64,000 nt of DNA, from contig NZ_ATHQ01000001.1 in the NCBI RefSeq assembly GCF_000523275.1, positions 1,185,289 through 1,249,288 on the forward strand. Reading direction: 5' to 3'. This DNA comes from Lebetimonas sp. JH292 (GTDB taxonomy: Bacteria; Campylobacterota; Campylobacteria; Campylobacterales; Nautiliaceae). Below, one piece after another: positions 1 to 64,000 of the stretch. Below the pieces are notes generated by a model. It did no database searches. It was not told the origin of the DNA and saw only the letters and a program-made list of their open reading frames with translations. The position numbers and the translations under genes are program-made. How positions within the stretch are numbered: the stretch's first letter is position 1; each line of letters starts with the position of its first letter.

Positions 1-648
1 TTTGTTGCTGATGCCGTTATGGAAGCGGCTGACGCAGGAATTGAACTTGCTGTTATTATTACTGAAGGTGCTCCTGTAAAAGACATGATGATGGCTAAAC
101 ATTATGCTCTTAAGAAAGGCATGAAAACAATAGGGCCAAACTGTCCTGGAATTGTGACTGCGGAAGAATGTAAAATAGGTATTATGCCAGCAAGTATTTT
201 CAAAAAAGGAAATGTAGGACTTATTTCCAAATCAGGTACTCTAACTTATGAAGCAAGTAATCAGGTTGTAAAAGCCGGATTTGGAATAACTACCGCCATT
301 GGTATCGGGGGAGACCCTATTATCGGGCTTAGTTATAAAGAACTTTTACCGATGTTTGAAGAAGACCCTGAAACTGAAGCTATTGTAATGATTGGCGAGA
401 TTGGAGGGGATTTGGAAATTCAGTCGGCAAAACTTATTAAAGAAAAAATTACAAAACCTGTAGTTGCATTTATCGCCGGACAAACGGCTCCTAAGGGAAA
501 AAGAATGGGGCACGCCGGTGCAATTATCAGCGGAAGTAAAGGAACTGCGGCAGAAAAAATGGCTGCGCTTAAAGAAGCCGGAGCTTATGTGGTTGAATCT
601 CCTGCTGATATCGGTGTTACCGTAGCTAAAGCTTTAAAAAATAAATAA
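1..648 (+). CDS. sucD: Succinyl-CoA ligase (ADP-forming) alpha subunit, 5'-truncated by window edge
   Basis: The reading frame is open from base 1, so the gene starts outside the window; about 215 C-terminal residues are present of a family length near 290. The protein makes succinyl-CoA from succinate, CoA and ATP with the beta subunit SucC in the cytoplasm. The motif GHAGAIISG, carrying the phosphohistidine, and the glycine-rich region before it are visible. In an organism with OOR (7.6-10.4 kb) and a fumarate reductase (57-61 kb), the enzyme would work in the reductive TCA direction. The missing upstream gene is probably sucC. The call is secure from motif and length. Confidence 0.95.
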
Positions 649-687
649 TAACTTTTTTTCTTTTCTTTCTTTTTTGTTTTATAATTT

Positions 688-705
688 AGTGTTTGACACT
701 TTTTA
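688..705 (+). terminator. Possible weak terminator between convergent sucD and the membrane complex operon
   Basis: A 5-bp stem (AGTGT / ACACT) with a 3-base loop is followed by TTTTT. It lies in the 87-bp gap after sucD and before the oppositely oriented last gene of the complex operon. The stem is short, so the call is tentative. Confidence 0.35.
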
Positions 706-735
706 TCTTATTTGTTAAAAATAAGAAAAAGAAAA

Positions 736-1251
736 TTAATTTTTAGATTCTGTTTCTATTTTTTCTAAAAATTCAATCAGTCCTTTAATGATATCTTTTG
801 GCGTTGGAGGGCATCCGGGGATATGATAATCCACTTTTAAATCAATTCCTTTTATAGCGTATGTTTTTTCAAAAATTCCCAAATCTTTTGTACAGTCTCC
901 CAGGGTTATTACCCATTTTGGATTTGGCACCTGATTATAAGCATCCCATACATGATGATACATATTCATAGTCATTACACCACTTACAAATAGAACATCC
1001 GCATGTCTCGGGCTTGCAACAAAATGGATTCCAAGTCTTTCAAGGTCGTAATAAGGATTGCTTAAGGCGTTGCATTCGGTTTCGCATGCATTGCAGCTTC
1101 CGCTGTCAACCATTCTTATTCCCAGGCTTCCTGCAAACAGTTTTTTTATTTTATCTTTCAAATTTTTCCTGAGGGTTTCTAATTCTTTGTCTATTTCGAT
1201 ATTTTCTGTGACTATACCTCTTTTAAATCTCTCTTTCCAAAACCTTAGCAT
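736..1251 (-). CDS. NuoB/HyfI-like iron-sulfur small subunit of the membrane complex
   Basis: This is the 171-residue small subunit of a complex-I / group-4 hydrogenase-like complex. Cysteines C53, C56, C60, C120 (GDC) and C147 (GCPPTP) are candidate ligands of the proximal [4Fe-4S] cluster (N2 in complex I). It is shorter than E. coli HyfI/HycG. It is the last gene of a six-gene minus-strand operon, 22 bp after the large-subunit gene. Retained cysteines mean that electrons can reach the interface with the large subunit, even though that partner has no Ni site. HyfI-like is certain as a family; the physiological reaction is unknown. Confidence 0.88.
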   Translation of the reverse strand: MLRFWKERFKRGIVTENIEIDKELETLRKNLKDKIKKLFAGSLGIRMVDSGSCNACETECNALSNPYYDLERLGIHFVASPRHADVLFVSGVMTMNMYHHVWDAYNQVPNPKWVITLGDCTKDLGIFEKTYAIKGIDLKVDYHIPGCPPTPKDIIKGLIEFLEKIETESKN

Positions 1252-1273
1252 TCATTTTTCATAATTAATTAAA

Positions 1274-2641
1274 TCAAAGGTCATTTCCAGCATAGCTTAA
1301 ATCGAAACTTTTATTAATAAGCGGAAAATCTGCAATAATATCTTTATAAATACAGGTATGAAAAGCCTGCCAGTTTATATGAGACGGATCTCTTACATAA
1401 AATCTGTCTATTAAACCGTTTTTAATATTTATATACATAAAAAGCTCGCCTATGCTGCTTTCTGTAAATGAGTAATATTCACCGTCTTTAAAATAATTAA
1501 ATTCTATTTTTTTATTTTCATTGTTTATTTTACAGTTTCTTATTATTTCAATTGAATTTTTAATTTCTTTAATTCTTTGTAAAAACCTGTCACTGACTTC
1601 ACCTTTTTTGCCAAGCTGAATTTCAAAGCCGTGTAATTTGTACCATTCGTTATCTCTTCTATCTATTTTAATTCCGCTGCTTCTTGCCCCAACCCCTACA
1701 ACACCGTATTTTACGGCTTTTTCTTTAGTTAAGGTTCCTGTGGTGTCAAATCTGTCCCAAAGAGAAGGAATGTCAATTATCCAGTTTTCAAAGAAGTTCA
1801 TTTTTTCTTCTAAATAATTTAAAAATTCAAATACAGGTTTAAAATCATAATTCATCTCTTCATTTATTGCACCAAATCCGAATCTGTGACCTGTAACTTT
1901 TGCCAAAACTCTTCTTGCGTCTTCTGCTAATTGGCTCATAAACGCTAAAGCCGGAGAAAAACCTGTATCGTTTGGAATAAAACCCAAATCGTTTAAATGA
2001 TTGATTATTCTTTCCATTTCTAATAAAATAGCCGTTTTTCTTTTATAAGTTTCGCTTTGTTCAATTTCAGACGCCTGATGTAAAATATCAAAAAAACAGA
2101 TTTGATAAGCTATTGATTCATTACCGCTTATTCTTTCAACTATTTTTTTTATTTCAAGAGGTGTTTTGTTTTCACACATTTTTTCAATTGCCCTGTATTT
2201 ATAAAAATGTCTTACTTCAATGTGCAGCATATCCTCACCTGCCTGTGAAAACTGAAAATGACCCGGTTCTATAATTCCTGCGTGAATAGGACCGACAGGT
2301 ACATAAAATACGCCTTCACCTTTTACCTCTTCGTATTGATAAGGTTCAAATTCACTGAATTCTATATTTTTTTGTGTAAAATTTTTTCTCATAGGATATA
2401 TATTTTTTGGAAATTTTTCGTGTTTGATAAGAGGCCTTTCATCAAAACTGTCTTCAAAATTTATTCCAAATTCATCTTTTATTTTTCTTTCCATCCATAT
2501 TGCTGCCGGATATATGTCTGTAATGGTTTTTACAGACGGGTTCTTTTTATCAATCTGTGTTTTTTTTATTTCCTGCTCAAAAACATCAATAATTTCAAAA
2601 TTATCTTTATTTTCCCTGGCAAATCTTGCTATCAGTCTCAT
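1274..2641 (-). CDS. NuoCD/HyfG-like large subunit lacking all [NiFe] ligands
   Basis: The 455-residue protein has an N-terminal NuoC-like part (about 1-110) fused to a NuoD / hydrogenase large-subunit domain, seen in the block with YVPVGPIHAGIIEPGHF (about 113-129). In real [NiFe] enzymes the L1 motif is RxCGxC; here residues 170-175 read R-I-S-G-N-E. The C-terminal L2 motif DPCxxC reads D-P-S-H-I-N (418-423). All four Ni-binding cysteines are therefore absent. This is the pattern of complex I NuoD and of energy-converting-hydrogenase-related (Ehr) complexes, so it is not expected to activate H2. Its start overlaps the stop of the previous operon gene. Confidence 0.88.
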   Translation of the reverse strand: MRLIARFARENKDNFEIIDVFEQEIKKTQIDKKNPSVKTITDIYPAAIWMERKIKDEFGINFEDSFDERPLIKHEKFPKNIYPMRKNFTQKNIEFSEFEPYQYEEVKGEGVFYVPVGPIHAGIIEPGHFQFSQAGEDMLHIEVRHFYKYRAIEKMCENKTPLEIKKIVERISGNESIAYQICFFDILHQASEIEQSETYKRKTAILLEMERIINHLNDLGFIPNDTGFSPALAFMSQLAEDARRVLAKVTGHRFGFGAINEEMNYDFKPVFEFLNYLEEKMNFFENWIIDIPSLWDRFDTTGTLTKEKAVKYGVVGVGARSSGIKIDRRDNEWYKLHGFEIQLGKKGEVSDRFLQRIKEIKNSIEIIRNCKINNENKKIEFNYFKDGEYYSFTESSIGELFMYINIKNGLIDRFYVRDPSHINWQAFHTCIYKDIIADFPLINKSFDLSYAGNDL

Positions 2642-4011
2642 TTTACAATTCCTTCAAGGTAATTAAATGTGTTTGGTAAAATTAAAACAGATAAAGCGAT
2701 TATAAACCATATAAGCATTAAATATTCGCTTTTTTTAACATCTCCTTTTTTACCATAGCTGTATACTCCTTCTTGAAATATATTAACAAATTTGTAAAAA
2801 ATAACACTTAAAAACACTAAAATTAGGAAAATGGTAAATATCATTACTCCAAAATATTCGGAATTTTTTGCCAAATCAATCATTGATTTAAATCCGAAAA
2901 TTTCGCTGAAAAACATAGGGCTTGGAGGTAGGGAAACAATTCCAAGCAGTAAAGCAGAAATTAATATTTTCCCCATAACAGGAATATTCAAGCTGCCTTT
3001 AAATCTGAATTTTCCGTTTTGCTCTATTACAGAGCCGCTTAAAAACAGAGCAGGTTTAAAAAAGGCATGAGCTGCAAAATGAAGAAGTGCCGCAAAATAT
3101 CCTCCGCTGACCCAAAATATTGATATTAGAGTCATATGTTCTATACCGGAAAGAGAAAACAGCCTTATGTAATCTTTGCTTCTGTAAATTAAAAAACTTA
3201 CTATAAAAAGAGTAAAAAGGGCATAAATGTATGTAAAAGCGATTAAATGGGAATAATTAACTTCCATCGCAATTTTAGAAAATCTGAAAAATCCTAAAAT
3301 AATGGCACTTTCAAGTATTCCGCTGAACAATGCCCCTACCGGATAAATGGATTGTCTTTCAATATCAGCAAGCCATAAATTCATAGGGAAAAAACCCATT
3401 TTAATAAACATTCCGGTTGCCACAATTGCAAAACCGAGTTCAAAAAGAAACGGTTTAAGGCTTTTGGTGTGTGCTTCAAGAATATAAAAGTTCATAGCGT
3501 TTTCACCTAAATTTGCTTTTCCGGATGCATATATCAAAATAATTCCGAATAATATTAAAGCAATGGCGATTGCACCTACAATCAAATATTTCCAGGCTTC
3601 ATTATGTGCTTCTTTTGAAGGTATGATTTTTATCATATAAACAGTTGAAAGAGTGGCAAACTCAAGTCCTATCCAAAAAAGTCCCATATTGTTTGCTAAA
3701 ATTGAAATAATTACCCCAAGCCAGAATATTCCGTAAAATCTGTAAAATTTTTTATATTCATCTTCACTGAGATTTATTCTCTCTTTTAATGAAATGGCAC
3801 CTATGCTTATTCCTATAGAGACTATTGATGAAACTAAAATTACAAAAGCGTTTAAATTATCCACAAAAAACAGGGTGTTTCTAAAATGATTATTGAAAAT
3901 ATAAACTGCAGGAAATATAATACTTAAAGCTATCAGACTCATAGCAATTCTGTTTATTTTGAAAAAACTTAAAATAAAGATTGCTATCGGCGGTAAAAAT
4001 ATAAATTCCAT
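2638..4011 (-). CDS. HyfF/NuoN-like antiporter membrane subunit
   Basis: The 457-residue, very hydrophobic protein has about 14 membrane spans of the Mrp-antiporter-like family (NuoL/M/N, HyfB/D/F). Conserved family features include the charged residue in GLEFATLSTVYMIK and a lysine/histidine-rich helix around residues 300-330. It should translocate protons or Na+ across the inner membrane within the complex. It overlaps the large-subunit gene by 4 bp and abuts the HyfE-like gene by one base, so the operon is tightly coupled. HyfF fits best by gene order and length. Confidence 0.85.
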   Translation of the reverse strand: MEFIFLPPIAIFILSFFKINRIAMSLIALSIIFPAVYIFNNHFRNTLFFVDNLNAFVILVSSIVSIGISIGAISLKERINLSEDEYKKFYRFYGIFWLGVIISILANNMGLFWIGLEFATLSTVYMIKIIPSKEAHNEAWKYLIVGAIAIALILFGIILIYASGKANLGENAMNFYILEAHTKSLKPFLFELGFAIVATGMFIKMGFFPMNLWLADIERQSIYPVGALFSGILESAIILGFFRFSKIAMEVNYSHLIAFTYIYALFTLFIVSFLIYRSKDYIRLFSLSGIEHMTLISIFWVSGGYFAALLHFAAHAFFKPALFLSGSVIEQNGKFRFKGSLNIPVMGKILISALLLGIVSLPPSPMFFSEIFGFKSMIDLAKNSEYFGVMIFTIFLILVFLSVIFYKFVNIFQEGVYSYGKKGDVKKSEYLMLIWFIIALSVLILPNTFNYLEGIVK

Positions 4012-4599
4012 TTATTCTCCTTGATATTTCAAAAGTAAATTTATAATAATAATAAACATTAATAAATCAACAAAAATACCAAGTTCAACAAGCATTGGCA
4101 TTCCTTCGGTGGCTGAAACCCCTAAAAGAAACAGGGCGTTTTCTACATTTAAAAATCCTATTATTTTTGCTGCGATATTTTTATGTTCTATAATTAAAAG
4201 TGTTGCAATAAAAAGAGATGCTATTGATATTGCTATATAATTTTTATGTATTTCAAAATTATTTATAACAGGTGTAATTAAATAATATGTAAAAACCAAA
4301 AGAAGCGGAATAATAATTATTTGATAATAAATAGGAATTTTTGGATAAATTTTTCTAGGAATGGAAAATTTTTGGGTAAGATATTTCATTATTATTGGAA
4401 TGAAAAGCGATTTAATTAAAATAGTAAGAGTCCCTGTAATCAAAAGGGCTTTGTCATTTATTTCCAAACCTATATTTAATGCAATAAGTCCCAGGAATAA
4501 AGAATTTAAACCATACCATAAAAACAGTGTATAAAGCCTTGTAGTAATAGCTTCTATAATTAAAACAGCTATAAAAAAACCTATTAAAACGTTTGTCAT
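4012..4599 (-). CDS. HyfE/NuoK-like membrane subunit
   Basis: The 195-residue protein has about six hydrophobic spans and the ending GIFVDLLMFIIIINLLLKY that is typical of HyfE. HyfE is an Mnh/NuoK-related subunit bridging the antiporter modules of group-4 complexes. It lies between the HyfC-like and HyfF-like genes, as in hyf operons. Identity rests on position and hydropathy plus the C-terminal motif. Confidence 0.8.
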   Translation of the reverse strand: MTNVLIGFFIAVLIIEAITTRLYTLFLWYGLNSLFLGLIALNIGLEINDKALLITGTLTILIKSLFIPIIMKYLTQKFSIPRKIYPKIPIYYQIIIIPLLLVFTYYLITPVINNFEIHKNYIAISIASLFIATLLIIEHKNIAAKIIGFLNVENALFLLGVSATEGMPMLVELGIFVDLLMFIIIINLLLKYQGE

Positions 4600-4600
4600 T

Positions 4601-5521
4601 TTATGCTCCTAAAATATAATAAGTTGTTAAAGACAAAAATCCGAAAATTATGGCTACCGCAAGTAAATTAGGGACTTTAAAAAGCCTTAGTTTTGCTGTG
4701 TTTACTTCAACTAAAGCCACCATTATGACAATTAACAAAAGTTTTATAATAAAAATACCGAGAGCCAAACACCAGCATAAACTGCTTCCAAAAGGCATAA
4801 AAAGTGTTGCAAAAAGCGAGGCAAAAATTCCGAATTTTAAACTTCCCGCGAGTTCTATTAAAGCCAAATTAGCCCCGCTTGCATCAAGTACCATGGCTTC
4901 GTGAACCATTGTAAGCTCAAGATGTGTTTCAGGATTGTCAACCGGAATTCTGCCGTTTTCAGCTATTAACAAGATAAAAAAACTTATTGCGGAAAGTATA
5001 AAGCTGGCACTGTAAATAATAGGAAAATGATTTGAAAGAGATACAGCCGCTTTTGAAATTGAAATATTTCCCGCCATTAAAGAAACAGCAAAAATTGTAA
5101 GAATCATTGCAGGTTCAACCATAGCTGAAATAAAAGCCTCCCTGCTTGAGCCAATTCCTCCAAAACTGCTTGCACTATCAAGTCCTAAAAGCATAAGAAA
5201 GAATGTAGATAAACTCATAAGCCCTGTGATTGTAAATGCGTCCATAAATGAAATATAAAAACTTTTGTTATAAATAGGGGGCAGTAAAAACAAAACAATA
5301 ATCAAAGGGGAAATTATTAAAAAAGGCGCCGTTTTTGAAATAAGGCTTGTTTCTTTTGAATATATTACCTCTTTTTTAAAAAGTTTGGCTATATCAATAT
5401 AAGGTTGAAAAGGTGAAAGGGGCTTTTTAAACAAAAGAAACATTTTTATTGATTTAATCATACCAGTTAAAAAAGGGGAAATTAATGCTATAAAAATTAT
5501 ACTCAAAAAATAATCAATCAT
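4601..5521 (-). CDS. HyfC/NuoH-like membrane anchor subunit
   Basis: The 306-residue protein has eight or so membrane spans. It carries the NuoH/HycD hallmarks KPLSPFQPYIDIAKLFKKE near the N-terminus, GIGSSREAFISAMVEP in the middle and RIPVDNPETHLELTMVHEAM later. These loops line the quinone/charge-transfer cavity in complex I and connect the soluble arm to the antiporters. Its ATG overlaps the end of the HyfB-like gene. The family call is strong. Confidence 0.88.
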   Translation of the reverse strand: MIDYFLSIIFIALISPFLTGMIKSIKMFLLFKKPLSPFQPYIDIAKLFKKEVIYSKETSLISKTAPFLIISPLIIVLFLLPPIYNKSFYISFMDAFTITGLMSLSTFFLMLLGLDSASSFGGIGSSREAFISAMVEPAMILTIFAVSLMAGNISISKAAVSLSNHFPIIYSASFILSAISFFILLIAENGRIPVDNPETHLELTMVHEAMVLDASGANLALIELAGSLKFGIFASLFATLFMPFGSSLCWCLALGIFIIKLLLIVIMVALVEVNTAKLRLFKVPNLLAVAIIFGFLSLTTYYILGA

Positions 5522-7383
5522 TTTTTCTCTCCTAAAAGTAATATTTTGATAAAAATAGCCATAACGGTTATTTCAAGCAATATTTCGCCCCAGGAAACCT
5601 GATGATAAAAAACCCTGTAAGAAAAAAGAACTAAAATCAAAAGATTAAAAATTAAAGCAACATATTTTGTTTTTTCGAAATGCGAAATTTTATATACATA
5701 ATAACTGATAATATTGGCTAATTTTACATTTCCGTCATATAAACTTTTTTCAAACAGAGGTTTTACATGCACTTCATAAAATGAATATGTAAATTTTGTT
5801 TTATGTCCCAAAATAGACTCTTTTACTTTATGTTCTTTCGGTCTATAAAGCCATGTAAAAAATTTTCTGATTGGTCCGGCAAATCCTACTGATGAATACT
5901 GGTTGGTTTTATTGACTTCGTAGCCGCATCCCCAGGTGTGATATGTTCTTGTTTTTATATTTAATGATTTATATATTAAATAAATAACTGCAGTTACAAT
6001 TATTAGGGCAAAAAAGAGTATCAGAGGAGATACGCTTCCACCGTTGGAATTTACACTGTGCATTATCCAGATATCCGGAAAGATTTTATTATAAATATTT
6101 AAAACAGGTGTTGAAATATTTATAAATTTAATAACAAAAGGGGCGAAAAGCATTAAAGAAATTACAACTATACCCATTAAAATCTGTCCTATTTGCATTA
6201 AAATATTTACTTCTTTTGCGTTTTTTGCGTTTTCACTTCTGTAGAGTCCTAAAAATGCAATGCCGAATGCTTTTACAAAACATGCAATTGCAAGACCTCC
6301 GGTAAGGGCAAGGGCAAAAATAGAAAACGGAAAGGCAAGTTTTAAAGCAATGTTGCTCATTCCACTGGAACTTAACATGCTTTGAAATGTCATCCATTCA
6401 CTCAAAAAGCCGTTTGTAGGGGGAAGGGCTGAGATGGAAACGGCGGCGAGTAAAAAACTAAAAGCGGTTATCGGCATATTTTTAATAAGTCCACCGTATT
6501 GTTCAAGATTTTTTGTATGAGTTTCATATAATACGCTTCCCGCACTCATAAAAAGAAGTGATTTAAAACTCATATGGTTAAATGTATGGTAAATTGCCGC
6601 AATAAAAGCAAAAGCACTTAAAATGGGCATATTTAAAGTATTAAATATCATACCTACGCCTATACCTATTAATATTATTCCAATATTTTCTACCGAATGG
6701 TTTGCAAGCAGAGCTTTTATATCATGCTCGCTCAAAGCATATAAAACACCTATAAGTGCACTCAATGCCCCTATTATCAATATAATAATTCCCCATTCTA
6801 TCGGCCATGAAGGAATCATAAATAAAAATTTTAAAAATGCAAAAATTGCAACTTTAAGCATAACTCCGCTCATTAAGGCTGAAACGGGAGAAGGGGCCGC
6901 AGGATGTGCATACGGAAGCCATACATGAAGAGGCACTGCTCCGGCTTTACTTAAAAATCCGATTGACATTAAAATAAATAGAAGAGTTGGATATTTGAAA
7001 TTGGCCATATTTAATTTTAAAAAGCTAAAAGGCATAAATAAATTTTGCGGCGAAACAAGCAGGAAGAACAGTAATATAAACACAAAACCGAAATGTGTCA
7101 TAAAAAAGTAAAATCTCGCGGCTTTTAAATTTTTTTCCTCCGGTTCGGTTAAAATCAGCTGCCAGGAACTCAAACTCATAAGTTCCCAGAAAAATAAAAA
7201 CACAACTATATTATTACTTAATACCACGCCAATCATTGAAATAATAAATGTAAAATAATGCAGTAAAAAATGAAATTTTCTTTCAATATGGTTTAAATAT
7301 CCTGCCATATAAAACAGATTGGGCAACGCACCTAAAAAAATTAAAAATAAAAACAATACAGAAAAAGAATTAAATTCAAACAT
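5518..7383 (-). CDS. HyfB/NuoL-like antiporter subunit, first gene of the complex operon
   Basis: The 621-residue multi-span protein has the NuoL/HyfB core (WELMSLSSWQL, LHVWLPYAHPAAPSPVSALMS, HTFNHMSFKSLLF) and the long HyfB C-terminal part with WGCGYE and a positively charged segment. It would be the distal ion pump of the complex. The start is supported by AAGG about 10 bases upstream; a minus-strand TATAAT lies at 7424-7429. The operon order B-C-E-F-G-I lacks HyfD and the ferredoxin-like subunits HyfA/HyfH, so the electron-input partner must be encoded elsewhere or differ. Confidence 0.88.
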   Translation of the reverse strand: MFEFNSFSVLFLFLIFLGALPNLFYMAGYLNHIERKFHFLLHYFTFIISMIGVVLSNNIVVFLFFWELMSLSSWQLILTEPEEKNLKAARFYFFMTHFGFVFILLFFLLVSPQNLFMPFSFLKLNMANFKYPTLLFILMSIGFLSKAGAVPLHVWLPYAHPAAPSPVSALMSGVMLKVAIFAFLKFLFMIPSWPIEWGIIILIIGALSALIGVLYALSEHDIKALLANHSVENIGIILIGIGVGMIFNTLNMPILSAFAFIAAIYHTFNHMSFKSLLFMSAGSVLYETHTKNLEQYGGLIKNMPITAFSFLLAAVSISALPPTNGFLSEWMTFQSMLSSSGMSNIALKLAFPFSIFALALTGGLAIACFVKAFGIAFLGLYRSENAKNAKEVNILMQIGQILMGIVVISLMLFAPFVIKFINISTPVLNIYNKIFPDIWIMHSVNSNGGSVSPLILFFALIIVTAVIYLIYKSLNIKTRTYHTWGCGYEVNKTNQYSSVGFAGPIRKFFTWLYRPKEHKVKESILGHKTKFTYSFYEVHVKPLFEKSLYDGNVKLANIISYYVYKISHFEKTKYVALIFNLLILVLFSYRVFYHQVSWGEILLEITVMAIFIKILLLGEKK

Positions 7384-7423
7384 CTATTTCGCCTTTAAGA
7401 TAATTTGGGAAAGTTTCAGTGAA

Positions 7424-7429
7424 ATTATA
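7424..7429 (-). promoter_or_regulatory. -10 element for the membrane complex operon
   Basis: TATAAT on the minus strand lies about 40 bp upstream of the HyfB-like start. No clear -35 is seen, as is usual for sigma70 promoters in this phylum. The rest of the 210-bp gap to oorD is AT-rich with no gene. Confidence 0.55.
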
Positions 7430-7553
7430 CTACCAATATTTTTTATTTGTTATTAAATTTACATTAATTTTTAATTTTTTTATAGTTTCGAAAAGTAACA
7501 ATATAATATTATTTTTTTAACTTTGAAAAACAGATTAAGTTAAATCATTTTTT

Positions 7554-7565
7554 ATATGCTATTAT
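7554..7565 (+). promoter_or_regulatory. Extended -10 promoter for oorDABC
   Basis: ATGCTATTAT has the extended -10 form TGnTATTAT and ends about 28 bp before the oorD start. AAAGGAG follows as the ribosome binding site. No -35 consensus is visible at the usual distance. Confidence 0.5.
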
Positions 7566-7593
7566 ATTTACACAAAGAATAAAAGGAGAATAA

Positions 7594-7893
7594 ATGGCGT
7601 TAAATGTAAATTTTAAATTAAAAGCTCCAGAAAACACACCTGTGTGGGTAGATGAAAATAAATGCAAAAGCTGTGAACTTTGCGTAGATTTTTGTCCTAC
7701 CGGGGTTCTTGAAATGGTCGTTGACCCTCATAATATTTTAGGTCAGATGGTTAAAGTTGCCCATCCAGAATATTGTATAGGATGCAGGGAATGTGAGCTT
7801 GAATGTCCTGATTTTTGTATTTTTGTAGCGGAAAGAGACGAATATAAATTTAAAAAATTAAATGAAGTTAAGAAGTTAAAAGGAGAAGCGTAA
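7594..7893 (+). CDS. oorD: 2-oxoglutarate:ferredoxin oxidoreductase delta subunit
   Basis: This 99-residue 2x[4Fe-4S] ferredoxin-like subunit has CKSCELCVDFCP and CIGCRECELECP. It relays electrons between the TPP/cluster core of OOR and ferredoxin. It heads the operon oorD-A-B-C, the usual Campylobacterota order, and AAAGGAG sits 8 bases before the ATG. In a reductive TCA organism the enzyme carboxylates succinyl-CoA to 2-oxoglutarate, using reduced ferredoxin, in the cytoplasm. Confidence 0.95.
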   Translation: MALNVNFKLKAPENTPVWVDENKCKSCELCVDFCPTGVLEMVVDPHNILGQMVKVAHPEYCIGCRECELECPDFCIFVAERDEYKFKKLNEVKKLKGEA

Positions 7894-9029
7894 TGAGAGA
7901 AGTAGTATCAACAGGAAATAAGCTTGCGGCACTTGCAGCCATTGATGCGGGATGCAGGTTTTTCGGAGGATATCCGATTACACCTTCAAGTGAAATTGCC
8001 CATGAAATGAGCAGACTGTTACCAAAAGTTGGCGGCGTATTTATCCAAATGGAAGATGAAATCGCAGGTATTTCAGTTGCGCTTGGGGCCAGTATGAGCG
8101 GAACCAAGGCTATGACAAATACTTCAGGCCCTGGAATAAGTCTAAAAGCGGAGCAAATAGGACTTGCGTTTATGGGAGAAGTTCCTTTGGTTATCACAAA
8201 TGTAATGAGAGGGGGACCTTCAACCGGGCTTCCTACAAGACCTGCACAACAGGATATTTTACAGGCCCAGGCACCAACTCATGGAGATTATCAGTCAATT
8301 GCACTGTGTCCGGGAAGTTTGGATGAGTGTTACACTGAAACAGTCAGGGCGTTTAATTTAGCTGAAAGATTTATGACGCCTGTATTTGTGTTACTTGATG
8401 AAACACTTGGGCATATGATAGGAAAAGCAGTACTTCCTCCAAAAGATGAAGTTGAAAAAAATATTTTCAATAGACGTGTATATGAAGGTGATCCTGCGAC
8501 ATATGAACCGTATAATGTTCCGGCAGATGAGCCTGCAATTTTAAATCCATTTTTTAAAGGATACAGATATCATATTACTGGGCTTCATCACGGGCCTACA
8601 GGTTTCCCTACAGAAGATGCAAAACTTTCACAGGAATTAATTGACAGATTATTTAATAAAATTTTAGCCCATAAAGACGAAATAGAAAGTTATGAAGAAT
8701 ATATGCTTGATGATGCCGATATTTTAGTTATTGCATATGGAAGTGTGAGCTTGGCGGCAAAAGAAGCAATCAGACAACTTAGGGCTGAGGGTATTAAAGC
8801 GGGATTATTCAGACCAATTACACTTTGGCCGTCTCCGGAAGAAAAAATTGATGAAGTATGTAAAAAATTTGATAAAGTATTGGTGGCTGAAATGAATAAA
8901 GGTCAATATTTTAAAGAAATTCAAAGAGCAAGCGGAAGAAAAGCCGAAACATTTGAAACTTTATTTAAGGCAAACGGAAGAGCAATTAGCCCTGCTGAAT
9001 TTAAAGCAAAAATAAAAGAAATGGTATAA
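7893..9029 (+). CDS. oorA: 2-oxoglutarate:ferredoxin oxidoreductase alpha subunit
   Basis: The 378-residue protein begins with the transketolase-pyrimidine-type region (GYPITPSSEIAHEM) that marks OorA/PorA, followed by the LPTRPAQQD block and a C-terminal transketolase-like domain (IAYGSVSLAAKEAI). It forms the active site with OorB. It overlaps the oorD stop by one base, implying translational coupling. Length and motifs are normal for the family. Confidence 0.96.
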   Translation: MREVVSTGNKLAALAAIDAGCRFFGGYPITPSSEIAHEMSRLLPKVGGVFIQMEDEIAGISVALGASMSGTKAMTNTSGPGISLKAEQIGLAFMGEVPLVITNVMRGGPSTGLPTRPAQQDILQAQAPTHGDYQSIALCPGSLDECYTETVRAFNLAERFMTPVFVLLDETLGHMIGKAVLPPKDEVEKNIFNRRVYEGDPATYEPYNVPADEPAILNPFFKGYRYHITGLHHGPTGFPTEDAKLSQELIDRLFNKILAHKDEIESYEEYMLDDADILVIAYGSVSLAAKEAIRQLRAEGIKAGLFRPITLWPSPEEKIDEVCKKFDKVLVAEMNKGQYFKEIQRASGRKAETFETLFKANGRAISPAEFKAKIKEMV

Positions 9030-9038
9030 GGAGAAACA

Positions 9039-9869
9039 ATGGCGTTTAATTATGATTATTATTTAAGAACGGAAAAAATGCCGACACTTTGGTGTTGGGG
9101 ATGCGGTGACGGTATTATTATGAAAGCTGTTATAAGAGCTATGGCAAAACTCGGATGGGATAAAAACGATGTCTGTGTTGTAAGCGGAATCGGATGCAGC
9201 GGAAGATTTTCAAGCTATATTGACGCAAACACGGTTCATACTACCCATGGAAGAACACTTGCTTATGCAACAGGGGTAAAACTTGCCAATCCTGATAAAC
9301 ATGTTGTTGTTGTAGCGGGTGACGGAGACGGACTTGCCATTGGTGGTAACCACACTATTCACGCATGTAGAAGAAATATAGATTTAAATTTTATTTTAGT
9401 AGATAATTTTATTTATGGGCTTACAAACTCCCAGGTTTCTCCTACAACTCCAAAAGGAGCATGGTCAGTAACTACCCAGTATGGAAATATCGACCCGACT
9501 TTTGATGCTTGTGAATTAGCTAAAGGGGCAGGGGCGACTTTTGTAGCAAGAGAAAGTGTGGCCGAAGCTCAAAAACTTGAAAGAATATTTATAAAAGCTT
9601 TTGGCCATAAAGGGTTTAGTTTTATTGATGTCCATTCAAACTGTCATGTTAATTTCGGTAGAAAGAATAAAATGGCTCAGGCTAAACAGAATATGGACTG
9701 GATTGAAAGCAATTTAGTTCCTAAAGCAAAATGGGATAAATTAAGCGAAGAAGAAAAATATGAATTAAAACAACAGGGTAAAAAACCAAGAGGAATTTTA
9801 TATCAACAGGAGGAACCTGAATACACTGAAGAGTATTATAAATTAATCGATAGAGTAAGGGGTAAATAA
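9039..9869 (+). CDS. oorB: 2-oxoglutarate:ferredoxin oxidoreductase beta subunit
   Basis: The 276-residue TPP-binding subunit shows the cofactor motif GDGDGLAIGGNH and the cluster-ligating CWGCGDG near the N-terminus. It pairs with OorA to bind TPP and a [4Fe-4S] cluster. A GGAG ribosome site lies in the 9-bp gap after oorA. No anomalies are seen. Confidence 0.96.
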   Translation: MAFNYDYYLRTEKMPTLWCWGCGDGIIMKAVIRAMAKLGWDKNDVCVVSGIGCSGRFSSYIDANTVHTTHGRTLAYATGVKLANPDKHVVVVAGDGDGLAIGGNHTIHACRRNIDLNFILVDNFIYGLTNSQVSPTTPKGAWSVTTQYGNIDPTFDACELAKGAGATFVARESVAEAQKLERIFIKAFGHKGFSFIDVHSNCHVNFGRKNKMAQAKQNMDWIESNLVPKAKWDKLSEEEKYELKQQGKKPRGILYQQEEPEYTEEYYKLIDRVRGK

Positions 9870-10429
9870 TGAGAAAACAATTAAGATTTACAGGGGTTGG
9901 AGGACAAGGTGTCCTTCTTGCCGGTGAAATTTTAGCAAGAGCTTATGTCAGGGCTGGTAAATACGGAATTCAGGTAGGTACTTATACTTCTCAGGTAAGG
10001 GGAGGCCCTACAAAAGTTGATATTATCTTAGATGATGAGCCTATTCTTTATCCTTACGCGGTTGACGGTGAAATTGATTTTATGCTTAGCGTTGCAGATA
10101 AATCCTATCAGTTGTTTAAAGAAGGTGTAAAAGAAGGCGGTATAATTGTATATGAACCGAATCTGGTTTATCCGAGTGATGATGACAAAGCGAAATGGAA
10201 AATGTTTGCTATAGATATTATTGATATTGCAAAAGAAAAAGTCGGGAATGTTATTACCCAGTCAGTTGTGGCTCTTGCAATTGCTACAAAAATGAATGAT
10301 ATAGACAAAGATATGGTATATGAAACTATGATTCAAACAGTTCCGCCTAAAGCGGTTGAGATTAACAAAAAAGCATTTGAACTAGGTTTCCAAGCCGCAG
10401 TTGCTGCTTTAGAAAAAGAAAATTCATAA
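9869..10429 (+). CDS. oorC: 2-oxoglutarate:ferredoxin oxidoreductase gamma subunit
   Basis: The 186-residue gamma subunit has the family start FTGVGGQGVLLAGEILARAY and the TYTSQVRGGPTK loop. It completes the four-subunit OOR. Its ATG overlaps the oorB stop (ATGA-type). A strong hairpin terminator follows directly. Confidence 0.96.
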   Translation: MRKQLRFTGVGGQGVLLAGEILARAYVRAGKYGIQVGTYTSQVRGGPTKVDIILDDEPILYPYAVDGEIDFMLSVADKSYQLFKEGVKEGGIIVYEPNLVYPSDDDKAKWKMFAIDIIDIAKEKVGNVITQSVVALAIATKMNDIDKDMVYETMIQTVPPKAVEINKKAFELGFQAAVAALEKENS

Positions 10430-10430
10430 A

Positions 10431-10454
10431 ATTCAAAAGCTTTTGCTTTTGAAT
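10431..10454. terminator. Bidirectional hairpin terminator
   Basis: A perfect 10-bp stem (ATTCAAAAGC / GCTTTTGAAT) with a 4-base loop fills the gap between the convergent oorC stop and the stop of the ferritin-like gene. Its A/T-rich flanks allow use from both sides. Confidence 0.75.
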
Positions 10455-11288
10455 TTATTTCAATGAATCCAAAGCTCTTTTTAGAAGTTCCGCATGATAT
10501 AATTCCTGTCGTGAAATAAACAGTAAAAAATCGCTTAGTTCTTTATTTCCTATTTTTTCAGCCAAAATCAGGCATTGTTTTTCAGCATCCATTTCTTCTT
10601 CAATATTTTCTTTTAAAAATTTCAAAATTCCAATATTTTCATATTTTCCGTGAGGTATTGATCTTGGAAGGGTAAGAACACCCATTTCACTTGCAAACTG
10701 TGCAAATCTTCTTAAATGATAGATTGAATCATATGCCAGATCTGTAAAAGCGGAATTTGCAACCTCATTATCTGAAAATGTTTTTAAATAAGAATAAATT
10801 GTAATGAGTTCATATTCTTTGAATGTTTCTTCCATTAAGAAAAACACAAGTGCTGCTTTTGCATTTTCATCAAGTTTAACACCAGGAAGCTCTTTATTCT
10901 CATTAAATGCTGTGATAATGCATTCCAAATCAAGTTTTTTAATTTGAGATAAAAAGTAACTGTCATCATTTTTAAGTCTTTCAATTGTAGGCGTGTTATA
11001 ATCCTGGTAAAACTTTAGATTCTCCTCTAAATCGTTAACAAGCTCCTCTAATAAATCGGATGCATATTTTTTTTCTATTTTTCTTATTTCCTCAGTATTA
11101 AAATCCATATTAAATTTTACATCTTCATCTTTTGCATCAGCCATCGCCCATACCATATGTCTGTATTTAAACATTGCTATATCTTCAAATAATTTTTTGG
11201 CATTGGTTTCTTTTACCATTACACTTGCATAAATAAATTTAATAAAACTTTCATGAGAAAATCTTATTAATTTTTGATAATCAATCAT
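10455..11288 (-). CDS. Ferritin-like (rubrerythrin-type) protein, possibly two helical bundles
   Basis: The ATG at 11288 (MIDYQKLIRF) is preferred because GGAGAGG lies just upstream; a TTG 30 bases further up is less likely. The 277-residue protein looks like two ferritin-like four-helix segments. The C-terminal one has EEEMDAEKQC and EELYH-like SRQELYHAELLKR, and the N-terminal one has FEDIAMFKYRHMVW. Such ExxH pairs bind a di-iron centre in rubrerythrin-like proteins, which act in peroxide or iron handling. No rubredoxin domain is present. Function beyond the fold is not established. Confidence 0.6.
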   Translation of the reverse strand: MIDYQKLIRFSHESFIKFIYASVMVKETNAKKLFEDIAMFKYRHMVWAMADAKDEDVKFNMDFNTEEIRKIEKKYASDLLEELVNDLEENLKFYQDYNTPTIERLKNDDSYFLSQIKKLDLECIITAFNENKELPGVKLDENAKAALVFFLMEETFKEYELITIYSYLKTFSDNEVANSAFTDLAYDSIYHLRRFAQFASEMGVLTLPRSIPHGKYENIGILKFLKENIEEEMDAEKQCLILAEKIGNKELSDFLLFISRQELYHAELLKRALDSLK

Positions 11289-11345
11289 TACCTCTCCTTT
11301 TTTGATTAATTGTATCAAAAGAAAAAATTTTTTTATTGATATAAA

Positions 11346-12245
11346 TCAATTTTTATGTTTAATAATGTATTTAATGGCATTTTCATAACTTTTTGTATCG
11401 GCTACTCCCTTATAAGCAATGTCAAATGCTGTTCCATGGTCTACTGAAGTCCTGAGTATTGGAAGGTTTAAACTTACATTTATGCTTTCATCAAAATACA
11501 AAGCTTTAAGAGGGGCAAGTCCTTGGTCGTGGTACATTGCAATAAAATTTCCTTTTTTTTCTTTAAAGGCGATATCTGGAACGAGCGGACCGTAAAAAAT
11601 TTCTTTTTCTAAAATTTCGTTTGTTTCTATAACAGCCGGAAATATCTCTTTTATTTCCTCATCTCCTAAAACCCCTCCGTCTCCCGCATGAGGGTTAAGC
11701 GCCAAAACGCCTATTTTTTCAAAATGGGTGCTTCTGTAAAAATCAATAAAGAACTGTATTAATTTTTCTTTTTTTATATTTTTCGGCACTTCTTTTAGGG
11801 GAATATGTTCTGTAAATAAAGCAACATAGAGCTTTTTACACCCAAGCATCATAATCGCTTCTTTTTTAAAAGTATCTCTTAAAACTTCCGTATGGCCTTT
11901 ATATTTAATTCCGGCTTTACTCCAGGCTTCTTTGTTTATTGGAAGGGTGCATATTGCGTCTACTTTTTTTTCTTTTGCAAGTTCAATAGCACTTAAAAAA
12001 CTCTTAAATGAATATTCGGCACTGTTTTTGTCTATTTCCCCCGGATTAATCTCAAAATCCCCTTTAACTTCCACTGTTTCAAAATCATCAGGAATTTCAT
12101 AATTTAATAGTTTTGCACCTTTATTTAGCATTGATTTATTTATACAATATACAGGTTTTACCCATTCTTTAATTTTATTATGACTTTTTAGAGCAATTTC
12201 AAGCCCAATTCCGTTTAAATCCCCTATACTTACTGCTACTTTCAG
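11346..12245 (-). CDS. pdxA: 4-hydroxythreonine-4-phosphate dehydrogenase with a non-canonical (CTG) start
   Basis: PdxA oxidises 4-phosphooxy-threonine in pyridoxal phosphate synthesis. LPINKEAW, YKGHTEVL, LNPHAGDGG and the metal-site YHDQGLAP are all present. The first ATG (12131) would omit the conserved N-terminus. The frame stays open upstream and reads KVAVSIGDLNGIGLEIALKS, the classical PdxA start, preceded by CTG at 12245-12243. No ATG, GTG or TTG occurs between that codon and the upstream in-frame stop. The start lies inside the 3' end of kdsB, so translation may be coupled. A CTG start gives 299 residues, a normal length. Confidence 0.85.
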   Translation of the reverse strand: MKVAVSIGDLNGIGLEIALKSHNKIKEWVKPVYCINKSMLNKGAKLLNYEIPDDFETVEVKGDFEINPGEIDKNSAEYSFKSFLSAIELAKEKKVDAICTLPINKEAWSKAGIKYKGHTEVLRDTFKKEAIMMLGCKKLYVALFTEHIPLKEVPKNIKKEKLIQFFIDFYRSTHFEKIGVLALNPHAGDGGVLGDEEIKEIFPAVIETNEILEKEIFYGPLVPDIAFKEKKGNFIAMYHDQGLAPLKALYFDESINVSLNLPILRTSVDHGTAFDIAYKGVADTKSYENAIKYIIKHKN

Positions 12246-12945
12246 CCATTTCTTTAGCTTTAATTAAATCCTCTTTTGTATCAATCCCAAAACTTTTAGA
12301 TTCAACCTCAATCATTGCTATTTTTTCGCCGTTTTCAAGTACTCTTAACTGTTCAAGTTTTTCAATGTGTTCAAGCCTGCCTTTCATTGTTGTAAATTTA
12401 TCAAGGCTTTTTTTATCGAAACCGTAAATTCCGAGATGTCCTTTGTATCTGTGTGCCTGGTTGTCTCTGTTGTATGGAATTTTTGAGCGGGAAAAATACA
12501 AAGCGTCAGAATTTTTATCAACTACTACTTTTACTAAATTGGGGTCTTGGGCGCTTAATTCGTCTATTATTTTATAACAGCTTACCATTTTAAAGTTTCT
12601 GTTTAAATCAATCAGTTTTTGTTTAACTTTTTGAAGTATAACCGGTTCTAAAAACGGTTCGTCGCCCTGCATATTTATAACAATTTCATTTTCTGGGAGT
12701 TTTAATATATCGCTTGCTTCTTTTATTCTGTCGCTTCCGCTTTTGTGGTTTTTATCTGTAAGCACCGCTTCAAATCCGTATTTTTTACAAACATCAATCA
12801 CTTCTTTTGAATCGGTGGCAATGACCACATCATCAACTTCTTTTGCGCTCTGGGCGCACCATATTATAACGGGTTTGTTTTTTATACTTAGAAGAACTTT
12901 GTTTGGCAGTCTTGAAGAAGAGAGTCTTGCTGGAATTATAATCAT
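12199..12945 (-). CDS. kdsB: 3-deoxy-manno-octulosonate cytidylyltransferase
   Basis: KdsB activates KDO as CMP-KDO for lipopolysaccharide core synthesis. The true start is the ATG at 12945 (MIIIPARLSSSRLPNK), preceded by AAAGGAAA; longer upstream reading is intergenic. NMQGDEPFLE and the final GIDTKEDLIKAKEMA block fit the family, 248 residues. Its last 47 bases overlap the pdxA start in another frame. It shares a compact bidirectional promoter region with the small gene at 12989. Confidence 0.93.
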   Translation of the reverse strand: MIIIPARLSSSRLPNKVLLSIKNKPVIIWCAQSAKEVDDVVIATDSKEVIDVCKKYGFEAVLTDKNHKSGSDRIKEASDILKLPENEIVINMQGDEPFLEPVILQKVKQKLIDLNRNFKMVSCYKIIDELSAQDPNLVKVVVDKNSDALYFSRSKIPYNRDNQAHRYKGHLGIYGFDKKSLDKFTTMKGRLEHIEKLEQLRVLENGEKIAMIEVESKSFGIDTKEDLIKAKEMAESSSKYRGFKRNWA

Positions 12946-12988
12946 CTGTTTCCTTTTTAGGTATAATTTTACAAAAAAAAGGCTTAAA
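12946..12988. promoter_or_regulatory. Compact divergent promoter module (kdsB / small gene)
   Basis: The 43-bp gap has a central TATAATTTTA (12962-12971) flanked by CCTTTTT on the left and AAAAAAAAGG on the right. These are the minus- and plus-strand Shine-Dalgarno regions. One -10-like element must serve both directions or sit very close to the partner one. Confidence 0.6.
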
Positions 12989-13180
12989 ATGATTAATAAA
13001 ATTAAAGAAAAAGTAAAAAACGCAAAACATATAGACGAAAAGAAAAAAAGCATAATTCTGGAAAAAATTGATGAATGGAAACACGATAAAGACGCTATGA
13101 ATCTGATACCGAATTTGTTAATGAAATATTATGAAGAAGACATTAAACCTATTTTAGATGAACTGGGGCTTACTGATTGA
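12989..13180 (+). CDS. Small conserved charged protein (63 aa)
   Basis: The start is the ATG after AAAAAAAAGG. The product (MINKIKEKVKNAKHIDEKK...) is helical, highly charged and soluble, with no recognised domain. It overlaps the next gene's TTG start by 4 bp (TTGA), so it is co-translated with the methyltransferase. The same pairing of a roughly 60-residue protein with this methyltransferase is, as I recall it, found in other Campylobacterota. Function unknown. Confidence 0.7.
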   Translation: MINKIKEKVKNAKHIDEKKKSIILEKIDEWKHDKDAMNLIPNLLMKYYEEDIKPILDELGLTD

Positions 13181-13860
13181 TACTGTATCAGCCAAAAGAG
13201 GGTTACTGTTATAATTCTGATACCTTTTTTTTGTATGATTTTATTACCAAATTTAATATAAAAGGCGATGTTTTAGAAGTAGGCGGGGGATGCGGAGTAT
13301 TAGGGCTTTTAATTAAAAGGGATTTTCCTGAAATTAATTTAACCATTATTGAAAAACAAAAAATAATGAGTGAATTAATTGTAAAAAATCTAAAAGTTAA
13401 CAATTTAAAAGCTGACATTGTCAATGATGATTTTTTAAAATTTGGATTTGATAAAAAATTTGATTATATTATTTCAAACCCTCCTTTTTATAAAGGAACA
13501 CTGAAAAGTGAAAATGAAATAATTAAAATTGCAAGATATGAGGAATTTTTACCTATGAAAGATTTTTTCAAAAAAGTAAACGCTCTATTAAAAGAAAGAG
13601 GGGAATTTATTTTCTGTTATGATGTAAAAAGAATAGATGATATAATTTCAAATATCCCCAAACCCCTTAAAATTACGGATTTGAGGTTTATGTATCCGAG
13701 GATTGGCAAAAACGCATCGTTGGTTTTGATTAGAGCCAAAAGGCACGCTAAATCAATGATAAATGTTCATCCCCCTTTAATCGGGTTTGAAGGGGAAAAT
13801 TATTCAAATGAAGCATATGAAATATATAAAAAAGCTAATACTAAAAGCGTAAAAATATAG
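13177..13860 (+). CDS. N6-adenine methyltransferase, TrmN6 (tRNA1-Val A37) family
   Basis: The 227-residue SAM-dependent methyltransferase begins with a TTG overlapping the previous stop. The SAM site VLEVGGGCGVLGLL and the catalytic NPPF motif (YIISNPPFYKG) identify the N6-adenine class, and the N-terminal YQPKEGYCYNSDTFFL matches the YfiC/TrmN6 family that modifies A37 of tRNA-Val. HemK/PrmC-type activity is less likely because the N-terminal domain is absent. Confidence 0.8.
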   Translation: MILYQPKEGYCYNSDTFFLYDFITKFNIKGDVLEVGGGCGVLGLLIKRDFPEINLTIIEKQKIMSELIVKNLKVNNLKADIVNDDFLKFGFDKKFDYIISNPPFYKGTLKSENEIIKIARYEEFLPMKDFFKKVNALLKERGEFIFCYDVKRIDDIISNIPKPLKITDLRFMYPRIGKNASLVLIRAKRHAKSMINVHPPLIGFEGENYSNEAYEIYKKANTKSVKI

Positions 13861-13865
13861 CGAAA

Positions 13866-13886
13866 AGAGTGAGTGGTGAGAGGTGA
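13866..13886. repeat. Heptamer repeat, GTGAGTG type
   Basis: Degenerate GAGTGAGTGGTGAGAGGTGA lies between the methyltransferase stop and the next gene and supplies that gene's GTG start candidates. It belongs to the dispersed 7-bp repeat family of this window. Confidence 0.6.
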
Positions 13887-14265
13887 AAAATTGATAAGTA
13901 AAGACGGATTTGATTTTAAGTTTAATCCCGATGCCTGCAAAAAATGCGAAGGAAACTGCTGCATAGGCGAGAGCGGATACATTTGGGTAAATCCAAAAGA
14001 AATAGAAGCTATTGCCAATTTTTTGGGGATTGACAAAAATATTTTTATCGACAGATTTTTAATAAAAGTTGGATATAAATATTCAATAAAAGAAAAACCG
14101 TACAAAAAGGGATATGCATGTATATTTTTTGAAAACGGATGTAAAATTTATCCTGTAAGGCCCAATCAATGCAAAACATTTCCTTTTTGGGAGAGGTATA
14201 AAGATGAAAGATATTATGAAGAATTAAAAAACGAATGCCCGGGAGTTATTTTTAATGAAAAATGA
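13873..14265 (+). CDS. YkgJ-family cysteine cluster protein
   Basis: The protein of about 125 residues has the YkgJ cysteine pattern CKKCEGNCC near the N-terminus, then CIFFENGCKIYPVRPNQCKTFPFW and a final ECPG. Such Cx2Cx3CC-containing proteins probably bind a metal or an Fe-S cluster; no reaction is established. The start is uncertain: GTG at 13873 or 13876, or TTG at 13891, all inside or next to a heptamer repeat. The last codons (FNEK-stop) run into another heptamer repeat. Confidence 0.75.
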   Translation: MVRGEKLISKDGFDFKFNPDACKKCEGNCCIGESGYIWVNPKEIEAIANFLGIDKNIFIDRFLIKVGYKYSIKEKPYKKGYACIFFENGCKIYPVRPNQCKTFPFWERYKDERYYEELKNECPGVIFNEK

Positions 14266-14275
14266 AAAATGGATA
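14255..14275. repeat. Heptamer repeat, ATGAAAA/ATGGATA type
   Basis: Three consecutive heptamers ATGAAAA-ATGAAAA-ATGGATA span the end of the YkgJ-like gene and the leader of the TPR lipoprotein gene. Confidence 0.7.
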
Positions 14276-14281
14276 ATTAAA

Positions 14282-15553
14282 ATGAAATATTTAAGATTTA
14301 TGTTGGTAATTTTATTGATTTTTACTGGGTGTAGTGTTAAAAAACCCCAAATCGGTAAAAAAGCATTTGAGCAGGAAGATAATTATATAATTAAAGCTCT
14401 GGTTTTGGAAAATGACAATAAGCTCCTCCAAGCCGCCGATATATATGACTTTTTATATAAAAAAACCGGTAAAAATGTTTATTTTAAAAAAGAAATAGAA
14501 GATTTGTTTTTTGCCAAAAGATATAAAAAAGTTTTAAATTTAACCGAAAATATTAAAAATTTAGATAAAGAAACATTTAAATACAGAATTTTTTCTCTGC
14601 TTGAACTTAAAAAAGGCAGTGAGGCAAAAAAAGAGCTGTTGACGTATTTTAACAAGAAAGAGCCTCTCTTTTATGAACTTATGTCATATATTTTAATAAA
14701 AGAAAAAAAATATAATAAAGCTGCCGATTATATAAAATCATTATATGCTATTAATCATAACAAACATACTCTTTTGGCGTTAGCGGATTTATTAATAAAA
14801 TTAAAAAAATATAATGAAGCGCTTGCATATCTCAGGACACATCTTAAAATATACGGCTGTGAAACCGATGTCTGTGAACGTTTGGCCGAAATATACCGCC
14901 AGACCCAGGATTTTGAAAATTTGGCTTATATATATTCATTAATGGGTAAATATGATAAAAAATATGTTATTTTTGCCTTAAAAATTTATATAGATAACGG
15001 AGATTTCAACGAAGCTTTAAAACTCATTGATAAATATAATCTTGGAGACGAATATAAACTGATTCTTTTTGAAAGCTTTAATAAATATAAAGGTGCTGCG
15101 AATATTGCTTACAAGTTATTTAATAAAACAAATAATCCGGCTTTTTTATTAAAATACTGTATTTTTGAATACGAAGCATATAATAATAAAGAGGCTGCTT
15201 TGGAAGTTATTCCGAAACTTAAATTTTTAGCAAAACTTTATCCTGACAATGATTATATAAATAATTTTTTGGGTTATCTTTTAATTGAATACGATATTAA
15301 TCCAAAAGAAGGGCTAAAATATGTAAAAAAAGCTATTAAAATAAGGCCTGACGATACAGCTTATATAGATTCGCTTGCCTGGGGATATTATAAATTAAAA
15401 AAATGCAAAACCGCATGGGATGTTAATAAAAATTTAGATACGGACGATAAAGAAATCAGTAAACATAAAAAGCTTATAAAAAGGTGCTTTTATGATACTT
15501 CAAAAAATCATACAAAAAACTCAAAAAAATCTGAAAAAAGAAAAAAGCATTGA
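14282..15553 (+). CDS. TPR-repeat lipoprotein
   Basis: The ATG at 14282 (MKYLRFMLVILLIFTGC) is chosen because it begins a proper lipoprotein signal with lipobox FTGC; the earlier ATG lies in a repeat. The 423-residue mature part is all-helical with several TPR-like units (for example YNKAADYIKSLYAIN, YNEALAYLRTHLKIY, PKEGLKYVKKAIKIRPDD). It is probably anchored to the inner leaflet of the outer membrane as a scaffold. Partners are unknown. It overlaps trpC by 62 bp. Confidence 0.8.
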   Translation: MKYLRFMLVILLIFTGCSVKKPQIGKKAFEQEDNYIIKALVLENDNKLLQAADIYDFLYKKTGKNVYFKKEIEDLFFAKRYKKVLNLTENIKNLDKETFKYRIFSLLELKKGSEAKKELLTYFNKKEPLFYELMSYILIKEKKYNKAADYIKSLYAINHNKHTLLALADLLIKLKKYNEALAYLRTHLKIYGCETDVCERLAEIYRQTQDFENLAYIYSLMGKYDKKYVIFALKIYIDNGDFNEALKLIDKYNLGDEYKLILFESFNKYKGAANIAYKLFNKTNNPAFLLKYCIFEYEAYNNKEAALEVIPKLKFLAKLYPDNDYINNFLGYLLIEYDINPKEGLKYVKKAIKIRPDDTAYIDSLAWGYYKLKKCKTAWDVNKNLDTDDKEISKHKKLIKRCFYDTSKNHTKNSKKSEKRKKH

Positions 15554-16265
15554 TGAACTGTTAAACATAAAAAGAAATTTTAAAAATGTAAAAAAAGCCC
15601 TTAAATCAACTTCGGGCAACCCATACAGAATTATTGCAGAGGTTAAAAAAGCAAGTCCTAGTAAAGGAATTATAAGAGAAGATTTTAATCCGGTTGAAAT
15701 TGCCAAAATATATAACGAAATTGCGGACGCCATGAGTATTTTAACCGAGCCTTTCTTTTTTCAGGGAAGTTTAGAATATCTTAGAGAAATAAGTAAATTT
15801 TCTAAAATACCGCTTCTTAGAAAAGATTTTATTATTGATATTTATCAAATAGCAGAGGCTTACAATGCCGGTGCCGATTTTATTTTACTCATTGCAAAAG
15901 CGCTTGATACTGAAAAACTTAAAGAATTATATAATTTTGCTAAAAGTGTTAATTTAGAGGTTTTATTTGAAATTCACGATGAAGAAGATTTAAAAAAAGC
16001 TCTTGATGTAGGAGCAGATATTATCGGATTTAATCATAGGGACCTTAAAACGTTTGAAATGCATATGGATTTAAGTGAAAAGTTGATGCCGCTTTTGCCA
16101 AAAGATGTAATTGTCGTGGCTGAAAGCGGAATAAACAGTTTTGAAACTGTAAAAAAGCTGCATAAAAACGGTGTAGACGCATTTTTGGTGGGTGAACATT
16201 TTATGAGGGGAAATGATATAAAAAAAGATGTTTTGAAATTAAAGGGAATAGATTTTGCTGGTTAA
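15492..16265 (+). CDS. trpC: Indole-3-glycerol-phosphate synthase
   Basis: The 257-residue TIM-barrel enzyme converts CdRP to indole-3-glycerol phosphate in tryptophan synthesis. The signatures IIAEVKKASPSKGIIRED, LLRKDFIIDIYQI, GFNHRDLKTF and VVAESGI are all present, with catalytic Lys and Glu residues intact. Its start lies inside the preceding lipoprotein gene in another frame. It stands alone here, away from other trp genes. Confidence 0.96.
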   Translation: MILQKIIQKTQKNLKKEKSIDELLNIKRNFKNVKKALKSTSGNPYRIIAEVKKASPSKGIIREDFNPVEIAKIYNEIADAMSILTEPFFFQGSLEYLREISKFSKIPLLRKDFIIDIYQIAEAYNAGADFILLIAKALDTEKLKELYNFAKSVNLEVLFEIHDEEDLKKALDVGADIIGFNHRDLKTFEMHMDLSEKLMPLLPKDVIVVAESGINSFETVKKLHKNGVDAFLVGEHFMRGNDIKKDVLKLKGIDFAG

Positions 16266-16285
16266 TTAAAAAAGGCAATAATTTT

Positions 16286-16996
16286 ATGAATGTAAAATAT
16301 TTTTTAAATTTAACTTTTTTAATTTTTTTTATTGGTTGTGCCGAGCATCCAATGGATCCTACTATTAATATGAAACCTCCTAAATATGTGGAAGAAATGC
16401 CGAGTAAAAATGTTAATTATCCTAAAAATCCGGGCTCGCTTTTTACAAACGGGGATAATCTGTTTTCTGATACAAAAGCCATGAAAGTAAATGATATTGT
16501 AACAGTTTTAATTACAGAAACCGTTAAACAATCATCTCAGGCAAGTAAAAAACTTTCAGAAGCAAATTCAGATAACGGCGGAACTTTTGATGCGGGAATC
16601 AGCGGGGGTGTCAGTGTTGCCGGGCATACCGCCCATATTGGGAAAACCGGTATTTCACTGGGGCTGCCCAGTATGAATTCTACAAGAACTTTTAACGGAA
16701 GCGGAACTCAGCAGCATAATGAACTTTTTCAAACAACAATCAGTGCCAGAATTATTAAAGTATTAAAAAACGGAAATTATTTTATTTACGGCACGAGAGA
16801 AGTTTATTTGGATGGACAAAAACAGGTAATCGCTTTAAGCGGTGTAATAAGACCTCAGGATATTGCAGCGGATAATACTATTGATTCAAAATATATAGCC
16901 GATGCCAAAATTAAATATTTTACCCAGGGTGATATAAAAAGAAATATAGAAAAAAACTGGTTTGCTAAAATCTGGGATGCTATTGCCCCATGGTAA
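16286..16996 (+). CDS. flgH: Flagellar basal-body L-ring protein
   Basis: The 236-residue outer-membrane lipoprotein forms the L-ring around the flagellar rod. Its signal ends at the lipobox IGC, and GSLFTNGDNLFSDTKAMKVND followed by the C-terminal VALSGVIRPQDI-like block (IALSGVIRPQDIAADN) is diagnostic. It fits with motAB and fliP later in the window as part of a flagellated cell. Confidence 0.95.
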   Translation: MNVKYFLNLTFLIFFIGCAEHPMDPTINMKPPKYVEEMPSKNVNYPKNPGSLFTNGDNLFSDTKAMKVNDIVTVLITETVKQSSQASKKLSEANSDNGGTFDAGISGGVSVAGHTAHIGKTGISLGLPSMNSTRTFNGSGTQQHNELFQTTISARIIKVLKNGNYFIYGTREVYLDGQKQVIALSGVIRPQDIAADNTIDSKYIADAKIKYFTQGDIKRNIEKNWFAKIWDAIAPW

Positions 16997-17010
16997 TATA
17001 TAATTTAATA

Positions 17011-17039
17011 GTTAAAAGTGAAAAATGAAAAGTTTAGGA
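17011..17039. repeat. Heptamer repeat, AAAGTGA type
   Basis: GTTAAAAGTGAAAAATGAAA and the following AGTTTAGGA lie after flgH and touch the 3' end of the hemW remnant. Confidence 0.6.
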
Positions 17040-18097
17040 TATGATAAATTTTGTCAAGGCATCAGCCAGTAAAAAGTCATTTGAATAAATTTTATCTTCT
17101 TTTTTATAAAGTTTTTTTTCTTTAATTAAAATTTTTACTTTTTCTTTTTCTTCTTTATTTAAAATATTTTCTTCAAAACCAATAATTGAGCGGAGTCCCA
17201 GGAATATATTTACTTATTTCATCTCTTGCCTCCCTTAATTCTTCGTAAGAGTATTTTGTCGGGTTTTTCAAAAATTCTTTTACATTTGTTTGCGTATAGT
17301 ATCTAAAACTTTTCACTTTTCCATTATCCATTTTCCATTTTCTAAATCCCACCGCCCCGGCACCGATTCCTATATATTCTTTCCCCATCCAATAACCTAA
17401 ATTATGAAGGCATATTTTTCCAAAATTTGAAATTTCATACTGAAAAAACTTTGCTTATATTTTATTTATAAACCATATTTCAAGTTCTTCATCTTCTTTT
17501 CTTTTTGAATAATCTCCCTCCCATTTAGTCCCTTCTTCTATCGTCAGGGAATATGCGCTTATATGTGTGAGAGGCAGTTTAAAAGCTGTGTTTAAATCAT
17601 TTTCAAGCAGTTTTTTATTGTCTTGGGCAGTTGCATAAATCAAATCCAGGTTTATATTTTCAAAACCCGCTTTTTTGGCGTTTTCAATAGATTTTACAGC
17701 CTGAATGGGTGAATGGTTTCTGTTTAAAAATTTCAATTTTTTTTCATTAAAACTCTGCACCCCGAAACTTATCCTGTTTATTCCAAAATTTTTGATTTCT
17801 TTTAACCATTCATATGTAACGTTTGGATTTGATTCAATGGTTATTTCTTTTATATTTTTTATATTCATTTCAATGAGTTTAAATAGTTTTTCATAAAACG
17901 ACTCTTTCATAGTAGAAGGTGTTCCTCCTCCTATGAAAAACTGTTTCAAACTGAATGTTTGAATCTATATCAAAAAAATACTGTTTTTTTACAGCGTTAA
18001 AATAATCTTTTTTTAGATGATTTATGTTAGTATAAGAGTTAAATGCACAGTAATTACATTTACTGTCGCAAAAAGGTATGTGAATATATAGTAACAT
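17034..18097 (-). pseudogene. hemW: HemW (heme chaperone, radical SAM) with several frame breaks
   Basis: Read across frames, this is a full-length HemW: CxxxCxxC radical-SAM site (CDSKCNYC) at the start, FIGGGTPS, YEISNFG, LGYW, and the tail FLGLRSIIGFEENI to ADALTKFIIS. An extra T in a T-run near 17935 shifts the frame. Near 17456 an in-frame TAA can be explained by paired A-run and T-run indels. A third shift at an A-run near 17208 displaces the tail. Codons 17309-17341 read through a heptamer repeat. HemW next to rppH-lysC-hobA is the usual Campylobacterota arrangement. Four lesions in one gene suggest true decay, though sequence error is possible. Confidence 0.8.
17309..17341. repeat. 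Heptamer repeat inside hemW
   Basis: On the minus strand, ATGGAAA-ATGGATA-ATGGAAA followed by a GTGAAAA-like unit is translated as KWKMDNGKVKSF within the HemW remnant. Confidence 0.65.
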
Positions 18098-18140
18098 TTG
18101 GGCCTTTTTTTAGTATAATTTTACAAAAAAAGGCTGTAAA
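18098..18140. promoter_or_regulatory. Compact divergent promoter module (hemW / rppH)
   Basis: The 43-bp gap is nearly symmetric: GCCTTTTTTT on the left, TATAAT (18114-18119) in the middle, AAAAAAAGGC on the right. The GGC arms hold the Shine-Dalgarno sequences of both genes. A plus-strand transcript would have a leader of about 15 bases. Confidence 0.65.
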
Positions 18141-18599
18141 TTGAAAAAATACCGACCAAATGTCGCCGCAGTAATTTTATCTCCGAATTATCCCGAAAAA
18201 GTGGAAGTTTTAATAGCCAAAAGAAACGATGTCGATGCCTGGCAGTTTCCGCAGGGTGGTATTAATGAAGGCGAAAGTGAAGAGGAAGCCCTTTTAAGGG
18301 AGCTAAAAGAGGAAATAGGAACCAATGAAGTAGAGATTCTTGCAAAAATGCCTGAATGGCATACATATGAATTTCCCAAAACTATTGCTAAAAAAATGTA
18401 TCCGTATGACGGGCAAAGACAAAGATATTTTTTGCTAAAACTTAAAAGAGGTGCAAAAATTAATTTAAATACAGCCCATCCGGAGTTTGAAGATTATAAA
18501 TTTGTGCCTGTAAATAAAATTTTTAATTATGTTAAATCCTTTAAAAGGCCTGTTTATAAAATAGTTTTGAATTTTTTTAAAAAACTGGGATATATATAA
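18141..18599 (+). CDS. rppH: RNA pyrophosphohydrolase / dinucleoside polyphosphate hydrolase (Nudix)
   Basis: The 152-residue Nudix hydrolase has the complete box GGINEGESEEEALLRELKEE. The opening YRPNVAAVILSP and the WQFPQGG block are those of RppH/NudA, which removes pyrophosphate from mRNA 5' ends or cleaves Ap4A-type nucleotides. The start is TTG, preceded by AAAAAAAGGC. It is followed by lysC-hobA-holB-folP as in Helicobacter and Campylobacter. Confidence 0.92.
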   Translation: MKKYRPNVAAVILSPNYPEKVEVLIAKRNDVDAWQFPQGGINEGESEEEALLRELKEEIGTNEVEILAKMPEWHTYEFPKTIAKKMYPYDGQRQRYFLLKLKRGAKINLNTAHPEFEDYKFVPVNKIFNYVKSFKRPVYKIVLNFFKKLGYI

Positions 18600-18603
18600 A
18601 ATA

Positions 18604-18650
18604 GTGAGTAGTGAGTGTTAATAGTGAGTAGTGAGTAGTGAGTGTTAATA
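18604..18650. repeat. Heptamer repeat array GTGAGTA with 20-bp higher-order unit
   Basis: GTGAGTA-GTGAGTG-TTAATA occurs, then GTGAGTA-GTGAGTA-GTGAGTG-TTAATA. A further degenerate CCAAGTACCAAGTGC tract follows to about 18676. This fills most of the gap between rppH and lysC; no riboswitch-like structure is seen. Confidence 0.8.
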
Positions 18651-18704
18651 GTTGCCAAAACCCAAGTACCAAGTGCTATATGTAATTAGTAAAAAAGGAG
18701 TTTA

Positions 18705-19913
18705 ATGTTAATTGTTCAGAAATTTGGCGGAACAAGCGTAGGAGATTTGGACAGGATTAAAAATGTTGCAAATATTGTGAAAAAAACAAAAAATGAGGGA
18801 AATGATGTTGTGGTTGTGGTTTCTGCAATGGCAGGGGAAACTAATAAATTAATTGATTATGCCTCTTATTTTTCCAAAACGCCTCCTCAAAGAGAAATGG
18901 ATTTACTGGTCAGCTCAGGAGAAAGGGTTACGAGTGCACTTCTTTCAATTGCATTGCAGTCAATGGGAATGGATGCCATTGCCCTGACAGGAAGGCAGGC
19001 CGGAATTAAAACAACAAAAGACCACACAAAAGCCAGAATTATGGATATTAATCCAGGGAAAATGCAAAAACATTTAAAAGAAGGTAAAATAGTAATTGTA
19101 GCCGGTTTTCAGGGTATAAGCGAGGAAGGTGATGTTACAACCCTGGGAAGAGGGGGAAGCGATTTAACGGCTGTGGCAATTGCAGGGGCTCTAAAAGCGG
19201 ATAAATGTGAAATTTACACCGATGTGGACGGTATTTATACTACTGATCCGAGAATAGAGCCAAAAGCTAAAAAAATAAATATGATAACTTATGACGAAAT
19301 GCTTGAGCTTGCAAGTTTGGGGGCTAAAGTAATGCAGTCACGTTCAGTGGAACTTGCAAAAAAATTAGGAGTCGATATAGAAGTTAAATCAAGTTTCAAT
19401 CCGGAAATTAAAGGAACATTAATTACAAAGGAGACACCTGAAATGGAAAAAGTTTTGGTAAGTGGGATAGCGCTTGATAAAAATCAGGCGAGAGTCAGTA
19501 TTTTTGGAGTGGAGGACAGACCCGGCATCAGTGCCGAAATATTTTCAAAATTAGCTGATAAAAATATAAATGTGGATATGATTATTCAAAATGTCGGAAA
19601 AGACAATAAAGCAAATTTAACTTTTACAGTACCTGAAACCGAACTTGAGCTTACCAAAAAAGTATTGGAAGAATATGAGCAAAAAGCTGAAGCAATGGAA
19701 TATGACAGGGATATTGCCAAAGTAAGTATTGTCGGGGTCGGTATGAAATCCCACAGCGGTGTTGCGGCAACAGCATTTAAAACCTTGGCTGATGAAAATA
19801 TAAATATATTAATGATTTCTACGAGTGAAATTAAAATTTCAATGATAATAAATGAAAAATACGGGGAACTGGCTGTTAGAAGTTTACACAAAGCTTATAA
19901 TCTGGATAAATAA
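18705..19913 (+). CDS. lysC: Aspartate kinase
   Basis: The 402-residue enzyme phosphorylates aspartate, the first step to lysine, threonine, methionine and diaminopimelate. [15 protein letters not shown], the kinase core [16 protein letters not shown] and two C-terminal ACT domains (from about residue 265, [17 protein letters not shown] onward) are visible, so feedback control by lysine and/or threonine is likely. AAAAAAGGAG precedes the ATG. Its stop overlaps hobA by one base. Confidence 0.96.
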
Positions 19914-20446
19914 TGGATTTAAACGAGTTTACTTTAAAATATATAAGAGAAAAAAACTTAAAATGGATGGAAGAGAAAAGGCTGGAATGGATTCCTTTAA
20001 TCAGTGAATTTCTTTCTCAGGTGATTGAAGGAAAATGTGTTTTAATTATAACCGATTACAAAAGAAAATGGCTTAGAGATTATATTCTCCAGAAAATAAA
20101 TAATTTTCAGGATTTTAAGCCGTCTTTTATTCCTTTTTTTGACCTGATTTCCTTTGTGCCCCAAATAGAGTATGCAAAAACGAACGAACATTTTGATTTA
20201 ATAGAAGATATGCTCAATATTACTTTTAATGAAAATTATATTTTCTGGTATATCGGTGTGGAAACCCCTATGCTTAAATTTGCAAGGCGCAAAGAAAATT
20301 CTTTTTTCTGGATAATGGATATGGATTTGCATAAAAACTTCTTTTTAAAATCTATCGATGAAAATCTTGATTTAAAACTTTTACATTTAACGGATTTATT
20401 GAATGAAACCTTAAAAGCGGTTATTTTCGGTGAGGTTGAACTTTGA
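19913..20446 (+). CDS. hobA: DnaA initiator-associating factor HobA
   Basis: The 177-residue SIS-like-fold protein binds DnaA domain I and stimulates orisome assembly; it is specific to Campylobacterota and functionally analogous to DiaA. Identity comes from the N-terminal pattern (KWMEEKRLEWIPLISEFL), length and the fixed position between lysC and holB. It overlaps both neighbours by 1-4 bp, giving a coupled replication operon. Confidence 0.9.
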   Translation: MDLNEFTLKYIREKNLKWMEEKRLEWIPLISEFLSQVIEGKCVLIITDYKRKWLRDYILQKINNFQDFKPSFIPFFDLISFVPQIEYAKTNEHFDLIEDMLNITFNENYIFWYIGVETPMLKFARRKENSFFWIMDMDLHKNFFLKSIDENLDLKLLHLTDLLNETLKAVIFGEVEL

Positions 20447-20988
20447 ATAAAATAATCGTTACAAACGATTTGGAAAAATGTATAAATGAAATTAAATATG
20501 ATGAAAAGATTATAACAGATGAATTTAAAGTTGAAAATGTAAAAGAGCTTAAAGAAATTTCCTATCTTACAAGCAAAAATGAAAAAACCATTTTAATTGC
20601 CGCAAAAAAATATAATCTAATTTCTCAAAACGCTCTTTTGAAAATACTTGAAGAACCTCCTCCAAATACTGCTTTTATACTGGCCGTGACATCAAAATAT
20701 TCATTGCTTGAGACTATAAAATCAAGACTTCCCATCGAATATAAAATTTTTAAAAAAGTAACAGATATAAATGTTGATTTAAGTAAAATAAATAATGATT
20801 TGATTTTCGATTTATTGCAAAAAGATTTAAATAAAGATGAAATTAAAGCAATTTGTTATGATTTGATTAATAAAAAAAATTTAAAAAAAGAGCTGAATGT
20901 TTTAAGCAATGCTATAAAAATGCTTGAATTGAACATTGAAAAAAAAGCGGTTTTGGCTTATATAATGCTTTATTTCAAAGGAAAATAA
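20443..20988 (+). CDS. holB: DNA polymerase III delta' subunit (short Campylobacterota form)
   Basis: This is a 181-residue clamp-loader subunit with the conserved NALLKILEEPPPNTAFIL block of delta'/DnaX ATPase-like folds. The Walker A region and the C-terminal collar domain are lacking, as in the reduced HolB of this phylum. The TTG start overlaps the hobA TGA. Identification rests on the SRC-like tail (KSRLP) and operon position. Confidence 0.88.
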   Translation: MNKIIVTNDLEKCINEIKYDEKIITDEFKVENVKELKEISYLTSKNEKTILIAAKKYNLISQNALLKILEEPPPNTAFILAVTSKYSLLETIKSRLPIEYKIFKKVTDINVDLSKINNDLIFDLLQKDLNKDEIKAICYDLINKKNLKKELNVLSNAIKMLELNIEKKAVLAYIMLYFKGK

Positions 20989-22148
20989 TGAAAATTTATA
21001 AATTAAACAGCGAAATTGATTTGGCTAAAGTTATGCAAAAAATGGGAGTGGACAAAGTAGGCATTGAAATAATGAAAAAAAAGCGTTCTGTTTATATTTT
21101 TTATATTAAAAACATAAATTGTGCCGCTGCAAATATTCTAAAACAGGACGCTTTAAGCATTGGTGCCGAACTTGCTGTTCCCATAGGGGCTCCAAACTGC
21201 AAAAACAAATATTTTGATGCGCTTTTGTTATGTAATGAAAAACATTTAATTACACTTTCCAAAAAAGAGCTTACTCAGCCGTTTGGGTTGAAAGATTTGG
21301 CAAAACAGCTTAAAAATTTTGTAAATCTTCCTAAATTTCCTTTGAAAATTATGGGGGTTATTAATGCGAATGAAGATTCTTTTTTTGAAGGCAGCAGATT
21401 CAAAGGAAATGAAGCCGTTAAGCAGATTGAAAAAATGATTGACGAAGGTGCGGATATAATTGACTTAGGCGGGGTTTCATCCAGACCCGGAAGTGTTTAT
21501 CCCGGGGTGGAAGAAGAATTAAAGAGGGTCTCCCCTATAATTGATGAAATTTATAAACATAAATTATATGAAAAAGCTGTTTTCAGTATAGATACATTTG
21601 AATCCAAAGTTTTGGAATATGCACTTGAGCGCGGTTTTAAAATAGCAAATGATATTACCGGCCTTGAAAGCGACGAATATGCCGAGGTTGCAGCTAAATA
21701 TAATGCCGATGTTATTATTATGCATAAAAAAGGAATCCCAAAAGATATGCAAAAAAATCCATTTTATGAAAATGTAATTTTGGAAATCGATGAATTTTTT
21801 GAAAAAAGAATTGCAAAAGCAAAAAATTTTGGAATAAAAAATGTAATTTTGGATGTTGGAATAGGCTTTGGTAAAAGACTTGAAGATAATCTTGCGTTAA
21901 TTAAGCATTTGGAGCATTTTTTGCATTTTGGATACGAGCTTTTGATAGGGGCAAGCAGAAAATCTATGATAGATATGATTATGAAAAAATATGGGATATC
22001 CACTTTTCCTTCTGAAAGACTGCCCGGTACTTTGGCAATTCATCAAGAAGCCTTTAGAAACGGGGCAAGCATTATCAGGTGTCATGATGTAAAAGAGCAT
22101 TTTCAGGCTTTAAAAGTTTATGAGGCTGTTAAGGGATTTGATGTTTAG
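20988..22148 (+). CDS. folP: Dihydropteroate synthase
   Basis: The 386-residue enzyme condenses p-aminobenzoate with dihydropterin pyrophosphate in folate synthesis. The TIM-barrel part carries IMGVINANEDSFFEG, DLGGVSSRPGS, SIDTF and DVGIGFGK. About 115 extra N-terminal residues, normal for Campylobacterota FolP, precede it. It ends the rppH-folP cluster and overlaps the ThiF-like remnant by 8 bp. Confidence 0.95.
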   Translation: MKIYKLNSEIDLAKVMQKMGVDKVGIEIMKKKRSVYIFYIKNINCAAANILKQDALSIGAELAVPIGAPNCKNKYFDALLLCNEKHLITLSKKELTQPFGLKDLAKQLKNFVNLPKFPLKIMGVINANEDSFFEGSRFKGNEAVKQIEKMIDEGADIIDLGGVSSRPGSVYPGVEEELKRVSPIIDEIYKHKLYEKAVFSIDTFESKVLEYALERGFKIANDITGLESDEYAEVAAKYNADVIIMHKKGIPKDMQKNPFYENVILEIDEFFEKRIAKAKNFGIKNVILDVGIGFGKRLEDNLALIKHLEHFLHFGYELLIGASRKSMIDMIMKKYGISTFPSERLPGTLAIHQEAFRNGASIIRCHDVKEHFQALKVYEAVKGFDV

Positions 22149-22766
22149 AAGGCAGATTGAATTACTTGGAAAAAAACAAAAACTGCTTGAAAATAAAAAA
22201 ATTTTAATAATCGGGGCAGGGGGGCTTGGAAATGCTTTGGCCACAATAATAAGTTGTATTGGTTTAAAAAGATAATAATTATTGATTTTGACAAAATAGA
22301 AATTCACAATATCCACAGACAGATTCAGTTTACAAAAAATGATTTGGGAAAAAAGAAAGTCAGAGTTTTGGGCGAAAAAATAAAAAGATGCGATACCAAA
22401 ATAGAAATTGTAGAAAATAAATTTTCAAGCGATATGAATTTTGATGTAGATTTGGTTTTTGATGCAACAGATAATTTTGAGGCCAGAGAGGAAATTGATA
22501 AATTTTCCAAAAAAAACTCTATTCCATGGGTATATACGAGCGTGGATGAATATTATGCCCAGGTGGGTTTTTTTAAAAAAACAGATTTTAACACTTTTGC
22601 AACAAAAAAACTTTTTCCCAAAGGGCAAATTCCCCCAATGGTAAGCTTAGCCGCCAGTATAGAAGCGATGGTTGGTGTAAAATATTTAATAGGCGAGCTT
22701 AAAGAAGAAATTTTATATTATATAGATTTCAGTAAAGATTTGGAAATAAAAAAATTTAAATTTTAA
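22141..22766 (+). pseudogene. ThiF/MoeB-family E1-like adenylyltransferase, one frameshift
   Basis: The first 44 codons give RRQIELLGKKQKLLENKK and the nucleotide site ILIIGAGGLGN, then two stops at about 22274. Adding one A to the A5 run at about 22269-22273 restores SCIGLKKIIIIDFDKIEIHNIHRQ and the rest of the family (FDATDNFEAREEID). The product would adenylate a ubiquitin-like sulfur carrier (ThiS/MoaD type). No CxxC pair is visible in the C-terminal part. The lesion is a single homopolymer deletion, so sequence error or slippage are both possible. Confidence 0.75.
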
Positions 22767-22812
22767 TATTTAAAATTTGCCTAAAACCCTTGATTTTTAG
22801 AAAGTTTTTATA

Positions 22813-22818
22813 TATAAT
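22813..22818 (+). promoter_or_regulatory. -10 element for the tRNA pair
   Basis: TATAAT lies 19 bp before tRNA-Gln and can drive both tRNA genes as one unit. Confidence 0.6.
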
Positions 22819-22836
22819 TTCATCACCCAAAAATAA

Positions 22837-22911
22837 TGGGCTGTCGCCAAGCGGTAAGGCACAGGACTTTGACTCCTGCATTCGGAGGTTCGAATCCTCC
22901 CAGCCCAGCCA
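22837..22911 (+). tRNA. tRNA-Gln (UUG)
   Basis: The 75-base gene has acceptor arms TGGGCTG / CAGCCCA, discriminator G and encoded CCA. The anticodon loop CTTTGAC gives anticodon TTG. The T-arm is GGAGG-TTCGAAT-CCTCC. All stems pair. Confidence 0.95.
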
Positions 22912-22915
22912 ACGG

Positions 22916-22992
<77 letters not shown>

Positions 22993-23097
22993 AAAAATTT
23001 AACTTATAAAGTGTCTGTCACTAATATTGCAATTAATTAATCTTTTTTTTTTTATATTTTTTACTTTTTATTTTACATTTTTAGTTTCTAATTTATA

Positions 23098-23811
23098 TCA
23101 ATACCATATTCTTTCTAAATATAAGCCGGTTGGACTAGCCAAATGCTTGGAAATTAATTTTTCTTTGTTTAACTGTTTTTTTAGATCTTTTATATTTAGT
23201 TTTTCTTCGTTAATTTTTAAGATAAAATCCATAATTATTCTGATTTGTCCTCTTAAAAATCCGTTTCCTCTAATATTGAATACATATAAATTTTTATATT
23301 CAAATGCTTTTGCTTCATAAATTTCCCTTATATAATGATTAACACAGCTTCCGGTTTTTGCAAAATACTCAAAATCGTGCCTGCCTATTAAAAGTTTTAA
23401 AGCTTTGTTTATTTTATTTAAATTTACGGACTTATTATAAAACAGTGTATATTTTGCATTAAAAGGTGTAAATTTTTTTGTAATTAAATATCTGTAACTT
23501 CGCTGTTTTGCACTGAATCTCGGATGAAAATCCAAAGGTGCAGTTTCAATTTTTTTAAAATAAATATAAGGATACAAAATATTGTTCAAAGATTTTTTCA
23601 GTTTGTTTAAGTCCCAGAAATCAGGGGCTTCAAAGGAAATTACCTGATTCAATGCATGAACACCCTTATCGGTTCTGCCGGAATGAAAAATTTTAGTGTC
23701 TATGTTTAATTTTTCCAACGCTTTTGATATCTCACCCTGAACGGTTTTTTTATTATTTTGAATCTGCATACCGTAAAATTCGCTGCCGTCATAGGTAATA
23801 ACCGCCTTAAT
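23098..23811 (-). CDS. truA: tRNA pseudouridine(38-40) synthase with apparent ATT start
   Basis: TruA modifies U38-U40 in the tRNA anticodon arm. The catalytic HSGRTDKGVHA block and RSYRYLITKK are present. The first ATG (23769) would remove the conserved opening. Upstream the frame reads KAVITYDGSEFYG, the standard TruA N-terminus, preceded by ATT at 23811-23809, with no ATG/GTG/TTG before the in-frame stop. The ATT overlaps the stop of the upstream gene as TAATT where TAATG is expected. The 237 residues then match family length. Confidence 0.88.
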   Translation of the reverse strand: MKAVITYDGSEFYGMQIQNNKKTVQGEISKALEKLNIDTKIFHSGRTDKGVHALNQVISFEAPDFWDLNKLKKSLNNILYPYIYFKKIETAPLDFHPRFSAKQRSYRYLITKKFTPFNAKYTLFYNKSVNLNKINKALKLLIGRHDFEYFAKTGSCVNHYIREIYEAKAFEYKNLYVFNIRGNGFLRGQIRIIMDFILKINEEKLNIKDLKKQLNKEKLISKHLASPTGLYLERIWY

Positions 23812-24782
23812 TAGAATTTTTTATCCTTTAAATAAAAAAATAATCCGCAAAAAAAGAATAACGATATTATTAATAAATTTATTACAAACGAATTTGTGAT
23901 TTTTGTAAAAATCAAATATATTACTAACAATAAGACAGAATAAACAAGTGAATGGTTTTTATGCAATCTTGGATGAAAAAATCCAAAAAGCGGTATATAA
24001 AAAATCAGTGCTATAGGAATTAATGCAAAAGGTATATAAAATAAAAACAGTTTTTTATTCTTTTTTAAATATTTTTTATATTCTAAGATATTGAAATTTA
24101 TATAAGGGATTATTTGATTAATATTCATTGTTTTAAATTTTATTGTTAAATTTTTATCAATATCATAAATATAACCGTTTTTTAACTGAAAAATCAAATA
24201 ATTTTTATCTTTAATTATAGCGGCGCTGTTTGAAGTTATAAATTTTTTTTCACTCGGGTTGAAAATATATATTTTTTTATAAAAATTTTTTTCTTTTTTT
24301 TCTATAAATGCGTTCCATTTTCCAAATTGTTGTGAAATTTGAGATGTCTGTATATTAAATTTGGCTTCTTGTTTTTTTTCATTTTTGAAATTTTTATAAA
24401 CCAAATCGGAATAGGGGATAGAAATAAAAAGAATAAAAAAATTAACAACAGCAATTAAAACAGATATTATCATAATGGGGAAAAGGATTTTTTTAGGGGA
24501 TATACCAGTTGAAAAAACCGCAACAAGTTCCTGAGTATCACTTAAATTGGAGTATGTCATTACAGAAGCTATGAAAAAAGAAATAGATAAAGTTACAATC
24601 AATATTTTTGTTAAAGATAAAAAATACATTTTGGCAAGTTCTAAAAATGTTATATGTATCGAGGCTGTAACGTTTGAAATGGAGATTATTACAATAATAG
24701 AAGTAATCAGAAATAAAATCAAAAATATATTTATAAATATATTAAAAAAATTTTTTAATATATATTTTTGAAGTTTATCCAT
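23811..24782 (-). CDS. LptF/LptG-type lipopolysaccharide export permease
   Basis: The 323-residue protein has three N-terminal and three C-terminal membrane spans around a periplasmic beta-jellyroll region, the YjgP/YjgQ layout. The motif STGISPKKILFP and the adjacent NLSDTQELVAV are typical of LptF/G. It would move lipopolysaccharide from the inner membrane to the Lpt bridge with LptB. Whether it is LptF or LptG cannot be decided here. It overlaps pilD by 8 bp. Confidence 0.8.
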   Translation of the reverse strand: MDKLQKYILKNFFNIFINIFLILFLITSIIVIISISNVTASIHITFLELAKMYFLSLTKILIVTLSISFFIASVMTYSNLSDTQELVAVFSTGISPKKILFPIMIISVLIAVVNFFILFISIPYSDLVYKNFKNEKKQEAKFNIQTSQISQQFGKWNAFIEKKEKNFYKKIYIFNPSEKKFITSNSAAIIKDKNYLIFQLKNGYIYDIDKNLTIKFKTMNINQIIPYINFNILEYKKYLKKNKKLFLFYIPFALIPIALIFYIPLFGFFHPRLHKNHSLVYSVLLLVIYLIFTKITNSFVINLLIISLFFFCGLFFYLKDKKF

Positions 24783-25524
24783 ACAATCTACTCCATAAAT
24801 TTATAAAATAATCGTTAAAATACCAGACGATAAAAGTACCAAGTGCCAAAAAAGGTATAAAAGGAAGCTCTAAATCTTTTTTGAAAATTCTGTTGTAAAG
24901 AGATGGAAAAATGGCAATTAATGCTGCTATAAATATTGCGAAAAGCGAAAGTTTAATTCCCAGAAGCCCTCCCATACTTCCCGCCAAAATTATATCCCCT
25001 TCGCCCATAGCCTCTTTTTTTATAAAAAAAGAGACATAATATCTTATTAAACTCATTCCGCCCATTAATATTAAAGCATTTTTAAAATTTTCAATAATAT
25101 CTGGGGATGAGAAAAATGAAAATGTTAGCACCAAAAGATTTAAACTGTCCGGTACCGCTTTATAATCAAAATCAATCATGCTCAAAGCTAAAAAAAGAGT
25201 GAAAATTATAAATATAATAAATGAATAAATATCCAAGCCCATTTTTTTATATATTATAATTGCCAAAATACCCGTCATTAATTCTATTATAGGATAACGG
25301 GCGGAAATTTTTTCGCTGCAGTAAGCACATTTTCCTTTTAATAAAAAATAGCTGATAATAGGTATATTATGCCAGGGTTTAAGCTTTTCCCCGCATTTTG
25401 GGCAATGGCTTGGGGGATATGCGATGTTTTTCCCTTTAGGGACTCTGTAAATAACAACATTTAAAAAACTACCAATGCTAATTCCAATTAAAAACAAAAT
25501 TATATAAATTACAATATTATCCAT
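24775..25524 (-). CDS. pilD: Prepilin peptidase / N-methyltransferase
   Basis: The 249-residue polytopic membrane protein cleaves and methylates type IV prepilins and pseudopilins. It has the N-terminal CPKCGE...CAYCSE zinc-type cysteines of the methyltransferase domain and the two catalytic aspartates in SMIDFDYKAVPD and EAMGEGDI (GxGD protease). It appears intact although the two prepilin genes in this window (51.2-52.1 kb) are broken. Confidence 0.93.
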   Translation of the reverse strand: MDNIVIYIILFLIGISIGSFLNVVIYRVPKGKNIAYPPSHCPKCGEKLKPWHNIPIISYFLLKGKCAYCSEKISARYPIIELMTGILAIIIYKKMGLDIYSFIIFIIFTLFLALSMIDFDYKAVPDSLNLLVLTFSFFSSPDIIENFKNALILMGGMSLIRYYVSFFIKKEAMGEGDIILAGSMGGLLGIKLSLFAIFIAALIAIFPSLYNRIFKKDLELPFIPFLALGTFIVWYFNDYFINLWSRLYG

Positions 25525-25527
25525 GTT

Positions 25528-25572
25528 TCATTCTCCATTTTATATTTCACTACTCACTACCCACTACCCACT
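25528..25572. repeat. Heptamer repeat, TCACTAC type
   Basis: CATTCTCCATTTTA is followed by TCACTAC-TCACTAC-CCACTAC-CCACT, the minus-strand form of GTGAGTA/GTGGGTA units. It fills the gap between pilD and uppS. Confidence 0.7.
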
Positions 25573-25575
25573 GTT

Positions 25576-26238
25576 TTATATTCCCCCAAACCTTCTTTTC
25601 CTTTTTTTAAAATTGTTTAAAATTTGCTCTAATTCCTTGCTTGTAAAATCAGGCCACAAAGTAGGGGTAAAAAACATTTCTGCGTAGGCAATCTGCCAAA
25701 GTAAAAAATTACTGACCCTGATTTCTCCACTGGTTCTTATTAATAAATCCACATCTTCATTTATATCAAGGTTTTTTTGGATATTTTCCTGGGTGATTTC
25801 TTCGTTTTTTTTAATTATTTTTTTAACAGCCCTTGTAATTTCGTCTCTGCCTCCATAATTTAAGGCCAAAACCTGTGTCAGTTTTTTATTGTTTTTGGTA
25901 GTTTCTTTTGTGTATTCTATTCTTTTTTTTAGTTTAGGGGAAAATTTTGAAATATCGCCGATAACTTCAAATTTTACATCGTTTTTTATATATGTCTCAA
26001 GTTCTTTTTTTAACCAGTTTTCAAGAAGTTTCATTAAAAATTCAATTTCCATTTTTGGTCTTTTCCAATTTTCCGTGGAGAATGCATAAAGTGTTAAAAT
26101 TCTAATTTCAGGATTGTTTGCGCAGTATGTGGTTATTTCCTTTACAACTTCTGCCCCTTTTTTATGACCCTCAACTCTTTTAAGGCCTCTTTTTTTTGCC
26201 CATCTCCCGTTTCCGTCCATTATTATTGCAAGGTGCAT
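25576..26238 (-). CDS. uppS: Undecaprenyl diphosphate synthase
   Basis: The 220-residue cis-prenyltransferase makes the C55 lipid carrier for peptidoglycan and LPS. The opening IIMDGNGRWAKKRG with the catalytic Asp, the GHKKGAE block, TLYAFSTENWKRP and the late RTSGEIRVSNFLLWQ are all present. The gene lies downstream of coaBC and an unknown gene, as in other members of the phylum. Confidence 0.96.
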   Translation of the reverse strand: MHLAIIMDGNGRWAKKRGLKRVEGHKKGAEVVKEITTYCANNPEIRILTLYAFSTENWKRPKMEIEFLMKLLENWLKKELETYIKNDVKFEVIGDISKFSPKLKKRIEYTKETTKNNKKLTQVLALNYGGRDEITRAVKKIIKKNEEITQENIQKNLDINEDVDLLIRTSGEIRVSNFLLWQIAYAEMFFTPTLWPDFTSKELEQILNNFKKRKRRFGGI

Positions 26239-26241
26239 ATA

Positions 26242-26919
26242 TTAAGCCTTTAAATTTATTAAATTTTCGCTAAAATCATATATCGGTTTTATCTCTTTTT
26301 TAACAACTTCTACCGAAAAAGGCAGCTCTTTTTTATATAAATTTATTAAATTTATTGTTGAGTCAAATTCACAAAAAAGTTTTAAGCTGTTTTCAAATAA
26401 AAACCCTTCTATTTCCCCCAGATGTTCAAATACAGCATAAAATTTTAACGTGTTTTTTTTGTATTTAAGCTGCATTAAGGCTTTTTTTTTATCATTTATA
26501 ATTATATGATATATTTTTTGATTAAAAGCCATTAATATATTCATCCAGAATATAAATTCGTTTTTATTATTCGCATTTGCCAAATGGCTGATTATTTTTT
26601 TTTTATCAGGGGCTAAAAAATTTTTTGTAAAATTTATTTTTTTTAAAATATTTAAAACTCCGGGATATTTTTTAAGGTTAGTTATTTTTATCGAATATCT
26701 GCCTTCTTTTATTTCTGCAAGATATTTATTACCTACTTTTAATGGTATATAACTTTTGGTTTGAATTTCACGGCTACCTAATTTTATTAAATATTTTATG
26801 GGATTTAATTGTTTTTTTATATCGATTTGTACCGGCAAAGTAGCATTAAATTCTTTAATGCCTTCGAATCTGTTTACGGTTTTTAAAATTTTACCTATTT
26901 TAGAGAGATTTAACGGCAT
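26242..26919 (-). CDS. Conserved protein of unknown function between coaBC and uppS
   Basis: The ATG at 26919 ([13 protein letters not shown]) is the best start; it overlaps the end of coaBC. The product of about 225 residues is lysine- and isoleucine-rich, soluble, with no signal peptide or membrane span. The C-terminal third (FYAVFEHLGEIEGFLFENS onward) has the alternating pattern of FliK-type hook-length control C-terminal domains, which is only a weak resemblance. It is co-transcribed with coaBC and uppS. Confidence 0.6.
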   Translation of the reverse strand: MPLNLSKIGKILKTVNRFEGIKEFNATLPVQIDIKKQLNPIKYLIKLGSREIQTKSYIPLKVGNKYLAEIKEGRYSIKITNLKKYPGVLNILKKINFTKNFLAPDKKKIISHLANANNKNEFIFWMNILMAFNQKIYHIIINDKKKALMQLKYKKNTLKFYAVFEHLGEIEGFLFENSLKLFCEFDSTINLINLYKKELPFSVEVVKKEIKPIYDFSENLINLKA

Positions 26920-28042
26920 CAACAAGCTTTAAGGCAATATTCTCTTTACTCTCCTGAGGAAATAAAATTTCTTTATCTTTTGTGATAAAAATTATTTCGT
27001 TTTCATCGCTTCCGAAACTGTTTTTTGAAAGTAAATTCAGACATATTGCATCTAAATTTTTTTTATTCAAAGTGTTTTTTGCGTAAACAAGGGCATTTTT
27101 TTCATCAAATTCGGCTTTAAAGCCTATTTTTTTAAATTTTTTTTCTTTTAAATATTCAAGGATATCAATGTTTTTATGTAATTTTAAAAGAAATTCATTA
27201 CCTATTTTCTCTTTTTTTAATTTTCCTTTTTTATAAACCGGCATATAATCCACTATTGCGGCTGCCATTATTAAATAATCAGGATTTTCCTTTAAGATTG
27301 CTTCTAAATAATCTTTTGCGCTCTCAACTTTTATCTGTTGAATTTCTTTGGTAAGATTATGGTCTTTACTAGAAATCAGTGTTACATCGGCGCCTTTTAT
27401 ATAAAATGCTTTTGCCAGGGCTTCCCCCATTTTCCCGCTTGAAAAATTACTTATAAATCTTACATCGTCTATTTTTTCCCTACTTCCTCCGGCGGTTACA
27501 ACAACTTTTTTGTTTTTCCAAATTTCTTGCTTGTTTATTTCCCTCAGTGCCCGTAAAAATATCTCTTCCGGTTCGGCCATCTTACCTATTCCCTCGTCTC
27601 CGCAGGCCAGAAGACCGGAATTGGCTTCGATTATGTTTAATTTTTTAAAATTTTTTTGTGTAGTGGGATGTAAATACATGTTTGTATTTGCGCTTGGTGC
27701 AAAAAGAGTGGGGGCTTTTGTGGCAAGGTACGTCTGTAAAAGCAGATTGTCGGCGATGCCGTTTGCCGCTTTATTTATTGTATTTGCACTGGCGGGGGCT
27801 ATAATGTATATGTCAGCCCATTTTGCATAATCAATATGGTTAACATCATTTGCCCAGTCTTCATTTTTGCTTGTTAAAACCCTGTTTCTTGTAAGTGTTT
27901 CAAATGTAAGAGGAGTTACAAATTTACCTGCGGCATCTGTCATTACAATTTTTACATTATCTTTATTTTTTATAAAAAGCCTTATAAGCTCGCATGTTTT
28001 ATATATTGCAATGCTTCCTGTAACCCCTATCAATACGTTCAT
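26900..28042 (-). CDS. coaBC: Bifunctional phosphopantothenoylcysteine decarboxylase/synthetase
   Basis: The 380-residue enzyme performs two steps of coenzyme A synthesis. The N-terminal flavin decarboxylase has [16 protein letters not shown], the active-site His in [10 protein letters not shown] and [11 protein letters not shown], with the catalytic Cys in [15 protein letters not shown]. The C-terminal synthetase starts with [19 protein letters not shown]. It overlaps glmU by 4 bp. Length is normal. Confidence 0.96.
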
Positions 28043-29340
28043 CTGTTTTCCCCAAAAAATTTATAATAAAAATTTTTTACTATTTTTAAAGGAGTTCTGC
28101 TTATTACAAGGCTTCCTTTTGGAATATCCTTGTTTACTGTGCTTCCTGCTGCTATTATTACATCGTCTTCAATTACTACTGGAGCAATTAATTGTGAATC
28201 ACTGCCAACAAATACATTTTTTCCAATTTTTGTTTTATATTTTCTTTTCCCGTCATAATTACAGGTAATTGTTCCGGCTCCTATATTTGTACCTTCTTCT
28301 ATTTCACTGTCCCCAAGATAGCTTAAATGTCCGGCTTTTATTTTATTTAATTTACTTGCTTTTACTTCCACGAAATTCCCTATGTGGGTATCAGTAAGCT
28401 CGCTTTTAGGCCTTATTCTCGCCATCGGACCGATACCGGAATTTTTTATAACAGCATCTTCAATAACACTGCCTGGACGGATTTCACTTTCAATTATTAC
28501 ACTCTCTTTTATAACGCAATTTGGCCATATTTCACATTCCCCTTCAAAAGAAGAATATGCATCTATAAAAATTGTCTCAGGCAGATGCATAATAACACCG
28601 TTTTTCATCCAAAAATTTTTTATTCTATTACAAATTATTCTCTCAGCTTCAGCTAAATCTTTTTTTGTATTAATGCCTTTAAAATCTTCTTCATTAACTT
28701 CAATTGCTTTTACATTTAATCCATCTTTTACAGCCATTTCTATAATATCAGTTAAATAATATTCATTTTGTGCATTTTTATTGTTTAATTTAAGAATATA
28801 TTTTTCTAAAATTTCTTTTTTTATCAGATAAATTCCGGCATTTACGTAAGGGATTTTAAGTTCGTTTTCATTTGCGTCTTTTTCTTCTATTATTTTTTTT
28901 ACATTTGAATTTTCTATCAACACCCTTCCGTATCCAAAAGGATTATTTAATTTCATAACGCTCATTACAATATCGGCGTCAATACTCTCAAATTTTTTAA
29001 GTTCATTTGCTTCAATTAAAGGCATATCACCGTTTAAAATAAAAATTTTGTCATTTTCGATTTTACATTTTCCATTATCCATTAAGGAAAACAGCGCTCC
29101 TCCGGTTCCTGGATAATTTTTTAAATCCTGTTTTATTATATTAATCGGATAATTTTTTATTGTTTTTTTAACATTTTCAAACTGATGATAAAGTATTATA
29201 TTTACATTCTCCGATATTTTAAGAGATTCTTCAATTACAAATTCAATCATTGCTTTGTTGCATAATGTATGAAGTACTTTTGGAATCGCACTTTTCATAC
29301 GGGTTCCCCTGCCCGCTGCCAAAATAATGACACTTGACAT
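28039..29340 (-). CDS. glmU: Bifunctional UDP-N-acetylglucosamine pyrophosphorylase / GlcN-1-P acetyltransferase
   Basis: The 433-residue enzyme makes UDP-GlcNAc for peptidoglycan and LPS. The uridylyltransferase domain opens with [13 protein letters not shown] and contains LNGDMPLIE. The C-terminal left-handed beta-helix has hexapeptide repeats and [17 protein letters not shown]. Around residues 87-98 ([13 protein letters not shown]) the gene reads in frame through a heptamer repeat. It is divergent from motA across a 47-bp symmetric promoter module. Confidence 0.96.
29051..29083. repeat. Heptamer repeat inside glmU
   Basis: ATTTTCCATTATCCATT and flanking units match the ATGGAAA/ATGGATA family and are translated as part of GlmU ([10 protein letters not shown]). 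Confidence 0.55.
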
Positions 29341-29387
29341 ATGTTTACCTTTTTTTTGTTATAATTATAGCAAAAAAGGCTATTTTG
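29341..29387. promoter_or_regulatory. Compact divergent promoter module (glmU / motA)
   Basis: The 47-bp gap has the perfect palindrome TATAATTATA (29360-29369), a -10 hexamer on both strands. It is flanked by CCTTTTTTTTG and CAAAAAAGG, the two mirrored ribosome-binding regions. Confidence 0.7.
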
Positions 29388-30155
29388 ATGGATTTGGCTA
29401 CTGTCATTGGTTTGGTCGGCGCACTCGGTCTTCTTATTGCCGCTATGGCACTCGGTGTGGGTGTGGGGGCTTATATTGACCCTCAATCAGTGTTAATTGT
29501 TATTCTCGGTTCAATAATGTCTCTTATGATTAGTTATAAAATGGATATGATGACAAAATTTTTAAAAGTTTTCATGATAGCCATAAAACCTAATTATCAG
29601 CCTAATTATGAAGAACTTATTAAAAAACTTGTAGATTATGCAACTCAGGCAAGAAGAGACGGAATTCTTTCACTTGAGAGCGCAGCCAATAACGAAGAAG
29701 ACGAATTCTTAAAAAAAGGCCTTTCAATGGCGGTAGACGGAAACGAGCCCGATACAATCAGAGAACTTTTGGAAATAGAAATGGAGCAGATGGAAGAAAG
29801 ACATAAAAAAATGGCTTCCATTTTTTCTACATGGGCAGGTCTCGCTGGAGGCTTCGGTATGCTTGGAACATTGGTGGGGCTTGTTGCCATGCTGCTTAAC
29901 ATGTCCGACCCTTCATCAATCGGTCCGGCTATGGCGGTTGCATTACTTACCACACTTTACGGTGCTATGATAGGTAATATTTTCGGAAATCCTATTGCCA
30001 GCAAACTTTCTTTGAGAAATGATGACGAAATGCTTGCAAAGACAATGATACTTGAAGGTATTATGTCTATTCAGGCGGGTGATAATCCAAGAACACTTGA
30101 AGCAAAACTTTTAAGCTTTTTGCCGCCTTCTAAAAGAAAATCTCAATTCGAATAG
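29388..30155 (+). CDS. motA: Flagellar motor stator protein MotA
   Basis: The ATG at 29388 (MDLATVIGLVGAL) follows AAAAAAGG. The 255-residue protein has four spans and the cytoplasmic loop; the GTLVGLVAMLLNM helix near the proton channel is clear. It forms the ion-conducting stator with MotB. A reading frame upstream of this ATG is intergenic. Confidence 0.95.
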   Translation: MDLATVIGLVGALGLLIAAMALGVGVGAYIDPQSVLIVILGSIMSLMISYKMDMMTKFLKVFMIAIKPNYQPNYEELIKKLVDYATQARRDGILSLESAANNEEDEFLKKGLSMAVDGNEPDTIRELLEIEMEQMEERHKKMASIFSTWAGLAGGFGMLGTLVGLVAMLLNMSDPSSIGPAMAVALLTTLYGAMIGNIFGNPIASKLSLRNDDEMLAKTMILEGIMSIQAGDNPRTLEAKLLSFLPPSKRKSQFE

Positions 30156-30164
30156 GAAAAATGA

Positions 30165-30941
30165 ATGGCTAAAAAAAAGTGTAAATGCGAATGTCCCGAG
30201 GGTCTACCGGCTTGGTTGGGAACATTCGGGGATTTAATGAGTTTACTTTTATGTTTTTTTGTTTTGCTTCTTTCAATGTCCACTATGAACGCCAAAAAGG
30301 TTCAAGAAGCCATAGGCTCTCTTGCAGGTGCACTTAGTGTGCTTGAAGGAGGAGCTAAAACCGAGGTTAGTAAAAACAGAAACCAAATAGCCACTCCTAT
30401 TGAAGAAAAACAGGAAACTTCCCAAACTGTTAACAAACTTTCAAAAGCTATTCAGGAATTCAGACAGTTTACATCGGGTTCAAGAGGTCCTTCAATTACA
30501 TTGGAAGAAGGCGAGGAGGGCTTTTTTATAAGGCTTCCCGCCGATATTACATTTAAACCGGGAAGTGCTGAAATTACAGATGAAGATGCATTGCTTTTTT
30601 TAAAAAGAATATCACTGATTATAAAAGAATATCTTCCTAAAAATATTGACATTCAGATAAAAGGATATACAGATAACACCCCTCCACCTCAAACGTCTCC
30701 TTATACGGATAACTGGGAATTAAGTGCGGCAAGGGCACTCAGCGTGCTTAAAATTTTAATAAAAGACGGAGTCAATCCAAAACAGCTGAGTGCTGCGGCA
30801 TACGGCGAATATCATCCGATTGCAAGTAACGACACACCTGAAGGAAGAACAAAAAACAGAAGAGTTGAAATATGGTTTTTTGCGAAGAAAAAAGAACTTC
30901 AAAACAAAGTTCAAAAATCAGTATTAGATAAAGCTAAATGA
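30165..30941 (+). CDS. motB: Flagellar motor stator protein MotB
   Basis: The 258-residue protein has one N-terminal span with the ion-binding Asp in GTFGDLMSLLLCFFVLL and a C-terminal OmpA-type peptidoglycan-binding domain (IQIKGYTDN, NWELSAARALSV, NRRVEIWF). It begins with a short Cys-rich tail KKKCKCECPEGLPAW, common in this phylum. It is 9 bp after motA and overlaps fliP by 4 bp. Confidence 0.96.
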   Translation: MAKKKCKCECPEGLPAWLGTFGDLMSLLLCFFVLLLSMSTMNAKKVQEAIGSLAGALSVLEGGAKTEVSKNRNQIATPIEEKQETSQTVNKLSKAIQEFRQFTSGSRGPSITLEEGEEGFFIRLPADITFKPGSAEITDEDALLFLKRISLIIKEYLPKNIDIQIKGYTDNTPPPQTSPYTDNWELSAARALSVLKILIKDGVNPKQLSAAAYGEYHPIASNDTPEGRTKNRRVEIWFFAKKKELQNKVQKSVLDKAK

Positions 30942-31666
30942 AAAAAATATTATTAATTTTTTTCCCTGTTTTGATTTTTGCGGCGGCAGTGCATATTCCA
31001 ACGGTTAATTTGTCATTAAGCGCCCCCGATAATCCTAAACAGCTTGTAAGTACGTTAAATATAGTCATCTTAATGACTCTGTTGGTACTGGCTCCGAGCA
31101 TTGTACTTGTAACCACATCTTTTATAAGAATAATTGTGGTGCTCGGTTTTTTGCGCCAGGCTCTCGGAACCCCTCAATCGCCTCCAACGACACTTTTGGT
31201 TTCATTTGCGCTTATTTTAACGTTTTTTATAATGGAGCCGTATGCAAAGCAGTCTTATAATAACGGAATAAAACCGTATATGCAGGAAAAGATAGGATAT
31301 GAACAGGCTTATGAAAGAAGTGTCAAACCTTTTAAAATGTTTATGATAAAAAATACACGTGAAAAAGATTTGGCTCTGTTTTACAGAATAAGACATCTTC
31401 CAAATCCGAAAACAGTTAACGATGTGCCTTTAACAATTTTAGTCCCTGCTTTTATGTTAAGTGAGCTTAAAACGGCTTTTGAAATAGGGTTTTTAATTTT
31501 TTTACCTTTTTTGGTAATCGATATGGTTGTCAGCAGTATTTTAATGAGCCTAGGGATGATGATGCTGCCTCCTGTGATGATTAGTTTACCGTTTAAAATT
31601 TTAATATTTATTTTAGTTGACGGATGGGATTTGGTTGTAATGGGACTGGTGCAGAGCTTTAAATAA
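30938..31666 (+). CDS. fliP: Flagellar type III export protein FliP
   Basis: The 242-residue membrane protein has a cleavable signal sequence and the FliP signatures FIRIIVVLGFLRQALGTPQ, FIMEPY, LVPAFMLSELKTAFEIGF and MSLGMMMLPP. It forms the export gate with FliQ and FliR. The motA-motB-fliP linkage suggests one flagellar transcript. Confidence 0.96.
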   Translation: MKKILLIFFPVLIFAAAVHIPTVNLSLSAPDNPKQLVSTLNIVILMTLLVLAPSIVLVTTSFIRIIVVLGFLRQALGTPQSPPTTLLVSFALILTFFIMEPYAKQSYNNGIKPYMQEKIGYEQAYERSVKPFKMFMIKNTREKDLALFYRIRHLPNPKTVNDVPLTILVPAFMLSELKTAFEIGFLIFLPFLVIDMVVSSILMSLGMMMLPPVMISLPFKILIFILVDGWDLVVMGLVQSFK

Positions 31667-31750
31667 GGATATAGGATATAGAATATAGGATTTAGGATTT
31701 AGGATTTAGGATATAGGATATAGGATTTAGGATTTAGGATTTAGGATAGA
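31667..31750. repeat. Twelve-unit heptamer array GGATATA/GGATTTA
   Basis: Twelve consecutive 7-bp units fill 84 bp between fliP and trmA. Most are GGATTTA or GGATATA, with one GAATATA and a final GGATAGA. This is the longest and most regular heptamer tract in the window. Confidence 0.9.
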
Positions 31751-31770
31751 GTAAAAATGAAAGGAAATAA

Positions 31771-32868
31771 ATGACTTGCAGCAGTTTTGGTAAATGCGGA
31801 AGCTGTGTATTATGGGAAATCCCATATCTTAAACAGCTTGAAATGAAAAAAGAGAAGATAAAAGAGATGTTTAAAGATTTTAATATACCTGAAATTGAAG
31901 TCATAAATGATAAAGACGAGCATTTCAGGGCGAGGGCTGAATTTAGAATCTGGCATGAAGGAAGTGAGCTTTTTTATGCGATGAGAAAAAGAAAAGAGGA
32001 GGGAAGGGGTGTAATCCCGATTGATGAGTGTAAAATAGTGGATAAAGCGATTTATGACGTAATGCCTAATTTGCTAAAAGAGATAGAAAAAAGTGAAAAT
32101 TTAAAAAACAGGCTTTATGAAATAGATTTTTTAAGTAATTCTTTAGGTGCGCTTATTGTTACTTTAATTTATCATAGAAAAGTGGATGAAAGTATTGCAG
32201 AAGATATTAAAAAATTAAAAGAAAAATTTAAAAAAATTGATTTTATTGTTAGAAAAAAAGGCAGAAAATATGTTTTTGATAAAAATTATTTGATTGATAA
32301 GCTTGATATTAACGGCAATATATATAAATATAAAATAATTGAAAATACATTTTCACAGCCAAACAGAAATATAAATAAAAAAATGATTGAGTGGGTTTTA
32401 AAAAATGCGGATTTAAAAGGGGATTTGGTTGAATTATATTGTGGAAACGGAAACTTTACAATTCCGCTTAGCGAAAAATTCAATAAGGTAATAGCAACTG
32501 AAATTAATAAGGAAAGTATTGAAGCAGCGACTTTTAATGCCGAAATAAACAATAGAAAAAATATAACTTTTCTTGCTATGAGTGCTGCTGAGTTTAGTTC
32601 ACTAAAAGAGGAAAAATCTCCTCTTCTTGCAAAATACGATTTGAAAAATGTTTTTATAGACCCTCCAAGGGCCGGACTAGACGACAAATCAAGAAAATTT
32701 GTAAACAGTTTTGAAAATATTATTTATATATCATGCAATCCGGAAACCTTAAAAAGGGATTTAGAAACTCTGGCTAAAAAAAGAAAAATAAAAGCATTTG
32801 CATTTTTTGACCAGTTTCCATATACCAATCATATGGAATGCGGAGTGATATTAGAAAGTGAGTTGTGA
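31771..32868 (+). CDS. trmA: tRNA (uracil-5-)-methyltransferase, TrmA type
   Basis: The 365-residue SAM enzyme makes m5U54 in tRNA. It opens with CSSFGKCGSC and has the SAM motif LVELYCGNGNFTIPLS, the DPPRAGLD block, the nucleophile Cys in IIYISCNPETLKRDL and DQFPYTNHMECGVIL at the end. AAAGGAAA precedes the ATG. The last four codons and stop (ESEL-stop) lie in a heptamer repeat. Confidence 0.94.
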   Translation: MTCSSFGKCGSCVLWEIPYLKQLEMKKEKIKEMFKDFNIPEIEVINDKDEHFRARAEFRIWHEGSELFYAMRKRKEEGRGVIPIDECKIVDKAIYDVMPNLLKEIEKSENLKNRLYEIDFLSNSLGALIVTLIYHRKVDESIAEDIKKLKEKFKKIDFIVRKKGRKYVFDKNYLIDKLDINGNIYKYKIIENTFSQPNRNINKKMIEWVLKNADLKGDLVELYCGNGNFTIPLSEKFNKVIATEINKESIEAATFNAEINNRKNITFLAMSAAEFSSLKEEKSPLLAKYDLKNVFIDPPRAGLDDKSRKFVNSFENIIYISCNPETLKRDLETLAKKRKIKAFAFFDQFPYTNHMECGVILESEL

Positions 32869-32888
32869 GAAGTGAGTGGTGAGTAGAT
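32853..32888. repeat. Heptamer repeat, GTGAGTG type, at the trmA stop
   Basis: Units GTGAGTT-GTGAGAA-GTGAGTG-GTGAGTA follow AGAAA. The first units provide the trmA stop codon. Confidence 0.75.
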
Positions 32889-32892
32889 AAAA

Positions 32893-32997
32893 ATGATTGG
32901 TTTTAACGATTTAGCAGGAGAGATTTTTTTAATTTTATTGTTTTTAGGAATAACTATTGGTGTTATTATTGCTGATAAGATAAGGAGAAAAAAATGA
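32893..32997 (+). CDS. Small single-span membrane protein (34 aa)
   Basis: The 34-codon frame (MIGFNDLAGEIFLILLFLG then ITIGVIIADKIRRKK) has one hydrophobic helix and a positive C-terminal tail. Its stop overlaps the ATG of the panE-like gene (ATGA), which suggests coupled translation. The ribosome site is weak. No family is recognised; it may be a small inner-membrane protein or a translated leader. Confidence 0.45.
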   Translation: MIGFNDLAGEIFLILLFLGITIGVIIADKIRRKK

Positions 32998-33795
32998 AAG
33001 TTTTAATAATAGGCCCTGGAGGAGTTGGGGGGTATCTGGCTTATAAATTAAAAAAATGTTCTAATTATGTAAGTGTTATAGGAAGCAGGGGAAGCGTTAA
33101 AAAATTAAAAATAAAAGATGTTGATAAAACTCAGGAAGTTGAATTTGACCCTTTAATAGAAAAATATGATGTGGTTTTTGTAACTGTAAAAAGTTATCAT
33201 TTAAATGAAGTTATAGAAACAATCCAAAAAATTTTTAAAAAATGCAATTGTAGTACCTGTTTTAAACGGAATAGGGCATTTCGAAAAATTTAAAGACTTT
33301 AATTTTAAAAAGTCCTGTATTTATATACTTTCAAATAAAGAAAACGGAATCATTCATAAAAAAACATCTCTTTTTTATTTATGTATTGAAGATAATGAAA
33401 AATTAAAAGAAGTTTTTAAAAACTGCAATGATTTAAAAATAAAATTCAGTGATAATATTGACAAAGATATTTGGAAAAAGTATCTGTTTATCTCTACTTT
33501 TGCGACTTTACAAAGTTTTTATCAAAAACCGACCGGCTGGATTATGGAAGAAAAAAGAGATGAGGTGGAAAAATTTTTGGATGAAGTTATAAAAATAGCA
33601 AAAGAAGAGGGAATTGATTTAAGTGATGAAAAAGAAAGAGTGATAAAACAGGCGCTAAATATACCTTATAATTCTAAAATGAGCATGCAGATTGATTTTG
33701 AAAATGGCAGTATTACAGAAGTGGATAATTTAACAGGTTTTTTGGCTAAAAAGAGTAATTTTATCAATAAATACTATAAAAAGTTAAAACAATAA
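32994..33795 (+). pseudogene. 2-dehydropantoate 2-reductase-like (PanE/ApbA family), one frameshift
   Basis: The start gives the NADP site VLIIGPGGVGGYL and VFVTVKSYHL, then the frame breaks at an A6 run near 33241. Removing one A restores NAIVVPVLNGIGHFEKF and continues to LAKKSNFINKYYKKLK. The C-terminal domain (GWIMEEKRDEVEKFLDEV, with IDFENGSITEVDNLTG) is intact in the second frame. The family reduces ketopantoate for pantothenate synthesis. A single homopolymer insertion could be slippage or sequence error. Confidence 0.78.
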
Positions 33796-33796
33796 T

Positions 33797-33820
33797 TTTT
33801 CATTTTTCACTTTTCGTTTT
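33797..33820. repeat. Short heptamer repeat at the ruvX 3' end
   Basis: TTTTCATTTTTCACTTTTCG, the minus-strand form of GTGAAAA/ATGAAAA units, overlaps the last codons of ruvX in the convergent gap with the panE-like gene. Confidence 0.55.
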
Positions 33821-34201
33821 TAATTTATTTAAATAACTCTCAAGTATTTTTTTAGCAGCCAAACTGTCAATTCTTCCATCCCTTTTATATTTTATTTTTC
33901 CTTTTATCTCAACTTCTACTAAATTGCTTGTAAAACTCTCATCTACAAACTCTATTTTTCCGTTAAAATTAATTAAAGATACAAAATGTTTTATTCTTCT
34001 TTGCATCTCTTCATTCGTTTTAGGAATTCCCACCACTAAAATGTCGGTTTTATACTCTTTAAGTAAATTACTTACTTCCCTTGCGGCCTGGTTTCTGTTT
34101 TTTCTTATAACGGCATTTAAGGGGATGACAACCGATTTATCAGGGGTGTAAGCTATACCTATTCTTTTAAGTCCTACATCTATTGTAACAATTTTTTCCA
34201 T
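33800..34201 (-). CDS. ruvX: Holliday junction resolvase-like / pre-16S rRNA nuclease (YqgF)
   Basis: The 133-residue RNase H-fold protein has IDVGLKRIGIAY with the first catalytic Asp, VGIPKT, the Glu in FVDESFTS and the last Asp in RIDSLAAKKILESYL. YqgF family proteins mature the 16S rRNA 5' end in E. coli and have been proposed to resolve Holliday junctions. It overlaps the glycosylase gene by 22 bp. Confidence 0.9.
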   Translation of the reverse strand: MEKIVTIDVGLKRIGIAYTPDKSVVIPLNAVIRKNRNQAAREVSNLLKEYKTDILVVGIPKTNEEMQRRIKHFVSLINFNGKIEFVDESFTSNLVEVEIKGKIKYKRDGRIDSLAAKKILESYLNKLKTKSEK

Positions 34202-34686
34202 ATTTTTACCTTTTGTTCTAAATTCATTCTTGCATTTAAAGGACTTGGACTTGGCAGATACAATGGAGAATGTAAAAAGGAAAATGAAGAATTTTTGAAA
34301 TGTTTTTTTATAATTTTTTCAGCAGTTCTTGAAGTAAGTGCTAATTTTTTTATATTTGGATATTTTTTAAGTAAATTTTCAATATCACAAGCTTTTATGA
34401 TTTCCAAATTGTCATCTCTGCTGTTTTTGTCTTTTCTTTTGCATTCACATATACTGTCCCACAAAGCAATTTTATGTTTTTTTAAAAAAGAAATTTTTTC
34501 CTGGATGGCGTAAGGTTTTTTATCATTATAAATAATTGCCAATATATCCCAGAACTGGTTTTTGGGATGGGAATAATAAAAACTGTTTTCAAAAGATTTG
34601 ATTGACGGAAAAGTTCCAAGAATTAAAATTTTACTTGTTTTAAAAATTATTGGTTCAAATGGATGAATTAGTCTTCCATTTTCCAT
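34180..34686 (-). CDS. DNA glycosylase of the uracil-DNA glycosylase superfamily (hypoxanthine type)
   Basis: The 168-residue protein has ILILGTFPSIKSFENSFYYS and HPKNQFWDIL, the signatures of the DNA-deoxyinosine (hypoxanthine) glycosylase branch of the UDG superfamily, and a late PSPSPLNA motif. It would start base excision repair of deaminated adenine, relevant for a thermophile. Its first codons (MENGRL) arise from a heptamer repeat. Confidence 0.82.
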   Translation of the reverse strand: MENGRLIHPFEPIIFKTSKILILGTFPSIKSFENSFYYSHPKNQFWDILAIIYNDKKPYAIQEKISFLKKHKIALWDSICECKRKDKNSRDDNLEIIKACDIENLLKKYPNIKKLALTSRTAEKIIKKHFKNSSFSFLHSPLYLPSPSPLNARMNLEQKVKIWKKLLQ

Positions 34687-34722
34687 TATTTATTATCCAT
34701 TAAAATATACTTTTCCATTTTT
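34674..34722. repeat. Heptamer repeat between dprA and the glycosylase gene
   Basis: CCATTTTCCATTATTTATTA, TCCATT and TTTTCCATTTT are minus-strand ATGGAAA/ATGGATA units. They cover the end of dprA (KNGKVYFNG) and the start of the glycosylase (MENGR). Confidence 0.65.
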
Positions 34723-35487
34723 TATTTCAACTTCAGAGTTTAATTCCATTTCATAAATTCTTGAGCCGTAAAGTTTCAGGGCTTCATTTAAGGATAAAAT
34801 TTTTTCATTAGAACTGATTCCCAAATTTTTACAAAATTCATCTATATCCCAAATAACCTCCGCCTGATTTGTTTTTGCAATATAGTTGGTGCCAGCGCTT
34901 TCACCGATTCTCTGCGGAATAACATAAACTTTTTTATTATATTCTTTTGCCCATTCAAAGCTTCTCATGCTGCCGCTTTTTAATGATGCCTGGGTAATTA
35001 TTACAAATTTTGAAAGTTTTACAATAATTCTGTTTCTTTCAAGAAATGTATGTTTGTAAGGTTTGTAATTTTTTTCATACTCACTGATGGCAAGAGCTTT
35101 TTTGTAAACGGATTTTATTAAATTTTCATTTTGTTTTGGATAAATAATATCAAGTGAGGAAGGGGAAACAAAAACAGTGTTTGGGAAAGAGCCTCTGTGG
35201 GCCTGAGTATCCACCCCCAAAGCGCCGCCTGAAATTATTACAAATTTTTTTGAAAGTTTTTTTGCCAAAAGATATGTGATTTCTTTTGTGTATTTGCTCG
35301 CTTTTCTGCTGCCTACAATGGCAATTTTTTCTTTTTGTAACAGTTCAATGTTACCTTTGTAAAACAATTCAAATTCATCAAATTTTAATTTTTCATCTTG
35401 GCTGCTTTTTAAACAGCTATATGAGTTTAATTCGATTTGTTCATTTTCACTCATTCCATTATCCATTCTCCATTTTTCACCGCTCAC
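34693..35487 (-). CDS. dprA: DNA processing protein DprA/Smf
   Basis: DprA loads RecA on incoming single-stranded DNA during transformation. The Rossmann-like core is present (IVGSRKASKYTKEI, ISGGALGVDTQAHRG, FLERNRIIVKLS, ASLKSGSMRSFEWAKEYNK). The GTG at 35487 puts repeat-derived codons (GEKWRMDNG) at the front, so the ATG at 35454 (MSENEQIELNS) may be the true start. It overlaps the deacetylase gene by 4 bp. It appears intact while pilus genes nearby are broken. Confidence 0.92.
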   Translation of the reverse strand: MSGEKWRMDNGMSENEQIELNSYSCLKSSQDEKLKFDEFELFYKGNIELLQKEKIAIVGSRKASKYTKEITYLLAKKLSKKFVIISGGALGVDTQAHRGSFPNTVFVSPSSLDIIYPKQNENLIKSVYKKALAISEYEKNYKPYKHTFLERNRIIVKLSKFVIITQASLKSGSMRSFEWAKEYNKKVYVIPQRIGESAGTNYIAKTNQAEVIWDIDEFCKNLGISSNEKILSLNEALKLYGSRIYEMELNSEVEIKNGKVYFNG

Positions 35488-35498
35488 TTTTCATTTTT
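35441..35498. repeat. Heptamer repeat at the dprA start
   Basis: On the minus strand this reads ATGAAAA-GTGAGCG-GTGAAAA-ATGGAGA-ATGGATA-ATGGAAT and GAGTGAAAATG. It mixes the GTGA and ATGG unit types in one tract, showing that they belong to one family. Confidence 0.8.
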
Positions 35499-36467
35499 TG
35501 TTTTTAATTCATAAAGTTGATTTATTGTTATTACATCAACATTTTTTAAAATATTCTGTGATTCATTTAAAGCCTCAATGGTTGTTTTGTGCGGATGCCC
35601 TATGGCAATGGCATATCCTCTTTTTCGGGCTATTTTAACCGCTTTTTTAAGCTGGTTTTGGATATAATTTATATCCGGTTTGTTATCTAAAAATATATTT
35701 CTTTCAAAAAAGGGAATATGATAAATTTTTTCTGCATCTCTTGCCTTTGAATACGGTGTTGTTCTTGAATCTACAAATCCTAAATTGTCTTCTTTTAAAA
35801 CTCTAAAAAGTTTTTCCATTTCAACTTTATCGGCAGTAAATTTGCTTCCTGTATGGTTGTTTATAAACTCCGCTTTCGGAAACCATTTTTTTATTTTATC
35901 AATTCTTTGTTTTATTTGGGAATAAGACCAGTCTGTATCTATTGTGTCCGGTTCAGGATGTGCAAACGCAAGTGCTTGCATAGGTACATGAACCATGTAA
36001 TCTTTGAATTCTTTTGCATAAACAGGGGTGTGGGGATGAATTTTTGTGGGTGGAAAAAACGAAGGTGTCGCTTCAAAAGGCAGATGTTTAATAGCTTTTA
36101 CCTGATATCCGAATGAAACATCGTCCAAAATAATTACAAGTTTCGGTTTTTTGGTCTTTAATTTAACCGTAACCGCTACAGTGGGTTTTGTTTTTTTATA
36201 ATGTTTATGAGCTGTTTCATAATCTTCTATTTCAGAAGGAAGATTATATGATTTTTTATTATTTTGATTCAGCTGATTTGAAAGATTTTTAATTTTTTTT
36301 TCAAGCATGGATATTACATTTTGTGTTTTTTGCAGGGATTTTTTATTTGTGTTTTCTCCTATATAAACACCCGCAATAAAAAAACTTAAAGAAAAAATTG
36401 CCAGTAAAAGTATATAAACAATATATCTTAAACTGTTTTTTTTTGAATTTTTTCGTTTTTTTTTCAT
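35484..36467 (-). CDS. Divergent polysaccharide deacetylase family protein
   Basis: The 327-residue protein has an N-terminal signal anchor (about 16-36), a low-complexity linker, then the divergent polysaccharide deacetylase domain: LVIILDDVSFGYQ, MVHVPMQALAFAHPEPDT, NNHTGSKFT and AIGHPHKTTIEAL. It should act in the periplasm; the substrate is unknown. It lies between minE and dprA, its usual place in this phylum. Confidence 0.85.
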   Translation of the reverse strand: MKKKRKNSKKNSLRYIVYILLLAIFSLSFFIAGVYIGENTNKKSLQKTQNVISMLEKKIKNLSNQLNQNNKKSYNLPSEIEDYETAHKHYKKTKPTVAVTVKLKTKKPKLVIILDDVSFGYQVKAIKHLPFEATPSFFPPTKIHPHTPVYAKEFKDYMVHVPMQALAFAHPEPDTIDTDWSYSQIKQRIDKIKKWFPKAEFINNHTGSKFTADKVEMEKLFRVLKEDNLGFVDSRTTPYSKARDAEKIYHIPFFERNIFLDNKPDINYIQNQLKKAVKIARKRGYAIAIGHPHKTTIEALNESQNILKNVDVITINQLYELKTKNEK

Positions 36468-36697
36468 TTTTTAAGAATTATCTCAATTTCTAATGTTTCA
36501 ATGTTTTGGTTTGAATTTGTTTTAATACCGATGTCTTTAATATCCACATATTTTTTTACAACGTTGATTAAATCATGTTTCATTTCATCCAAATTGTTGA
36601 TTTTTGTATTTGCTCTTTCATATGCAAGCATCATCATAAGTCTGTCTTTTGCGATATCTTTTGATTTTTTCTTTTTAAACAGCTCAAAAAAACTCAT
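36464..36697 (-). CDS. minE: Cell division topological specificity factor MinE
   Basis: The 77-residue protein has an N-terminal amphipathic MinD/membrane-contact part ([20 protein letters not shown]) and the C-terminal topological domain. It drives MinD off the membrane to place the division site at mid-cell. It overlaps minD by 4 bp, and its own stop overlaps the deacetylase start. Confidence 0.93.
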
Positions 36698-37503
36698 TTG
36701 AATAATCCTTTAAGCTTAGAGAAAATACCTTTTTTTTTGGTTAAATCCAAAAATTCAATTTCTTCATTTTCTATTCTTTTTGCAATTCTTCTGTAAGTCT
36801 CCCCGACCAATGAATTTTCATTAAGTGCAATCGGTTCACCAATGTTGGTTGAACGTACAATTTCCTCATCATCCGGAATTATTCCAATAAGTTCAAGTGC
36901 CAATATATGCAAAACATCTTCGGTTGAAAGCATTTCGCCTTTTTCGACAAGTTCGGGTTTGATTCTGTTTATTATAATTCTTTTTTCAACTTCTTCTCCA
37001 AGTTGAGCTTTTTTGCTTTTGGCATCTATTATGCCTATAACCCTGTCGGCGTCCCTGACAGAAGAAATTTCTGGGGTTGTGACCACTAAGGTCATATCGG
37101 CAAGATAAATAGAATGTTCGAATCCGCTTTCTATTCCTGCAGGTGAATCGATTAATATATAATCAAAATCTTTTTTCAATTCGTTGATTAAATTTTCAAC
37201 TTTATCTTTATCGAGTACCGTTTTGTCTTTTGTCTGACTTGCAGGCAGAAAATGCAAATTATTTGTACGTTTGTCTTTTATTATAGCCTGGGCTAAATTG
37301 CATCTTTTTTCCATTACATCAACGACATCATAAACAATTCTGTTTTCAAGGCCCAATATCATATCAAGGTTTCTAAGCCCTATATCAAAATCTATTGCAA
37401 TAACTTTTTTGCCGTTTTTAGCCAAAGCCGTGGCAATATTGGCGGTTGTGGTTGATTTACCGACTCCGCCTTTGCCGCTGGTAATAGTAATAACTTTTCC
37501 CAT
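36694..37503 (-). CDS. minD: Septum site-determining ATPase MinD
   Basis: The 269-residue ATPase has the deviant Walker [14 protein letters not shown] and [19 protein letters not shown]. The tail ([14 protein letters not shown]) is the amphipathic membrane-targeting helix. TAGGAGAA precedes the ATG. It forms an operon with minE downstream of ilvC. Confidence 0.96.
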
Positions 37504-37527
37504 TTTTTCTCCTATCCCGAAAAGGGA

Positions 37528-39132
<1,605 letters not shown>

Positions 39133-39139
<7 letters not shown>

Positions 39140-40785
39140 AAACAGATAAAATTTTTTTGGATAATTTGCTAAAAAACAGTGAAATAACACAAGAGCAATA
39201 TAGTAAAATTCAGGAATTATTAGAAAAAAACCCTAAGGAAGATGTGTTAACGTTTTTATTTAAAAACGGGTATATTACAAAAGAAGTATATTTGAAATAT
39301 CTTTCTAAAAAATATTCAATAAACTATATTTCAGATTTAAGTTCCATAAGATTAAAAGACATTCATATTCCTGTAAATATTTTAAGACAGGCTATGGCCG
39401 TTCCTGTGGAAAAAAAATATGATAAGATAAAAATTGCCGTTGCAGACCCGCTTGACTGGAACGCACAGGCAATTTTAAAGAGATTTTATCCAAATAAAGA
39501 AGTTGAATTTATATTGGGGTTAAAAGAAGATATTTTAAAAGTTTTAAAACTGCTTGAGAGTAAAGAAAAAGTAAAAGAGATTATAAATGATATAAAGAAA
39601 GAATTAAAAGGAGCTGAGATAACCGGAGGGGAATCAGCGGTTATGAGACTTATTAAATATATTATTGTCTCCTCTATTGAAAAAAAAGCAAGTGATATTC
39701 ATATTGAGGCTGAAGAAGACGGAGGGGTTGTTAGAGTCAGGGTTCTTGGGGATTTATATGAAGTGCTGGATTTTGATATGGATATTTTTAACGCCCTTGA
39801 TTCAAGAATTAAAATTCTCGCCAATATGGATGTTAGTGAAAAAAGGAAGCCGCAGGACGGTTCTTTTTCCATGGAAATAGGTAAAAATAAATTTGATTTC
39901 AGGGTTTCAACCCTCCCCACAATTTGGGGAGAGAGTATCGTTATAAGAATTCTTGATAAAAGGAGCATTCTTAAAAAAATAGATGAAATAGGAATTACAT
40001 CAAAAAATCTTGAAATTATAAAAAAAGCCCTTTCTCAACCTAACGGTATTTTTCTTGTAACCGGGCCTACAGGCAGTGGAAAAACAACAACTTTGTATGC
40101 GGCTTTGCATGAAATAGCAAAAGTAAACAGAAAAGTTATCACTGTTGAAGATCCGGTAGAATATAAATTACACGGGATACAACAGGTTCAGGTGAATCCA
40201 AAGGTTGATATGACGTTCGCAAATGCCCTAAGAAGCATATTAAGACAAGACCCGGATATTATAATGATAGGGGAAATCAGGGATTTAGAAACACTTGAAA
40301 TCGCAATCAAGGCCGCTTTGACGGGCCATTTGGTTCTTTCGACACTTCATACAAATGATGCAGTAAGTTCAATTCAGAGAATGATAGATATGGGTGCGGA
40401 TGCTTTTATGGTTGCCGCTTCTTTAATCGGAGCCGAAGCTCAAAGGCTTGTAAAAACAATATGCCCTTACTGTAAAACAAAACATAAACCGGAAGATATT
40501 TATTTAGACCCAATTAAAAATTTAATTCCTAAAGATGCCGTTTTTTATAAAGGTAGGGGGTGTGAGCATTGCAATTTTACAGGATATGGAGGCAGAACAC
40601 TGATAAGCGAAGTATTTTTAGATGATGAAAAGATGGAGAGTTTAATAAGTAAAGAACAAGAAAAAATAGATATAATGAATTATTTAAGAAGCAAAGGTTA
40701 CCAGAACATGTTTTATGACGGACTGGTAAAAGCTCTAAAAGGAATTACTACATTAGAAGATATTTATAAGGTGGCAAAATTATGA
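39133..40785 (+). CDS. GspE/PilB family secretion or pilus assembly ATPase
   Basis: The 550-residue protein has an N-terminal MshEN/GSPII_E-like domain and the ATPase core. That core has Walker A GPTGSGKTTTLYAAL, the Asp box TVEDPVEY, Walker B DPDIIMIGEIRD and the His box LVLSTLHTNDA. A tetracysteine zinc site (CPYCK...CEHCNFTGYGGR) follows. It powers pseudopilus or type IV pilus extension from the cytoplasm. The start is TTG. Its partner platform gene gspF directly downstream is broken. Confidence 0.9.
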
Positions 40786-41931
40786 AATATTTTAAAGCGA
40801 GATATATGTATAAAGGAGAAAAGGAAGATTTAATATTTAAAGCGTTAAACAAAGCGGAAGCTATAATTATGAAGTTCCTATGCCTTTTGATGAAAAAATA
40901 AAAATCTTCAAAGATATTGTTTTCAATAAAATTTTAAGAAGAAAATTAAATTATCCGGCTTACATAGGTTCAATAAGACAACTTTCTGTATTGATAAAAG
41001 CAGGGATTTCCCTTAAAGATGCCCTTGAAGATATATCCTCCCATACAAAAGATTCATTGATTTCTGAAATTTTTGCAAAAGCGGCAGAAGCCATAGACAG
41101 CGGTAAAGGGCTTTCAGAAGTATTTGAAGAATATGAAAATTATGTAGGTGGAATTTCCGTCGCTATGATAAGACTCGGTGAACAGACTGGAGATTTGGTG
41201 GCTGCCCTTGAATCTTTGGCCGGAATTTATGAAAATATGTATGAAAATAGAAGAAAAATGATAAAAGCCCTTCGTTATCCTGTTATTACCCTTATTGCAA
41301 TAGCAGCAGCTTTTACATTTTCCCTTTGCCTACCAGAATATTGCTTTGGGCGGAGCATGTTTTATCAAATTACGGTTTTTATGTGCTGTTTGGATTTATC
41401 TTAATTCTGGTTTTGATTTCATTTTTGTATAAAACATCAATTAAATATAAATATAAAGTTGATAAAATTTTATTAAAAACATATTTAATAAAAGATGTTA
41501 TTGAATATGCAACTTTAACAAGGGTTCTTAATACTTTGTCGTCTTTAATCAAAAGCGGTATTCCTTTGGTTGATGCTTTGAAAATTACCGAAGGCATCGT
41601 CGAAAATGAAATTATAAAAGAAAAACTAAGAGAAATTATTAAAGGTGTTAATCAGGGAAGAAGTTTTGCCGAAATGGTAAGTGAAACCAATTTTGTAAAT
41701 TATGTAGCTCTTAGGATGATAAGTGCCGGTGAACAATCAGGAGAACTTGATAATATGCTTGAAAGTGCCGCAAAATATTATGCAGATAAATTCCAGGATA
41801 TTGTTGATAATATGCAGGCATTAATTGAGCCAATAATGTTGGCCGTAATAGGTGCAATGGTGCTTTTCCTGGCACTTGGAATATTTTTGCCTATGTGGGA
41901 TTTGGCGAGTGCGGCAAAAAAGGGAATGTAA
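40782..41931 (+). pseudogene. GspF/PilC inner-membrane platform protein, two internal deletions
   Basis: Three frames together give one GspF/PilC: MKYFKARYMYKGEKEDLIF at the start, YEVPMPFDEKIKIFKD to YPVITLIAIAAAFTF, then LPTRILLWAEHVLSNYG to LPMWDLASAAKKG. The joins near 40862 and 41320 lack roughly 13 and 18-20 codons relative to family members, and each shifts the frame. The second removes part of the first transmembrane region. These are deletions, not single-base homopolymer errors, so the platform is probably non-functional. It overlaps gspE by 4 bp. Confidence 0.8.
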
Positions 41932-42243
41932 TTATTTTTCAAATTTTTCCAAATAATCATCCTCTTCATCTTTTTTTTTATTTATTTTGTAATTTTTATA
42001 TCTCGGGTCGTTTTTTATTTTATCCCATTCTCTTTTTAATTTGTCATATTCTTTTTTTATATTTAAAATTGCGGCTGCAATTCCCCAAAAAACACCAAAC
42101 CACAATAGCCATATTTGATGGAAAGTGTTTTTAAGCCATAATCCTATCCCAACTCCCATTAATACCGCAACAACTATAGAAATGCCCAAAGAAAGCTTTT
42201 CGGCACCTCTTACGGTTTTTCCCAGATTTCCTTTTTTTTGCAT
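41932..42243 (-). CDS. AtpZ/AtpI-like membrane protein
   Basis: The 103-residue protein has two spans (SLGISIVVAVLMGVGIGLWL and IWLLWFGVFWGIAAAILNI) followed by a charged tail, the AtpZ/AtpI layout. Such proteins assist F1Fo ATP synthase c-ring assembly or Mg2+ handling. It is directly downstream of hemL, its frequent neighbour in this phylum. It is convergent with the gspF remnant with no gap. Confidence 0.75.
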   Translation of the reverse strand: MQKKGNLGKTVRGAEKLSLGISIVVAVLMGVGIGLWLKNTFHQIWLLWFGVFWGIAAAILNIKKEYDKLKREWDKIKNDPRYKNYKINKKKDEEDDYLEKFEK

Positions 42244-43505
42244 TAAATTTCTTTTGCAATTTGTTTGTAAGTTTTTATTGTGTTTTGTATATCTTCGTCA
42301 TTCATAGGAGCACAGATAAAGCCTGTTTCATATGCGCTTGGTGCAAAATAAAAACCGTTTTTTAACATTTTATTATGAAATAATGCGTATCTTTTTGTAT
42401 CACTTTCATTTACCTCATCAAAATTTTTTGGATTTTTAGAATTAAAGAAGAATCCGAACATACTGCCCATTACATTATAAGTAAATTCAATTCTGTTTTC
42501 TTTTGAAATTTCGGCAAATCCCTGCATTAATTTTTGCGCTTTTTTTTCTAAATCTTTATAAATTTCGGGATTAGATTTCAATTTTTTAAGTTGAGCAAGT
42601 CCTGCACTCATAGCCACTGGATTGCCTGAGAGTGTTCCTGCCTGATATATTGGGCCAACCGGACTTAGTTTTTCCATTATTTCTTTTTTACCTGCAAATG
42701 CCCCAACTGGCATTCCTCCACCTATTACTTTACCAAAAGTTACAATATCTGCTTCAATTCCGTATATATCAAAACTTCCTCTAAGAGATGCTCTAAATCC
42801 GCTCATTACTTCGTCAAAAATTAAAATTGCTCTGTAATGATTGCAAATCTCTCTGAGTTCACCTAAAAAGTCAGCGTCACCTGGTACCAAACTCATATTT
42901 CCGGCAATCGGTTCTATTATTACACATCCCACATTACCGTTTTGAAAACATTTTTTAACACTTTCAATATCATTATATTTCGCAAGAAGTGTATGTTTTG
43001 TAAAATCAGTCGGAACACCTGGAGAACTTGGTGTCCCGAATGTAGCGGCGCCGCTGCCGGCACTGACCAACAGTGAATCGCTGTGTCCGTGGTAACACCC
43101 TTCAAATTTTATAATATCGTCTTTTCCGCTGACACCCCTTGCCAGTCTTATGGCGCTCATTGTAGCTTCTGTGCCTGAGCTTACGAATCTTATTAAATCC
43201 AAATGCGGAAATAGTTCCAATACTTCTTTTGCCAAATCTATTTCAACTTTTGTAGGGGCTCCGAAACTTGTTCCTTTTTTTACGGCTTTTATAATTGCAT
43301 TTTCTATTTCCTTGTCACAGTGTCCGAAAATAAGCGGACCCCAGCTTTGTATAAAATCCAGATATTTTCTGCCTTTTGTGTCATATATATATGCCCCTTT
43401 CCCTTTTTCAATAAAAGGAGGTTCCCCTCCGACACTTTTAAATGCCCTAACAGGTGAATTAACTCCTCCCACGATATATTTTTGTGCTTCTTGAAATAGA
43501 TTCAT
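42243..43505 (-). CDS. hemL: Glutamate-1-semialdehyde 2,1-aminomutase
   Basis: The 420-residue PLP enzyme forms 5-aminolevulinate for heme. [42 protein letters not shown] and the PLP-lysine in [15 protein letters not shown] are intact. It shares a 45-bp symmetric divergent promoter module with gatC. Confidence 0.97.
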
Positions 43506-43550
43506 TTTTTTACCTTTTTTTTGTTACAATTATACTAAAAAGGGAATACA
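43506..43550. promoter_or_regulatory. Compact divergent promoter module (hemL / gatC)
   Basis: The 45-bp gap has TACAATTATA (43525-43534): TACAAT on the plus strand and TATAAT on the minus strand. It is flanked by CCTTTTTTTT and AAAAAGGG, the mirrored ribosome-binding regions. Confidence 0.68.
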
Positions 43551-43832
43551 ATGAAAATCGATGCAAAACTTGTTGAAAAATTGGAAAATCTTTCTATGCT
43601 TGAGATAGCCGATAAAGAAAAAATGGCTGAAAATTTGGCAGAAATAGTAGAATTTGTTGAAATGCTACATGAAATAGACACAAGTAAAATAGAAGCTACT
43701 TTTTCAACATTAAACAATCCTACACCTTTAAGGGAAGACGAAGTTAAACAAAGTGATGTTATCAAAGATGTTCTTTCGCATGCACCAAAATCAAAAGATG
43801 ATTATTTTATAGTTCCTAAAATAATCGAATAG
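43551..43832 (+). CDS. gatC: Asp-tRNA(Asn)/Glu-tRNA(Gln) amidotransferase subunit C
   Basis: The 93-residue GatC stabilises the GatA-GatB interface for tRNA-dependent amidation. VEKLENLSMLEIADKEKM, FVEMLHEIDTSKIEAT and LREDEVK are family blocks. It is far from gatA/B here, as is common, and lies 8 bp before pilT. Confidence 0.93.
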   Translation: MKIDAKLVEKLENLSMLEIADKEKMAENLAEIVEFVEMLHEIDTSKIEATFSTLNNPTPLREDEVKQSDVIKDVLSHAPKSKDDYFIVPKIIE

Positions 43833-43840
43833 GGAAAATC

Positions 43841-44908
43841 ATGGCACTTAATTTTACATTAGAACAGCTTTTAAAAAGTATTAAAGATTATAATGCAAGT
43901 GATTTGCATTTAAATGTTGATGCAGAGCCGATGTTAAGGATTGACGGAAAATTAACACCTTTGAATCTTCCAAAACTTACAAAAGAAGATGTTTCTTCGC
44001 TTTGTTATTCTGTTTTATCAGAAAAACAAAAAGCGAAATTAGAAGATGAACTTGAACTTGATTTTTCTTTTGAAATACCAAAAATTGCAAGATTCAGGGC
44101 CAATTATTATTATGAAAGAGAATCTTTGGCAGCTGCATTCAGGATTATTCCTGAGAGACCTTTTAGTCTGGATGAATTACATTCTCCCGAAGTATTTAAA
44201 AAATTAGTAAAGCATGAAAAAGGTCTTGTATTGGTAACAGGGCCTACGGGAAGCGGTAAATCAACCACTCTTGCCGCTATGATAAAAGAAATAAATGATA
44301 ATTTCAGAAAGCATATTATTACCATTGAAGATCCGATAGAATTTGTTCATCAGCATAATAAATGCTTAATTTCCCAAAGAGAAGTAAACAGAGATACAAA
44401 ATCGTTTCTCAGGGCTTTAAGGGCATCTCTGAGGGAAGACCCGGATGTTATATTAATCGGTGAGATGAGAGACAAAGAGACAATAGGCGCCGCAATTACA
44501 GCGGCAGAAACAGGGCATTTGGTTTTTGCAACACTTCATACAAATTCGGCAAGTCAGACTATAAACAGAATTGTGAATGTATTCCCCGCAGAAGAACAGG
44601 ACCAGATAAGAACCCAGCTTTCAATGGCTATTTTATCGGTTATTTCTCAGGCTCTTTTACCAAAAATAGGGGGAGGAAGAATTGCGGCTCATGAAATAAT
44701 GATTAATAATCCAGCAATCGCAAACTTAATCAGAGAAAATAAAATTGCCCAGATATATTCACAAATGCAGCTTAATCAGGGTGTAACAGGAATGCAAACA
44801 ATGAATCAGGTGTTGGCAGAACTTGCAATGAGACATATAATTGATAAAGATACAGCCATGGCTTATAGCACAAAACCGGAAGAGCTCAGAAAATTAATAG
44901 GTGTTTAA
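43841..44908 (+). CDS. pilT: Type IV pilus retraction ATPase PilT
   Basis: The 355-residue ATPase has ASDLHLNVDAEPMLRIDG, Walker A GPTGSGKSTTLAAM, EDPIEFVH, Walker B DPDVILIGEMRD, the His box LVFATLHTNSA, and the PilT-specific C-terminal AIRNLIRE-like block (AIANLIRENK). It retracts pili and is intact. It is not in an operon with the extension ATPase. It abuts queA by one base. Confidence 0.94.
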   Translation: MALNFTLEQLLKSIKDYNASDLHLNVDAEPMLRIDGKLTPLNLPKLTKEDVSSLCYSVLSEKQKAKLEDELELDFSFEIPKIARFRANYYYERESLAAAFRIIPERPFSLDELHSPEVFKKLVKHEKGLVLVTGPTGSGKSTTLAAMIKEINDNFRKHIITIEDPIEFVHQHNKCLISQREVNRDTKSFLRALRASLREDPDVILIGEMRDKETIGAAITAAETGHLVFATLHTNSASQTINRIVNVFPAEEQDQIRTQLSMAILSVISQALLPKIGGGRIAAHEIMINNPAIANLIRENKIAQIYSQMQLNQGVTGMQTMNQVLAELAMRHIIDKDTAMAYSTKPEELRKLIGV

Positions 44909-45927
44909 TGGAAAATTTTTTAGTCTCTTCTTATGATTATAAATTACCTGAAGGTTTAATTGCCAAATACCCTGCGAGTCCCAGGGATTTAGCTAAACTT
45001 TTGGTCTACGACAGAAAAAAAGATAAAATAATTCATACAGTTTTTAAAAATATTTTAGATTTCACGGGCGAGAGTACTTTTATTTTTAATAATACTAAAG
45101 TAATAAAAGCAAGAATCTTTGGAAAAAAAGAGAGCGGTGGAAAAATAGAATTACTTTTAAACAGGCCTTATAAAAACGGTTATCTGGTTTATATTAGGGG
45201 AAAAGTAAAAGCAGGCAGCAAACTTTATTTTGATAATGGGCTTATGGCTGAGGTAAAAGAGCTTTTAGAAGACGGAAGCAGAATAGTTAGTTTTAAGTTA
45301 AAAGTTGAAAGTGAAAAGTGTAAAGCATTGGATTTTTTAGAATTAATTAATATTTTAGAAAAGATAGGGCATGTTCCGTTGCCTCCGTATATTAAAAGGG
45401 AAGATGAACAAATTGATGAATTGGAATACCAGAGTATTTTTGCCAAAAAAGAAGGGGCTGTTGCAGCGCCTACCGCTTCACTTCATTTTACGGATGAATT
45501 ATTAAAAAAAATAAAAGAAAAATATTTTTTAACGCTTCACGTAGGGGCCGGAACATTTAAACCTGTTGAGGTTAAAGATATAAGAAAGCATAAAATGCAC
45601 AGTGAATTTTACGAAATTCCTGAATGTACAGCTAAAATTTTAGATTCAAATAAAGAAATAGTGGCAGTAGGAACAACCGTGACAAGAACAGTGGAATATT
45701 ATGCAAGAGAAAAAAAATTAAGCGGAGAATGCGATTTGTTTTTGCATCCCCAAAATCCTCCCATTAGGGTCAATCATCTGCTTACAAATTTTCATCTTCC
45801 AAAATCAACGCTTATAATGCTTGTGGCAAGTTTTATAGGCAGAATTAAAACTCTTGAAATTTACAAAGAGGCAATAGAAAAAAAATACAGATTTTACAGC
45901 TACGGTGATGCAATGCTTATCATATAA
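44908..45927 (+). CDS. queA: S-adenosylmethionine:tRNA ribosyltransferase-isomerase
   Basis: The 339-residue enzyme adds the epoxycyclopentane precursor in queuosine synthesis on tRNA. SSYDYKLPEGLIAKYP, FIFNNTKVIKARIFG, GHVPLPPYIKRED, GAVAAPTASLHFT and NFHLPKSTLIMLV are diagnostic. Residues about 128-142 (SFKLKVESEKCKALD) are encoded by a heptamer-like tract. Its stop faces mutS2 with a 21-bp gap. Confidence 0.96.
   Translation: MENFLVSSYDYKLPEGLIAKYPASPRDLAKLLVYDRKKDKIIHTVFKNILDFTGESTFIFNNTKVIKARIFGKKESGGKIELLLNRPYKNGYLVYIRGKVKAGSKLYFDNGLMAEVKELLEDGSRIVSFKLKVESEKCKALDFLELINILEKIGHVPLPPYIKREDEQIDELEYQSIFAKKEGAVAAPTASLHFTDELLKKIKEKYFLTLHVGAGTFKPVEVKDIRKHKMHSEFYEIPECTAKILDSNKEIVAVGTTVTRTVEYYAREKKLSGECDLFLHPQNPPIRVNHLLTNFHLPKSTLIMLVASFIGRIKTLEIYKEAIEKKYRFYSYGDAMLII
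45293..45324. repeat. Heptamer-like tract inside queA
   Basis: AAGTTAAAAGTTGAAAGTGA and the following AAAGTGTAAAG match the AAAGTGA unit type and read in frame within queA, in a segment of variable length in the family. Confidence 0.5.
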
Positions 45928-45948
45928 ATTTAGTTAATTAAACTCAAT

Positions 45949-48117
45949 TTATAATTTAACTATTTTTGCTCCGTATCCTCCCATATGTGGGGGTGCGTCT
46001 GTAAAACTTTTTACTAAAGGATGATTTTTAAGAAGTTCGGTTATTCCTTTTGCCAATATTCCTTTTCCCATACCGTGATAAATCCATACTTCTTCAAGTC
46101 CCGCAAGCGCGGCATTGTTTAAAAATTCTTCTGTTTTTTCAATTGCTTCTTCCATTCTCAAGCCGTGTAAATCAAGTTTTATATCGGCCTTAACAGCTTT
46201 TGGTTTTGAAATTTTAATTTTTTCTTTTTTTATAGGTGCTTTATAATATTCCAGCTGATTTTTTGGAATCAGAAGTTTTTTGCCTTCAATATTTACAAGT
46301 GCGTTTTTGCCTTTAATTTCCAATATTTCACCCACTGAACTTTTGAATTTTACCTTGTCCCCCACTTTAAATTCTTTATTAATTTCTTCTTTTTTGATTT
46401 TTATTTTTTTATATATTTGATTTGCCTCGTTTAATTTTCTGTGGGCATCGCCTGTAGATTTTGCCTTTATGACTTCTTTCGCCGCTTTTATTGCGTTGTT
46501 GAATTCTTTTAGAAGTTTGTTTTTTTCTTTTGTTAACGATTCGTTAAATTCTTTTTTTTGCAAAAGAAGGGATTCTTTTAATTCTTTTGTGTTTTTAAGT
46601 TCCTGATTTAATTCGTTCAGTTTTTTATTGTATTCATATTGGGCATTTGCGGCCTTTTCTATCAATATGTCAAGTTTTTCCAAATCTTCGGAATATTCCT
46701 GTTTGGCTTTATTTATTATATTTAAAGGAATTCCATATCTTTTTGCCGTTTCAAACGCAAAGCTTCTCCCGATAGTTCCTTTTATAAATTCATATGTGGG
46801 CTTTTGCTGTTTTTCATCATAAACAGCGGCTAATAATTCCACATCTTCGTGTTTTGCAAGTAAAGAGGCAAGTCTTTTATGATGTGTAGTAATTACAATC
46901 CTGTTTTTTTTCATAATTTCTTCAATAATTACTTTAAACAGTGTTGCTGCTTCGTTGGCATCTGTCCCTAGTTCAATTTCATCCACCCCTATTAAATAAT
47001 CTTCTTTTCCAAAAACTTCTTTAAATTCTTTTATTCTTCCCGCAAACGTAGAAATATCGTTTTTTACATTTTGGGGGTCTTGTATAATTGATTTTATCTC
47101 TTTAAATGCGGGAATAATTGAAGTTTCCCTTGTTTTCATCGGAAGAAGGTGTTTTGCCATAAAAGCGGAGCTGAGGATTGATTTTAGAAGCATTGTTTTA
47201 CCGCCGGCGTTAACCCCGGTGATAATCAACACCTGCTTATCCCATTGCACGTTTACAGGTTTGCAACCGCTTAAAGCCGGATGGCAAAAATCCCTTAAAC
47301 AAAATTTTTTGCTTTTTTTAGGCAGTATAAAATCCTGATATTCATTTTTTGCCAAAAATATTCTTGCCTGCAAATGGTCGAATTTGTCAAACTCAGAATT
47401 AATAAAATTTAGAAATTTGACCCATTTTCTAAAAATACTGCTAAATTCCCTTGATTTTTTTTCTAAAAATTCTTCTTTTAAAGACAATAAATCATCTATT
47501 CTTTTTTTAAGTTTCCCTATACTTCTTGGAAAAATGTAAAAAAATCCGCTTTGGCTTCTGCCGAGGATTTCCGCATCGATTATTTTGTTAAAGCCGCCTC
47601 TTAGAAGAAGTGTTTCTTCATCTCCTTGCAGATGTATCTGTTTATCTACCAAAAAAGGCTCAAGTTTTTTTGAATTTATATATTTGTAAAGTTCCTGACG
47701 TATCAGGGTTTTTACTTCTTTTATTTTTTCATTTATTTCGTCAAGTTCTATAAATCCGAATACTTCGCCTTTTTTATTATAATGCAGTGTCAGTTTTTTT
47801 ATTTCAGAGGGAATTTCAATTTTATCGAACCACTCAGCTAAATCTTCCCAATTTCTTGATTTTAAATAGTCAAAATAATTGATAATTTTTACAAATTCAA
47901 AAATTTGAGAATGGCTTAAATCACCGTATTTTTTTAAATGAATCAGCTCTTTATCCAGATTTTTAACCTCAGGCGGGCTTTTGAAATCTTTGTTTTCGAG
48001 TTTTTTAAGATATTTATAAAATACATTAATATCGCCGTTTAGTTTAAAATCTTTTTCCCTTGCAAAAAGTGAATAGAGTCTGTTTATATAATCACTTAAA
48101 TCGAGCTTTTTTACCAT
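45949..48117 (-). CDS. mutS2: Endonuclease MutS2 (Smr domain)
   Basis: The 722-residue protein has an N-terminal core and lever, an ABC-type ATPase (VLIITGVNAGGKTMLLKS, LIGVDEIELGTDANEAATLF, VITTHHKRLASL), a coiled-coil region about 480-580, a KOW-like stretch and a C-terminal Smr nuclease domain (IKLDLHGLRMEEAIE, IYHGMGKGIL). MutS2 suppresses homologous recombination and/or rescues collided ribosomes in other bacteria. It is typical of this phylum, which lacks a MutSL pathway. Confidence 0.95.
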   Translation of the reverse strand: MVKKLDLSDYINRLYSLFAREKDFKLNGDINVFYKYLKKLENKDFKSPPEVKNLDKELIHLKKYGDLSHSQIFEFVKIINYFDYLKSRNWEDLAEWFDKIEIPSEIKKLTLHYNKKGEVFGFIELDEINEKIKEVKTLIRQELYKYINSKKLEPFLVDKQIHLQGDEETLLLRGGFNKIIDAEILGRSQSGFFYIFPRSIGKLKKRIDDLLSLKEEFLEKKSREFSSIFRKWVKFLNFINSEFDKFDHLQARIFLAKNEYQDFILPKKSKKFCLRDFCHPALSGCKPVNVQWDKQVLIITGVNAGGKTMLLKSILSSAFMAKHLLPMKTRETSIIPAFKEIKSIIQDPQNVKNDISTFAGRIKEFKEVFGKEDYLIGVDEIELGTDANEAATLFKVIIEEIMKKNRIVITTHHKRLASLLAKHEDVELLAAVYDEKQQKPTYEFIKGTIGRSFAFETAKRYGIPLNIINKAKQEYSEDLEKLDILIEKAANAQYEYNKKLNELNQELKNTKELKESLLLQKKEFNESLTKEKNKLLKEFNNAIKAAKEVIKAKSTGDAHRKLNEANQIYKKIKIKKEEINKEFKVGDKVKFKSSVGEILEIKGKNALVNIEGKKLLIPKNQLEYYKAPIKKEKIKISKPKAVKADIKLDLHGLRMEEAIEKTEEFLNNAALAGLEEVWIYHGMGKGILAKGITELLKNHPLVKSFTDAPPHMGGYGAKIVKL

Positions 48118-48156
48118 TTAGATTTCATCCTTTCTTCTATTTCCATTTAGTTATTG

Positions 48157-48702
48157 CTAATATTCTTTAATAAAATTTATATATTCATTTTTATAATTTA
48201 CATAATTTTTTGCATTTTGATAAATTTTTTCAACTTCCCCGTCTGTCAAGCTTCTTGCAACTTTGGCGGGACTTCCGAGAATTAGACTTCTTGGCGGGAA
48301 TTTTTTGCCTCCTGTGACCAGCGCACCGGCTCCAACTATCGATTCATCCCCGATTTCAGCACCGTCAAGTATTGTGGCACTCATTCCGATAAGACACGCA
48401 TTCCCAATTTTACAGCCGTGCAGCATTACTTTATGCGCTATTGTTACATCATCCCCGATTATTGTAGGAAATCCGTCACCAATTTTTTTCTCTTTTTCAA
48501 AATGTGTAACATGTATCATTGACAAATCCTGAATGGAGACCCTTTTCCCTATTTTTATATAATGAACATCGCCTCTAATTACACATCCAAACCATACGCT
48601 TGAATCATCTCCTATTTCCACATCACCGATTATATCCGCACCTGGGGCTATCCATGCACTATCGGCAATTTTTGGAAAAGAATCTTTATATCTTAAAATC
48701 AT
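48157..48702 (-). CDS. Gamma-carbonic anhydrase-like hexapeptide protein
   Basis: The 181-residue left-handed beta-helix protein has hexapeptide repeats and three metal-site histidines in MIHVTH, TIAHKVMLHGC, in the order of the gamma-class carbonic anhydrase/YrdA family. It probably forms a trimer with zinc or iron between subunits; activity is not shown for most members. The N-terminal IAPGADIIGDVEIG is typical. Confidence 0.85.
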   Translation of the reverse strand: MILRYKDSFPKIADSAWIAPGADIIGDVEIGDDSSVWFGCVIRGDVHYIKIGKRVSIQDLSMIHVTHFEKEKKIGDGFPTIIGDDVTIAHKVMLHGCKIGNACLIGMSATILDGAEIGDESIVGAGALVTGGKKFPPRSLILGSPAKVARSLTDGEVEKIYQNAKNYVNYKNEYINFIKEY

Positions 48703-48746
48703 TGTCTCTATTTTTTAAATGTTTTATTATCAGATTTATTTTAAAA

Positions 48747-50774
48747 TCAGCTTTTTTTAATTTCTTCTATTTTATCCCTAATCATTGCAGCTTTTTCGAA
48801 TTCCAACTGTTTTGCCGCCTCAATCATCTCTTTTTTCAGTTTGGCTATGATAGATTTTTTCTCACGGGGCGGAATTTTATTTTTGTTTTTAAGCTCTTTC
48901 GCTATTGCCTCGTAGCCTTCCTCTTTTAAGCTTACATCAAGTTTTCTTATTGTGCTTTTTGGTGTAATTTTATGTATTTTATTATATTCTTTTTGTTTGA
49001 TTCTTCTTTTTAGCGTTATTTTTATTGCATTGTACATAGATTTTGTAATTTTGTCTTTTAATTTTTCAAGTTTTTCTAAATTATCATCTAAAATAATAGG
49101 TTCAGTAATTTTATTTGCAAACATAATTACTCTTCCGTTTACATTTCTTGCAGCCCTTCCCATTGTCTGAATCAGGCTTGTTTCACTTCTTAAAAAACCT
49201 TCTTTATCTGCATCAAGTATTGCAACTGTGCCAACTTCCGGCAAATCAAGCCCTTCTCTTAGCAGGTTTATCCCTATTAAAACATCAAATTCCCCGCTTC
49301 TAAGTCCCCTAATTATCTCATTTCTTTCAACCACATCAATGTCGCTATGCATATATTTTACTTTTATTCCGAGTTCCAGATAATACTTCTGCAGCTCTTC
49401 CGCCATTTTTTTAGTAAGAGTTGTAACCAAAACCCTTTCATTTTTTGCTGTGGCTTCTTTTATTTTATCATGCAGTGTTGCCACCTGATTGTTGCTTGGA
49501 TACAGCTCAATTACCGGGTCCAAAAGACCTGTAGGTCTTATTATCTGTTCGGCAACGCAGGTTGAAAGATTTAATTCGTATTCATTGGGGGTAGCCGAAA
49601 CAAAAAGATAATGGGGCGCTTTATTTATAAATTCATCGAATTTATAAGGTCTGTTGTCTAATGCGCTTGGAAGTCTGAAGCCGTGTTCTACCAATACCTC
49701 CTTTCTTGCCCTGTCCCCGTTGTACATTCCCCTGAATTGAGGCAGGCTTACATGGCTTTCATCCACTATTACCAAATAAGGTTTACCTTTTATTTCAAAA
49801 TAATCCAAAAGCGAATAAGGCGTTTCTCCCGGTTTTTTACCTGTAAGATGCCTTGAATAATTTTCTATTCCCTTGCATGTGCCCGTAGTTTCAAGCATTT
49901 CAAGGTCAAATTCGCATCTTTGTTTTAGTCTTTGATATTCTATTATTCTTTCGTTTTCTTCATAAAATTTTAGTCTCTCCTGCAGTTCTTTTTCAATGGA
50001 ATTTACAGCCTCGGCCAGCCTGTTAGCCCCAACGATAAACTGGTTGGCCGCATAAACGGTTATTTCTTTTAAGTTTTCGAGTTTTTCATTTGTAAGATAA
50101 TCTATTGTATAAATTCTATCAATCTCATCTCCGAAAAATTCAATTCTTATAACATCATCTTCAAAATATGTAGGGAAAATATCGATAACTTCCCCGTTTA
50201 CCCTGAAATTTCCCCTTTCAAAATATTTGTCGTTTCTTGTATATCCCATGGAAAGGAGTCTAAGCATAAAGTCTCTTTGGTTTATTTCATCTCCAACGGC
50301 GATTTTCGCTACCATTTTTTTGTATTCTATCGGGTTACCGAGGCCGTAAAGTGCGGATACGCTTGCCACCACTATAACATCATCATATTCCAATAAGCTT
50401 GCCGTGGCTGAAACCCTGAGCCTTTCAAGCTCGGCATTGATGGAGCTGTCTTTTTCTATATACAAATCCTGTCTTGGCAGATATGCCTCCGGCTGGTAAT
50501 AATCATAATAGCTTATAAAATATTCCACATGGTTTTGCGGGAAAAAATCTTTAAATTCACTGTACAGCTGGGCTGCGAGTGTTTTATTGTGTGTAAGTAT
50601 TAAAGTGGGAATTTGCAGATTTTTAATTATATTTGCCATTGTGAATGTTTTGCCGCTTCCAGTTACACCTATTAATGTGTTGTACCTGCTTCCTTTTTTA
50701 ATGCATCCGGTTATTTTTCCTATTGCTTTTGGCTGGTCGCCGGTTGGAGCAAATTTTGAATTTAATTTGAACAA
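48747..50774 (-). CDS. uvrB: Excinuclease ABC subunit B
   Basis: The 675-residue nucleotide excision repair helicase has [17 protein letters not shown], the beta-hairpin [32 protein letters not shown] and a C-terminal UVR domain ([20 protein letters not shown]) that binds UvrC. The start is TTG, preceded by AAAGGAGAG. It is divergent from a small coiled-coil gene across 49 bp. Confidence 0.97.
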
Positions 50775-50823
50775 ATCTCTCCTTTTTATTATAATTATAC
50801 CAAACCAACATTAAAGGGATATT
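50775..50823. promoter_or_regulatory. Compact divergent promoter module (uvrB / coiled-coil gene)
   Basis: The 49-bp gap has the perfect palindrome TATAATTATA (50790-50799). CTCCTTTTT lies on the left (minus-strand Shine-Dalgarno) and AAAGGG on the right. Confidence 0.68.
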
Positions 50824-51045
50824 ATGGACTTACTTACAAAATTAAACGAAAAAATTGACGGACTTTTGCAAAAATATGAAGAGCTTACAAAAGAAAATGA
50901 AAATTTAAAATTAGAGCTTGATAATATAAAAGAAAAATTAACAAAAACTGAAAGTGAGCTTCTTGAATGCAGGGAGAATATGGCTTTAAAAGAGCTTGAA
51001 CTTGAAGAAGTTGTCGGAAAAATTGAAGCAATACTCGCTAAATGA
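50824..51045 (+). CDS. Small coiled-coil protein
   Basis: The 73-residue protein is one continuous heptad coiled coil (LTKLNEKIDGLLQKYEELTK to LEEVVGKIEAILAK). ZapB-like size and character suggest a structural or division role, but no motif proves it. AAAGGG precedes the ATG. Its stop overlaps the next gene (ATGA). Confidence 0.65.
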   Translation: MDLLTKLNEKIDGLLQKYEELTKENENLKLELDNIKEKLTKTESELLECRENMALKELELEEVVGKIEAILAK

Positions 51046-51242
51046 AAAAAATTTCTTTAAAAGTGCTGCGGGAAAAATTTGAAATAAATCTGGAGAATGA
51101 ATTTTTTGAATATGTAAAAGAAGATTTAATCAAACTTCAAAACCCAACTCCAAAAGAGCTTCTGTTGTTGATACTGGAGAAAAACAAAAAAGAGTATGAA
51201 ATACTAAAAAAAATTGAAAAATTTGGGAGAGAGGGTGAATAA
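51042..51242 (+). CDS. Small conserved helical protein ahead of the prepilin genes
   Basis: The 66-residue charged protein (MKKISLKVLREKFEINLENE) has no signal or membrane span. It overlaps the coiled-coil gene before it and the prepilin GTG after it, so it is translationally coupled to both. Family unknown. Confidence 0.6.
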   Translation: MKKISLKVLREKFEINLENEFFEYVKEDLIKLQNPTPKELLLLILEKNKKEYEILKKIEKFGREGE

Positions 51243-51720
51243 AACAGCCTTCACTATGCTTGAAATGATTTTTATTTTAGTAATTTTAGGTATTTTAGCA
51301 GCGGTTGCAATTCCAACAATCGGACAACAGGCTCATGAAGCAAATTTGATTTCGTTTGTAAGGACATTAAACAGAACTACTGGTGAAGATTTGTGGGCAA
51401 AAAGTATAAGTGAAGGTCATCACGGGGATATAAGCTATATTTATTCAATAAAAGATAGGATAACTTTGCCTCCTGAAATTAACGGCAGCGATATTGATCT
51501 GAAAGATTGTAATTCAACAACCGAATATCACGTAATTGCTAAATCAAATGAAAGTGTAACTCAAAAATGATACAAAATTGAATGTAAAGACGGAACCGCA
51601 AAAAGTGCTCCATATTTTAGATTAATCAGAGTTGAGGATAATAAAACTTTAGTCAGTAGAGATATAATTTTTAAAACAAAATTAAGGAGTCAAAATGAAA
51701 AAAGCGTTTACTATGATTGA
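51235..51720 (+). pseudogene. Prepilin-like protein with an in-frame TGA
   Basis: The GTG at 51235 gives NKTAFTMLEMIFILVILGIL, a type IV prepilin N-terminus with A before F at the processing site. The frame reaches TGA at 51568-51570 and then stays open, reading YKIECKDGTAKSAPYFRLIR, plainly pilin-like, to 51720. TGA may replace TGG (Trp). The truncated product would have about 111 residues and lack the C-terminal cysteine part. It is paralogous to the next gene over its first 50 codons. Confidence 0.7.
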
Positions 51721-52118
51721 GCTTATTTTCGTTATTGTTATTTTAGGTATTTTAGCAGCGGTTGCAATTCCAAAATTTCTTGGTGTTGCACAACAGGCCC
51801 ATGAAGCTAATTTAAAAACGTTTGTAGGAACATTAAATAGAAAGTTAAATATACAATTGTGGTAATGCGAACCAGTCACCAAACTTTATTTAATACAAAA
51901 AAACACTCCAGTTTCTACAATAAGAGCCGCAATTTCTTCTTACTTTTTTTGAAACTATCTTTGCTTATCCTGTTTCCAAAACAGACAATATGCTGAAATG
52001 GGACGGGAACGGAACTGATTATAATGTCACATATCAGGGTAAAACGATTTATTTTTATTATGATAAAAATACGGATAACGGAATTTTAACTGTAATCTGT
52101 TTAGATGATGTTTTATGA
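51695..52118 (+). pseudogene. Second prepilin-like gene, multiple frame breaks
   Basis: AAGGAG precedes ATG 51695, which gives KKAFTMIELIFVIVILGILA and AIPKFLGVAQQAHEANLK; a TAA then occurs at 51863. A later frame, restored by removing one T from the T7 run near 51944-51950, gives FFETIFAYPVSKTDNMLKWD and GKTIYFYYDKNTDNGILT to the stop at 52116-52118. The two ends clearly belong to one pilin whose middle has decayed. It overlaps the priA start. Confidence 0.7.
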
Positions 52119-53880
52119 AATAGCAATTCTTAACACCCCGAATATTTTTACTTACAAATCCGATAAAATTTATAAAAAAGGCGATATTGTCGAAATTCCC
52201 CTCAAAAACAGAATAACTTACGGGTATGTTTTAAAAACAGTAAGCAAACCGGATTATGAATGTAAAGAAATAATTGATAAAAAATTTTATTTTAATGAAA
52301 AATATCAGAAAATTATTGAATTTATAAGTAAATATTATTTTTGCGGAGTCGGAGAGGCGGCGGGAAAGTGAAAAATGTAAAGTGAAAAGTGAAAAGTAGA
52401 TATTAAACTCAGTGAAAAACAGAAAGAAGCGCTTGAATTTTTAAAAAAAGAAAATGTTTCTGTTCTTTTTGGAGATACCGGAAGCGGAAAAACAGAAATT
52501 TATATTAAACTTATTGAAGAAACCATAAATCAGGGTAAAAAAGCTCTTTTTTTACTTCCGGAAATTGCAATTACCTCCCAGATGGAAAAAAGGCTTAAAA
52601 AATATTTTGGCGAAACACTTGCAATCTGGCACAGTAAGATTACTAAAAATAAAAAACAGCAAATTCTAAACAGTCTGGATAATATAAAAGTAATCGTAGG
52701 CGCAAGAAGCGCTTTGTTTCTGCCTTTTGAAAACCTGGGGCTTATAATTGTGGACGAAGCGCATGATGATAGTTATAAATCCGAACAAACTCCAAAATAT
52801 AATGCAAAAGATTTGGCGGTTGCTTTTAATAAATTTTTTGGGGTAAAAGTGGTTTTGGGAAGTGCAACACCGCTTGTAAGCGACTTATACAAATTTCCTT
52901 ATTTTAGACTTAAAGGCACTTTTTATGGTAGCCGTAAAACACGTTATTTCAGGGAAAGTTTTGATAAATTTACCATAAAAAAAATATCTGAAAAATTAAA
53001 TCAAAATAAACAAATTATTATTTTTGTCCCAACGAGGGCTAATTTTAAATTTATGATTTGTAAAAACTGCGGCGAAGCCGTAAAATGCAAAAACTGTGAT
53101 ATTGCCATGAGTATTCACAAAGATAAAAGGGCTCTTGTATGTCATTACTGCGGATATATCTCCCCTATTCCAAAAACATGCCCAAAGTGCGGGGGAGACG
53201 AATTTATAAATGAAAGAAAAGGAACAAGTGAGATTGTAGAAGAATTAAAACAAATTTTCCCTGAAGCTAAAATAGAAAAGTTTGACAGGGACATAATAAC
53301 TTCCAAAAGCAGGATAGACAAGCTGTTAAAAAGATTTGAAAACCGTGAAATTGATATACTGGTTGGAACTCAGATGCTAAGTAAGGGGCACGATTATCCG
53401 GATGTTGCTTTGAGTATAGTAACGGATATAGATTTTATTTTGAATACGCCTGATTTCAGGGCGAGGGAGAGGGCTTTTTCCTTAGCCGGACAGGTTGAAG
53501 GTAGAGCTGGTAGAAAAGAAGACGGAGAGGTTATTGTCATTACCCAAAATAAAGAATTTTTTAATAAAAGTTATGAAGATTTTTTTGCTGAGGAAATAGA
53601 ATACAGAAAAGATTTGGGGTATCCCCCTTTTTCAAGACTTGCAAAAGTAGAATTTACTGATAAGAAAAAAGAGGTTGCACAAAAAAATTTAAAAGAATTT
53701 ATTAAATGTATAGGAAATAAAGAGGAATTAATTGGTTTTGGAGAAGCTCCGATTTTCAAGCTTAAAAACAGATACCGCTATTTTGCCCTTTTTAAAGGTA
53801 AAAATCTTCATAAAATTATTTATCCCTGTATTGATTTGGCAAAAGCAAAAGTTGATATGGACCCCGTAAGTTTTATTTAA
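52105..53880 (+). pseudogene. priA: Primosomal helicase PriA interrupted by a heptamer repeat with stop codons
   Basis: Codons from ATG 52105 give the PriA N-terminal DNA-binding part (NIFTYKSDKIYKKGDIVEIP, FISKYYFCGVGEAAG). A 35-bp heptamer tract (52368-52402) then brings in-frame TGA, TAA, TGA. The same frame resumes with [14 protein letters not shown], Walker [25 protein letters not shown], the zinc cysteines [13 protein letters not shown]...CHYCG...CPKCG and the rest. The next ATG (52582) lies after Walker A and would give an inactive helicase. PriA restarts stalled forks, so loss should be costly. Confidence 0.8.
52368..52402. repeat. Heptamer repeat interrupting priA
   Basis: Five units GTGAAAA-ATGTAAA-GTGAAAA-GTGAAAA-GTAGATA sit at the linker between the N-terminal domain and the helicase core of PriA and create three in-frame stops. 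Confidence 0.85.
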
Positions 53881-53881
53881 A

Positions 53882-54087
53882 TTTTTTCGTTATTTATATG
53901 CAAATAATAAAAAAACTACAAAGTAAAAATATTACAGCTCAGTGCTTCATTTTGCTACAGCATCACTCAAATTTTGCTAAAAATTGCAAACAGCTTCGCA
54001 CGCCTAAGGATTAGGTGCAATTTTTTAAAAATAAAATTTTTGCTAAATTTCGCAACACTGTAATATTTTTACTTTTTCGTTATTTAT
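53882..54087. repeat. Hairpin repeat element 1 (18-bp inverted repeats inside 15-bp direct repeats)
   Basis: A perfect 18-bp inverted repeat, AAAGTAAAAATATTACAG (53920-53937) and its complement (54058-54075), lies within 15-bp direct repeats TTTTTCGTTATTTAT (53883-53897 and 54073-54087). Inside is a small hairpin CCTAAGGATTAGG and the core GGATTAGGTGCAATTTTTTA (from 54008), which resembles two segments of element 2. It fills most of the 265-bp gap after priA; no gene is seen. Confidence 0.7.
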
Positions 54088-54107
54088 TCAGTTCTAATTT
54101 TTTGCGT

Positions 54108-54113
54108 TATAAT
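54108..54113 (+). promoter_or_regulatory. -10 element for the hypothetical gene at 54146
   Basis: TATAAT lies 32 bp before the ATG, with AAAAAGG between them, the usual short-leader form in this window. Confidence 0.55.
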
Positions 54114-54145
54114 TTTGTAAAATTAATTGTCTAAAAAGGTATCAG

Positions 54146-54634
54146 ATGGATTTACAAAATTATTATACAAACAAAGATGAAGAATTTTTGAAAAAAAGCG
54201 ATTTAGTGATTTTTTGGGGTGAAAAACCAAGTAAATTAATTAAAAATTATGCGGTTATAGGCGGAAGCGACAAATTTTCAAGAGTGGATATACCAAAAAG
54301 AAGTGAAAAACTGCCTCTTTTGCTCGCCAGATTAGCCTATGTATTTGAAATATATGATGAAAAATTAAAAGATGATGCCGATTTTGAAGATTTTGTTGAA
54401 ATAGTCTTAAAATCGGTAAGGGTAAAACAAAATATTCAAAAACACACAACAACCCTTGAAGAGATAGCAGGGCTTTTGTATTTAATAGACAATGCCCAAA
54501 AAATTTCTTTTATTATAGGCGAAACAGAAGAAGAAGAGATGGAAAATATGATGAGTTTTGTTAAAATGCTTGATAAAGAAATAGGAATTTTTTCAAAATC
54601 ACCATTGATTGATATAGAATTTTACGGAATATGA
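54146..54634 (+). CDS. Conserved hypothetical protein upstream of argD
   Basis: The 162-residue soluble, acidic protein (MDLQNYYTNKDEEFLKKSDL) has no recognised motif. Its middle is helical and its C-terminus is rich in Glu and Met (ETEEEEMENMMSFVKML). It stands between the two hairpin repeat elements. The position upstream of argD appears conserved in the phylum, as I recall it. Function unknown. Confidence 0.6.
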   Translation: MDLQNYYTNKDEEFLKKSDLVIFWGEKPSKLIKNYAVIGGSDKFSRVDIPKRSEKLPLLLARLAYVFEIYDEKLKDDADFEDFVEIVLKSVRVKQNIQKHTTTLEEIAGLLYLIDNAQKISFIIGETEEEEMENMMSFVKMLDKEIGIFSKSPLIDIEFYGI

Positions 54635-54659
54635 TTATTTTATTTACAAAAAGCCTAAA

Positions 54660-54822
54660 ATATTAGCACTGACTAAATACGCTGGGCAAAGTGCAAATTT
54701 TTTAACGCTTCATAAAGACTAAAAAGCATCTACGCTGCCCTACGGGTTAAGTGCACTTTTTTTAACGTCTTTATTTCGCTAAAATTTGCAATTGTTTCGC
54801 TTTATTTAGTCAGTGCTTATAT
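54660..54822. repeat. Hairpin repeat element 2 (19-bp imperfect terminal inverted repeats)
   Basis: The ends 54660-54678 and 54804-54822 are inverted repeats with one mismatch (core AGCACTGACTAAAT). Inside, GTGCAAATTTTTTAACGCTT (54691-54710) and GTGCACTTTTTTTAACGTCT (54751-54770) are 16/20 identical direct repeats, also similar to the core of element 1. An apical CCCTACGGG hairpin lies at 54738-54746. The element fills the gap before argD and holds no gene. Confidence 0.7.
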
Positions 54823-54845
54823 AACATTAATAGAAAGGAAAAAAA

Positions 54846-56000
54846 ATGAATTATCTTTTAAATACATACAACAGATTTGATGTAGAATTTGTAAAAGGGA
54901 AAAATGCTACGCTTTGGGATAAAAACAGTAATGAATATATAGATTTCACGGCTGGTATAGGCGTGGTAAGCGTGGGACACGGCAATGAAAGATTTGTAAA
55001 TGCAATCTGTGAGCAGGCCAGAAACATTATTCATATTTCAAATATTTACAGAATACCTCCTCAGGAAATTCTTGCAAAAATGCTTGTTGAAAAAACAGGT
55101 TTAAATGCGGGTGTTTTTTTTTGCAACAGCGGAGCGGAGGCAAATGAAACAGCTCTTAAAATTGCAAGAAAATACGGGGAAATAAACGGAGAAATTAAAA
55201 AATATAAAATAATAACACTTGAAAATTCATTTCACGGAAGGACTATTTCCACCCTCAAAGCAACGGGACAGCCTAAATTTCACCAGTATTTCGGTCCTTT
55301 TCCTGACGGATTTACATATGCCAAAAATATAGCCGATATTGAAAATAAAATAGACGATAAAACGGTTGGGGTGATGATTGAACTGATTCAGGGCGAAGGC
55401 GGGGTCAATCCTTTTGATAAAAACGAAATTAAAGCTTTGGCTAAAATGCTAAAAGATAAAGGTGTTTTGTTAATTGTGGATGAGGTTCAGACCGGAATTT
55501 ATCGAACGGGAGAATTTTTTGCAAGCGAACTTTACGGAATAAAACCGGATATTATAACCCTTGCGAAAGGTCTTGGAGGAGGCGTTCCGATAGGGGCTGT
55601 TATCACTACGCTTAGGGATGTGTTAAAACCGGGGGATCACGGAAGCACATTCGGGGGAAATTATCTTTCCACAAGAGCCGGAATTGAGGTGATTGAAATT
55701 TTGGACGAATATAAAAAAAGCGGAAGACTTGATGAAATGTGTAATTATTTTGAAGACAAACTGGTTGAAATAGCAAAAGAATATCCCGAAAAATTTGATA
55801 ATGTGGCGGGATACGGACTTATGCGGGCACTTAAATGCCACAACACCGAAATAAGGGATGAGGTGGTAAAAAAAGCTTTTGAGAAAAAACTTCTGGTTTT
55901 AAAAGCGGGCAGTGTTTCTGTTAGGTTTTTGCCTCCTTTAACCATTACAAAGGAAGAAACAGACGAAGGTTTTGACAGATTAAAGGCCGCTTTATGCTGA
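54846..56000 (+). CDS. argD: Acetylornithine aminotransferase
   Basis: The 384-residue PLP aminotransferase works in arginine (and possibly diaminopimelate) synthesis. TFGVVSVGHGN-like AGIGVVSVGHGN, FFCNSGAEANETALKIAR, FHGRTISTL, DEVQTGIYRTG and the PLP-lysine in ITLAKGLGGGVPIGA are present. AGAAAGGA precedes the ATG. It overlaps the TolC-like gene by 7 bp. Confidence 0.95.
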   Translation: MNYLLNTYNRFDVEFVKGKNATLWDKNSNEYIDFTAGIGVVSVGHGNERFVNAICEQARNIIHISNIYRIPPQEILAKMLVEKTGLNAGVFFCNSGAEANETALKIARKYGEINGEIKKYKIITLENSFHGRTISTLKATGQPKFHQYFGPFPDGFTYAKNIADIENKIDDKTVGVMIELIQGEGGVNPFDKNEIKALAKMLKDKGVLLIVDEVQTGIYRTGEFFASELYGIKPDIITLAKGLGGGVPIGAVITTLRDVLKPGDHGSTFGGNYLSTRAGIEVIEILDEYKKSGRLDEMCNYFEDKLVEIAKEYPEKFDNVAGYGLMRALKCHNTEIRDEVVKKAFEKKLLVLKAGSVSVRFLPPLTITKEETDEGFDRLKAALC

Positions 56001-57238
56001 AAAAACTTCTTTTTTTAGCCCCTATTGCTCTTTTTTCTTATGATAATTTATTAAATAATTTAAAAAACCGGGAGTTTGATTACGAAAAGAATTATTCTAT
56101 CGAAAATTCAAAAGATTTAAGCAAATCCTGGATGAGTCCTGTCAATTTCAGCTATTCGATAAATAAAACAAATTTAAATCCCAAGCGTGTTAGTAAAAAT
56201 TTTTCAATAAGCGTTAATCAACCTATTTTTAAAAGCGGGGCTATTTATTATTCCATAAAATATGCAAAAAATTTAAAAAATCTTAATTTAATTAATATTG
56301 AACTTAAAAAAAGAGAACTTGTAAAACAGGCGCTTGAGCTTGCAATTGATTATAAAATAAATTTGATAAACAAAAATATTATAAAACTTAACATAAAAAA
56401 CACAAAAATAGACATAAAGAAAAAAAAAGAGGCTTTTTTAAACGGGGTGGGGGATTCCACACTTCTTAACGATGCCGTTTTAAAGCTTAATTCTTTAAAA
56501 TTAAATTTGGTAGATATTGATTTGGCGCTTTTTAAACTTAAAAAAAATTTTGAAAAAATATCAAATCTTGATATTACAAAAGTAAATCTGCCAAAGTTGA
56601 AACTTATTTGTAAAAATGATTATGTAAACAAAAATCTTGAAATAAGTTCTGAGAGATATAATATAAAAATACAAAAAGATTTGTATAAAATGAATGTCGG
56701 AAACACTCTTTTGAGTTTGAATATAAACGGAAATTACAATATAGTAAAAAACTCTTATAAAGAAAACCTGCCCACTCTGGATGAAAGCACTTATAATTAT
56801 TATAATATCGGCATAAGTCTGAATTGGCCGTTTAATTTTAATGCATTAAATAAAATTCAAAAATCAAAAATAAATTATTTAAAATCAAGAATCGAGCTTA
56901 ACGACAAAAAAAATGAATTAAGCAAAGATTATGCGGTTTTGTTGAAAGAGATAAAAATTATAGACCAAAAAATCAAAATATATAAAGAAAATATAAAAAT
57001 ATATGATTCCCTTATAGCTTCAACAAAAGACGCTATAAAAGGAGGCGATGCAACCGGGCTTGATTTGGACATTATGGAAAATTCCCAAAAAACCTCTTTA
57101 CTCAACATAAAAATACTAAATCTTCAAAAGCAAAAAATATTATTAGAACTTTTTTATAAATTATCAATTTCTAATTTTTCTGTTTCTTTTAGTAACTTTC
57201 AATATTATAGGAGTATTAATCTCTTTTTATTAATATAA
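55994..57238 (+). CDS. TolC-family outer membrane efflux protein
   Basis: The 414-residue protein has a signal peptide (MLKKLLFLAPIALFS), long helical coiled-coil stretches and two similar halves, as in TolC-family trimeric export channels. FKSGAIYYSIKYAKNL and the late GLDLDIMENSQKTSLLNI fit the family. No membrane-fusion protein or RND/ABC pump lies next to it, so it is either an orphan channel or served from elsewhere. The sequence is very lysine- and asparagine-rich. Confidence 0.72.
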   Translation: MLKKLLFLAPIALFSYDNLLNNLKNREFDYEKNYSIENSKDLSKSWMSPVNFSYSINKTNLNPKRVSKNFSISVNQPIFKSGAIYYSIKYAKNLKNLNLINIELKKRELVKQALELAIDYKINLINKNIIKLNIKNTKIDIKKKKEAFLNGVGDSTLLNDAVLKLNSLKLNLVDIDLALFKLKKNFEKISNLDITKVNLPKLKLICKNDYVNKNLEISSERYNIKIQKDLYKMNVGNTLLSLNINGNYNIVKNSYKENLPTLDESTYNYYNIGISLNWPFNFNALNKIQKSKINYLKSRIELNDKKNELSKDYAVLLKEIKIIDQKIKIYKENIKIYDSLIASTKDAIKGGDATGLDLDIMENSQKTSLLNIKILNLQKQKILLELFYKLSISNFSVSFSNFQYYRSINLFLLI

Positions 57239-57246
57239 CTTTTAGT

Positions 57247-57252
57247 TATAAT
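57247..57252 (+). promoter_or_regulatory. -10 element for frdA
   Basis: TATAAT lies 27 bp before the frdA ATG, and GAAAGGAG follows as a strong ribosome site. Confidence 0.6.
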
Positions 57253-57278
57253 TTAATAATAAATTTGAAAGGAGCATT

Positions 57279-58985
57279 ATGAAAGTAGATGTTTTAATTA
57301 TCGGTGCCGGAGGGGCAGGGCTTTATGCTGCTTTGAGCGCCGCAAAAGAGGCAAAAGGGCTTAATGTAGCGGTAATGAGCAAAGTTTATCCTACCCGTTC
57401 TCACACAGGTGCGGCTCAGGGCGGTATAAATGCGGCTCTTGCAAATGTAGACCCGAGTGACAATGAAAAGCTTCATACATTCGATACAATAAAAGGTAGC
57501 GATTATTTAGCTGACCAGAGGGCGGTAAAATATATGTGTTTTGAAGCTCCGAGAATTATTCGGGAAATGGAGCATATGGGGGTTCCTTTTTCCAGGCTTA
57601 ACAACGGAAAAATAGCCCAAAGACCTTTTGGAGGGGCAAGTAAAGACAGAACATGTTACAGTGCGGATAAAATGGGTCATGTAATGCTTCATACATTATT
57701 TGAGCAGTGTATAAAAAATGATGTTAAATTTTTAAATGAATGGTTTTTATTAAATATAGCCCATAACGGAAAGAGAGTTCAGGGAATAAGCGCTATAAAT
57801 ATAGCAACTGGAGAAATTAAATTTATTAAAACAAAAGCCATTATTCTTGCAACAGGCGGTCACAGCAGGATTTACTGGGGATATACCTCAAACGCACTCG
57901 GCTGTACGGGGGACGGTACGGCCGCCGCTTTTAGAGCGGGGCTTCCTCTTAAAGATATGGAATTTTTGCAGTTTCACCCCACAGGACTTAGAAAATCTGC
58001 CATTTTGGTTACAGAAGCTGCAAGAGGAGAAGGAGGACATCTGAAAAATTCCCTCGGTGAAAGGTTTATGAATAAATATGCCCCAGAAAAAATGGAACTG
58101 GGACCCAGGGATCTGGTCAGTAGAAGCATAGTTCAGGAAATTAGACAGGGCAGAGGATTTAAAGACGAAGAGGGAAGGGAATATGTCCATCTTGATTTGA
58201 CCCATTTGGGGGCAAAAAAAATAAAAGAAAGACTTCCTCAAATAAGAGAACTTGCAATCGATTTTGAAGGGATAGACCCTATAAAAGAGCCTATTCCGAT
58301 AAAACCGACAGCCCATTACGCAATGGGAGGTATTCATACAAATGTAAAATGTGAAACACCGATTGAAGGGATTTTTGCAGCTGGAGAGGCTCAGTGTGTC
58401 AGTGTTCACGGCTCAAACAGATTAGGGGGAAATTCCCTGCTTGATATAGTGGTTTTCGGCCATGTTGCAGGACTTGAGGCGGTAAGATATGCTGAAGGGG
58501 TGGATTTTGAAGAAGGCGGTGAGAGTTTGATAGAAGATGAAAAAAGAAAAATAAACGAACTTATGAATAAAGAAAGCAAAGAAACTTTGGGAGATTTAAG
58601 AGGCGAACTTGGCGAAATTATGTTTAAACATTTCGGTGTGTTTAAAAATGAATCTGAAATGCTTGAAGGTTATGATAAATTAAAAAAATTAAGGCAAAGA
58701 GCTAATAATAATCTAGGGGTTGAAGATAAATCAAAAGTGTTTAATCTCGATTTGCAATCAACACTTGAATTTTTCAATTTACTCGATATTGCCGATGTTT
58801 TGGCCTACGCTTCACTTAAAAGAAAAGAATCACGCGGTAGTTTTTACAGGGATGATTATCCAACAAGAGACGATGAAAACTTTTTATACCATTCAATGGT
58901 TAGTAAAAATACTGACGGAAGTTTTGATTATAAAAAAGGTGAAGTTGATATAAGTTTATATGAACCGGCTGAGCGTAAATATTAG
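57279..58985 (+). CDS. frdA: Fumarate reductase/succinate dehydrogenase flavoprotein subunit (cytoplasmic, type-E system)
   Basis: The 568-residue FAD subunit opens with VDVLIIGAGGAGLYAAL and the flavin-linking His42 in TRSHTGAAQGGINAAL. The active-site blocks FHPTGL, EAARGEGGHL and HYAMGGIHTN follow. There is no twin-arginine signal, so it is cytoplasmic, unlike the periplasmic methylmenaquinol:fumarate reductase MfrA of Campylobacter. It belongs with frdB (59167) and the CCG subunit (60123). In a reductive TCA cycle the direction would be fumarate reduction. sdhA is an equally valid name. Confidence 0.9.
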   Translation: MKVDVLIIGAGGAGLYAALSAAKEAKGLNVAVMSKVYPTRSHTGAAQGGINAALANVDPSDNEKLHTFDTIKGSDYLADQRAVKYMCFEAPRIIREMEHMGVPFSRLNNGKIAQRPFGGASKDRTCYSADKMGHVMLHTLFEQCIKNDVKFLNEWFLLNIAHNGKRVQGISAINIATGEIKFIKTKAIILATGGHSRIYWGYTSNALGCTGDGTAAAFRAGLPLKDMEFLQFHPTGLRKSAILVTEAARGEGGHLKNSLGERFMNKYAPEKMELGPRDLVSRSIVQEIRQGRGFKDEEGREYVHLDLTHLGAKKIKERLPQIRELAIDFEGIDPIKEPIPIKPTAHYAMGGIHTNVKCETPIEGIFAAGEAQCVSVHGSNRLGGNSLLDIVVFGHVAGLEAVRYAEGVDFEEGGESLIEDEKRKINELMNKESKETLGDLRGELGEIMFKHFGVFKNESEMLEGYDKLKKLRQRANNNLGVEDKSKVFNLDLQSTLEFFNLLDIADVLAYASLKRKESRGSFYRDDYPTRDDENFLYHSMVSKNTDGSFDYKKGEVDISLYEPAERKY

Positions 58986-59056
58986 TTGTAAGTTCTAAAT
59001 TCCAAAGTTACAAGTAATTACTTAGAACATGGCAATTTGGAACTTGTTAACTTAAA
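58985..59056. repeat. Degenerate repeat tract between frdA and tRNA-Arg
   Basis: GTTCTAAATTCCAAAGTTAC is followed by AAGTAATTACTT and then AATTTGGAACTTGTTAACTT. Its short GTTCCAAGTT-like units, inverted halves and the AAGTAATTACTT palindrome could act as a terminator. It is similar in style to the CCAAGTACCAAGTG tract before lysC. Confidence 0.5.
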
Positions 59057-59057
59057 T

Positions 59058-59134
59058 TGGTCTCCCGGGGGGGATTCGAACCCACGACCTTCGGATTAGG
59101 AATCCGACGCTCTATCCTACTGAGCTACCGGGAG
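59058..59134 (-). tRNA. tRNA-Arg (CCU)
   Basis: The 77-base gene on the minus strand has acceptor CTCCCGG / CCGGGAG and encoded CCA. The anticodon loop TTCCTAA gives anticodon CCT. The T-stem is GTGGG / CCCCC, leaving a U50-C64 mismatch next to a C7 run. The gene sits antisense between frdA and frdB. Confidence 0.92.
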
Positions 59135-59166
59135 AAGGAATGTAATTATACCAAAAAGGATTTAAA
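59135..59166. promoter_or_regulatory. Divergent promoter module (tRNA-Arg / frdB)
   Basis: The 32-bp gap contains TGTAATTATACC. The minus strand carries TATAAT (59145-59150), about 10 bp before the tRNA 5' end. The plus strand has TGTAAT/TATACC before AAAAAGGA and the frdB ATG. Confidence 0.55.
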
Positions 59167-60126
59167 ATGGAAAAAATAAAATATATTGCAAAAATAAAAA
59201 GATATAATCCTGAAAAAAATGAGAGTTACTGGCAAGATTTTGAAGTCGAAGTTGAAGATACATTGACTGTGCTTGAATTATTAATGCATATAAAAGATAA
59301 AATTGATTCAAGCCTTACATTCAGAGCGTTTTGTAGAAGTGCAATCTGCGGCAGCTGTGCAATGATTGTTAACGGCAGAAGCACCCTTGCGTGTAAAGTT
59401 CAGGCAAAAGATAAAATAAGAAACGGTGTAATTAAAATTGAGCCGCTTCATCATTTGCCGGTAATAAAAGATTTGGTGGTAGACCAGGAACCCGCTTTTG
59501 ATAAACTAAAAGAAATAAAACCATATCTTGAACCTGATCCAAAAAAAGTACCCGATAATCTAAAAAGCGAATCTTTGGTTAGCCCTGAAGAATTTGCAAT
59601 GTATGATAAACAGACGGACTGTATTTTATGTATGGCATGTTACGGTCAATGCAATGCACTTGAGGGTGATGAAAAATACCTTGGCCCCTTTCAGCTTACA
59701 AAAGCGTTTAGGTTTATAATGGATAGCCGCGATGGAATGGATGTTGAAGAAAGGGTTAAATTGGTAGAAGAAAGCGGAATATATGAATGTGTGCAGTGTC
59801 AGATGTGTCTTGCGGCATGTCCTAAGGGAATTAAACCGGCAGAAGACATACTTCAGCTAAGACGTATTGCAAAAGATGTGGGTGAAGATACACCTGCAAT
59901 AAGAAGGGCAAGATTCTGGTTTCAGACTGTTTATGAAACAGGACAGATTGACAAATTTAACCTGCCGGTTGTAGCTCTTGAGGATGAAGGGGAAGAAATA
60001 AAACAAAATTTGGAAAAAGAATTTAGAGAAAGAGGACTTAGGGAAGAAGAATTCGGGCCAAAACCGTTTAAGGGTATTAAAGATTTTCAAAACTTTATTA
60101 AAAAACTGCAAAAGGAACTTAAATGA
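59167..60126 (+). CDS. frdB: Fumarate reductase/succinate dehydrogenase iron-sulfur subunit
   Basis: The 319-residue protein has the [2Fe-2S] ligands in CRSAICGSCAMIVNGRSTLAC. Its C-terminal ferredoxin-type cysteines are CILCMACYGQC and CVQCQMCLAACPKGIKP, for the [4Fe-4S] and third clusters. The C-terminus is longer than in classical SdhB, as in the type-E (SdhE/MfrE) systems. It passes electrons between the CCG subunit and FrdA. It overlaps frdE by 4 bp but is separated from frdA by an antisense tRNA. Confidence 0.9.
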   Translation: MEKIKYIAKIKRYNPEKNESYWQDFEVEVEDTLTVLELLMHIKDKIDSSLTFRAFCRSAICGSCAMIVNGRSTLACKVQAKDKIRNGVIKIEPLHHLPVIKDLVVDQEPAFDKLKEIKPYLEPDPKKVPDNLKSESLVSPEEFAMYDKQTDCILCMACYGQCNALEGDEKYLGPFQLTKAFRFIMDSRDGMDVEERVKLVEESGIYECVQCQMCLAACPKGIKPAEDILQLRRIAKDVGEDTPAIRRARFWFQTVYETGQIDKFNLPVVALEDEGEEIKQNLEKEFRERGLREEEFGPKPFKGIKDFQNFIKKLQKELK

Positions 60127-60950
60127 AAAAAATAGGAATTTATCCTGGATGCTGTTTTCAGGGGGCTGATGTTCATAATTATGATATAACCGTCGGTTTT
60201 CTTAAAAATATGGGAATTGAAGGGATATTACTTGATAGGGCTGCCTGTTGTGGAGGAGGTGTTATTGATGAAACTAACAAATTGGTTGTTTACGGGCTAA
60301 ATGCCAGAAATATTGCTTTGGCAGAAGAAAAAGGTGTGGATTTATATACTCCCTGCAATACCTGCTATATGGTCATTGCAAAAACAAAACTCGCACTAGA
60401 CAGTGACCCTGAACTTAAAGAAAAAGTAAATAAAATACTCTCTGATGAAGGGCTGGAGTATAAAGGTGAGGCTAAAATTTATCATACATTAAATTTAATA
60501 AGGGATTTTATAGGGCTTGACGAATATAAAAAAAGACTAAAAAGAGAAATCAGCGGAGTAAAAGTAGCGCCTTATTACGGGTGTCATGTTCTTGCTCCAA
60601 ACGAAGTGGCGCTTGATGATGTGGATAATCCTACCATTTTAAAAGAAATTCTTGAGCCGCTTGGTGTTGAGGTAATTGAAGGTTATAAAAACGAAAATAC
60701 ATGCTGCGGATATCATGCAAGTTATACAGATAAAAATCAAAAAGAAAGACTTGCAATAAAACCTCTTGAGGGGGCAAAAGAAGCTGGGGCTGATATTGTG
60801 GCTACACCGTGTCCGTTATGCCATAAAGCCATGGATGGGAAGGAAGAGCCGATATTGCAAGTAACCCAGCTTATAAATGTAGCTTGTGGAATGAGCCCGG
60901 ATGAGACAGGTATAAACCTTAATAAAACAGAAGTTAAACTCTCAATTTAA
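60123..60950 (+). CDS. CCG-domain subunit of fumarate reductase/succinate dehydrogenase (SdhE/MfrE/HdrB-like)
   Basis: The 275-residue protein has two CCG domains: IYPGCCFQ...AACCGGG...CNTCY and YYGCHVL...TCCGYHA...CPLCH. They bind an unusual [4Fe-4S] centre as in HdrB and the E-subunit of type-E succinate:quinone oxidoreductases. No membrane span is present; association with the membrane would be through amphipathic parts. The donor could be methylmenaquinol or a thiol/soluble carrier. It completes a frdABE set. Confidence 0.88.
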   Translation: MKKIGIYPGCCFQGADVHNYDITVGFLKNMGIEGILLDRAACCGGGVIDETNKLVVYGLNARNIALAEEKGVDLYTPCNTCYMVIAKTKLALDSDPELKEKVNKILSDEGLEYKGEAKIYHTLNLIRDFIGLDEYKKRLKREISGVKVAPYYGCHVLAPNEVALDDVDNPTILKEILEPLGVEVIEGYKNENTCCGYHASYTDKNQKERLAIKPLEGAKEAGADIVATPCPLCHKAMDGKEEPILQVTQLINVACGMSPDETGINLNKTEVKLSI

Positions 60951-60959
60951 CTTTTGTTT

Positions 60960-61508
60960 ATGAATTATGAAATAATTGAAAAAATAGGTGAGGGAAACAG
61001 GGGGGAAGTTTTTAAAGTTAAGTTGGAAAACGGTGAAACTGCGGCACTTAAATGGCTTAAAAGCGATTTAGCCAAAAAAGAGTATGGATTTTTAAGACTT
61101 TTAGACGGTTTTTATGCACCAAAACCCCTTTTTCTCGGAAAACATTATTTTATAATGGAACTGGTTGTTGGAAAGCCTCTTAAAGAGTTAATTAATACAA
61201 AACAATATTATGAAACTTTAAAAGAAACTTTAATTGGAGCATACGAGCTTGATAAAAAACATATATACCATACCCAGCTTGGAAGATATTATCATATAAT
61301 TAAAAGAAAAAAAGATATTAAATTTTTGGATTTTGAGAGGGCAAAATTAACTAAAAATTCCCGTAATTTTTTGCAGATAATCGGATATTATTTAAACAGG
61401 GATGAAAAATTTGATAAAAGTAAGTTAAATAAAATAATTGATTTATACAAAAAAGATAAATTAAAAGCTTTGAATTTGTCTCTTAAAATGATTGATGAAA
61501 TTTTTTAA
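60960..61508 (+). CDS. Small protein-kinase-like protein with divergent catalytic motifs
   Basis: The ATG at 60960 is preferred over an upstream TTG. The 182-residue protein has a kinase N-lobe: G-loop IGEGNRGEVFKV (9-20), ATP-site Lys31 in AALKWLK, hinge FIMELVVGKPLKEL. The usual HRD loop is replaced by HTQLGRYYHII, and DFG by DFE in IKFLDFERA. This matches a small family of archaeal and bacterial RIO/Kdo-kinase-like proteins of unknown substrate. The C-lobe is very short. It follows the frd operon by 9 bp. Confidence 0.7.
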   Translation: MNYEIIEKIGEGNRGEVFKVKLENGETAALKWLKSDLAKKEYGFLRLLDGFYAPKPLFLGKHYFIMELVVGKPLKELINTKQYYETLKETLIGAYELDKKHIYHTQLGRYYHIIKRKKDIKFLDFERAKLTKNSRNFLQIIGYYLNRDEKFDKSKLNKIIDLYKKDKLKALNLSLKMIDEIF

Positions 61509-61529
61509 AATATTTAATGTGATATAAAT

Positions 61530-61558
61530 TTGACAATAAATTTTTTTTGTAAGATAAT
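61530..61558 (+). promoter_or_regulatory. Consensus sigma70 promoter for the PAS protein gene
   Basis: TTGACA (61530-61535), a 17-bp spacer and GATAAT (61553-61558) make the best -35/-10 pair in the window. TTAAGGAG follows before the ATG at 61585. Confidence 0.7.
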
Positions 61559-61584
61559 ATTAATAAAATTTTAAGGAGTATAAA

Positions 61585-62133
61585 ATGGCTGCAAAACCTT
61601 ATACCACACCATCTTGGAAAGAAATCACTTTTAAAGACGAGGGGCTTGATGCGAGGGCTCTTATAACAATGACCGATTTAAAAGGTATTATTACTTTTGC
61701 TTCCCATGCTTACAGGCAGATGACAAAATTTACAAAAAGCGATTTAGTGGGCTCTCCCCATTCAATTGTAAGACATCCTTTTATGCCTGAAGCCGCCTTT
61801 AAGGATATGTGGGATACAATTCAAAGAGGTGAGCACTGGAGCGGAATGGTTATGAATTTAAGAAAAGATTCAAATCATTACTGGGTGGAAGTAAACTGCG
61901 ATCCGATAGATAAAGAAGGCGGCATTGTTCATGATCCAAATAAAATAGCCGGATATTTAGCTATCAGAAGAGAGCCCAGCAGAGATGAAATACAGCAGGC
62001 TTATGAATTATATAAAGCTTTGAGGAAATCTGAACTTTTAGAAAAAAAAGCCCTTAAAGAATGGGAAAGAGAACTTTTGTTAAAACTCGACAAATTACCT
62101 AAAAATGCGGAAGATTTATTGGCTAATAAATGA
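61585..62133 (+). CDS. PAS-domain energy/redox taxis protein (Aer/CetB-like)
   Basis: The 182-residue protein has a PAS domain (about 20-125) with the Aer/CetB signatures ITMTDLKGIITFASHAYRQM, VGSPHSIVRHPFMPEAAFKD and RKDSNHYWVEVN, which hold FAD in Aer. A C-terminal helix (about 130-175) could pass the signal. There is no membrane span or chemoreceptor domain, so, as for Campylobacter CetB, it probably signals through a separate receptor partner. It has its own strong promoter. Confidence 0.85.
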   Translation: MAAKPYTTPSWKEITFKDEGLDARALITMTDLKGIITFASHAYRQMTKFTKSDLVGSPHSIVRHPFMPEAAFKDMWDTIQRGEHWSGMVMNLRKDSNHYWVEVNCDPIDKEGGIVHDPNKIAGYLAIRREPSRDEIQQAYELYKALRKSELLEKKALKEWERELLLKLDKLPKNAEDLLANK

Positions 62134-62966
62134 AAGAAGAGTTTTTTATAAAACAGTTTAAAAATAAATATATCGGGGATGACGGGGCAATTATAAATGA
62201 AAAATGGAAAATGAAAAATGGAAAATGGATAGTTGCGAGTGATTCTTTTTTTGAGAATATTCATTTTAAAAGAAAATGGTTTCGTTTGGATGAAATAAGT
62301 TATAAAGCAAGTCTGGTAAATATCAGTGATATTATTGTTATGAATGCCAAGCCAAAATATGCTTTAATAAATATAGGGTTTCCTAAAAGTTTGAGTTTGA
62401 AAGAAATTGAACTGCTTGCTAACGGATTTAAAAAAGCAGCGGATGAGTATAATTACGAAATAATTGGTGGAGACACCATAAGAAACGATAAAATAGCCAT
62501 ATCGATGACATTTATGGGAGTAAGTAATAGGCCCGTTTTCAGAAAAGCCAAACTTGATGAATATGTGGCTTTTACCGGGGATTTGGGAAGTGTAAAAAAA
62601 AATTTGCAGATACTGCTTAGAGGTGAAAAAATATCTAAAAATTCCAAATTTATAAAACCCCTTTTAAGAGATAAATTTTTTTATAAGGTTTCAAAATATA
62701 TAACAGCGGCATGCGATATAAGCGACGGGCTTTTTAAAGAGCTTGAGCGAATCAGTAAAATTTCAAATGTTGATTTTGAATTTTTTAAAAAATTTAATAA
62801 AAGAATAGGATGCAGTGGGGAAGAGTATGAAATACTTTTTACTTTTCCAAAAAAAAATCTCTCTGTCATAAAAAACATTTCAAAACTGACAAGAACCCCG
62901 ATAACTGTTTTTGCCGTGACTAAAAGGGGCAGATTTAAAAGTGTCTGTCCTGAAAACCATTTTTAA
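62130..62966 (+). CDS. thiL: Thiamine-monophosphate kinase
   Basis: The 278-residue enzyme phosphorylates thiamine monophosphate to the active cofactor. GDDGAII near the start, ASDSFFENIHFKRKW, SDIIVMNAKPKYALI, IIGGDTIRN, TGDLGS and DISDGL are family blocks. Residues 23-34 (NEKWKMKNGKWI) are encoded by a five-unit heptamer repeat at a site that is variable in the family, so the enzyme has probably tolerated an insertion. Confidence 0.93.
   Translation: MKEEFFIKQFKNKYIGDDGAIINEKWKMKNGKWIVASDSFFENIHFKRKWFRLDEISYKASLVNISDIIVMNAKPKYALINIGFPKSLSLKEIELLANGFKKAADEYNYEIIGGDTIRNDKIAISMTFMGVSNRPVFRKAKLDEYVAFTGDLGSVKKNLQILLRGEKISKNSKFIKPLLRDKFFYKVSKYITAACDISDGLFKELERISKISNVDFEFFKKFNKRIGCSGEEYEILFTFPKKNLSVIKNISKLTRTPITVFAVTKRGRFKSVCPENHF
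62197..62231. repeat. Heptamer repeat inside thiL
   Basis: Five exact-register units, ATGAAAA-ATGGAAA-ATGAAAA-ATGGAAA-ATGGATA, are read in frame in ThiL. The size (35 bp) equals that of the tract interrupting priA. Confidence 0.85.
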
Positions 62967-63255
62967 GAAATTATATGAATTTGCTAAGAGAGTTTTTGAT
63001 TGGAAAATTTTAAAATATACACTTTTACCTTTTATATTTTCTATAATTTTTTGGGGAACAGTGTTTTTTTTATTTAAAAATTTGATTTACACTTTTATAA
63101 ATTCATATATTTTATATCTTCCATTTGGAGAAAAATTACTGATATTTTTAAGTAATTTTATATATTTTATTCCCATTGTTTCTATTTTTGGATATACTTT
63201 TCAATTAATAATTATGGCACATTTTGTACTGAAGCAATGTAAAGGAAACAGATGA
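62941..63255 (+). CDS. Membrane protein, possibly a short EI24-like remnant
   Basis: The 104-residue protein (GTG start inside the thiL end) has two or three hydrophobic spans (YTLLPFIFSIIFWGTVFFLF and FIPIVSIFGYTFQLIIMAHF). The N-terminal part resembles EI24/CysZ-type proteins, which are usually more than twice this length, so it may be truncated. Its stop overlaps the truD ATG. Family assignment is weak. Confidence 0.45.
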   Translation: MSVLKTIFKKLYEFAKRVFDWKILKYTLLPFIFSIIFWGTVFFLFKNLIYTFINSYILYLPFGEKLLIFLSNFIYFIPIVSIFGYTFQLIIMAHFVLKQCKGNR

Positions 63256-64000
63256 TATATTCACACAGCCCTGTAAATTTTCATTTTAATAAAAACAGCG
63301 AAAATTTTTTTGTTGAGGAAATTCCGCTTTATTCGTTTGAACATACCGGTAACTGGCTGATGCTTAAAATAAGAAAAAAAGATTTAACAACCCCCCAGAT
63401 GATAGATATAATTTCAAAAAAAACCGGAATAAAAAGAAATGAAATAGGTTATGCGGGGTTAAAAGACAAAGACGCACTCACAATCCAGTGGATAAGTGTC
63501 CCACGTAAATACAGAGATGAAATTAACAGATTCGAAGATAAAAAAATAAAAATTTTACAGCAGGATTTACACAGAAACAAGCTTAAAATAGGTCATTTGG
63601 AAGCAAACAAATTTTTTGTAAGGCTTAAAAAAGTACTTCCTGTAGATGCAAAAAAAATAGAAAGAATTTTAATCGATATAAAGAAAAACGGAATTCCGAA
63701 TTTTTTCGGATATCAGAGATTTGGAAGGGAAAATAACGTCGCACAAGCAAAAGAGATAATCGAAGGTAAAAGATTTATAAAAAACAGAAGGCTTGAGAAA
63801 TTTTTGATAAGTGCTTATCAGTCAAAACTTTTTAACGAATGGCTGATGGATAGGATAAAACTCAGTAATATTTTTGAATTGAGTAAAAATGAACTTATAA
63901 ATTTGGGATATGAAAAAAATCTGATTGATTTTGTTAAATCTCAAGAGCATCCTTTTAAACTTCTGCCCGGGGATGTAATGAGCCATTATCCGCTCGGAAG
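63252..64000 (+). CDS. truD: tRNA pseudouridine(13) synthase, 3'-truncated by window edge
   Basis: The frame is open from ATG 63252 to the end of the window (249 residues so far). FHFNKNSENFFVEEIPLY, the catalytic-Asp block GYAGLKDKDALTIQWIS and the FFGYQRFG block are TruD signatures. It modifies U13 in tRNA-Glu. A thiL-truD linkage is, as I recall it, also seen in Campylobacter. Confidence 0.93.
   Translation, partial: MIYSHSPVNFHFNKNSENFFVEEIPLYSFEHTGNWLMLKIRKKDLTTPQMIDIISKKTGIKRNEIGYAGLKDKDALTIQWISVPRKYRDEINRFEDKKIKILQQDLHRNKLKIGHLEANKFFVRLKKVLPVDAKKIERILIDIKKNGIPNFFGYQRFGRENNVAQAKEIIEGKRFIKNRRLEKFLISAYQSKLFNEWLMDRIKLSNIFELSKNELINLGYEKNLIDFVKSQEHPFKLLPGDVMSHYPLG

Follow-up and report, generated by a model that had tools for sequence, protein, structure and literature searches.

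A [NiFe]-free, Ehr-type membrane complex of Lebetimonas sp. JH292, predicted to translocate ions, with a remodelled pocket on the Campylobacterota branch

Energy-converting-hydrogenase-related (Ehr) complexes are encoded in hundreds of genomes of bacteria and archaea, and we know of no reaction for the family. The CxxC-keeping relatives of Ehr in Bacillota, Acidobacteriota and Myxococcota share its gene set and its HAG-IIEPGHF loop but retain the four Ni-Fe cysteines, and in most of them the small subunit has a ferredoxin domain fused to it; they are probably HydDB group 4f. The Mycobacterium tuberculosis locus Rv0081-Rv0088 probably has the same six-gene set plus an ArsR regulator. It is the 'predicted formate hydrogenlyase' locus reportedly described by He et al. 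in 2011 (title cited in PMC6177252). Published Ehr lineages include comammox Nitrospira, ammonia-oxidising archaea, Saganbacteria and CPR, where the function is given as unknown (PMC10284858, PMC10432482, PMC6349859, PMC7304191), and redox-coupled ion translocation is presumed in the literature. These complexes have group-4-type and antiporter-like subunits and lack the CxxC ligands. The sulfane-sulfur reductase MBS of Pyrococcus furiosus (PDB 6u8y) is, like Ehr, derived from group 4, Ni-free and devoid of quinone residues, but it differs in keeping two of the four cysteines, in an open-coordination cluster and in two additional [4Fe-4S] clusters through which electrons from ferredoxin enter (PMC7684303).

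In Lebetimonas sp. JH292, a bacterium of hydrothermal-vent type, the window analysed (64,000 nucleotides) carries six contiguous minus-strand open reading frames at 736-7383; neighbours overlap by 4 bases or lie no more than 22 bases apart. The layout and profile matches (HyfB/HyfF-type antiporters, NuoH/HyfC, HyfE, a NuoC+NuoD-type large and a NuoB-type small subunit) agree with the HyfB-C-E-F-G-I-like set proposed in a sequence-only reading of this DNA. The genes are as follows:

5518..7383, minus strand: EhrB, HyfB-type antiporter-like subunit, 621 aa (PRK06521 hydrogenase 4 subunit B, 538 bits, below cut-off)
4601..5521, minus strand: EhrC, NuoH/HyfC-type membrane anchor, 306 aa, E-channel carboxylates present (Pfam NADHdh)
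4012..4599, minus strand: EhrE, HyfE-type membrane subunit, 195 aa (PRK11492 hydrogenase 4 membrane subunit, 48.7 bits, below cut-off)
2638..4011, minus strand: EhrF, HyfF-type antiporter-like subunit, 457 aa (Proton_antipo_M; hydrogenase 4 subunit F models)
1274..2641, minus strand: EhrG, NuoC+NuoD/HycE-type large subunit, 455 aa, without Ni-Fe ligands (Pfam 30kDa and 49kDa domains)
736..1251, minus strand: EhrI, NuoB/HycG-type small subunit, 171 aa (Pfam Oxidored_q6), one proximal [4Fe-4S] cluster expected

Formate hydrogenlyase (Hyd-3; HycE, PDB 7z0s/7z0t) is the closest solved system for EhrG, both as best PDB sequence match and as top fold (TM 0.92; model pLDDT 87.7, with loop 117-127 of low confidence). 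For EhrI (mean pLDDT 86), the best PDB relatives by sequence are MbhJ and HycG, and Foldseek matches NuoB, HycG and MbhJ. Formate hydrogenlyase has a [NiFe] site, HycB, HycF and FdhF, whereas the Ehr cluster encodes none of them. As had been claimed, no HyfA/H-like or HyfD-like gene is present in the cluster; none is in the Campylobacterota clusters inspected either, and the ferredoxin-type subunits HyfA/HyfH (HycB/HycF) are missing from all clusters inspected. EhrI itself has no ferredoxin domain, and NuoI-like matches in the Lebetimonas genome lie mostly in its other four complexes, with none in the Ehr cluster. The anticipated mis-annotation is visible in related public records, which are named 'hydrogenase 4 subunit B/F', 'formate hydrogenlyase' or 'NADH-quinone oxidoreductase subunit C'.

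The sites of interest in the large subunit were located by alignment, with HycE residue numbering (R478) from PMC9474812 and residue roles in the catalytic loop from PMC7684303:

2258..2284, minus strand: catalytic loop H120-A-G-I-I-E-P-G-H128
2117..2128, minus strand: L1 remnant S172-G-N-E175, replacing CxxC
1451..1453, minus strand: I397, the canopy arginine position (HycE R478)
1286..1297, minus strand: L2 remnant S449-Y-A-G452, replacing CxxC (corrected site, alignment to HycE)

The first motif had been read as R-I-S-G-N-E at 170-175, and S172 and E175 indeed stand where two cysteines belong. The second had been misplaced: D418-P-S-H-I-N423 aligns with HycE R-A-A-T-Y-A-N-W, and the counterpart of HycE D-P-C-Y-S-C is D447-L-S-Y-A-G452, ending three residues ahead of the stop. 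This correction strengthens the case for loss, since both pairs are gone invariantly, with S172xxE175 and S449xxG452 in 32/32 close orthologues (one Asp at 175), a pattern far beyond chance. Because EhrG ends three residues past L2, no tail is left for a maturation protease. Cysteine pairs aligned elsewhere in the large subunit had been named beforehand as evidence that would speak against the loss; no cysteine column that could supply a substitute ligand runs through all 32 orthologues (C156 and C182 vary). Position 446 is Cys in 19/32 orthologues and Phe in Lebetimonas sp. JH292. The residues around the lost Ni site (H120, E125, H128, E394, S449 and G452) are near-invariant. E125 aligns with MbhL E21, while I124 and G173, invariant among the orthologues, align with the complex I quinone residues H38 and Y87.

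The cysteines of the small subunit are located as follows:

1084..1095, minus strand: C53-N-A-C56 of EhrI, first two proximal-cluster ligands (alignment)
1072..1074, minus strand: C60 of EhrI, extra Cys one helical turn past C56, Campylobacterota-specific (alignment, model)
892..894, minus strand: C120 of EhrI, proximal-cluster ligand (alignment)
811..813, minus strand: C147 of EhrI, proximal-cluster ligand (alignment)

C53, C56, C120 and C147 align with the proximal-cluster ligands of MbhJ and HycG, and the alignment with MbhJ is free of gaps across the cysteine motif, giving a full-length MBH-type loop. Of the five cluster cysteines listed in the sequence-only reading, these four hold; the fifth, C60, is an extra clade-specific cysteine and no standard ligand.

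In the wider tree, the Lebetimonas complex falls among cysteine-less relatives, together with sequences from Nitrospira, Saganbacteria, CPR and Thaumarchaeota (SH-aLRT 96, 110 rows), and the 45 Campylobacterota large subunits form a single long-stemmed clade. The canopy position is Ile or Leu in 45/45 of these and Arg in 64/65 other Ehr; C60 is present in 44/44 Campylobacterota small subunits and in none elsewhere. E175 and D447 also mark the Campylobacterota pocket, and both EhrB (by about 50 aa) and EhrG are shorter than in other phyla. As judged from these alignments, the Campylobacterota branch has a remodelled active-site pocket that is not seen in the remaining Ehr and is described here for the first time. 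The small subunit carries a ferredoxin domain in 10/12 CxxC-keeping relatives versus 10/95 cysteine-less ones, with none in the Campylobacterota clade. Loss of the metal site thus appears to go mostly with loss of the electron-entry domain, and any model must account for this association. The CxxC-keeping sister clade and a Desulfosporosinus sequence that is half-lost hint at how a hydrogenase may have become a non-hydrogenase.

In the membrane part, the pump residues are kept. Across about 100 sequences, EhrF E117/K204/R243/K319, EhrB E67/K146/K223/K274 and EhrC E128, E136, E188, D195, E202 and E208 show 86-100% conservation; two antiporter-type modules and the EhrC charge path are intact, and ion pumping is predicted.

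Presence and absence scans of chosen families gave no HypD and no group 1-3 [NiFe] hydrogenase above cut-off in six near-complete Ehr-bearing genomes; the Lebetimonas sp. JH292 genome itself has HypD and other hydrogenases. The published Ehr complexes and this one have in common NuoB/NuoD/NuoH/antiporter-type genes kept together, absent CxxC pairs, retained proximal-cluster cysteines and a shared place in the tree. Taken with the missing NuoI-type subunit, the pump residues and the hosts without HypD, these observations support the earlier assignment as an Ehr-type, [NiFe]-free, group-4-hydrogenase-like complex that is predicted to translocate ions.

The preferred reading, to which we give about an even chance, is that compact Ehr is a redox-driven ion pump of the complex I superfamily from which hydrogen chemistry is gone and in which a carrier docks directly on EhrI. 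A soluble low-potential carrier, most likely ferredoxin, would bind the EhrI face that is otherwise covered by NuoI/HycF. From the single EhrI cluster, the electron would go on to a small substrate held between EhrG and EhrI, in what used to be the Ni-Fe/quinone pocket. The loops of this pocket would drive cation movement via EhrC, EhrF and EhrB, or be driven by it. Since the Campylobacterota pocket is retuned, with Arg gone, Cys60 gained and both Glu175 and Asp447 in place, its substrate is probably unlike that of other Ehr. More tentatively, a new catalytic centre at the former Ni-Fe site might be built around EhrI Cys60, EhrG Glu175 and EhrG Asp447, next to the proximal cluster and with no canopy Arg, and might carry out a redox reaction new to complex I relatives and coupled to ion pumping. 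The complex could also run in reverse, using an ion gradient to reduce ferredoxin, and such a mode would be in keeping with rTCA hosts.

Genomic neighbourhoods bear on the question of a partner. The search for co-occurring genes across Nautiliales that had been proposed was run and yielded no partner from the neighbours; no family recurs beside Ehr across Campylobacterota, and 80 wider loci show no strongly recurring neighbour, with SulP transporters, ArsR regulators and ATP synthase genes in subsets only. ArsR-like genes precede Ehr in several loci. In five loci, several of them CPR, Ehr adjoins genes for F-type ATP synthase, in agreement with a chemiosmotic role. On chromosomes as on plasmids the cassette stands by itself, and Ehr is found on many plasmids, those of aerobes included. 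An oxygen link was considered and rejected, because no COX1 pattern holds between Nautiliaceae (COX1-type oxidases in none) and the other Ehr-bearing hosts (in nearly all).

This lack of a dedicated redox partner in any neighbourhood inspected, together with the plasmid distribution, would also suit a redox-gated antiporter, in which no net electron transfer takes place and the cluster, with C60, senses redox state and gates a cation/proton antiporter formed by EhrB, EhrC and EhrF. Most Ehr lack the Fe-S entry domain as well as the catalytic metal, while the pump residues are intact, as such gating would allow. However, the near-invariance of the six pocket residues exceeds what gating obviously needs, and we consider this explanation unlikely.

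An MBS-like reductase, which would reduce sulfane sulfur (polysulfide) at the cluster and C60 with ferredoxin electrons, is improbable. Sulfur-metabolising vent Campylobacterota are among the hosts, C60 is an extra invariant thiol one turn from a cluster ligand, and the quinone residues are missing as in MBS. However, MBS owes its activity to an open iron site that arises from a cysteine loop shorter by three residues (PMC7684303), whereas the EhrI loop is not shortened and has all four ligands; EhrG has no Cys at the four motif positions, the two left over in MbsL included, and other Ehr live in soil and plant aerobes and lack C60.

A ferredoxin:menaquinone oxidoreductase acting as a short complex I seems similarly improbable. 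The complex I architecture and the intact E-channel agree with it, as does the quinone-linked respiration described for Nautilia (PMC2628731). However, the quinone-headgroup residues His38 and Tyr87 are replaced by the invariant I124 and G173, EhrI has CxxC rather than the tandem Cys, and the genome already carries an 11-subunit Nuo without EFG.

The position of the cassette between sucD and oorD in Lebetimonas sp. JH292 and its sister species, and the presence of ATP-citrate lyase in 31/33 Ehr-bearing Campylobacterota genomes, would fit the idea that Ehr supplies reduced ferredoxin to the neighbouring 2-oxoglutarate:ferredoxin oxidoreductase. However, sucCD and oorD directly adjoin in 12/12 other genomes tested, so the position is an insertion specific to one genus and was rejected as general evidence for an rTCA link; ATP-citrate lyase is not significantly associated with Ehr (31/33 vs 38/46, Fisher p 0.18), and elsewhere Ehr is located in unrelated genomic places, which makes such a role very doubtful. 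That the complex remains a hydrogenase whose ligands lie elsewhere, or that it is a remnant in decay, is hardly credible: the HycE-like overall fold is set against the lack of any Cys column conserved throughout EhrG, the lost canopy Arg and the six genomes without HypD, and decay is ruled out by the intact reading frames and by strong conservation over many families.

The question of the Ehr reaction is narrowed by these results, since C60, E175, I397 and D447 are residues that distinguish the Campylobacterota branch and are open to mutagenesis. Also, some hosts have neither HypD nor group 1-3 [NiFe] hydrogenases, which allows hydrogen chemistry to be genetically excluded there. In the parts consulted of two Nautilia genome papers, the group 4 complexes named are Ech, Hyc and Coo, and not Ehr (PMC2628731, PMC10092268); Ehr-bearing vent autotrophs may possess an overlooked energy-coupling site.

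The Ehr cluster of Lebetimonas sp. JH292 fills positions 736-7383 of the minus strand with six genes packed as one operon.

Genes of the Ehr cluster (assignments from Pfam and NCBIfam)
5518-7383, minus strand: ehrB, antiporter-type subunit
4601-5521, minus strand: ehrC, NuoH-type anchor
4012-4599, minus strand: ehrE, HyfE-type subunit (weak assignment)
2638-4011, minus strand: ehrF, antiporter-type subunit
1274-2641, minus strand: ehrG, large subunit, fused NuoC/NuoD-type
736-1251, minus strand: ehrI, small subunit, NuoB-type

Where the six genes match named proteins of complex I or hydrogenase-4, the scores lie under the curated cut-offs. The 1.64 Mb host genome carries four further complexes of the same superfamily, named by gene content as Nuo without EFG, a formate-hydrogenlyase-like Hyc, Coo and Ech.

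Among solved structures, HycE from the E. coli formate hydrogenlyase is nearest to EhrG, and the predicted EhrG structure (pLDDT 87.7) matches it at TM 0.92. In the alignment, the first nickel-binding motif of HycE (L1, CxxC) falls on S172-G-N-E175 and the second (L2, DPCYSC) on D447-L-S449-Y-A-G452, with just three further residues up to the stop. Both are thus replaced by non-cysteine residues, in agreement with the sequence-only reading, which had placed L2 at D418-N423, a stretch that aligns elsewhere in HycE. Among 32 aligned close orthologues, S172, G173, S449, Y450, A451 and G452 are invariant, and none of the EhrG alignment columns holds cysteine in every sequence, which argues against displaced cysteine pairs; position 446 comes nearest, with Cys in 19/32 and Phe in the window. 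Maturation proteases cut a C-terminal extension off many nickel hydrogenases, and since only three residues follow L2, EhrG has no extension of this type.

A Ni-Fe centre in Ehr would make the Hyp machinery necessary in its hosts. Of the 33 Campylobacterota genomes carrying the cluster, six that are each 99-100% complete (G110, G399, G235, G233, G319 and G251) have neither HypD nor any group 1-3 [NiFe] hydrogenase scoring above the cut-off of its family. Two more genomes had no HypD match: G010 (70% complete) and G003, a fragmented draft that does carry a hydrogenase.

Complexes of this kind have been published as "Ehr", with no function given (PMC10284858, PMC6349859, PMC10432482, PMC7304191). 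Among about 85,000 species genomes scanned, at least 574 relatives were confirmed across bacteria and archaea, and 121 plasmid records match, possibly including other group 4 types. The six-gene cassette recurs in relatives, mostly standing alone. A tree built from 128 large subunits (SH-aLRT as the only support measure, Cys columns left in) puts the 45 Campylobacterota sequences in a single clade (support 100) on a very long stem of 1.89 changes per site, nested among 110 cysteine-less rows (support 96), outside which 12 cysteine-keeping rows fall. The classification as Ehr is upheld. Locus L157 (Desulfosporosinus MAG; 4376-5830, plus strand) has a half-lost Ni-Fe site, S..C in both L1 and L2, and a ferredoxin domain on its small subunit; it groups with the cysteine-keeping rows and is possibly an intermediate between hydrogenase and Ehr.

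Several EhrG pocket positions differ as a block between Campylobacterota and other cysteine-less Ehr. The canopy arginine, R478 in HycE (PMC9474812), is Ile/Leu in 45/45 Campylobacterota versus Arg in 64/65 others; position 175 is Glu in 44/45 versus mostly Thr/Ser, and position 447 Asp in 45/45 versus mostly Asn. By alignment, E125 is the kept counterpart of MbhL E21, the proton-reduction glutamate of MBH, whereas I124 and G173 stand where complex I has its quinone residues, H38 and Y87 (PMC7684303).

EhrI has C53, C56, C120 and C147 at the positions of the four proximal-cluster ligands of MbhJ and HycG, and its CxxC loop aligns without gaps. C60, also counted among the cluster cysteines by the sequence-only reading, is instead an extra, clade-specific residue: it lies on the same helix as C56 in the structure model and occurs in 44/44 Campylobacterota-clade sequences and 0 outside. 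H100 is likewise specific to this clade.

An N-terminal ferredoxin-like domain is present on the small subunit in 10/12 CxxC-keeping relatives, versus 10/95 cysteine-less Ehr, none of these 10 in the Campylobacterota clade (Fisher p 3e-7, a pattern among related sequences rather than a test of independent events). The cluster itself has no NuoI-like gene with it. Most NuoI-like matches in the genome belong to the four further complexes, and the remainder, OorD and a few more, lie at other places. Either a soluble carrier must therefore hand electrons straight to EhrI, or net electron transfer is absent.

By homology, E67, K146, K223 and K274 of EhrB and the charged E117, K204, R243 and K319 of EhrF are counterparts of conserved antiporter-type glutamates and lysines. 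Together with EhrC carboxylates they are 86-100% conserved in about 100 sequences each, and homology would place them on the pump helices. A redox-driven ion pump with electrons fed directly at EhrI is the most likely mechanism, a redox-gated antiporter being its strongest rival. Some Campylobacterota clusters (L082, L084, L107) have a tandem ehrB pair, giving three antiporter-like subunits. Loci L107, L108, L083 and similar ones have a small ORF (102-127 aa) between ehrF and ehrG, resembling a DUF167 protein in L108; in L091 (genome G076) several unrelated genes separate ehrI and ehrG. In genome G343, two differing clusters lie side by side at L085 (EhrG 60% and 34% identical to that of the window), and a third, more divergent one is in L101.

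The cassette of the window is flanked by sucD on one side and oorDABC on the other, with icd-mdh-fumAB-sucCD upstream of it (some neighbours named from sequence inspection), and splits an otherwise conserved sucCD-oorDABC arrangement (19-648 and 7594-10429). This placement is common only to the window and the sister species; sucCD and oorD are adjacent without the cassette in 12 other genomes tested. The placement is therefore a genus-specific insertion, which lends only weak support to a part in CO2 fixation. Neighbours of other Ehr loci are unrelated, and the proposed search for co-occurring genes yielded no partner. Individual surroundings include F-type ATP synthase genes (beta, epsilon) directly before Ehr in L129, L137, L140, L154 and L176, several of them from CPR bacteria, and SulP-type anion transporter genes in the unrelated phyla of Methylococcales and Terriglobia (L156, L161, L170), whose protein cluster also occurs in L107 and L145. 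ArsR-type regulator genes adjoin Ehr in L153, L172, L179 and L188, recalling Rv0081 of M. tuberculosis.

The Ehr family was already known; within it, the Campylobacterota branch is a new variant, marked by its remodelled pocket and additional cysteine.

What the first reader, a model, noticed from the sequence alone, without database searches (positions are those of the whole stretch)
23098..23811. truA appears to start with ATT in a TAATT overlap
The conserved TruA opening KAVITYDGS is preceded by ATT exactly where a TAATG stop-start overlap with the upstream permease gene is expected. No other start codon lies before the in-frame stop. ATT starts are rare, and in infC and pcnB they limit expression. 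With pdxA this makes two apparent non-canonical starts in one window.
Basis: seen in the sequence. Interest (0 to 1): 0.55.

Follow-up and report, generated by a model that had tools for sequence, protein, structure and literature searches.

The report
truA starts at a conserved AUU
The gene for the tRNA-modifying enzyme TruA in this vent-type bacterium appears to begin at the rare start codon AUU instead of AUG, and several relatives share it, so it looks like a kept feature of translation and not a sequencing error.

Summary
No ATG/GTG/TTG lies between the in-frame stop (23823-23821) and the conserved TruA motif YDGS. It lies 8 codons before the Tyr, where 30 of 49 canonical copies have a start codon, fits position 1 of the TruA profile, and follows AAAGGA at 6 nt. 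Seven of 56 truA copies from 55 genomes lack a canonical start; all seven have ATT in this setting, one in a genome that by size is Nautilia profundicola. Twelve sister copies use an ATG four codons upstream (ATGGA), at or 1 nt from the AAGGA of the ATT copies. Sequencing error, internal start and conserved frameshift are disfavoured or excluded. Among 211 gene pairs of two Nautilia-type genomes truA alone remained after inspection. pdxA is different: its frame is broken here. Likely mechanism: SD-driven, probably permease-coupled initiation at AUU giving low TruA output. Direct proof is missing.

The parts
23098..23817 (-). truA (tRNA pseudouridine(38-40) synthase), 239 codons from ATT, then TGA
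   Evidence: TIGR00071 206 bits, cut-off 142.85, residues 3-233 = profile 3-227 of 228; E. coli TruA 1dj0 E 2.8e-24
23815..23817 (-). proposed start codon ATT
   Evidence: ATT in 7 of 7 copies that lack a canonical start
23824..23829 (-). Shine-Dalgarno sequence AAAGGA, 6 nt before ATT
   Evidence: AAAGGA in all 7 copies, aligned spacing 4-5; local genes peak at 3-5
23821..23823 (-). in-frame TAA upstream of truA
   Evidence: homologue directly upstream in all 7 ATT copies
23811..23817 (-). overlap ATTCTAA: truA start and permease stop; ATTTTAR in the other six ATT copies
23809..23811 (-).
   Evidence: GTA/GTT in the two nearest relatives; spacing 12 nt
23767..23769 (-). first internal ATG; rejected as the start
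   Evidence: would drop YDGSxFxG; in G032 copy C8 the first internal canonical codon is residue 137

Best explanation
truA of this Nautiliales-type bacterium is translated from an AUU start codon at 23817-23815. The ribosome is placed by the SD AAAGGA 6 nt upstream, initiator fMet-tRNA is accepted at AUU, and the protein begins M-L-I-K-A-V-I-T-Y-D-G-S. The start overlaps the end of the permease gene (ATTCTAA), so ribosomes that finish the permease are well placed to start truA; coupling and a low, possibly IF3-sensitive output of TruA are inferred. Shown by sequence: absence of canonical starts, conservation of ATT plus SD, right position in the family profile, mostly silent change in the first codons. 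Inferred: use of AUU in the cell, coupling, low expression, any IF3 control. The stated confidence is for AUU 23817 as the start; for coupling and low output I would give about 0.5.
For: Seven of 56 truA copies have no canonical start before YDG and all seven have ATT-TTA (ATT-CTA here) 7-9 codons before the Tyr. All seven have AAAGGA at aligned spacing 4-5. TIGR00071 position 3 falls on residue 3 of the protein from 23817. One copy (G032 C8) has no other canonical codon before residue 137. Between G005 and G008, 18 of 19 aligned residues before the first canonical codon are identical with 4 silent codon changes (four of the 19 lie before the ATT); of the 211 pairs, 20 others were flagged and, read by eye, are two selenoprotein-like ORFs, one startless ORF that is antisense to a ferredoxin-like gene, and 17 with an ATG or TTG behind a conserved leader. 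G008 is one contig of 1,676,444 bp, the size published for the N. profundicola chromosome (PMC2628731, passages).
Against: No protein or ribosome-profiling data. The seven copies are few and related (one, G032 C7, may be a contaminating contig). The ATT overlaps the permease's last Phe codon and stop, so part of its conservation may come from the permease. Twelve of the 17 Nautiliaceae-type (family f1) genomes with a truA match use an ATG four codons upstream and one (G004) an ATG at the ATT place, so AUU is not indispensable.
Confidence: 0.88

Rival explanations
1. AUU is the start, but it is kept only because the region also encodes the end of the permease (Phe-stop); it is a tolerated weak start with no regulatory role. 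(This competes with the regulatory half of the best explanation, not with AUU itself.)
For: The permease also ends in ATTTTAR in 6 of 12 ATG-type sisters, where the ATT is not needed as start. In G004, where tblastn found no permease upstream, ATG stands at the ATT place.
Against: The first base of the ATT is a third position of the permease frame and free to vary: 7 A, 3 G, 2 C in the 12 ATG-type copies, but A in 7 of 7 ATT copies; few and related sequences, so weak.
Confidence: 0.45
2. A -1 frameshift at the AAAAAA run joins the permease to TruA.
For: In G000, G001 and G032 C7 the permease passes through AAAAAA just before its stop, and -1 would enter the truA frame.
Against: The G005, G008, G049 and G032 C8 copies lack the run but keep ATT plus SD. 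The SD is at the right spacing.
Confidence: 0.04
3. Sequencing or assembly error at the start.
For: Other genes of this window do have broken frames.
Against: Same ATT-plus-SD junction in G001, G032, G005, G008 and G049.
Confidence: 0.01
4. TruA starts at the internal ATG 23769 and lacks the first 16 residues.
For: ATG at this place in 6 of 7 ATT copies; the shortened protein still passes TIGR00071 at 183 bits.
Against: Removes YDGSxFxG, which aligns with E. coli TruA; codons before it change mostly silently; no such ATG in G032 C8.
Confidence: 0.03
5. Start at the ATT of TAATT (23811).
For: The TAATT is there.
Against: Not conserved, spacing 12 nt, 6 codons before the Tyr.
Confidence: 0.03

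Closest known systems
infC (IF3), AUU start in E. coli, AUA in S. aureus
   Same: Rare AUN start that regulates translation; extended SD in S. aureus (PMC1780047 and PMC13009471, passages; Butler 1987 and Sacerdot 1996 seen only as reference entries)
   Different: Here the gene is truA; infC has an ATG start in 19 of 19 copies from family f1; no test of IF3 control
pcnB, AUU start in E. coli
   Same: AUU start said to reduce expression (PMC1780047, passage; Binns and Masters 2002 only as reference entry)
   Different: Different gene; the truA start overlaps an upstream gene
cvfC1 (AUU) and ccpN (AUA) of Staphylococcus
   Same: Conserved non-canonical start with strong extended SD (PMC13009471, passages)
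   Different: Shown there by ribosome profiling and reporters; here only by comparison of genomes
[quoted passage not shown]
   Same: AUU inferred because it alone restores full length (PMC1780047, passage)
   Different: Named there for two distant species; here a conserved junction in several genera of one group

Membership tests
Gene with an AUU start codon | No canonical start upstream of conserved coding sequence | tested here: met
Gene with an AUU start codon | AUU at the family's start position with a well spaced SD | tested here: met
Gene with an AUU start codon | Conservation in related genomes | tested here: met
   7 of 56 copies, in three parts of the tree
Gene with an AUU start codon | Initiation shown by N-terminal peptide, ribosome profiling or reporter | not testable with these tools
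   no such data at hand
infC-type IF3 autoregulation | The AUU-started gene encodes IF3 | tested here: not met
   Gene is truA; infC itself has ATG
infC-type IF3 autoregulation | Output depends on IF3 | not testable with these tools
   needs a reporter
TruA family | Over curated cut-off of TIGR00071 and GRTD motif | tested here: met
   206 bits vs 142.85; GRTD begins at residue 47 (that its Asp is catalytic is recalled)

The most novel reading that the evidence does not exclude
In Nautiliales the AUU checkpoint sits on truA instead of infC: an ancestral SD-AUU junction, overlapping the permease stop, ties the supply of a tRNA anticodon-arm modifying enzyme to IF3 and to permease translation, and sister lineages left this control when their SD AAGGA became an in-frame ATGGA start.
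Probability: 0.15. Interest if true: 0.75.

Novelty: new member of a known kind. Interest (0 to 1): 0.5.

Why it matters
AUU-started genes on record seem few: the passages I read name infC, pcnB, cvfC1 and presumed lepA cases. A conserved one on a tRNA-modification gene, in a group whose infC copies have ATG (19 of 19), gives a natural test of why weak starts persist. The sister lineages offer a ready comparison: a ribosome-binding site that seems to have become a start codon in the same frame. In practice, a start caller limited to ATG/GTG/TTG would place these truA starts too far downstream, at residue 137 in one copy.

Tried and rejected
RNA folds of the seven junctions looked different from one another and were not used. 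A link through an AUU-started infC was looked for and not found: ATG in 19 of 19 copies from 21 genomes searched. Papers: (truA, start codon, AUU) gave one paper, a review of modified nucleosides, seen as listing; (hisT, translation initiation, pseudouridine synthase, start codon) 66 papers, ten listed; (AUU, start codon, Epsilonproteobacteria, translation initiation) one paper on CsrA, listing; some searches were also read as listings, save the passages cited. None of the listings named an AUU-started truA; 'not in print' rests on these searches of an open-access library alone. The direction of the AUU/ATG changes could not be settled: the fewest changes on the tree are three, well supported branches alone force two.

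Full report
Observation. On the minus strand the truA frame reads TAA (23823-23821) AAA ATT CTA ATT AAG GCG GTT ATT ACC TAT GAC GGC AGC. There is no ATG, GTG or TTG before the ATG at 23769. The protein is TruA (TIGR00071, 206 bits, cut-off 142.85; E. coli TruA 1dj0, E 2.8e-24).

Which ATT. The same-genus genome G001 reads AAAGGATAAAAA ATT TTA GTA AAA and the other nearest copy (G032 contig C7) AAAGGATAAAAA ATT TTA GTT AAA. ATT 23817 is thus kept and ATT 23811 is not. Profile position 3 of the TruA family falls on residue 3 of the protein begun at 23817, so that residue 1 fits position 1. AAAGGA stands 6 nt before 23817 (aligned spacing 4) and 12 nt before 23811 (aligned spacing 10); among genes with a detectable SD in four genome stretches the spacing peaks at 3-5 (7 to 14 genes of each stretch had no SD of 4 nt or more).

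Survey. Of 60 genomes searched, 55 had a truA match. I read the junction in 56 copies from these 55 genomes; the one match left out was a 44-residue fragment in G041. 49 copies have a canonical codon before the Tyr of YDG, and in 30 of these one lies exactly 8 codons before it. Seven have none: G000, G001, G032 C7, G032 C8, G005, G008, G049. All seven have ATT 7 to 9 codons before the Tyr, followed by TTA (CTA here), with AAAGGA at aligned spacing 4-5. G008 is one contig of 1,676,444 bp, the size published for N. profundicola (PMC2628731, passages), so its identity is inferred. G032 C7 may be a contaminating contig, since G032 holds a second truA; without it six copies remain.

Rivals. An internal start at 23769 would remove the YDGSxFxG segment that aligns with E. 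coli TruA; in G032 C8 the first internal canonical codon is residue 137. The 12 codons before that ATG differ mostly silently among the three nearest copies: 3 to 6 silent and 1 to 2 non-silent per pair. A -1 frameshift at AAAAAA is possible in these three copies but not in G005, G008, G049 and G032 C8, which lack the run yet keep ATT and SD. An assembly error is excluded by the independent genomes.

How unusual. In 260 kb each of G005 and G008, 211 reciprocal gene pairs were compared. Twenty-one were flagged for conserved residues before the first canonical codon. Read by eye: two follow an in-frame TGA and look like selenoproteins (formate dehydrogenase and SelD, names recalled, not searched); one is a startless ORF antisense to a ferredoxin-like gene; 17 have an ATG or TTG behind a conserved leader of 8 to 32 codons. 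Only truA remains. In the earlier screen of the window and stretches of G001, G005 and G008 (74, 89, 72 and 66 ORFs) truA was the only gene flagged in all four; I took the other flagged ORFs for leaders, TTG starts, overlapping ORFs or the window's broken frames (by eye).

Evolution. In a TruA tree built without the N-terminus, the copies of families f1 and f13 form one branch (100/95), G032 C7 included. AUU occurs in three parts of it; the fewest changes are three (bootstrap trees 3-4; well supported branches alone force two). Twelve ATG-type copies begin ATGGA exactly four codons before the place of the ATT. The G005, G008, G049 and G032 C8 copies have AAGGA, their SD, at that very place; in the window and its two nearest copies it is shifted by one nucleotide. 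One A-to-T change would turn AAGGA into ATGGA. Since the outer f13 copies have AAGGA plus ATT, an AUU ancestor is my guess, but the tree does not settle it. I checked the SD of six of the twelve ATG-type copies: five have one at aligned spacing 9-12 and one has none, so these too seem to have a poor initiation site.

Mechanism. Best reading: SD-driven initiation at AUU, probably by ribosomes ending the permease, whose stop lies within the first three codons of truA in all seven ATT copies. Published work says that conserved AUU and AUA starts with extended SD reduce initiation efficiency, and that extra IF3 inhibits non-canonical starts (PMC13009471 and PMC2268962, passages). A low output of TruA follows by analogy, not by test. 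infC, the textbook AUU gene, has ATG in 19 of 19 copies found in 21 family genomes.

pdxA. G001 has ATG in an overlap with the gene upstream; in the window the pdxA frame lacks it and the upstream frame runs past the expected stop, which fits a frame shift. Frames of a ThiF-like, a ketopantoate-reductase-like and a PriA-like gene are also broken in the window but open in G001 in the parts shown (names recalled from their sequences). This points to indels in this assembly or real decay, and does not touch truA.

Noticed in passing
11349-12263 (-): pdxA-like frame has no canonical start; the same-genus genome G001 has ATG there in an overlap with the upstream gene, and the window's upstream frame runs past its expected stop: fits a frame shift, not a conserved rare start.
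   Followed up: partly
22114-22763 (+): ThiF-like gene split between two frames in the window, open in G001.
   Followed up: partly
32994-33792 (+): Ketopantoate-reductase-like gene split between two frames; in G001, G005 and G008 the frame continues upstream through the stretch shown.
   Followed up: partly
52105-53877 (+): PriA-like helicase split between two frames near a short AAGTGAAA-type repeat; in G001 and G005 the frame continues upstream through the stretch shown.
   Followed up: partly
L045-L047 and L096-L105 joined (G005), about 163751-164734 (-) and 184095-186365 (+): Two ORFs that follow an in-frame TGA with conserved protein look like selenoproteins (SelD and formate dehydrogenase, recalled).
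   Followed up: no
L002 (G032 C7) and L040 (G032 C8): Genome G032 holds two truA genes, one 77% identical to the window's: contamination or a second copy.
   Followed up: no
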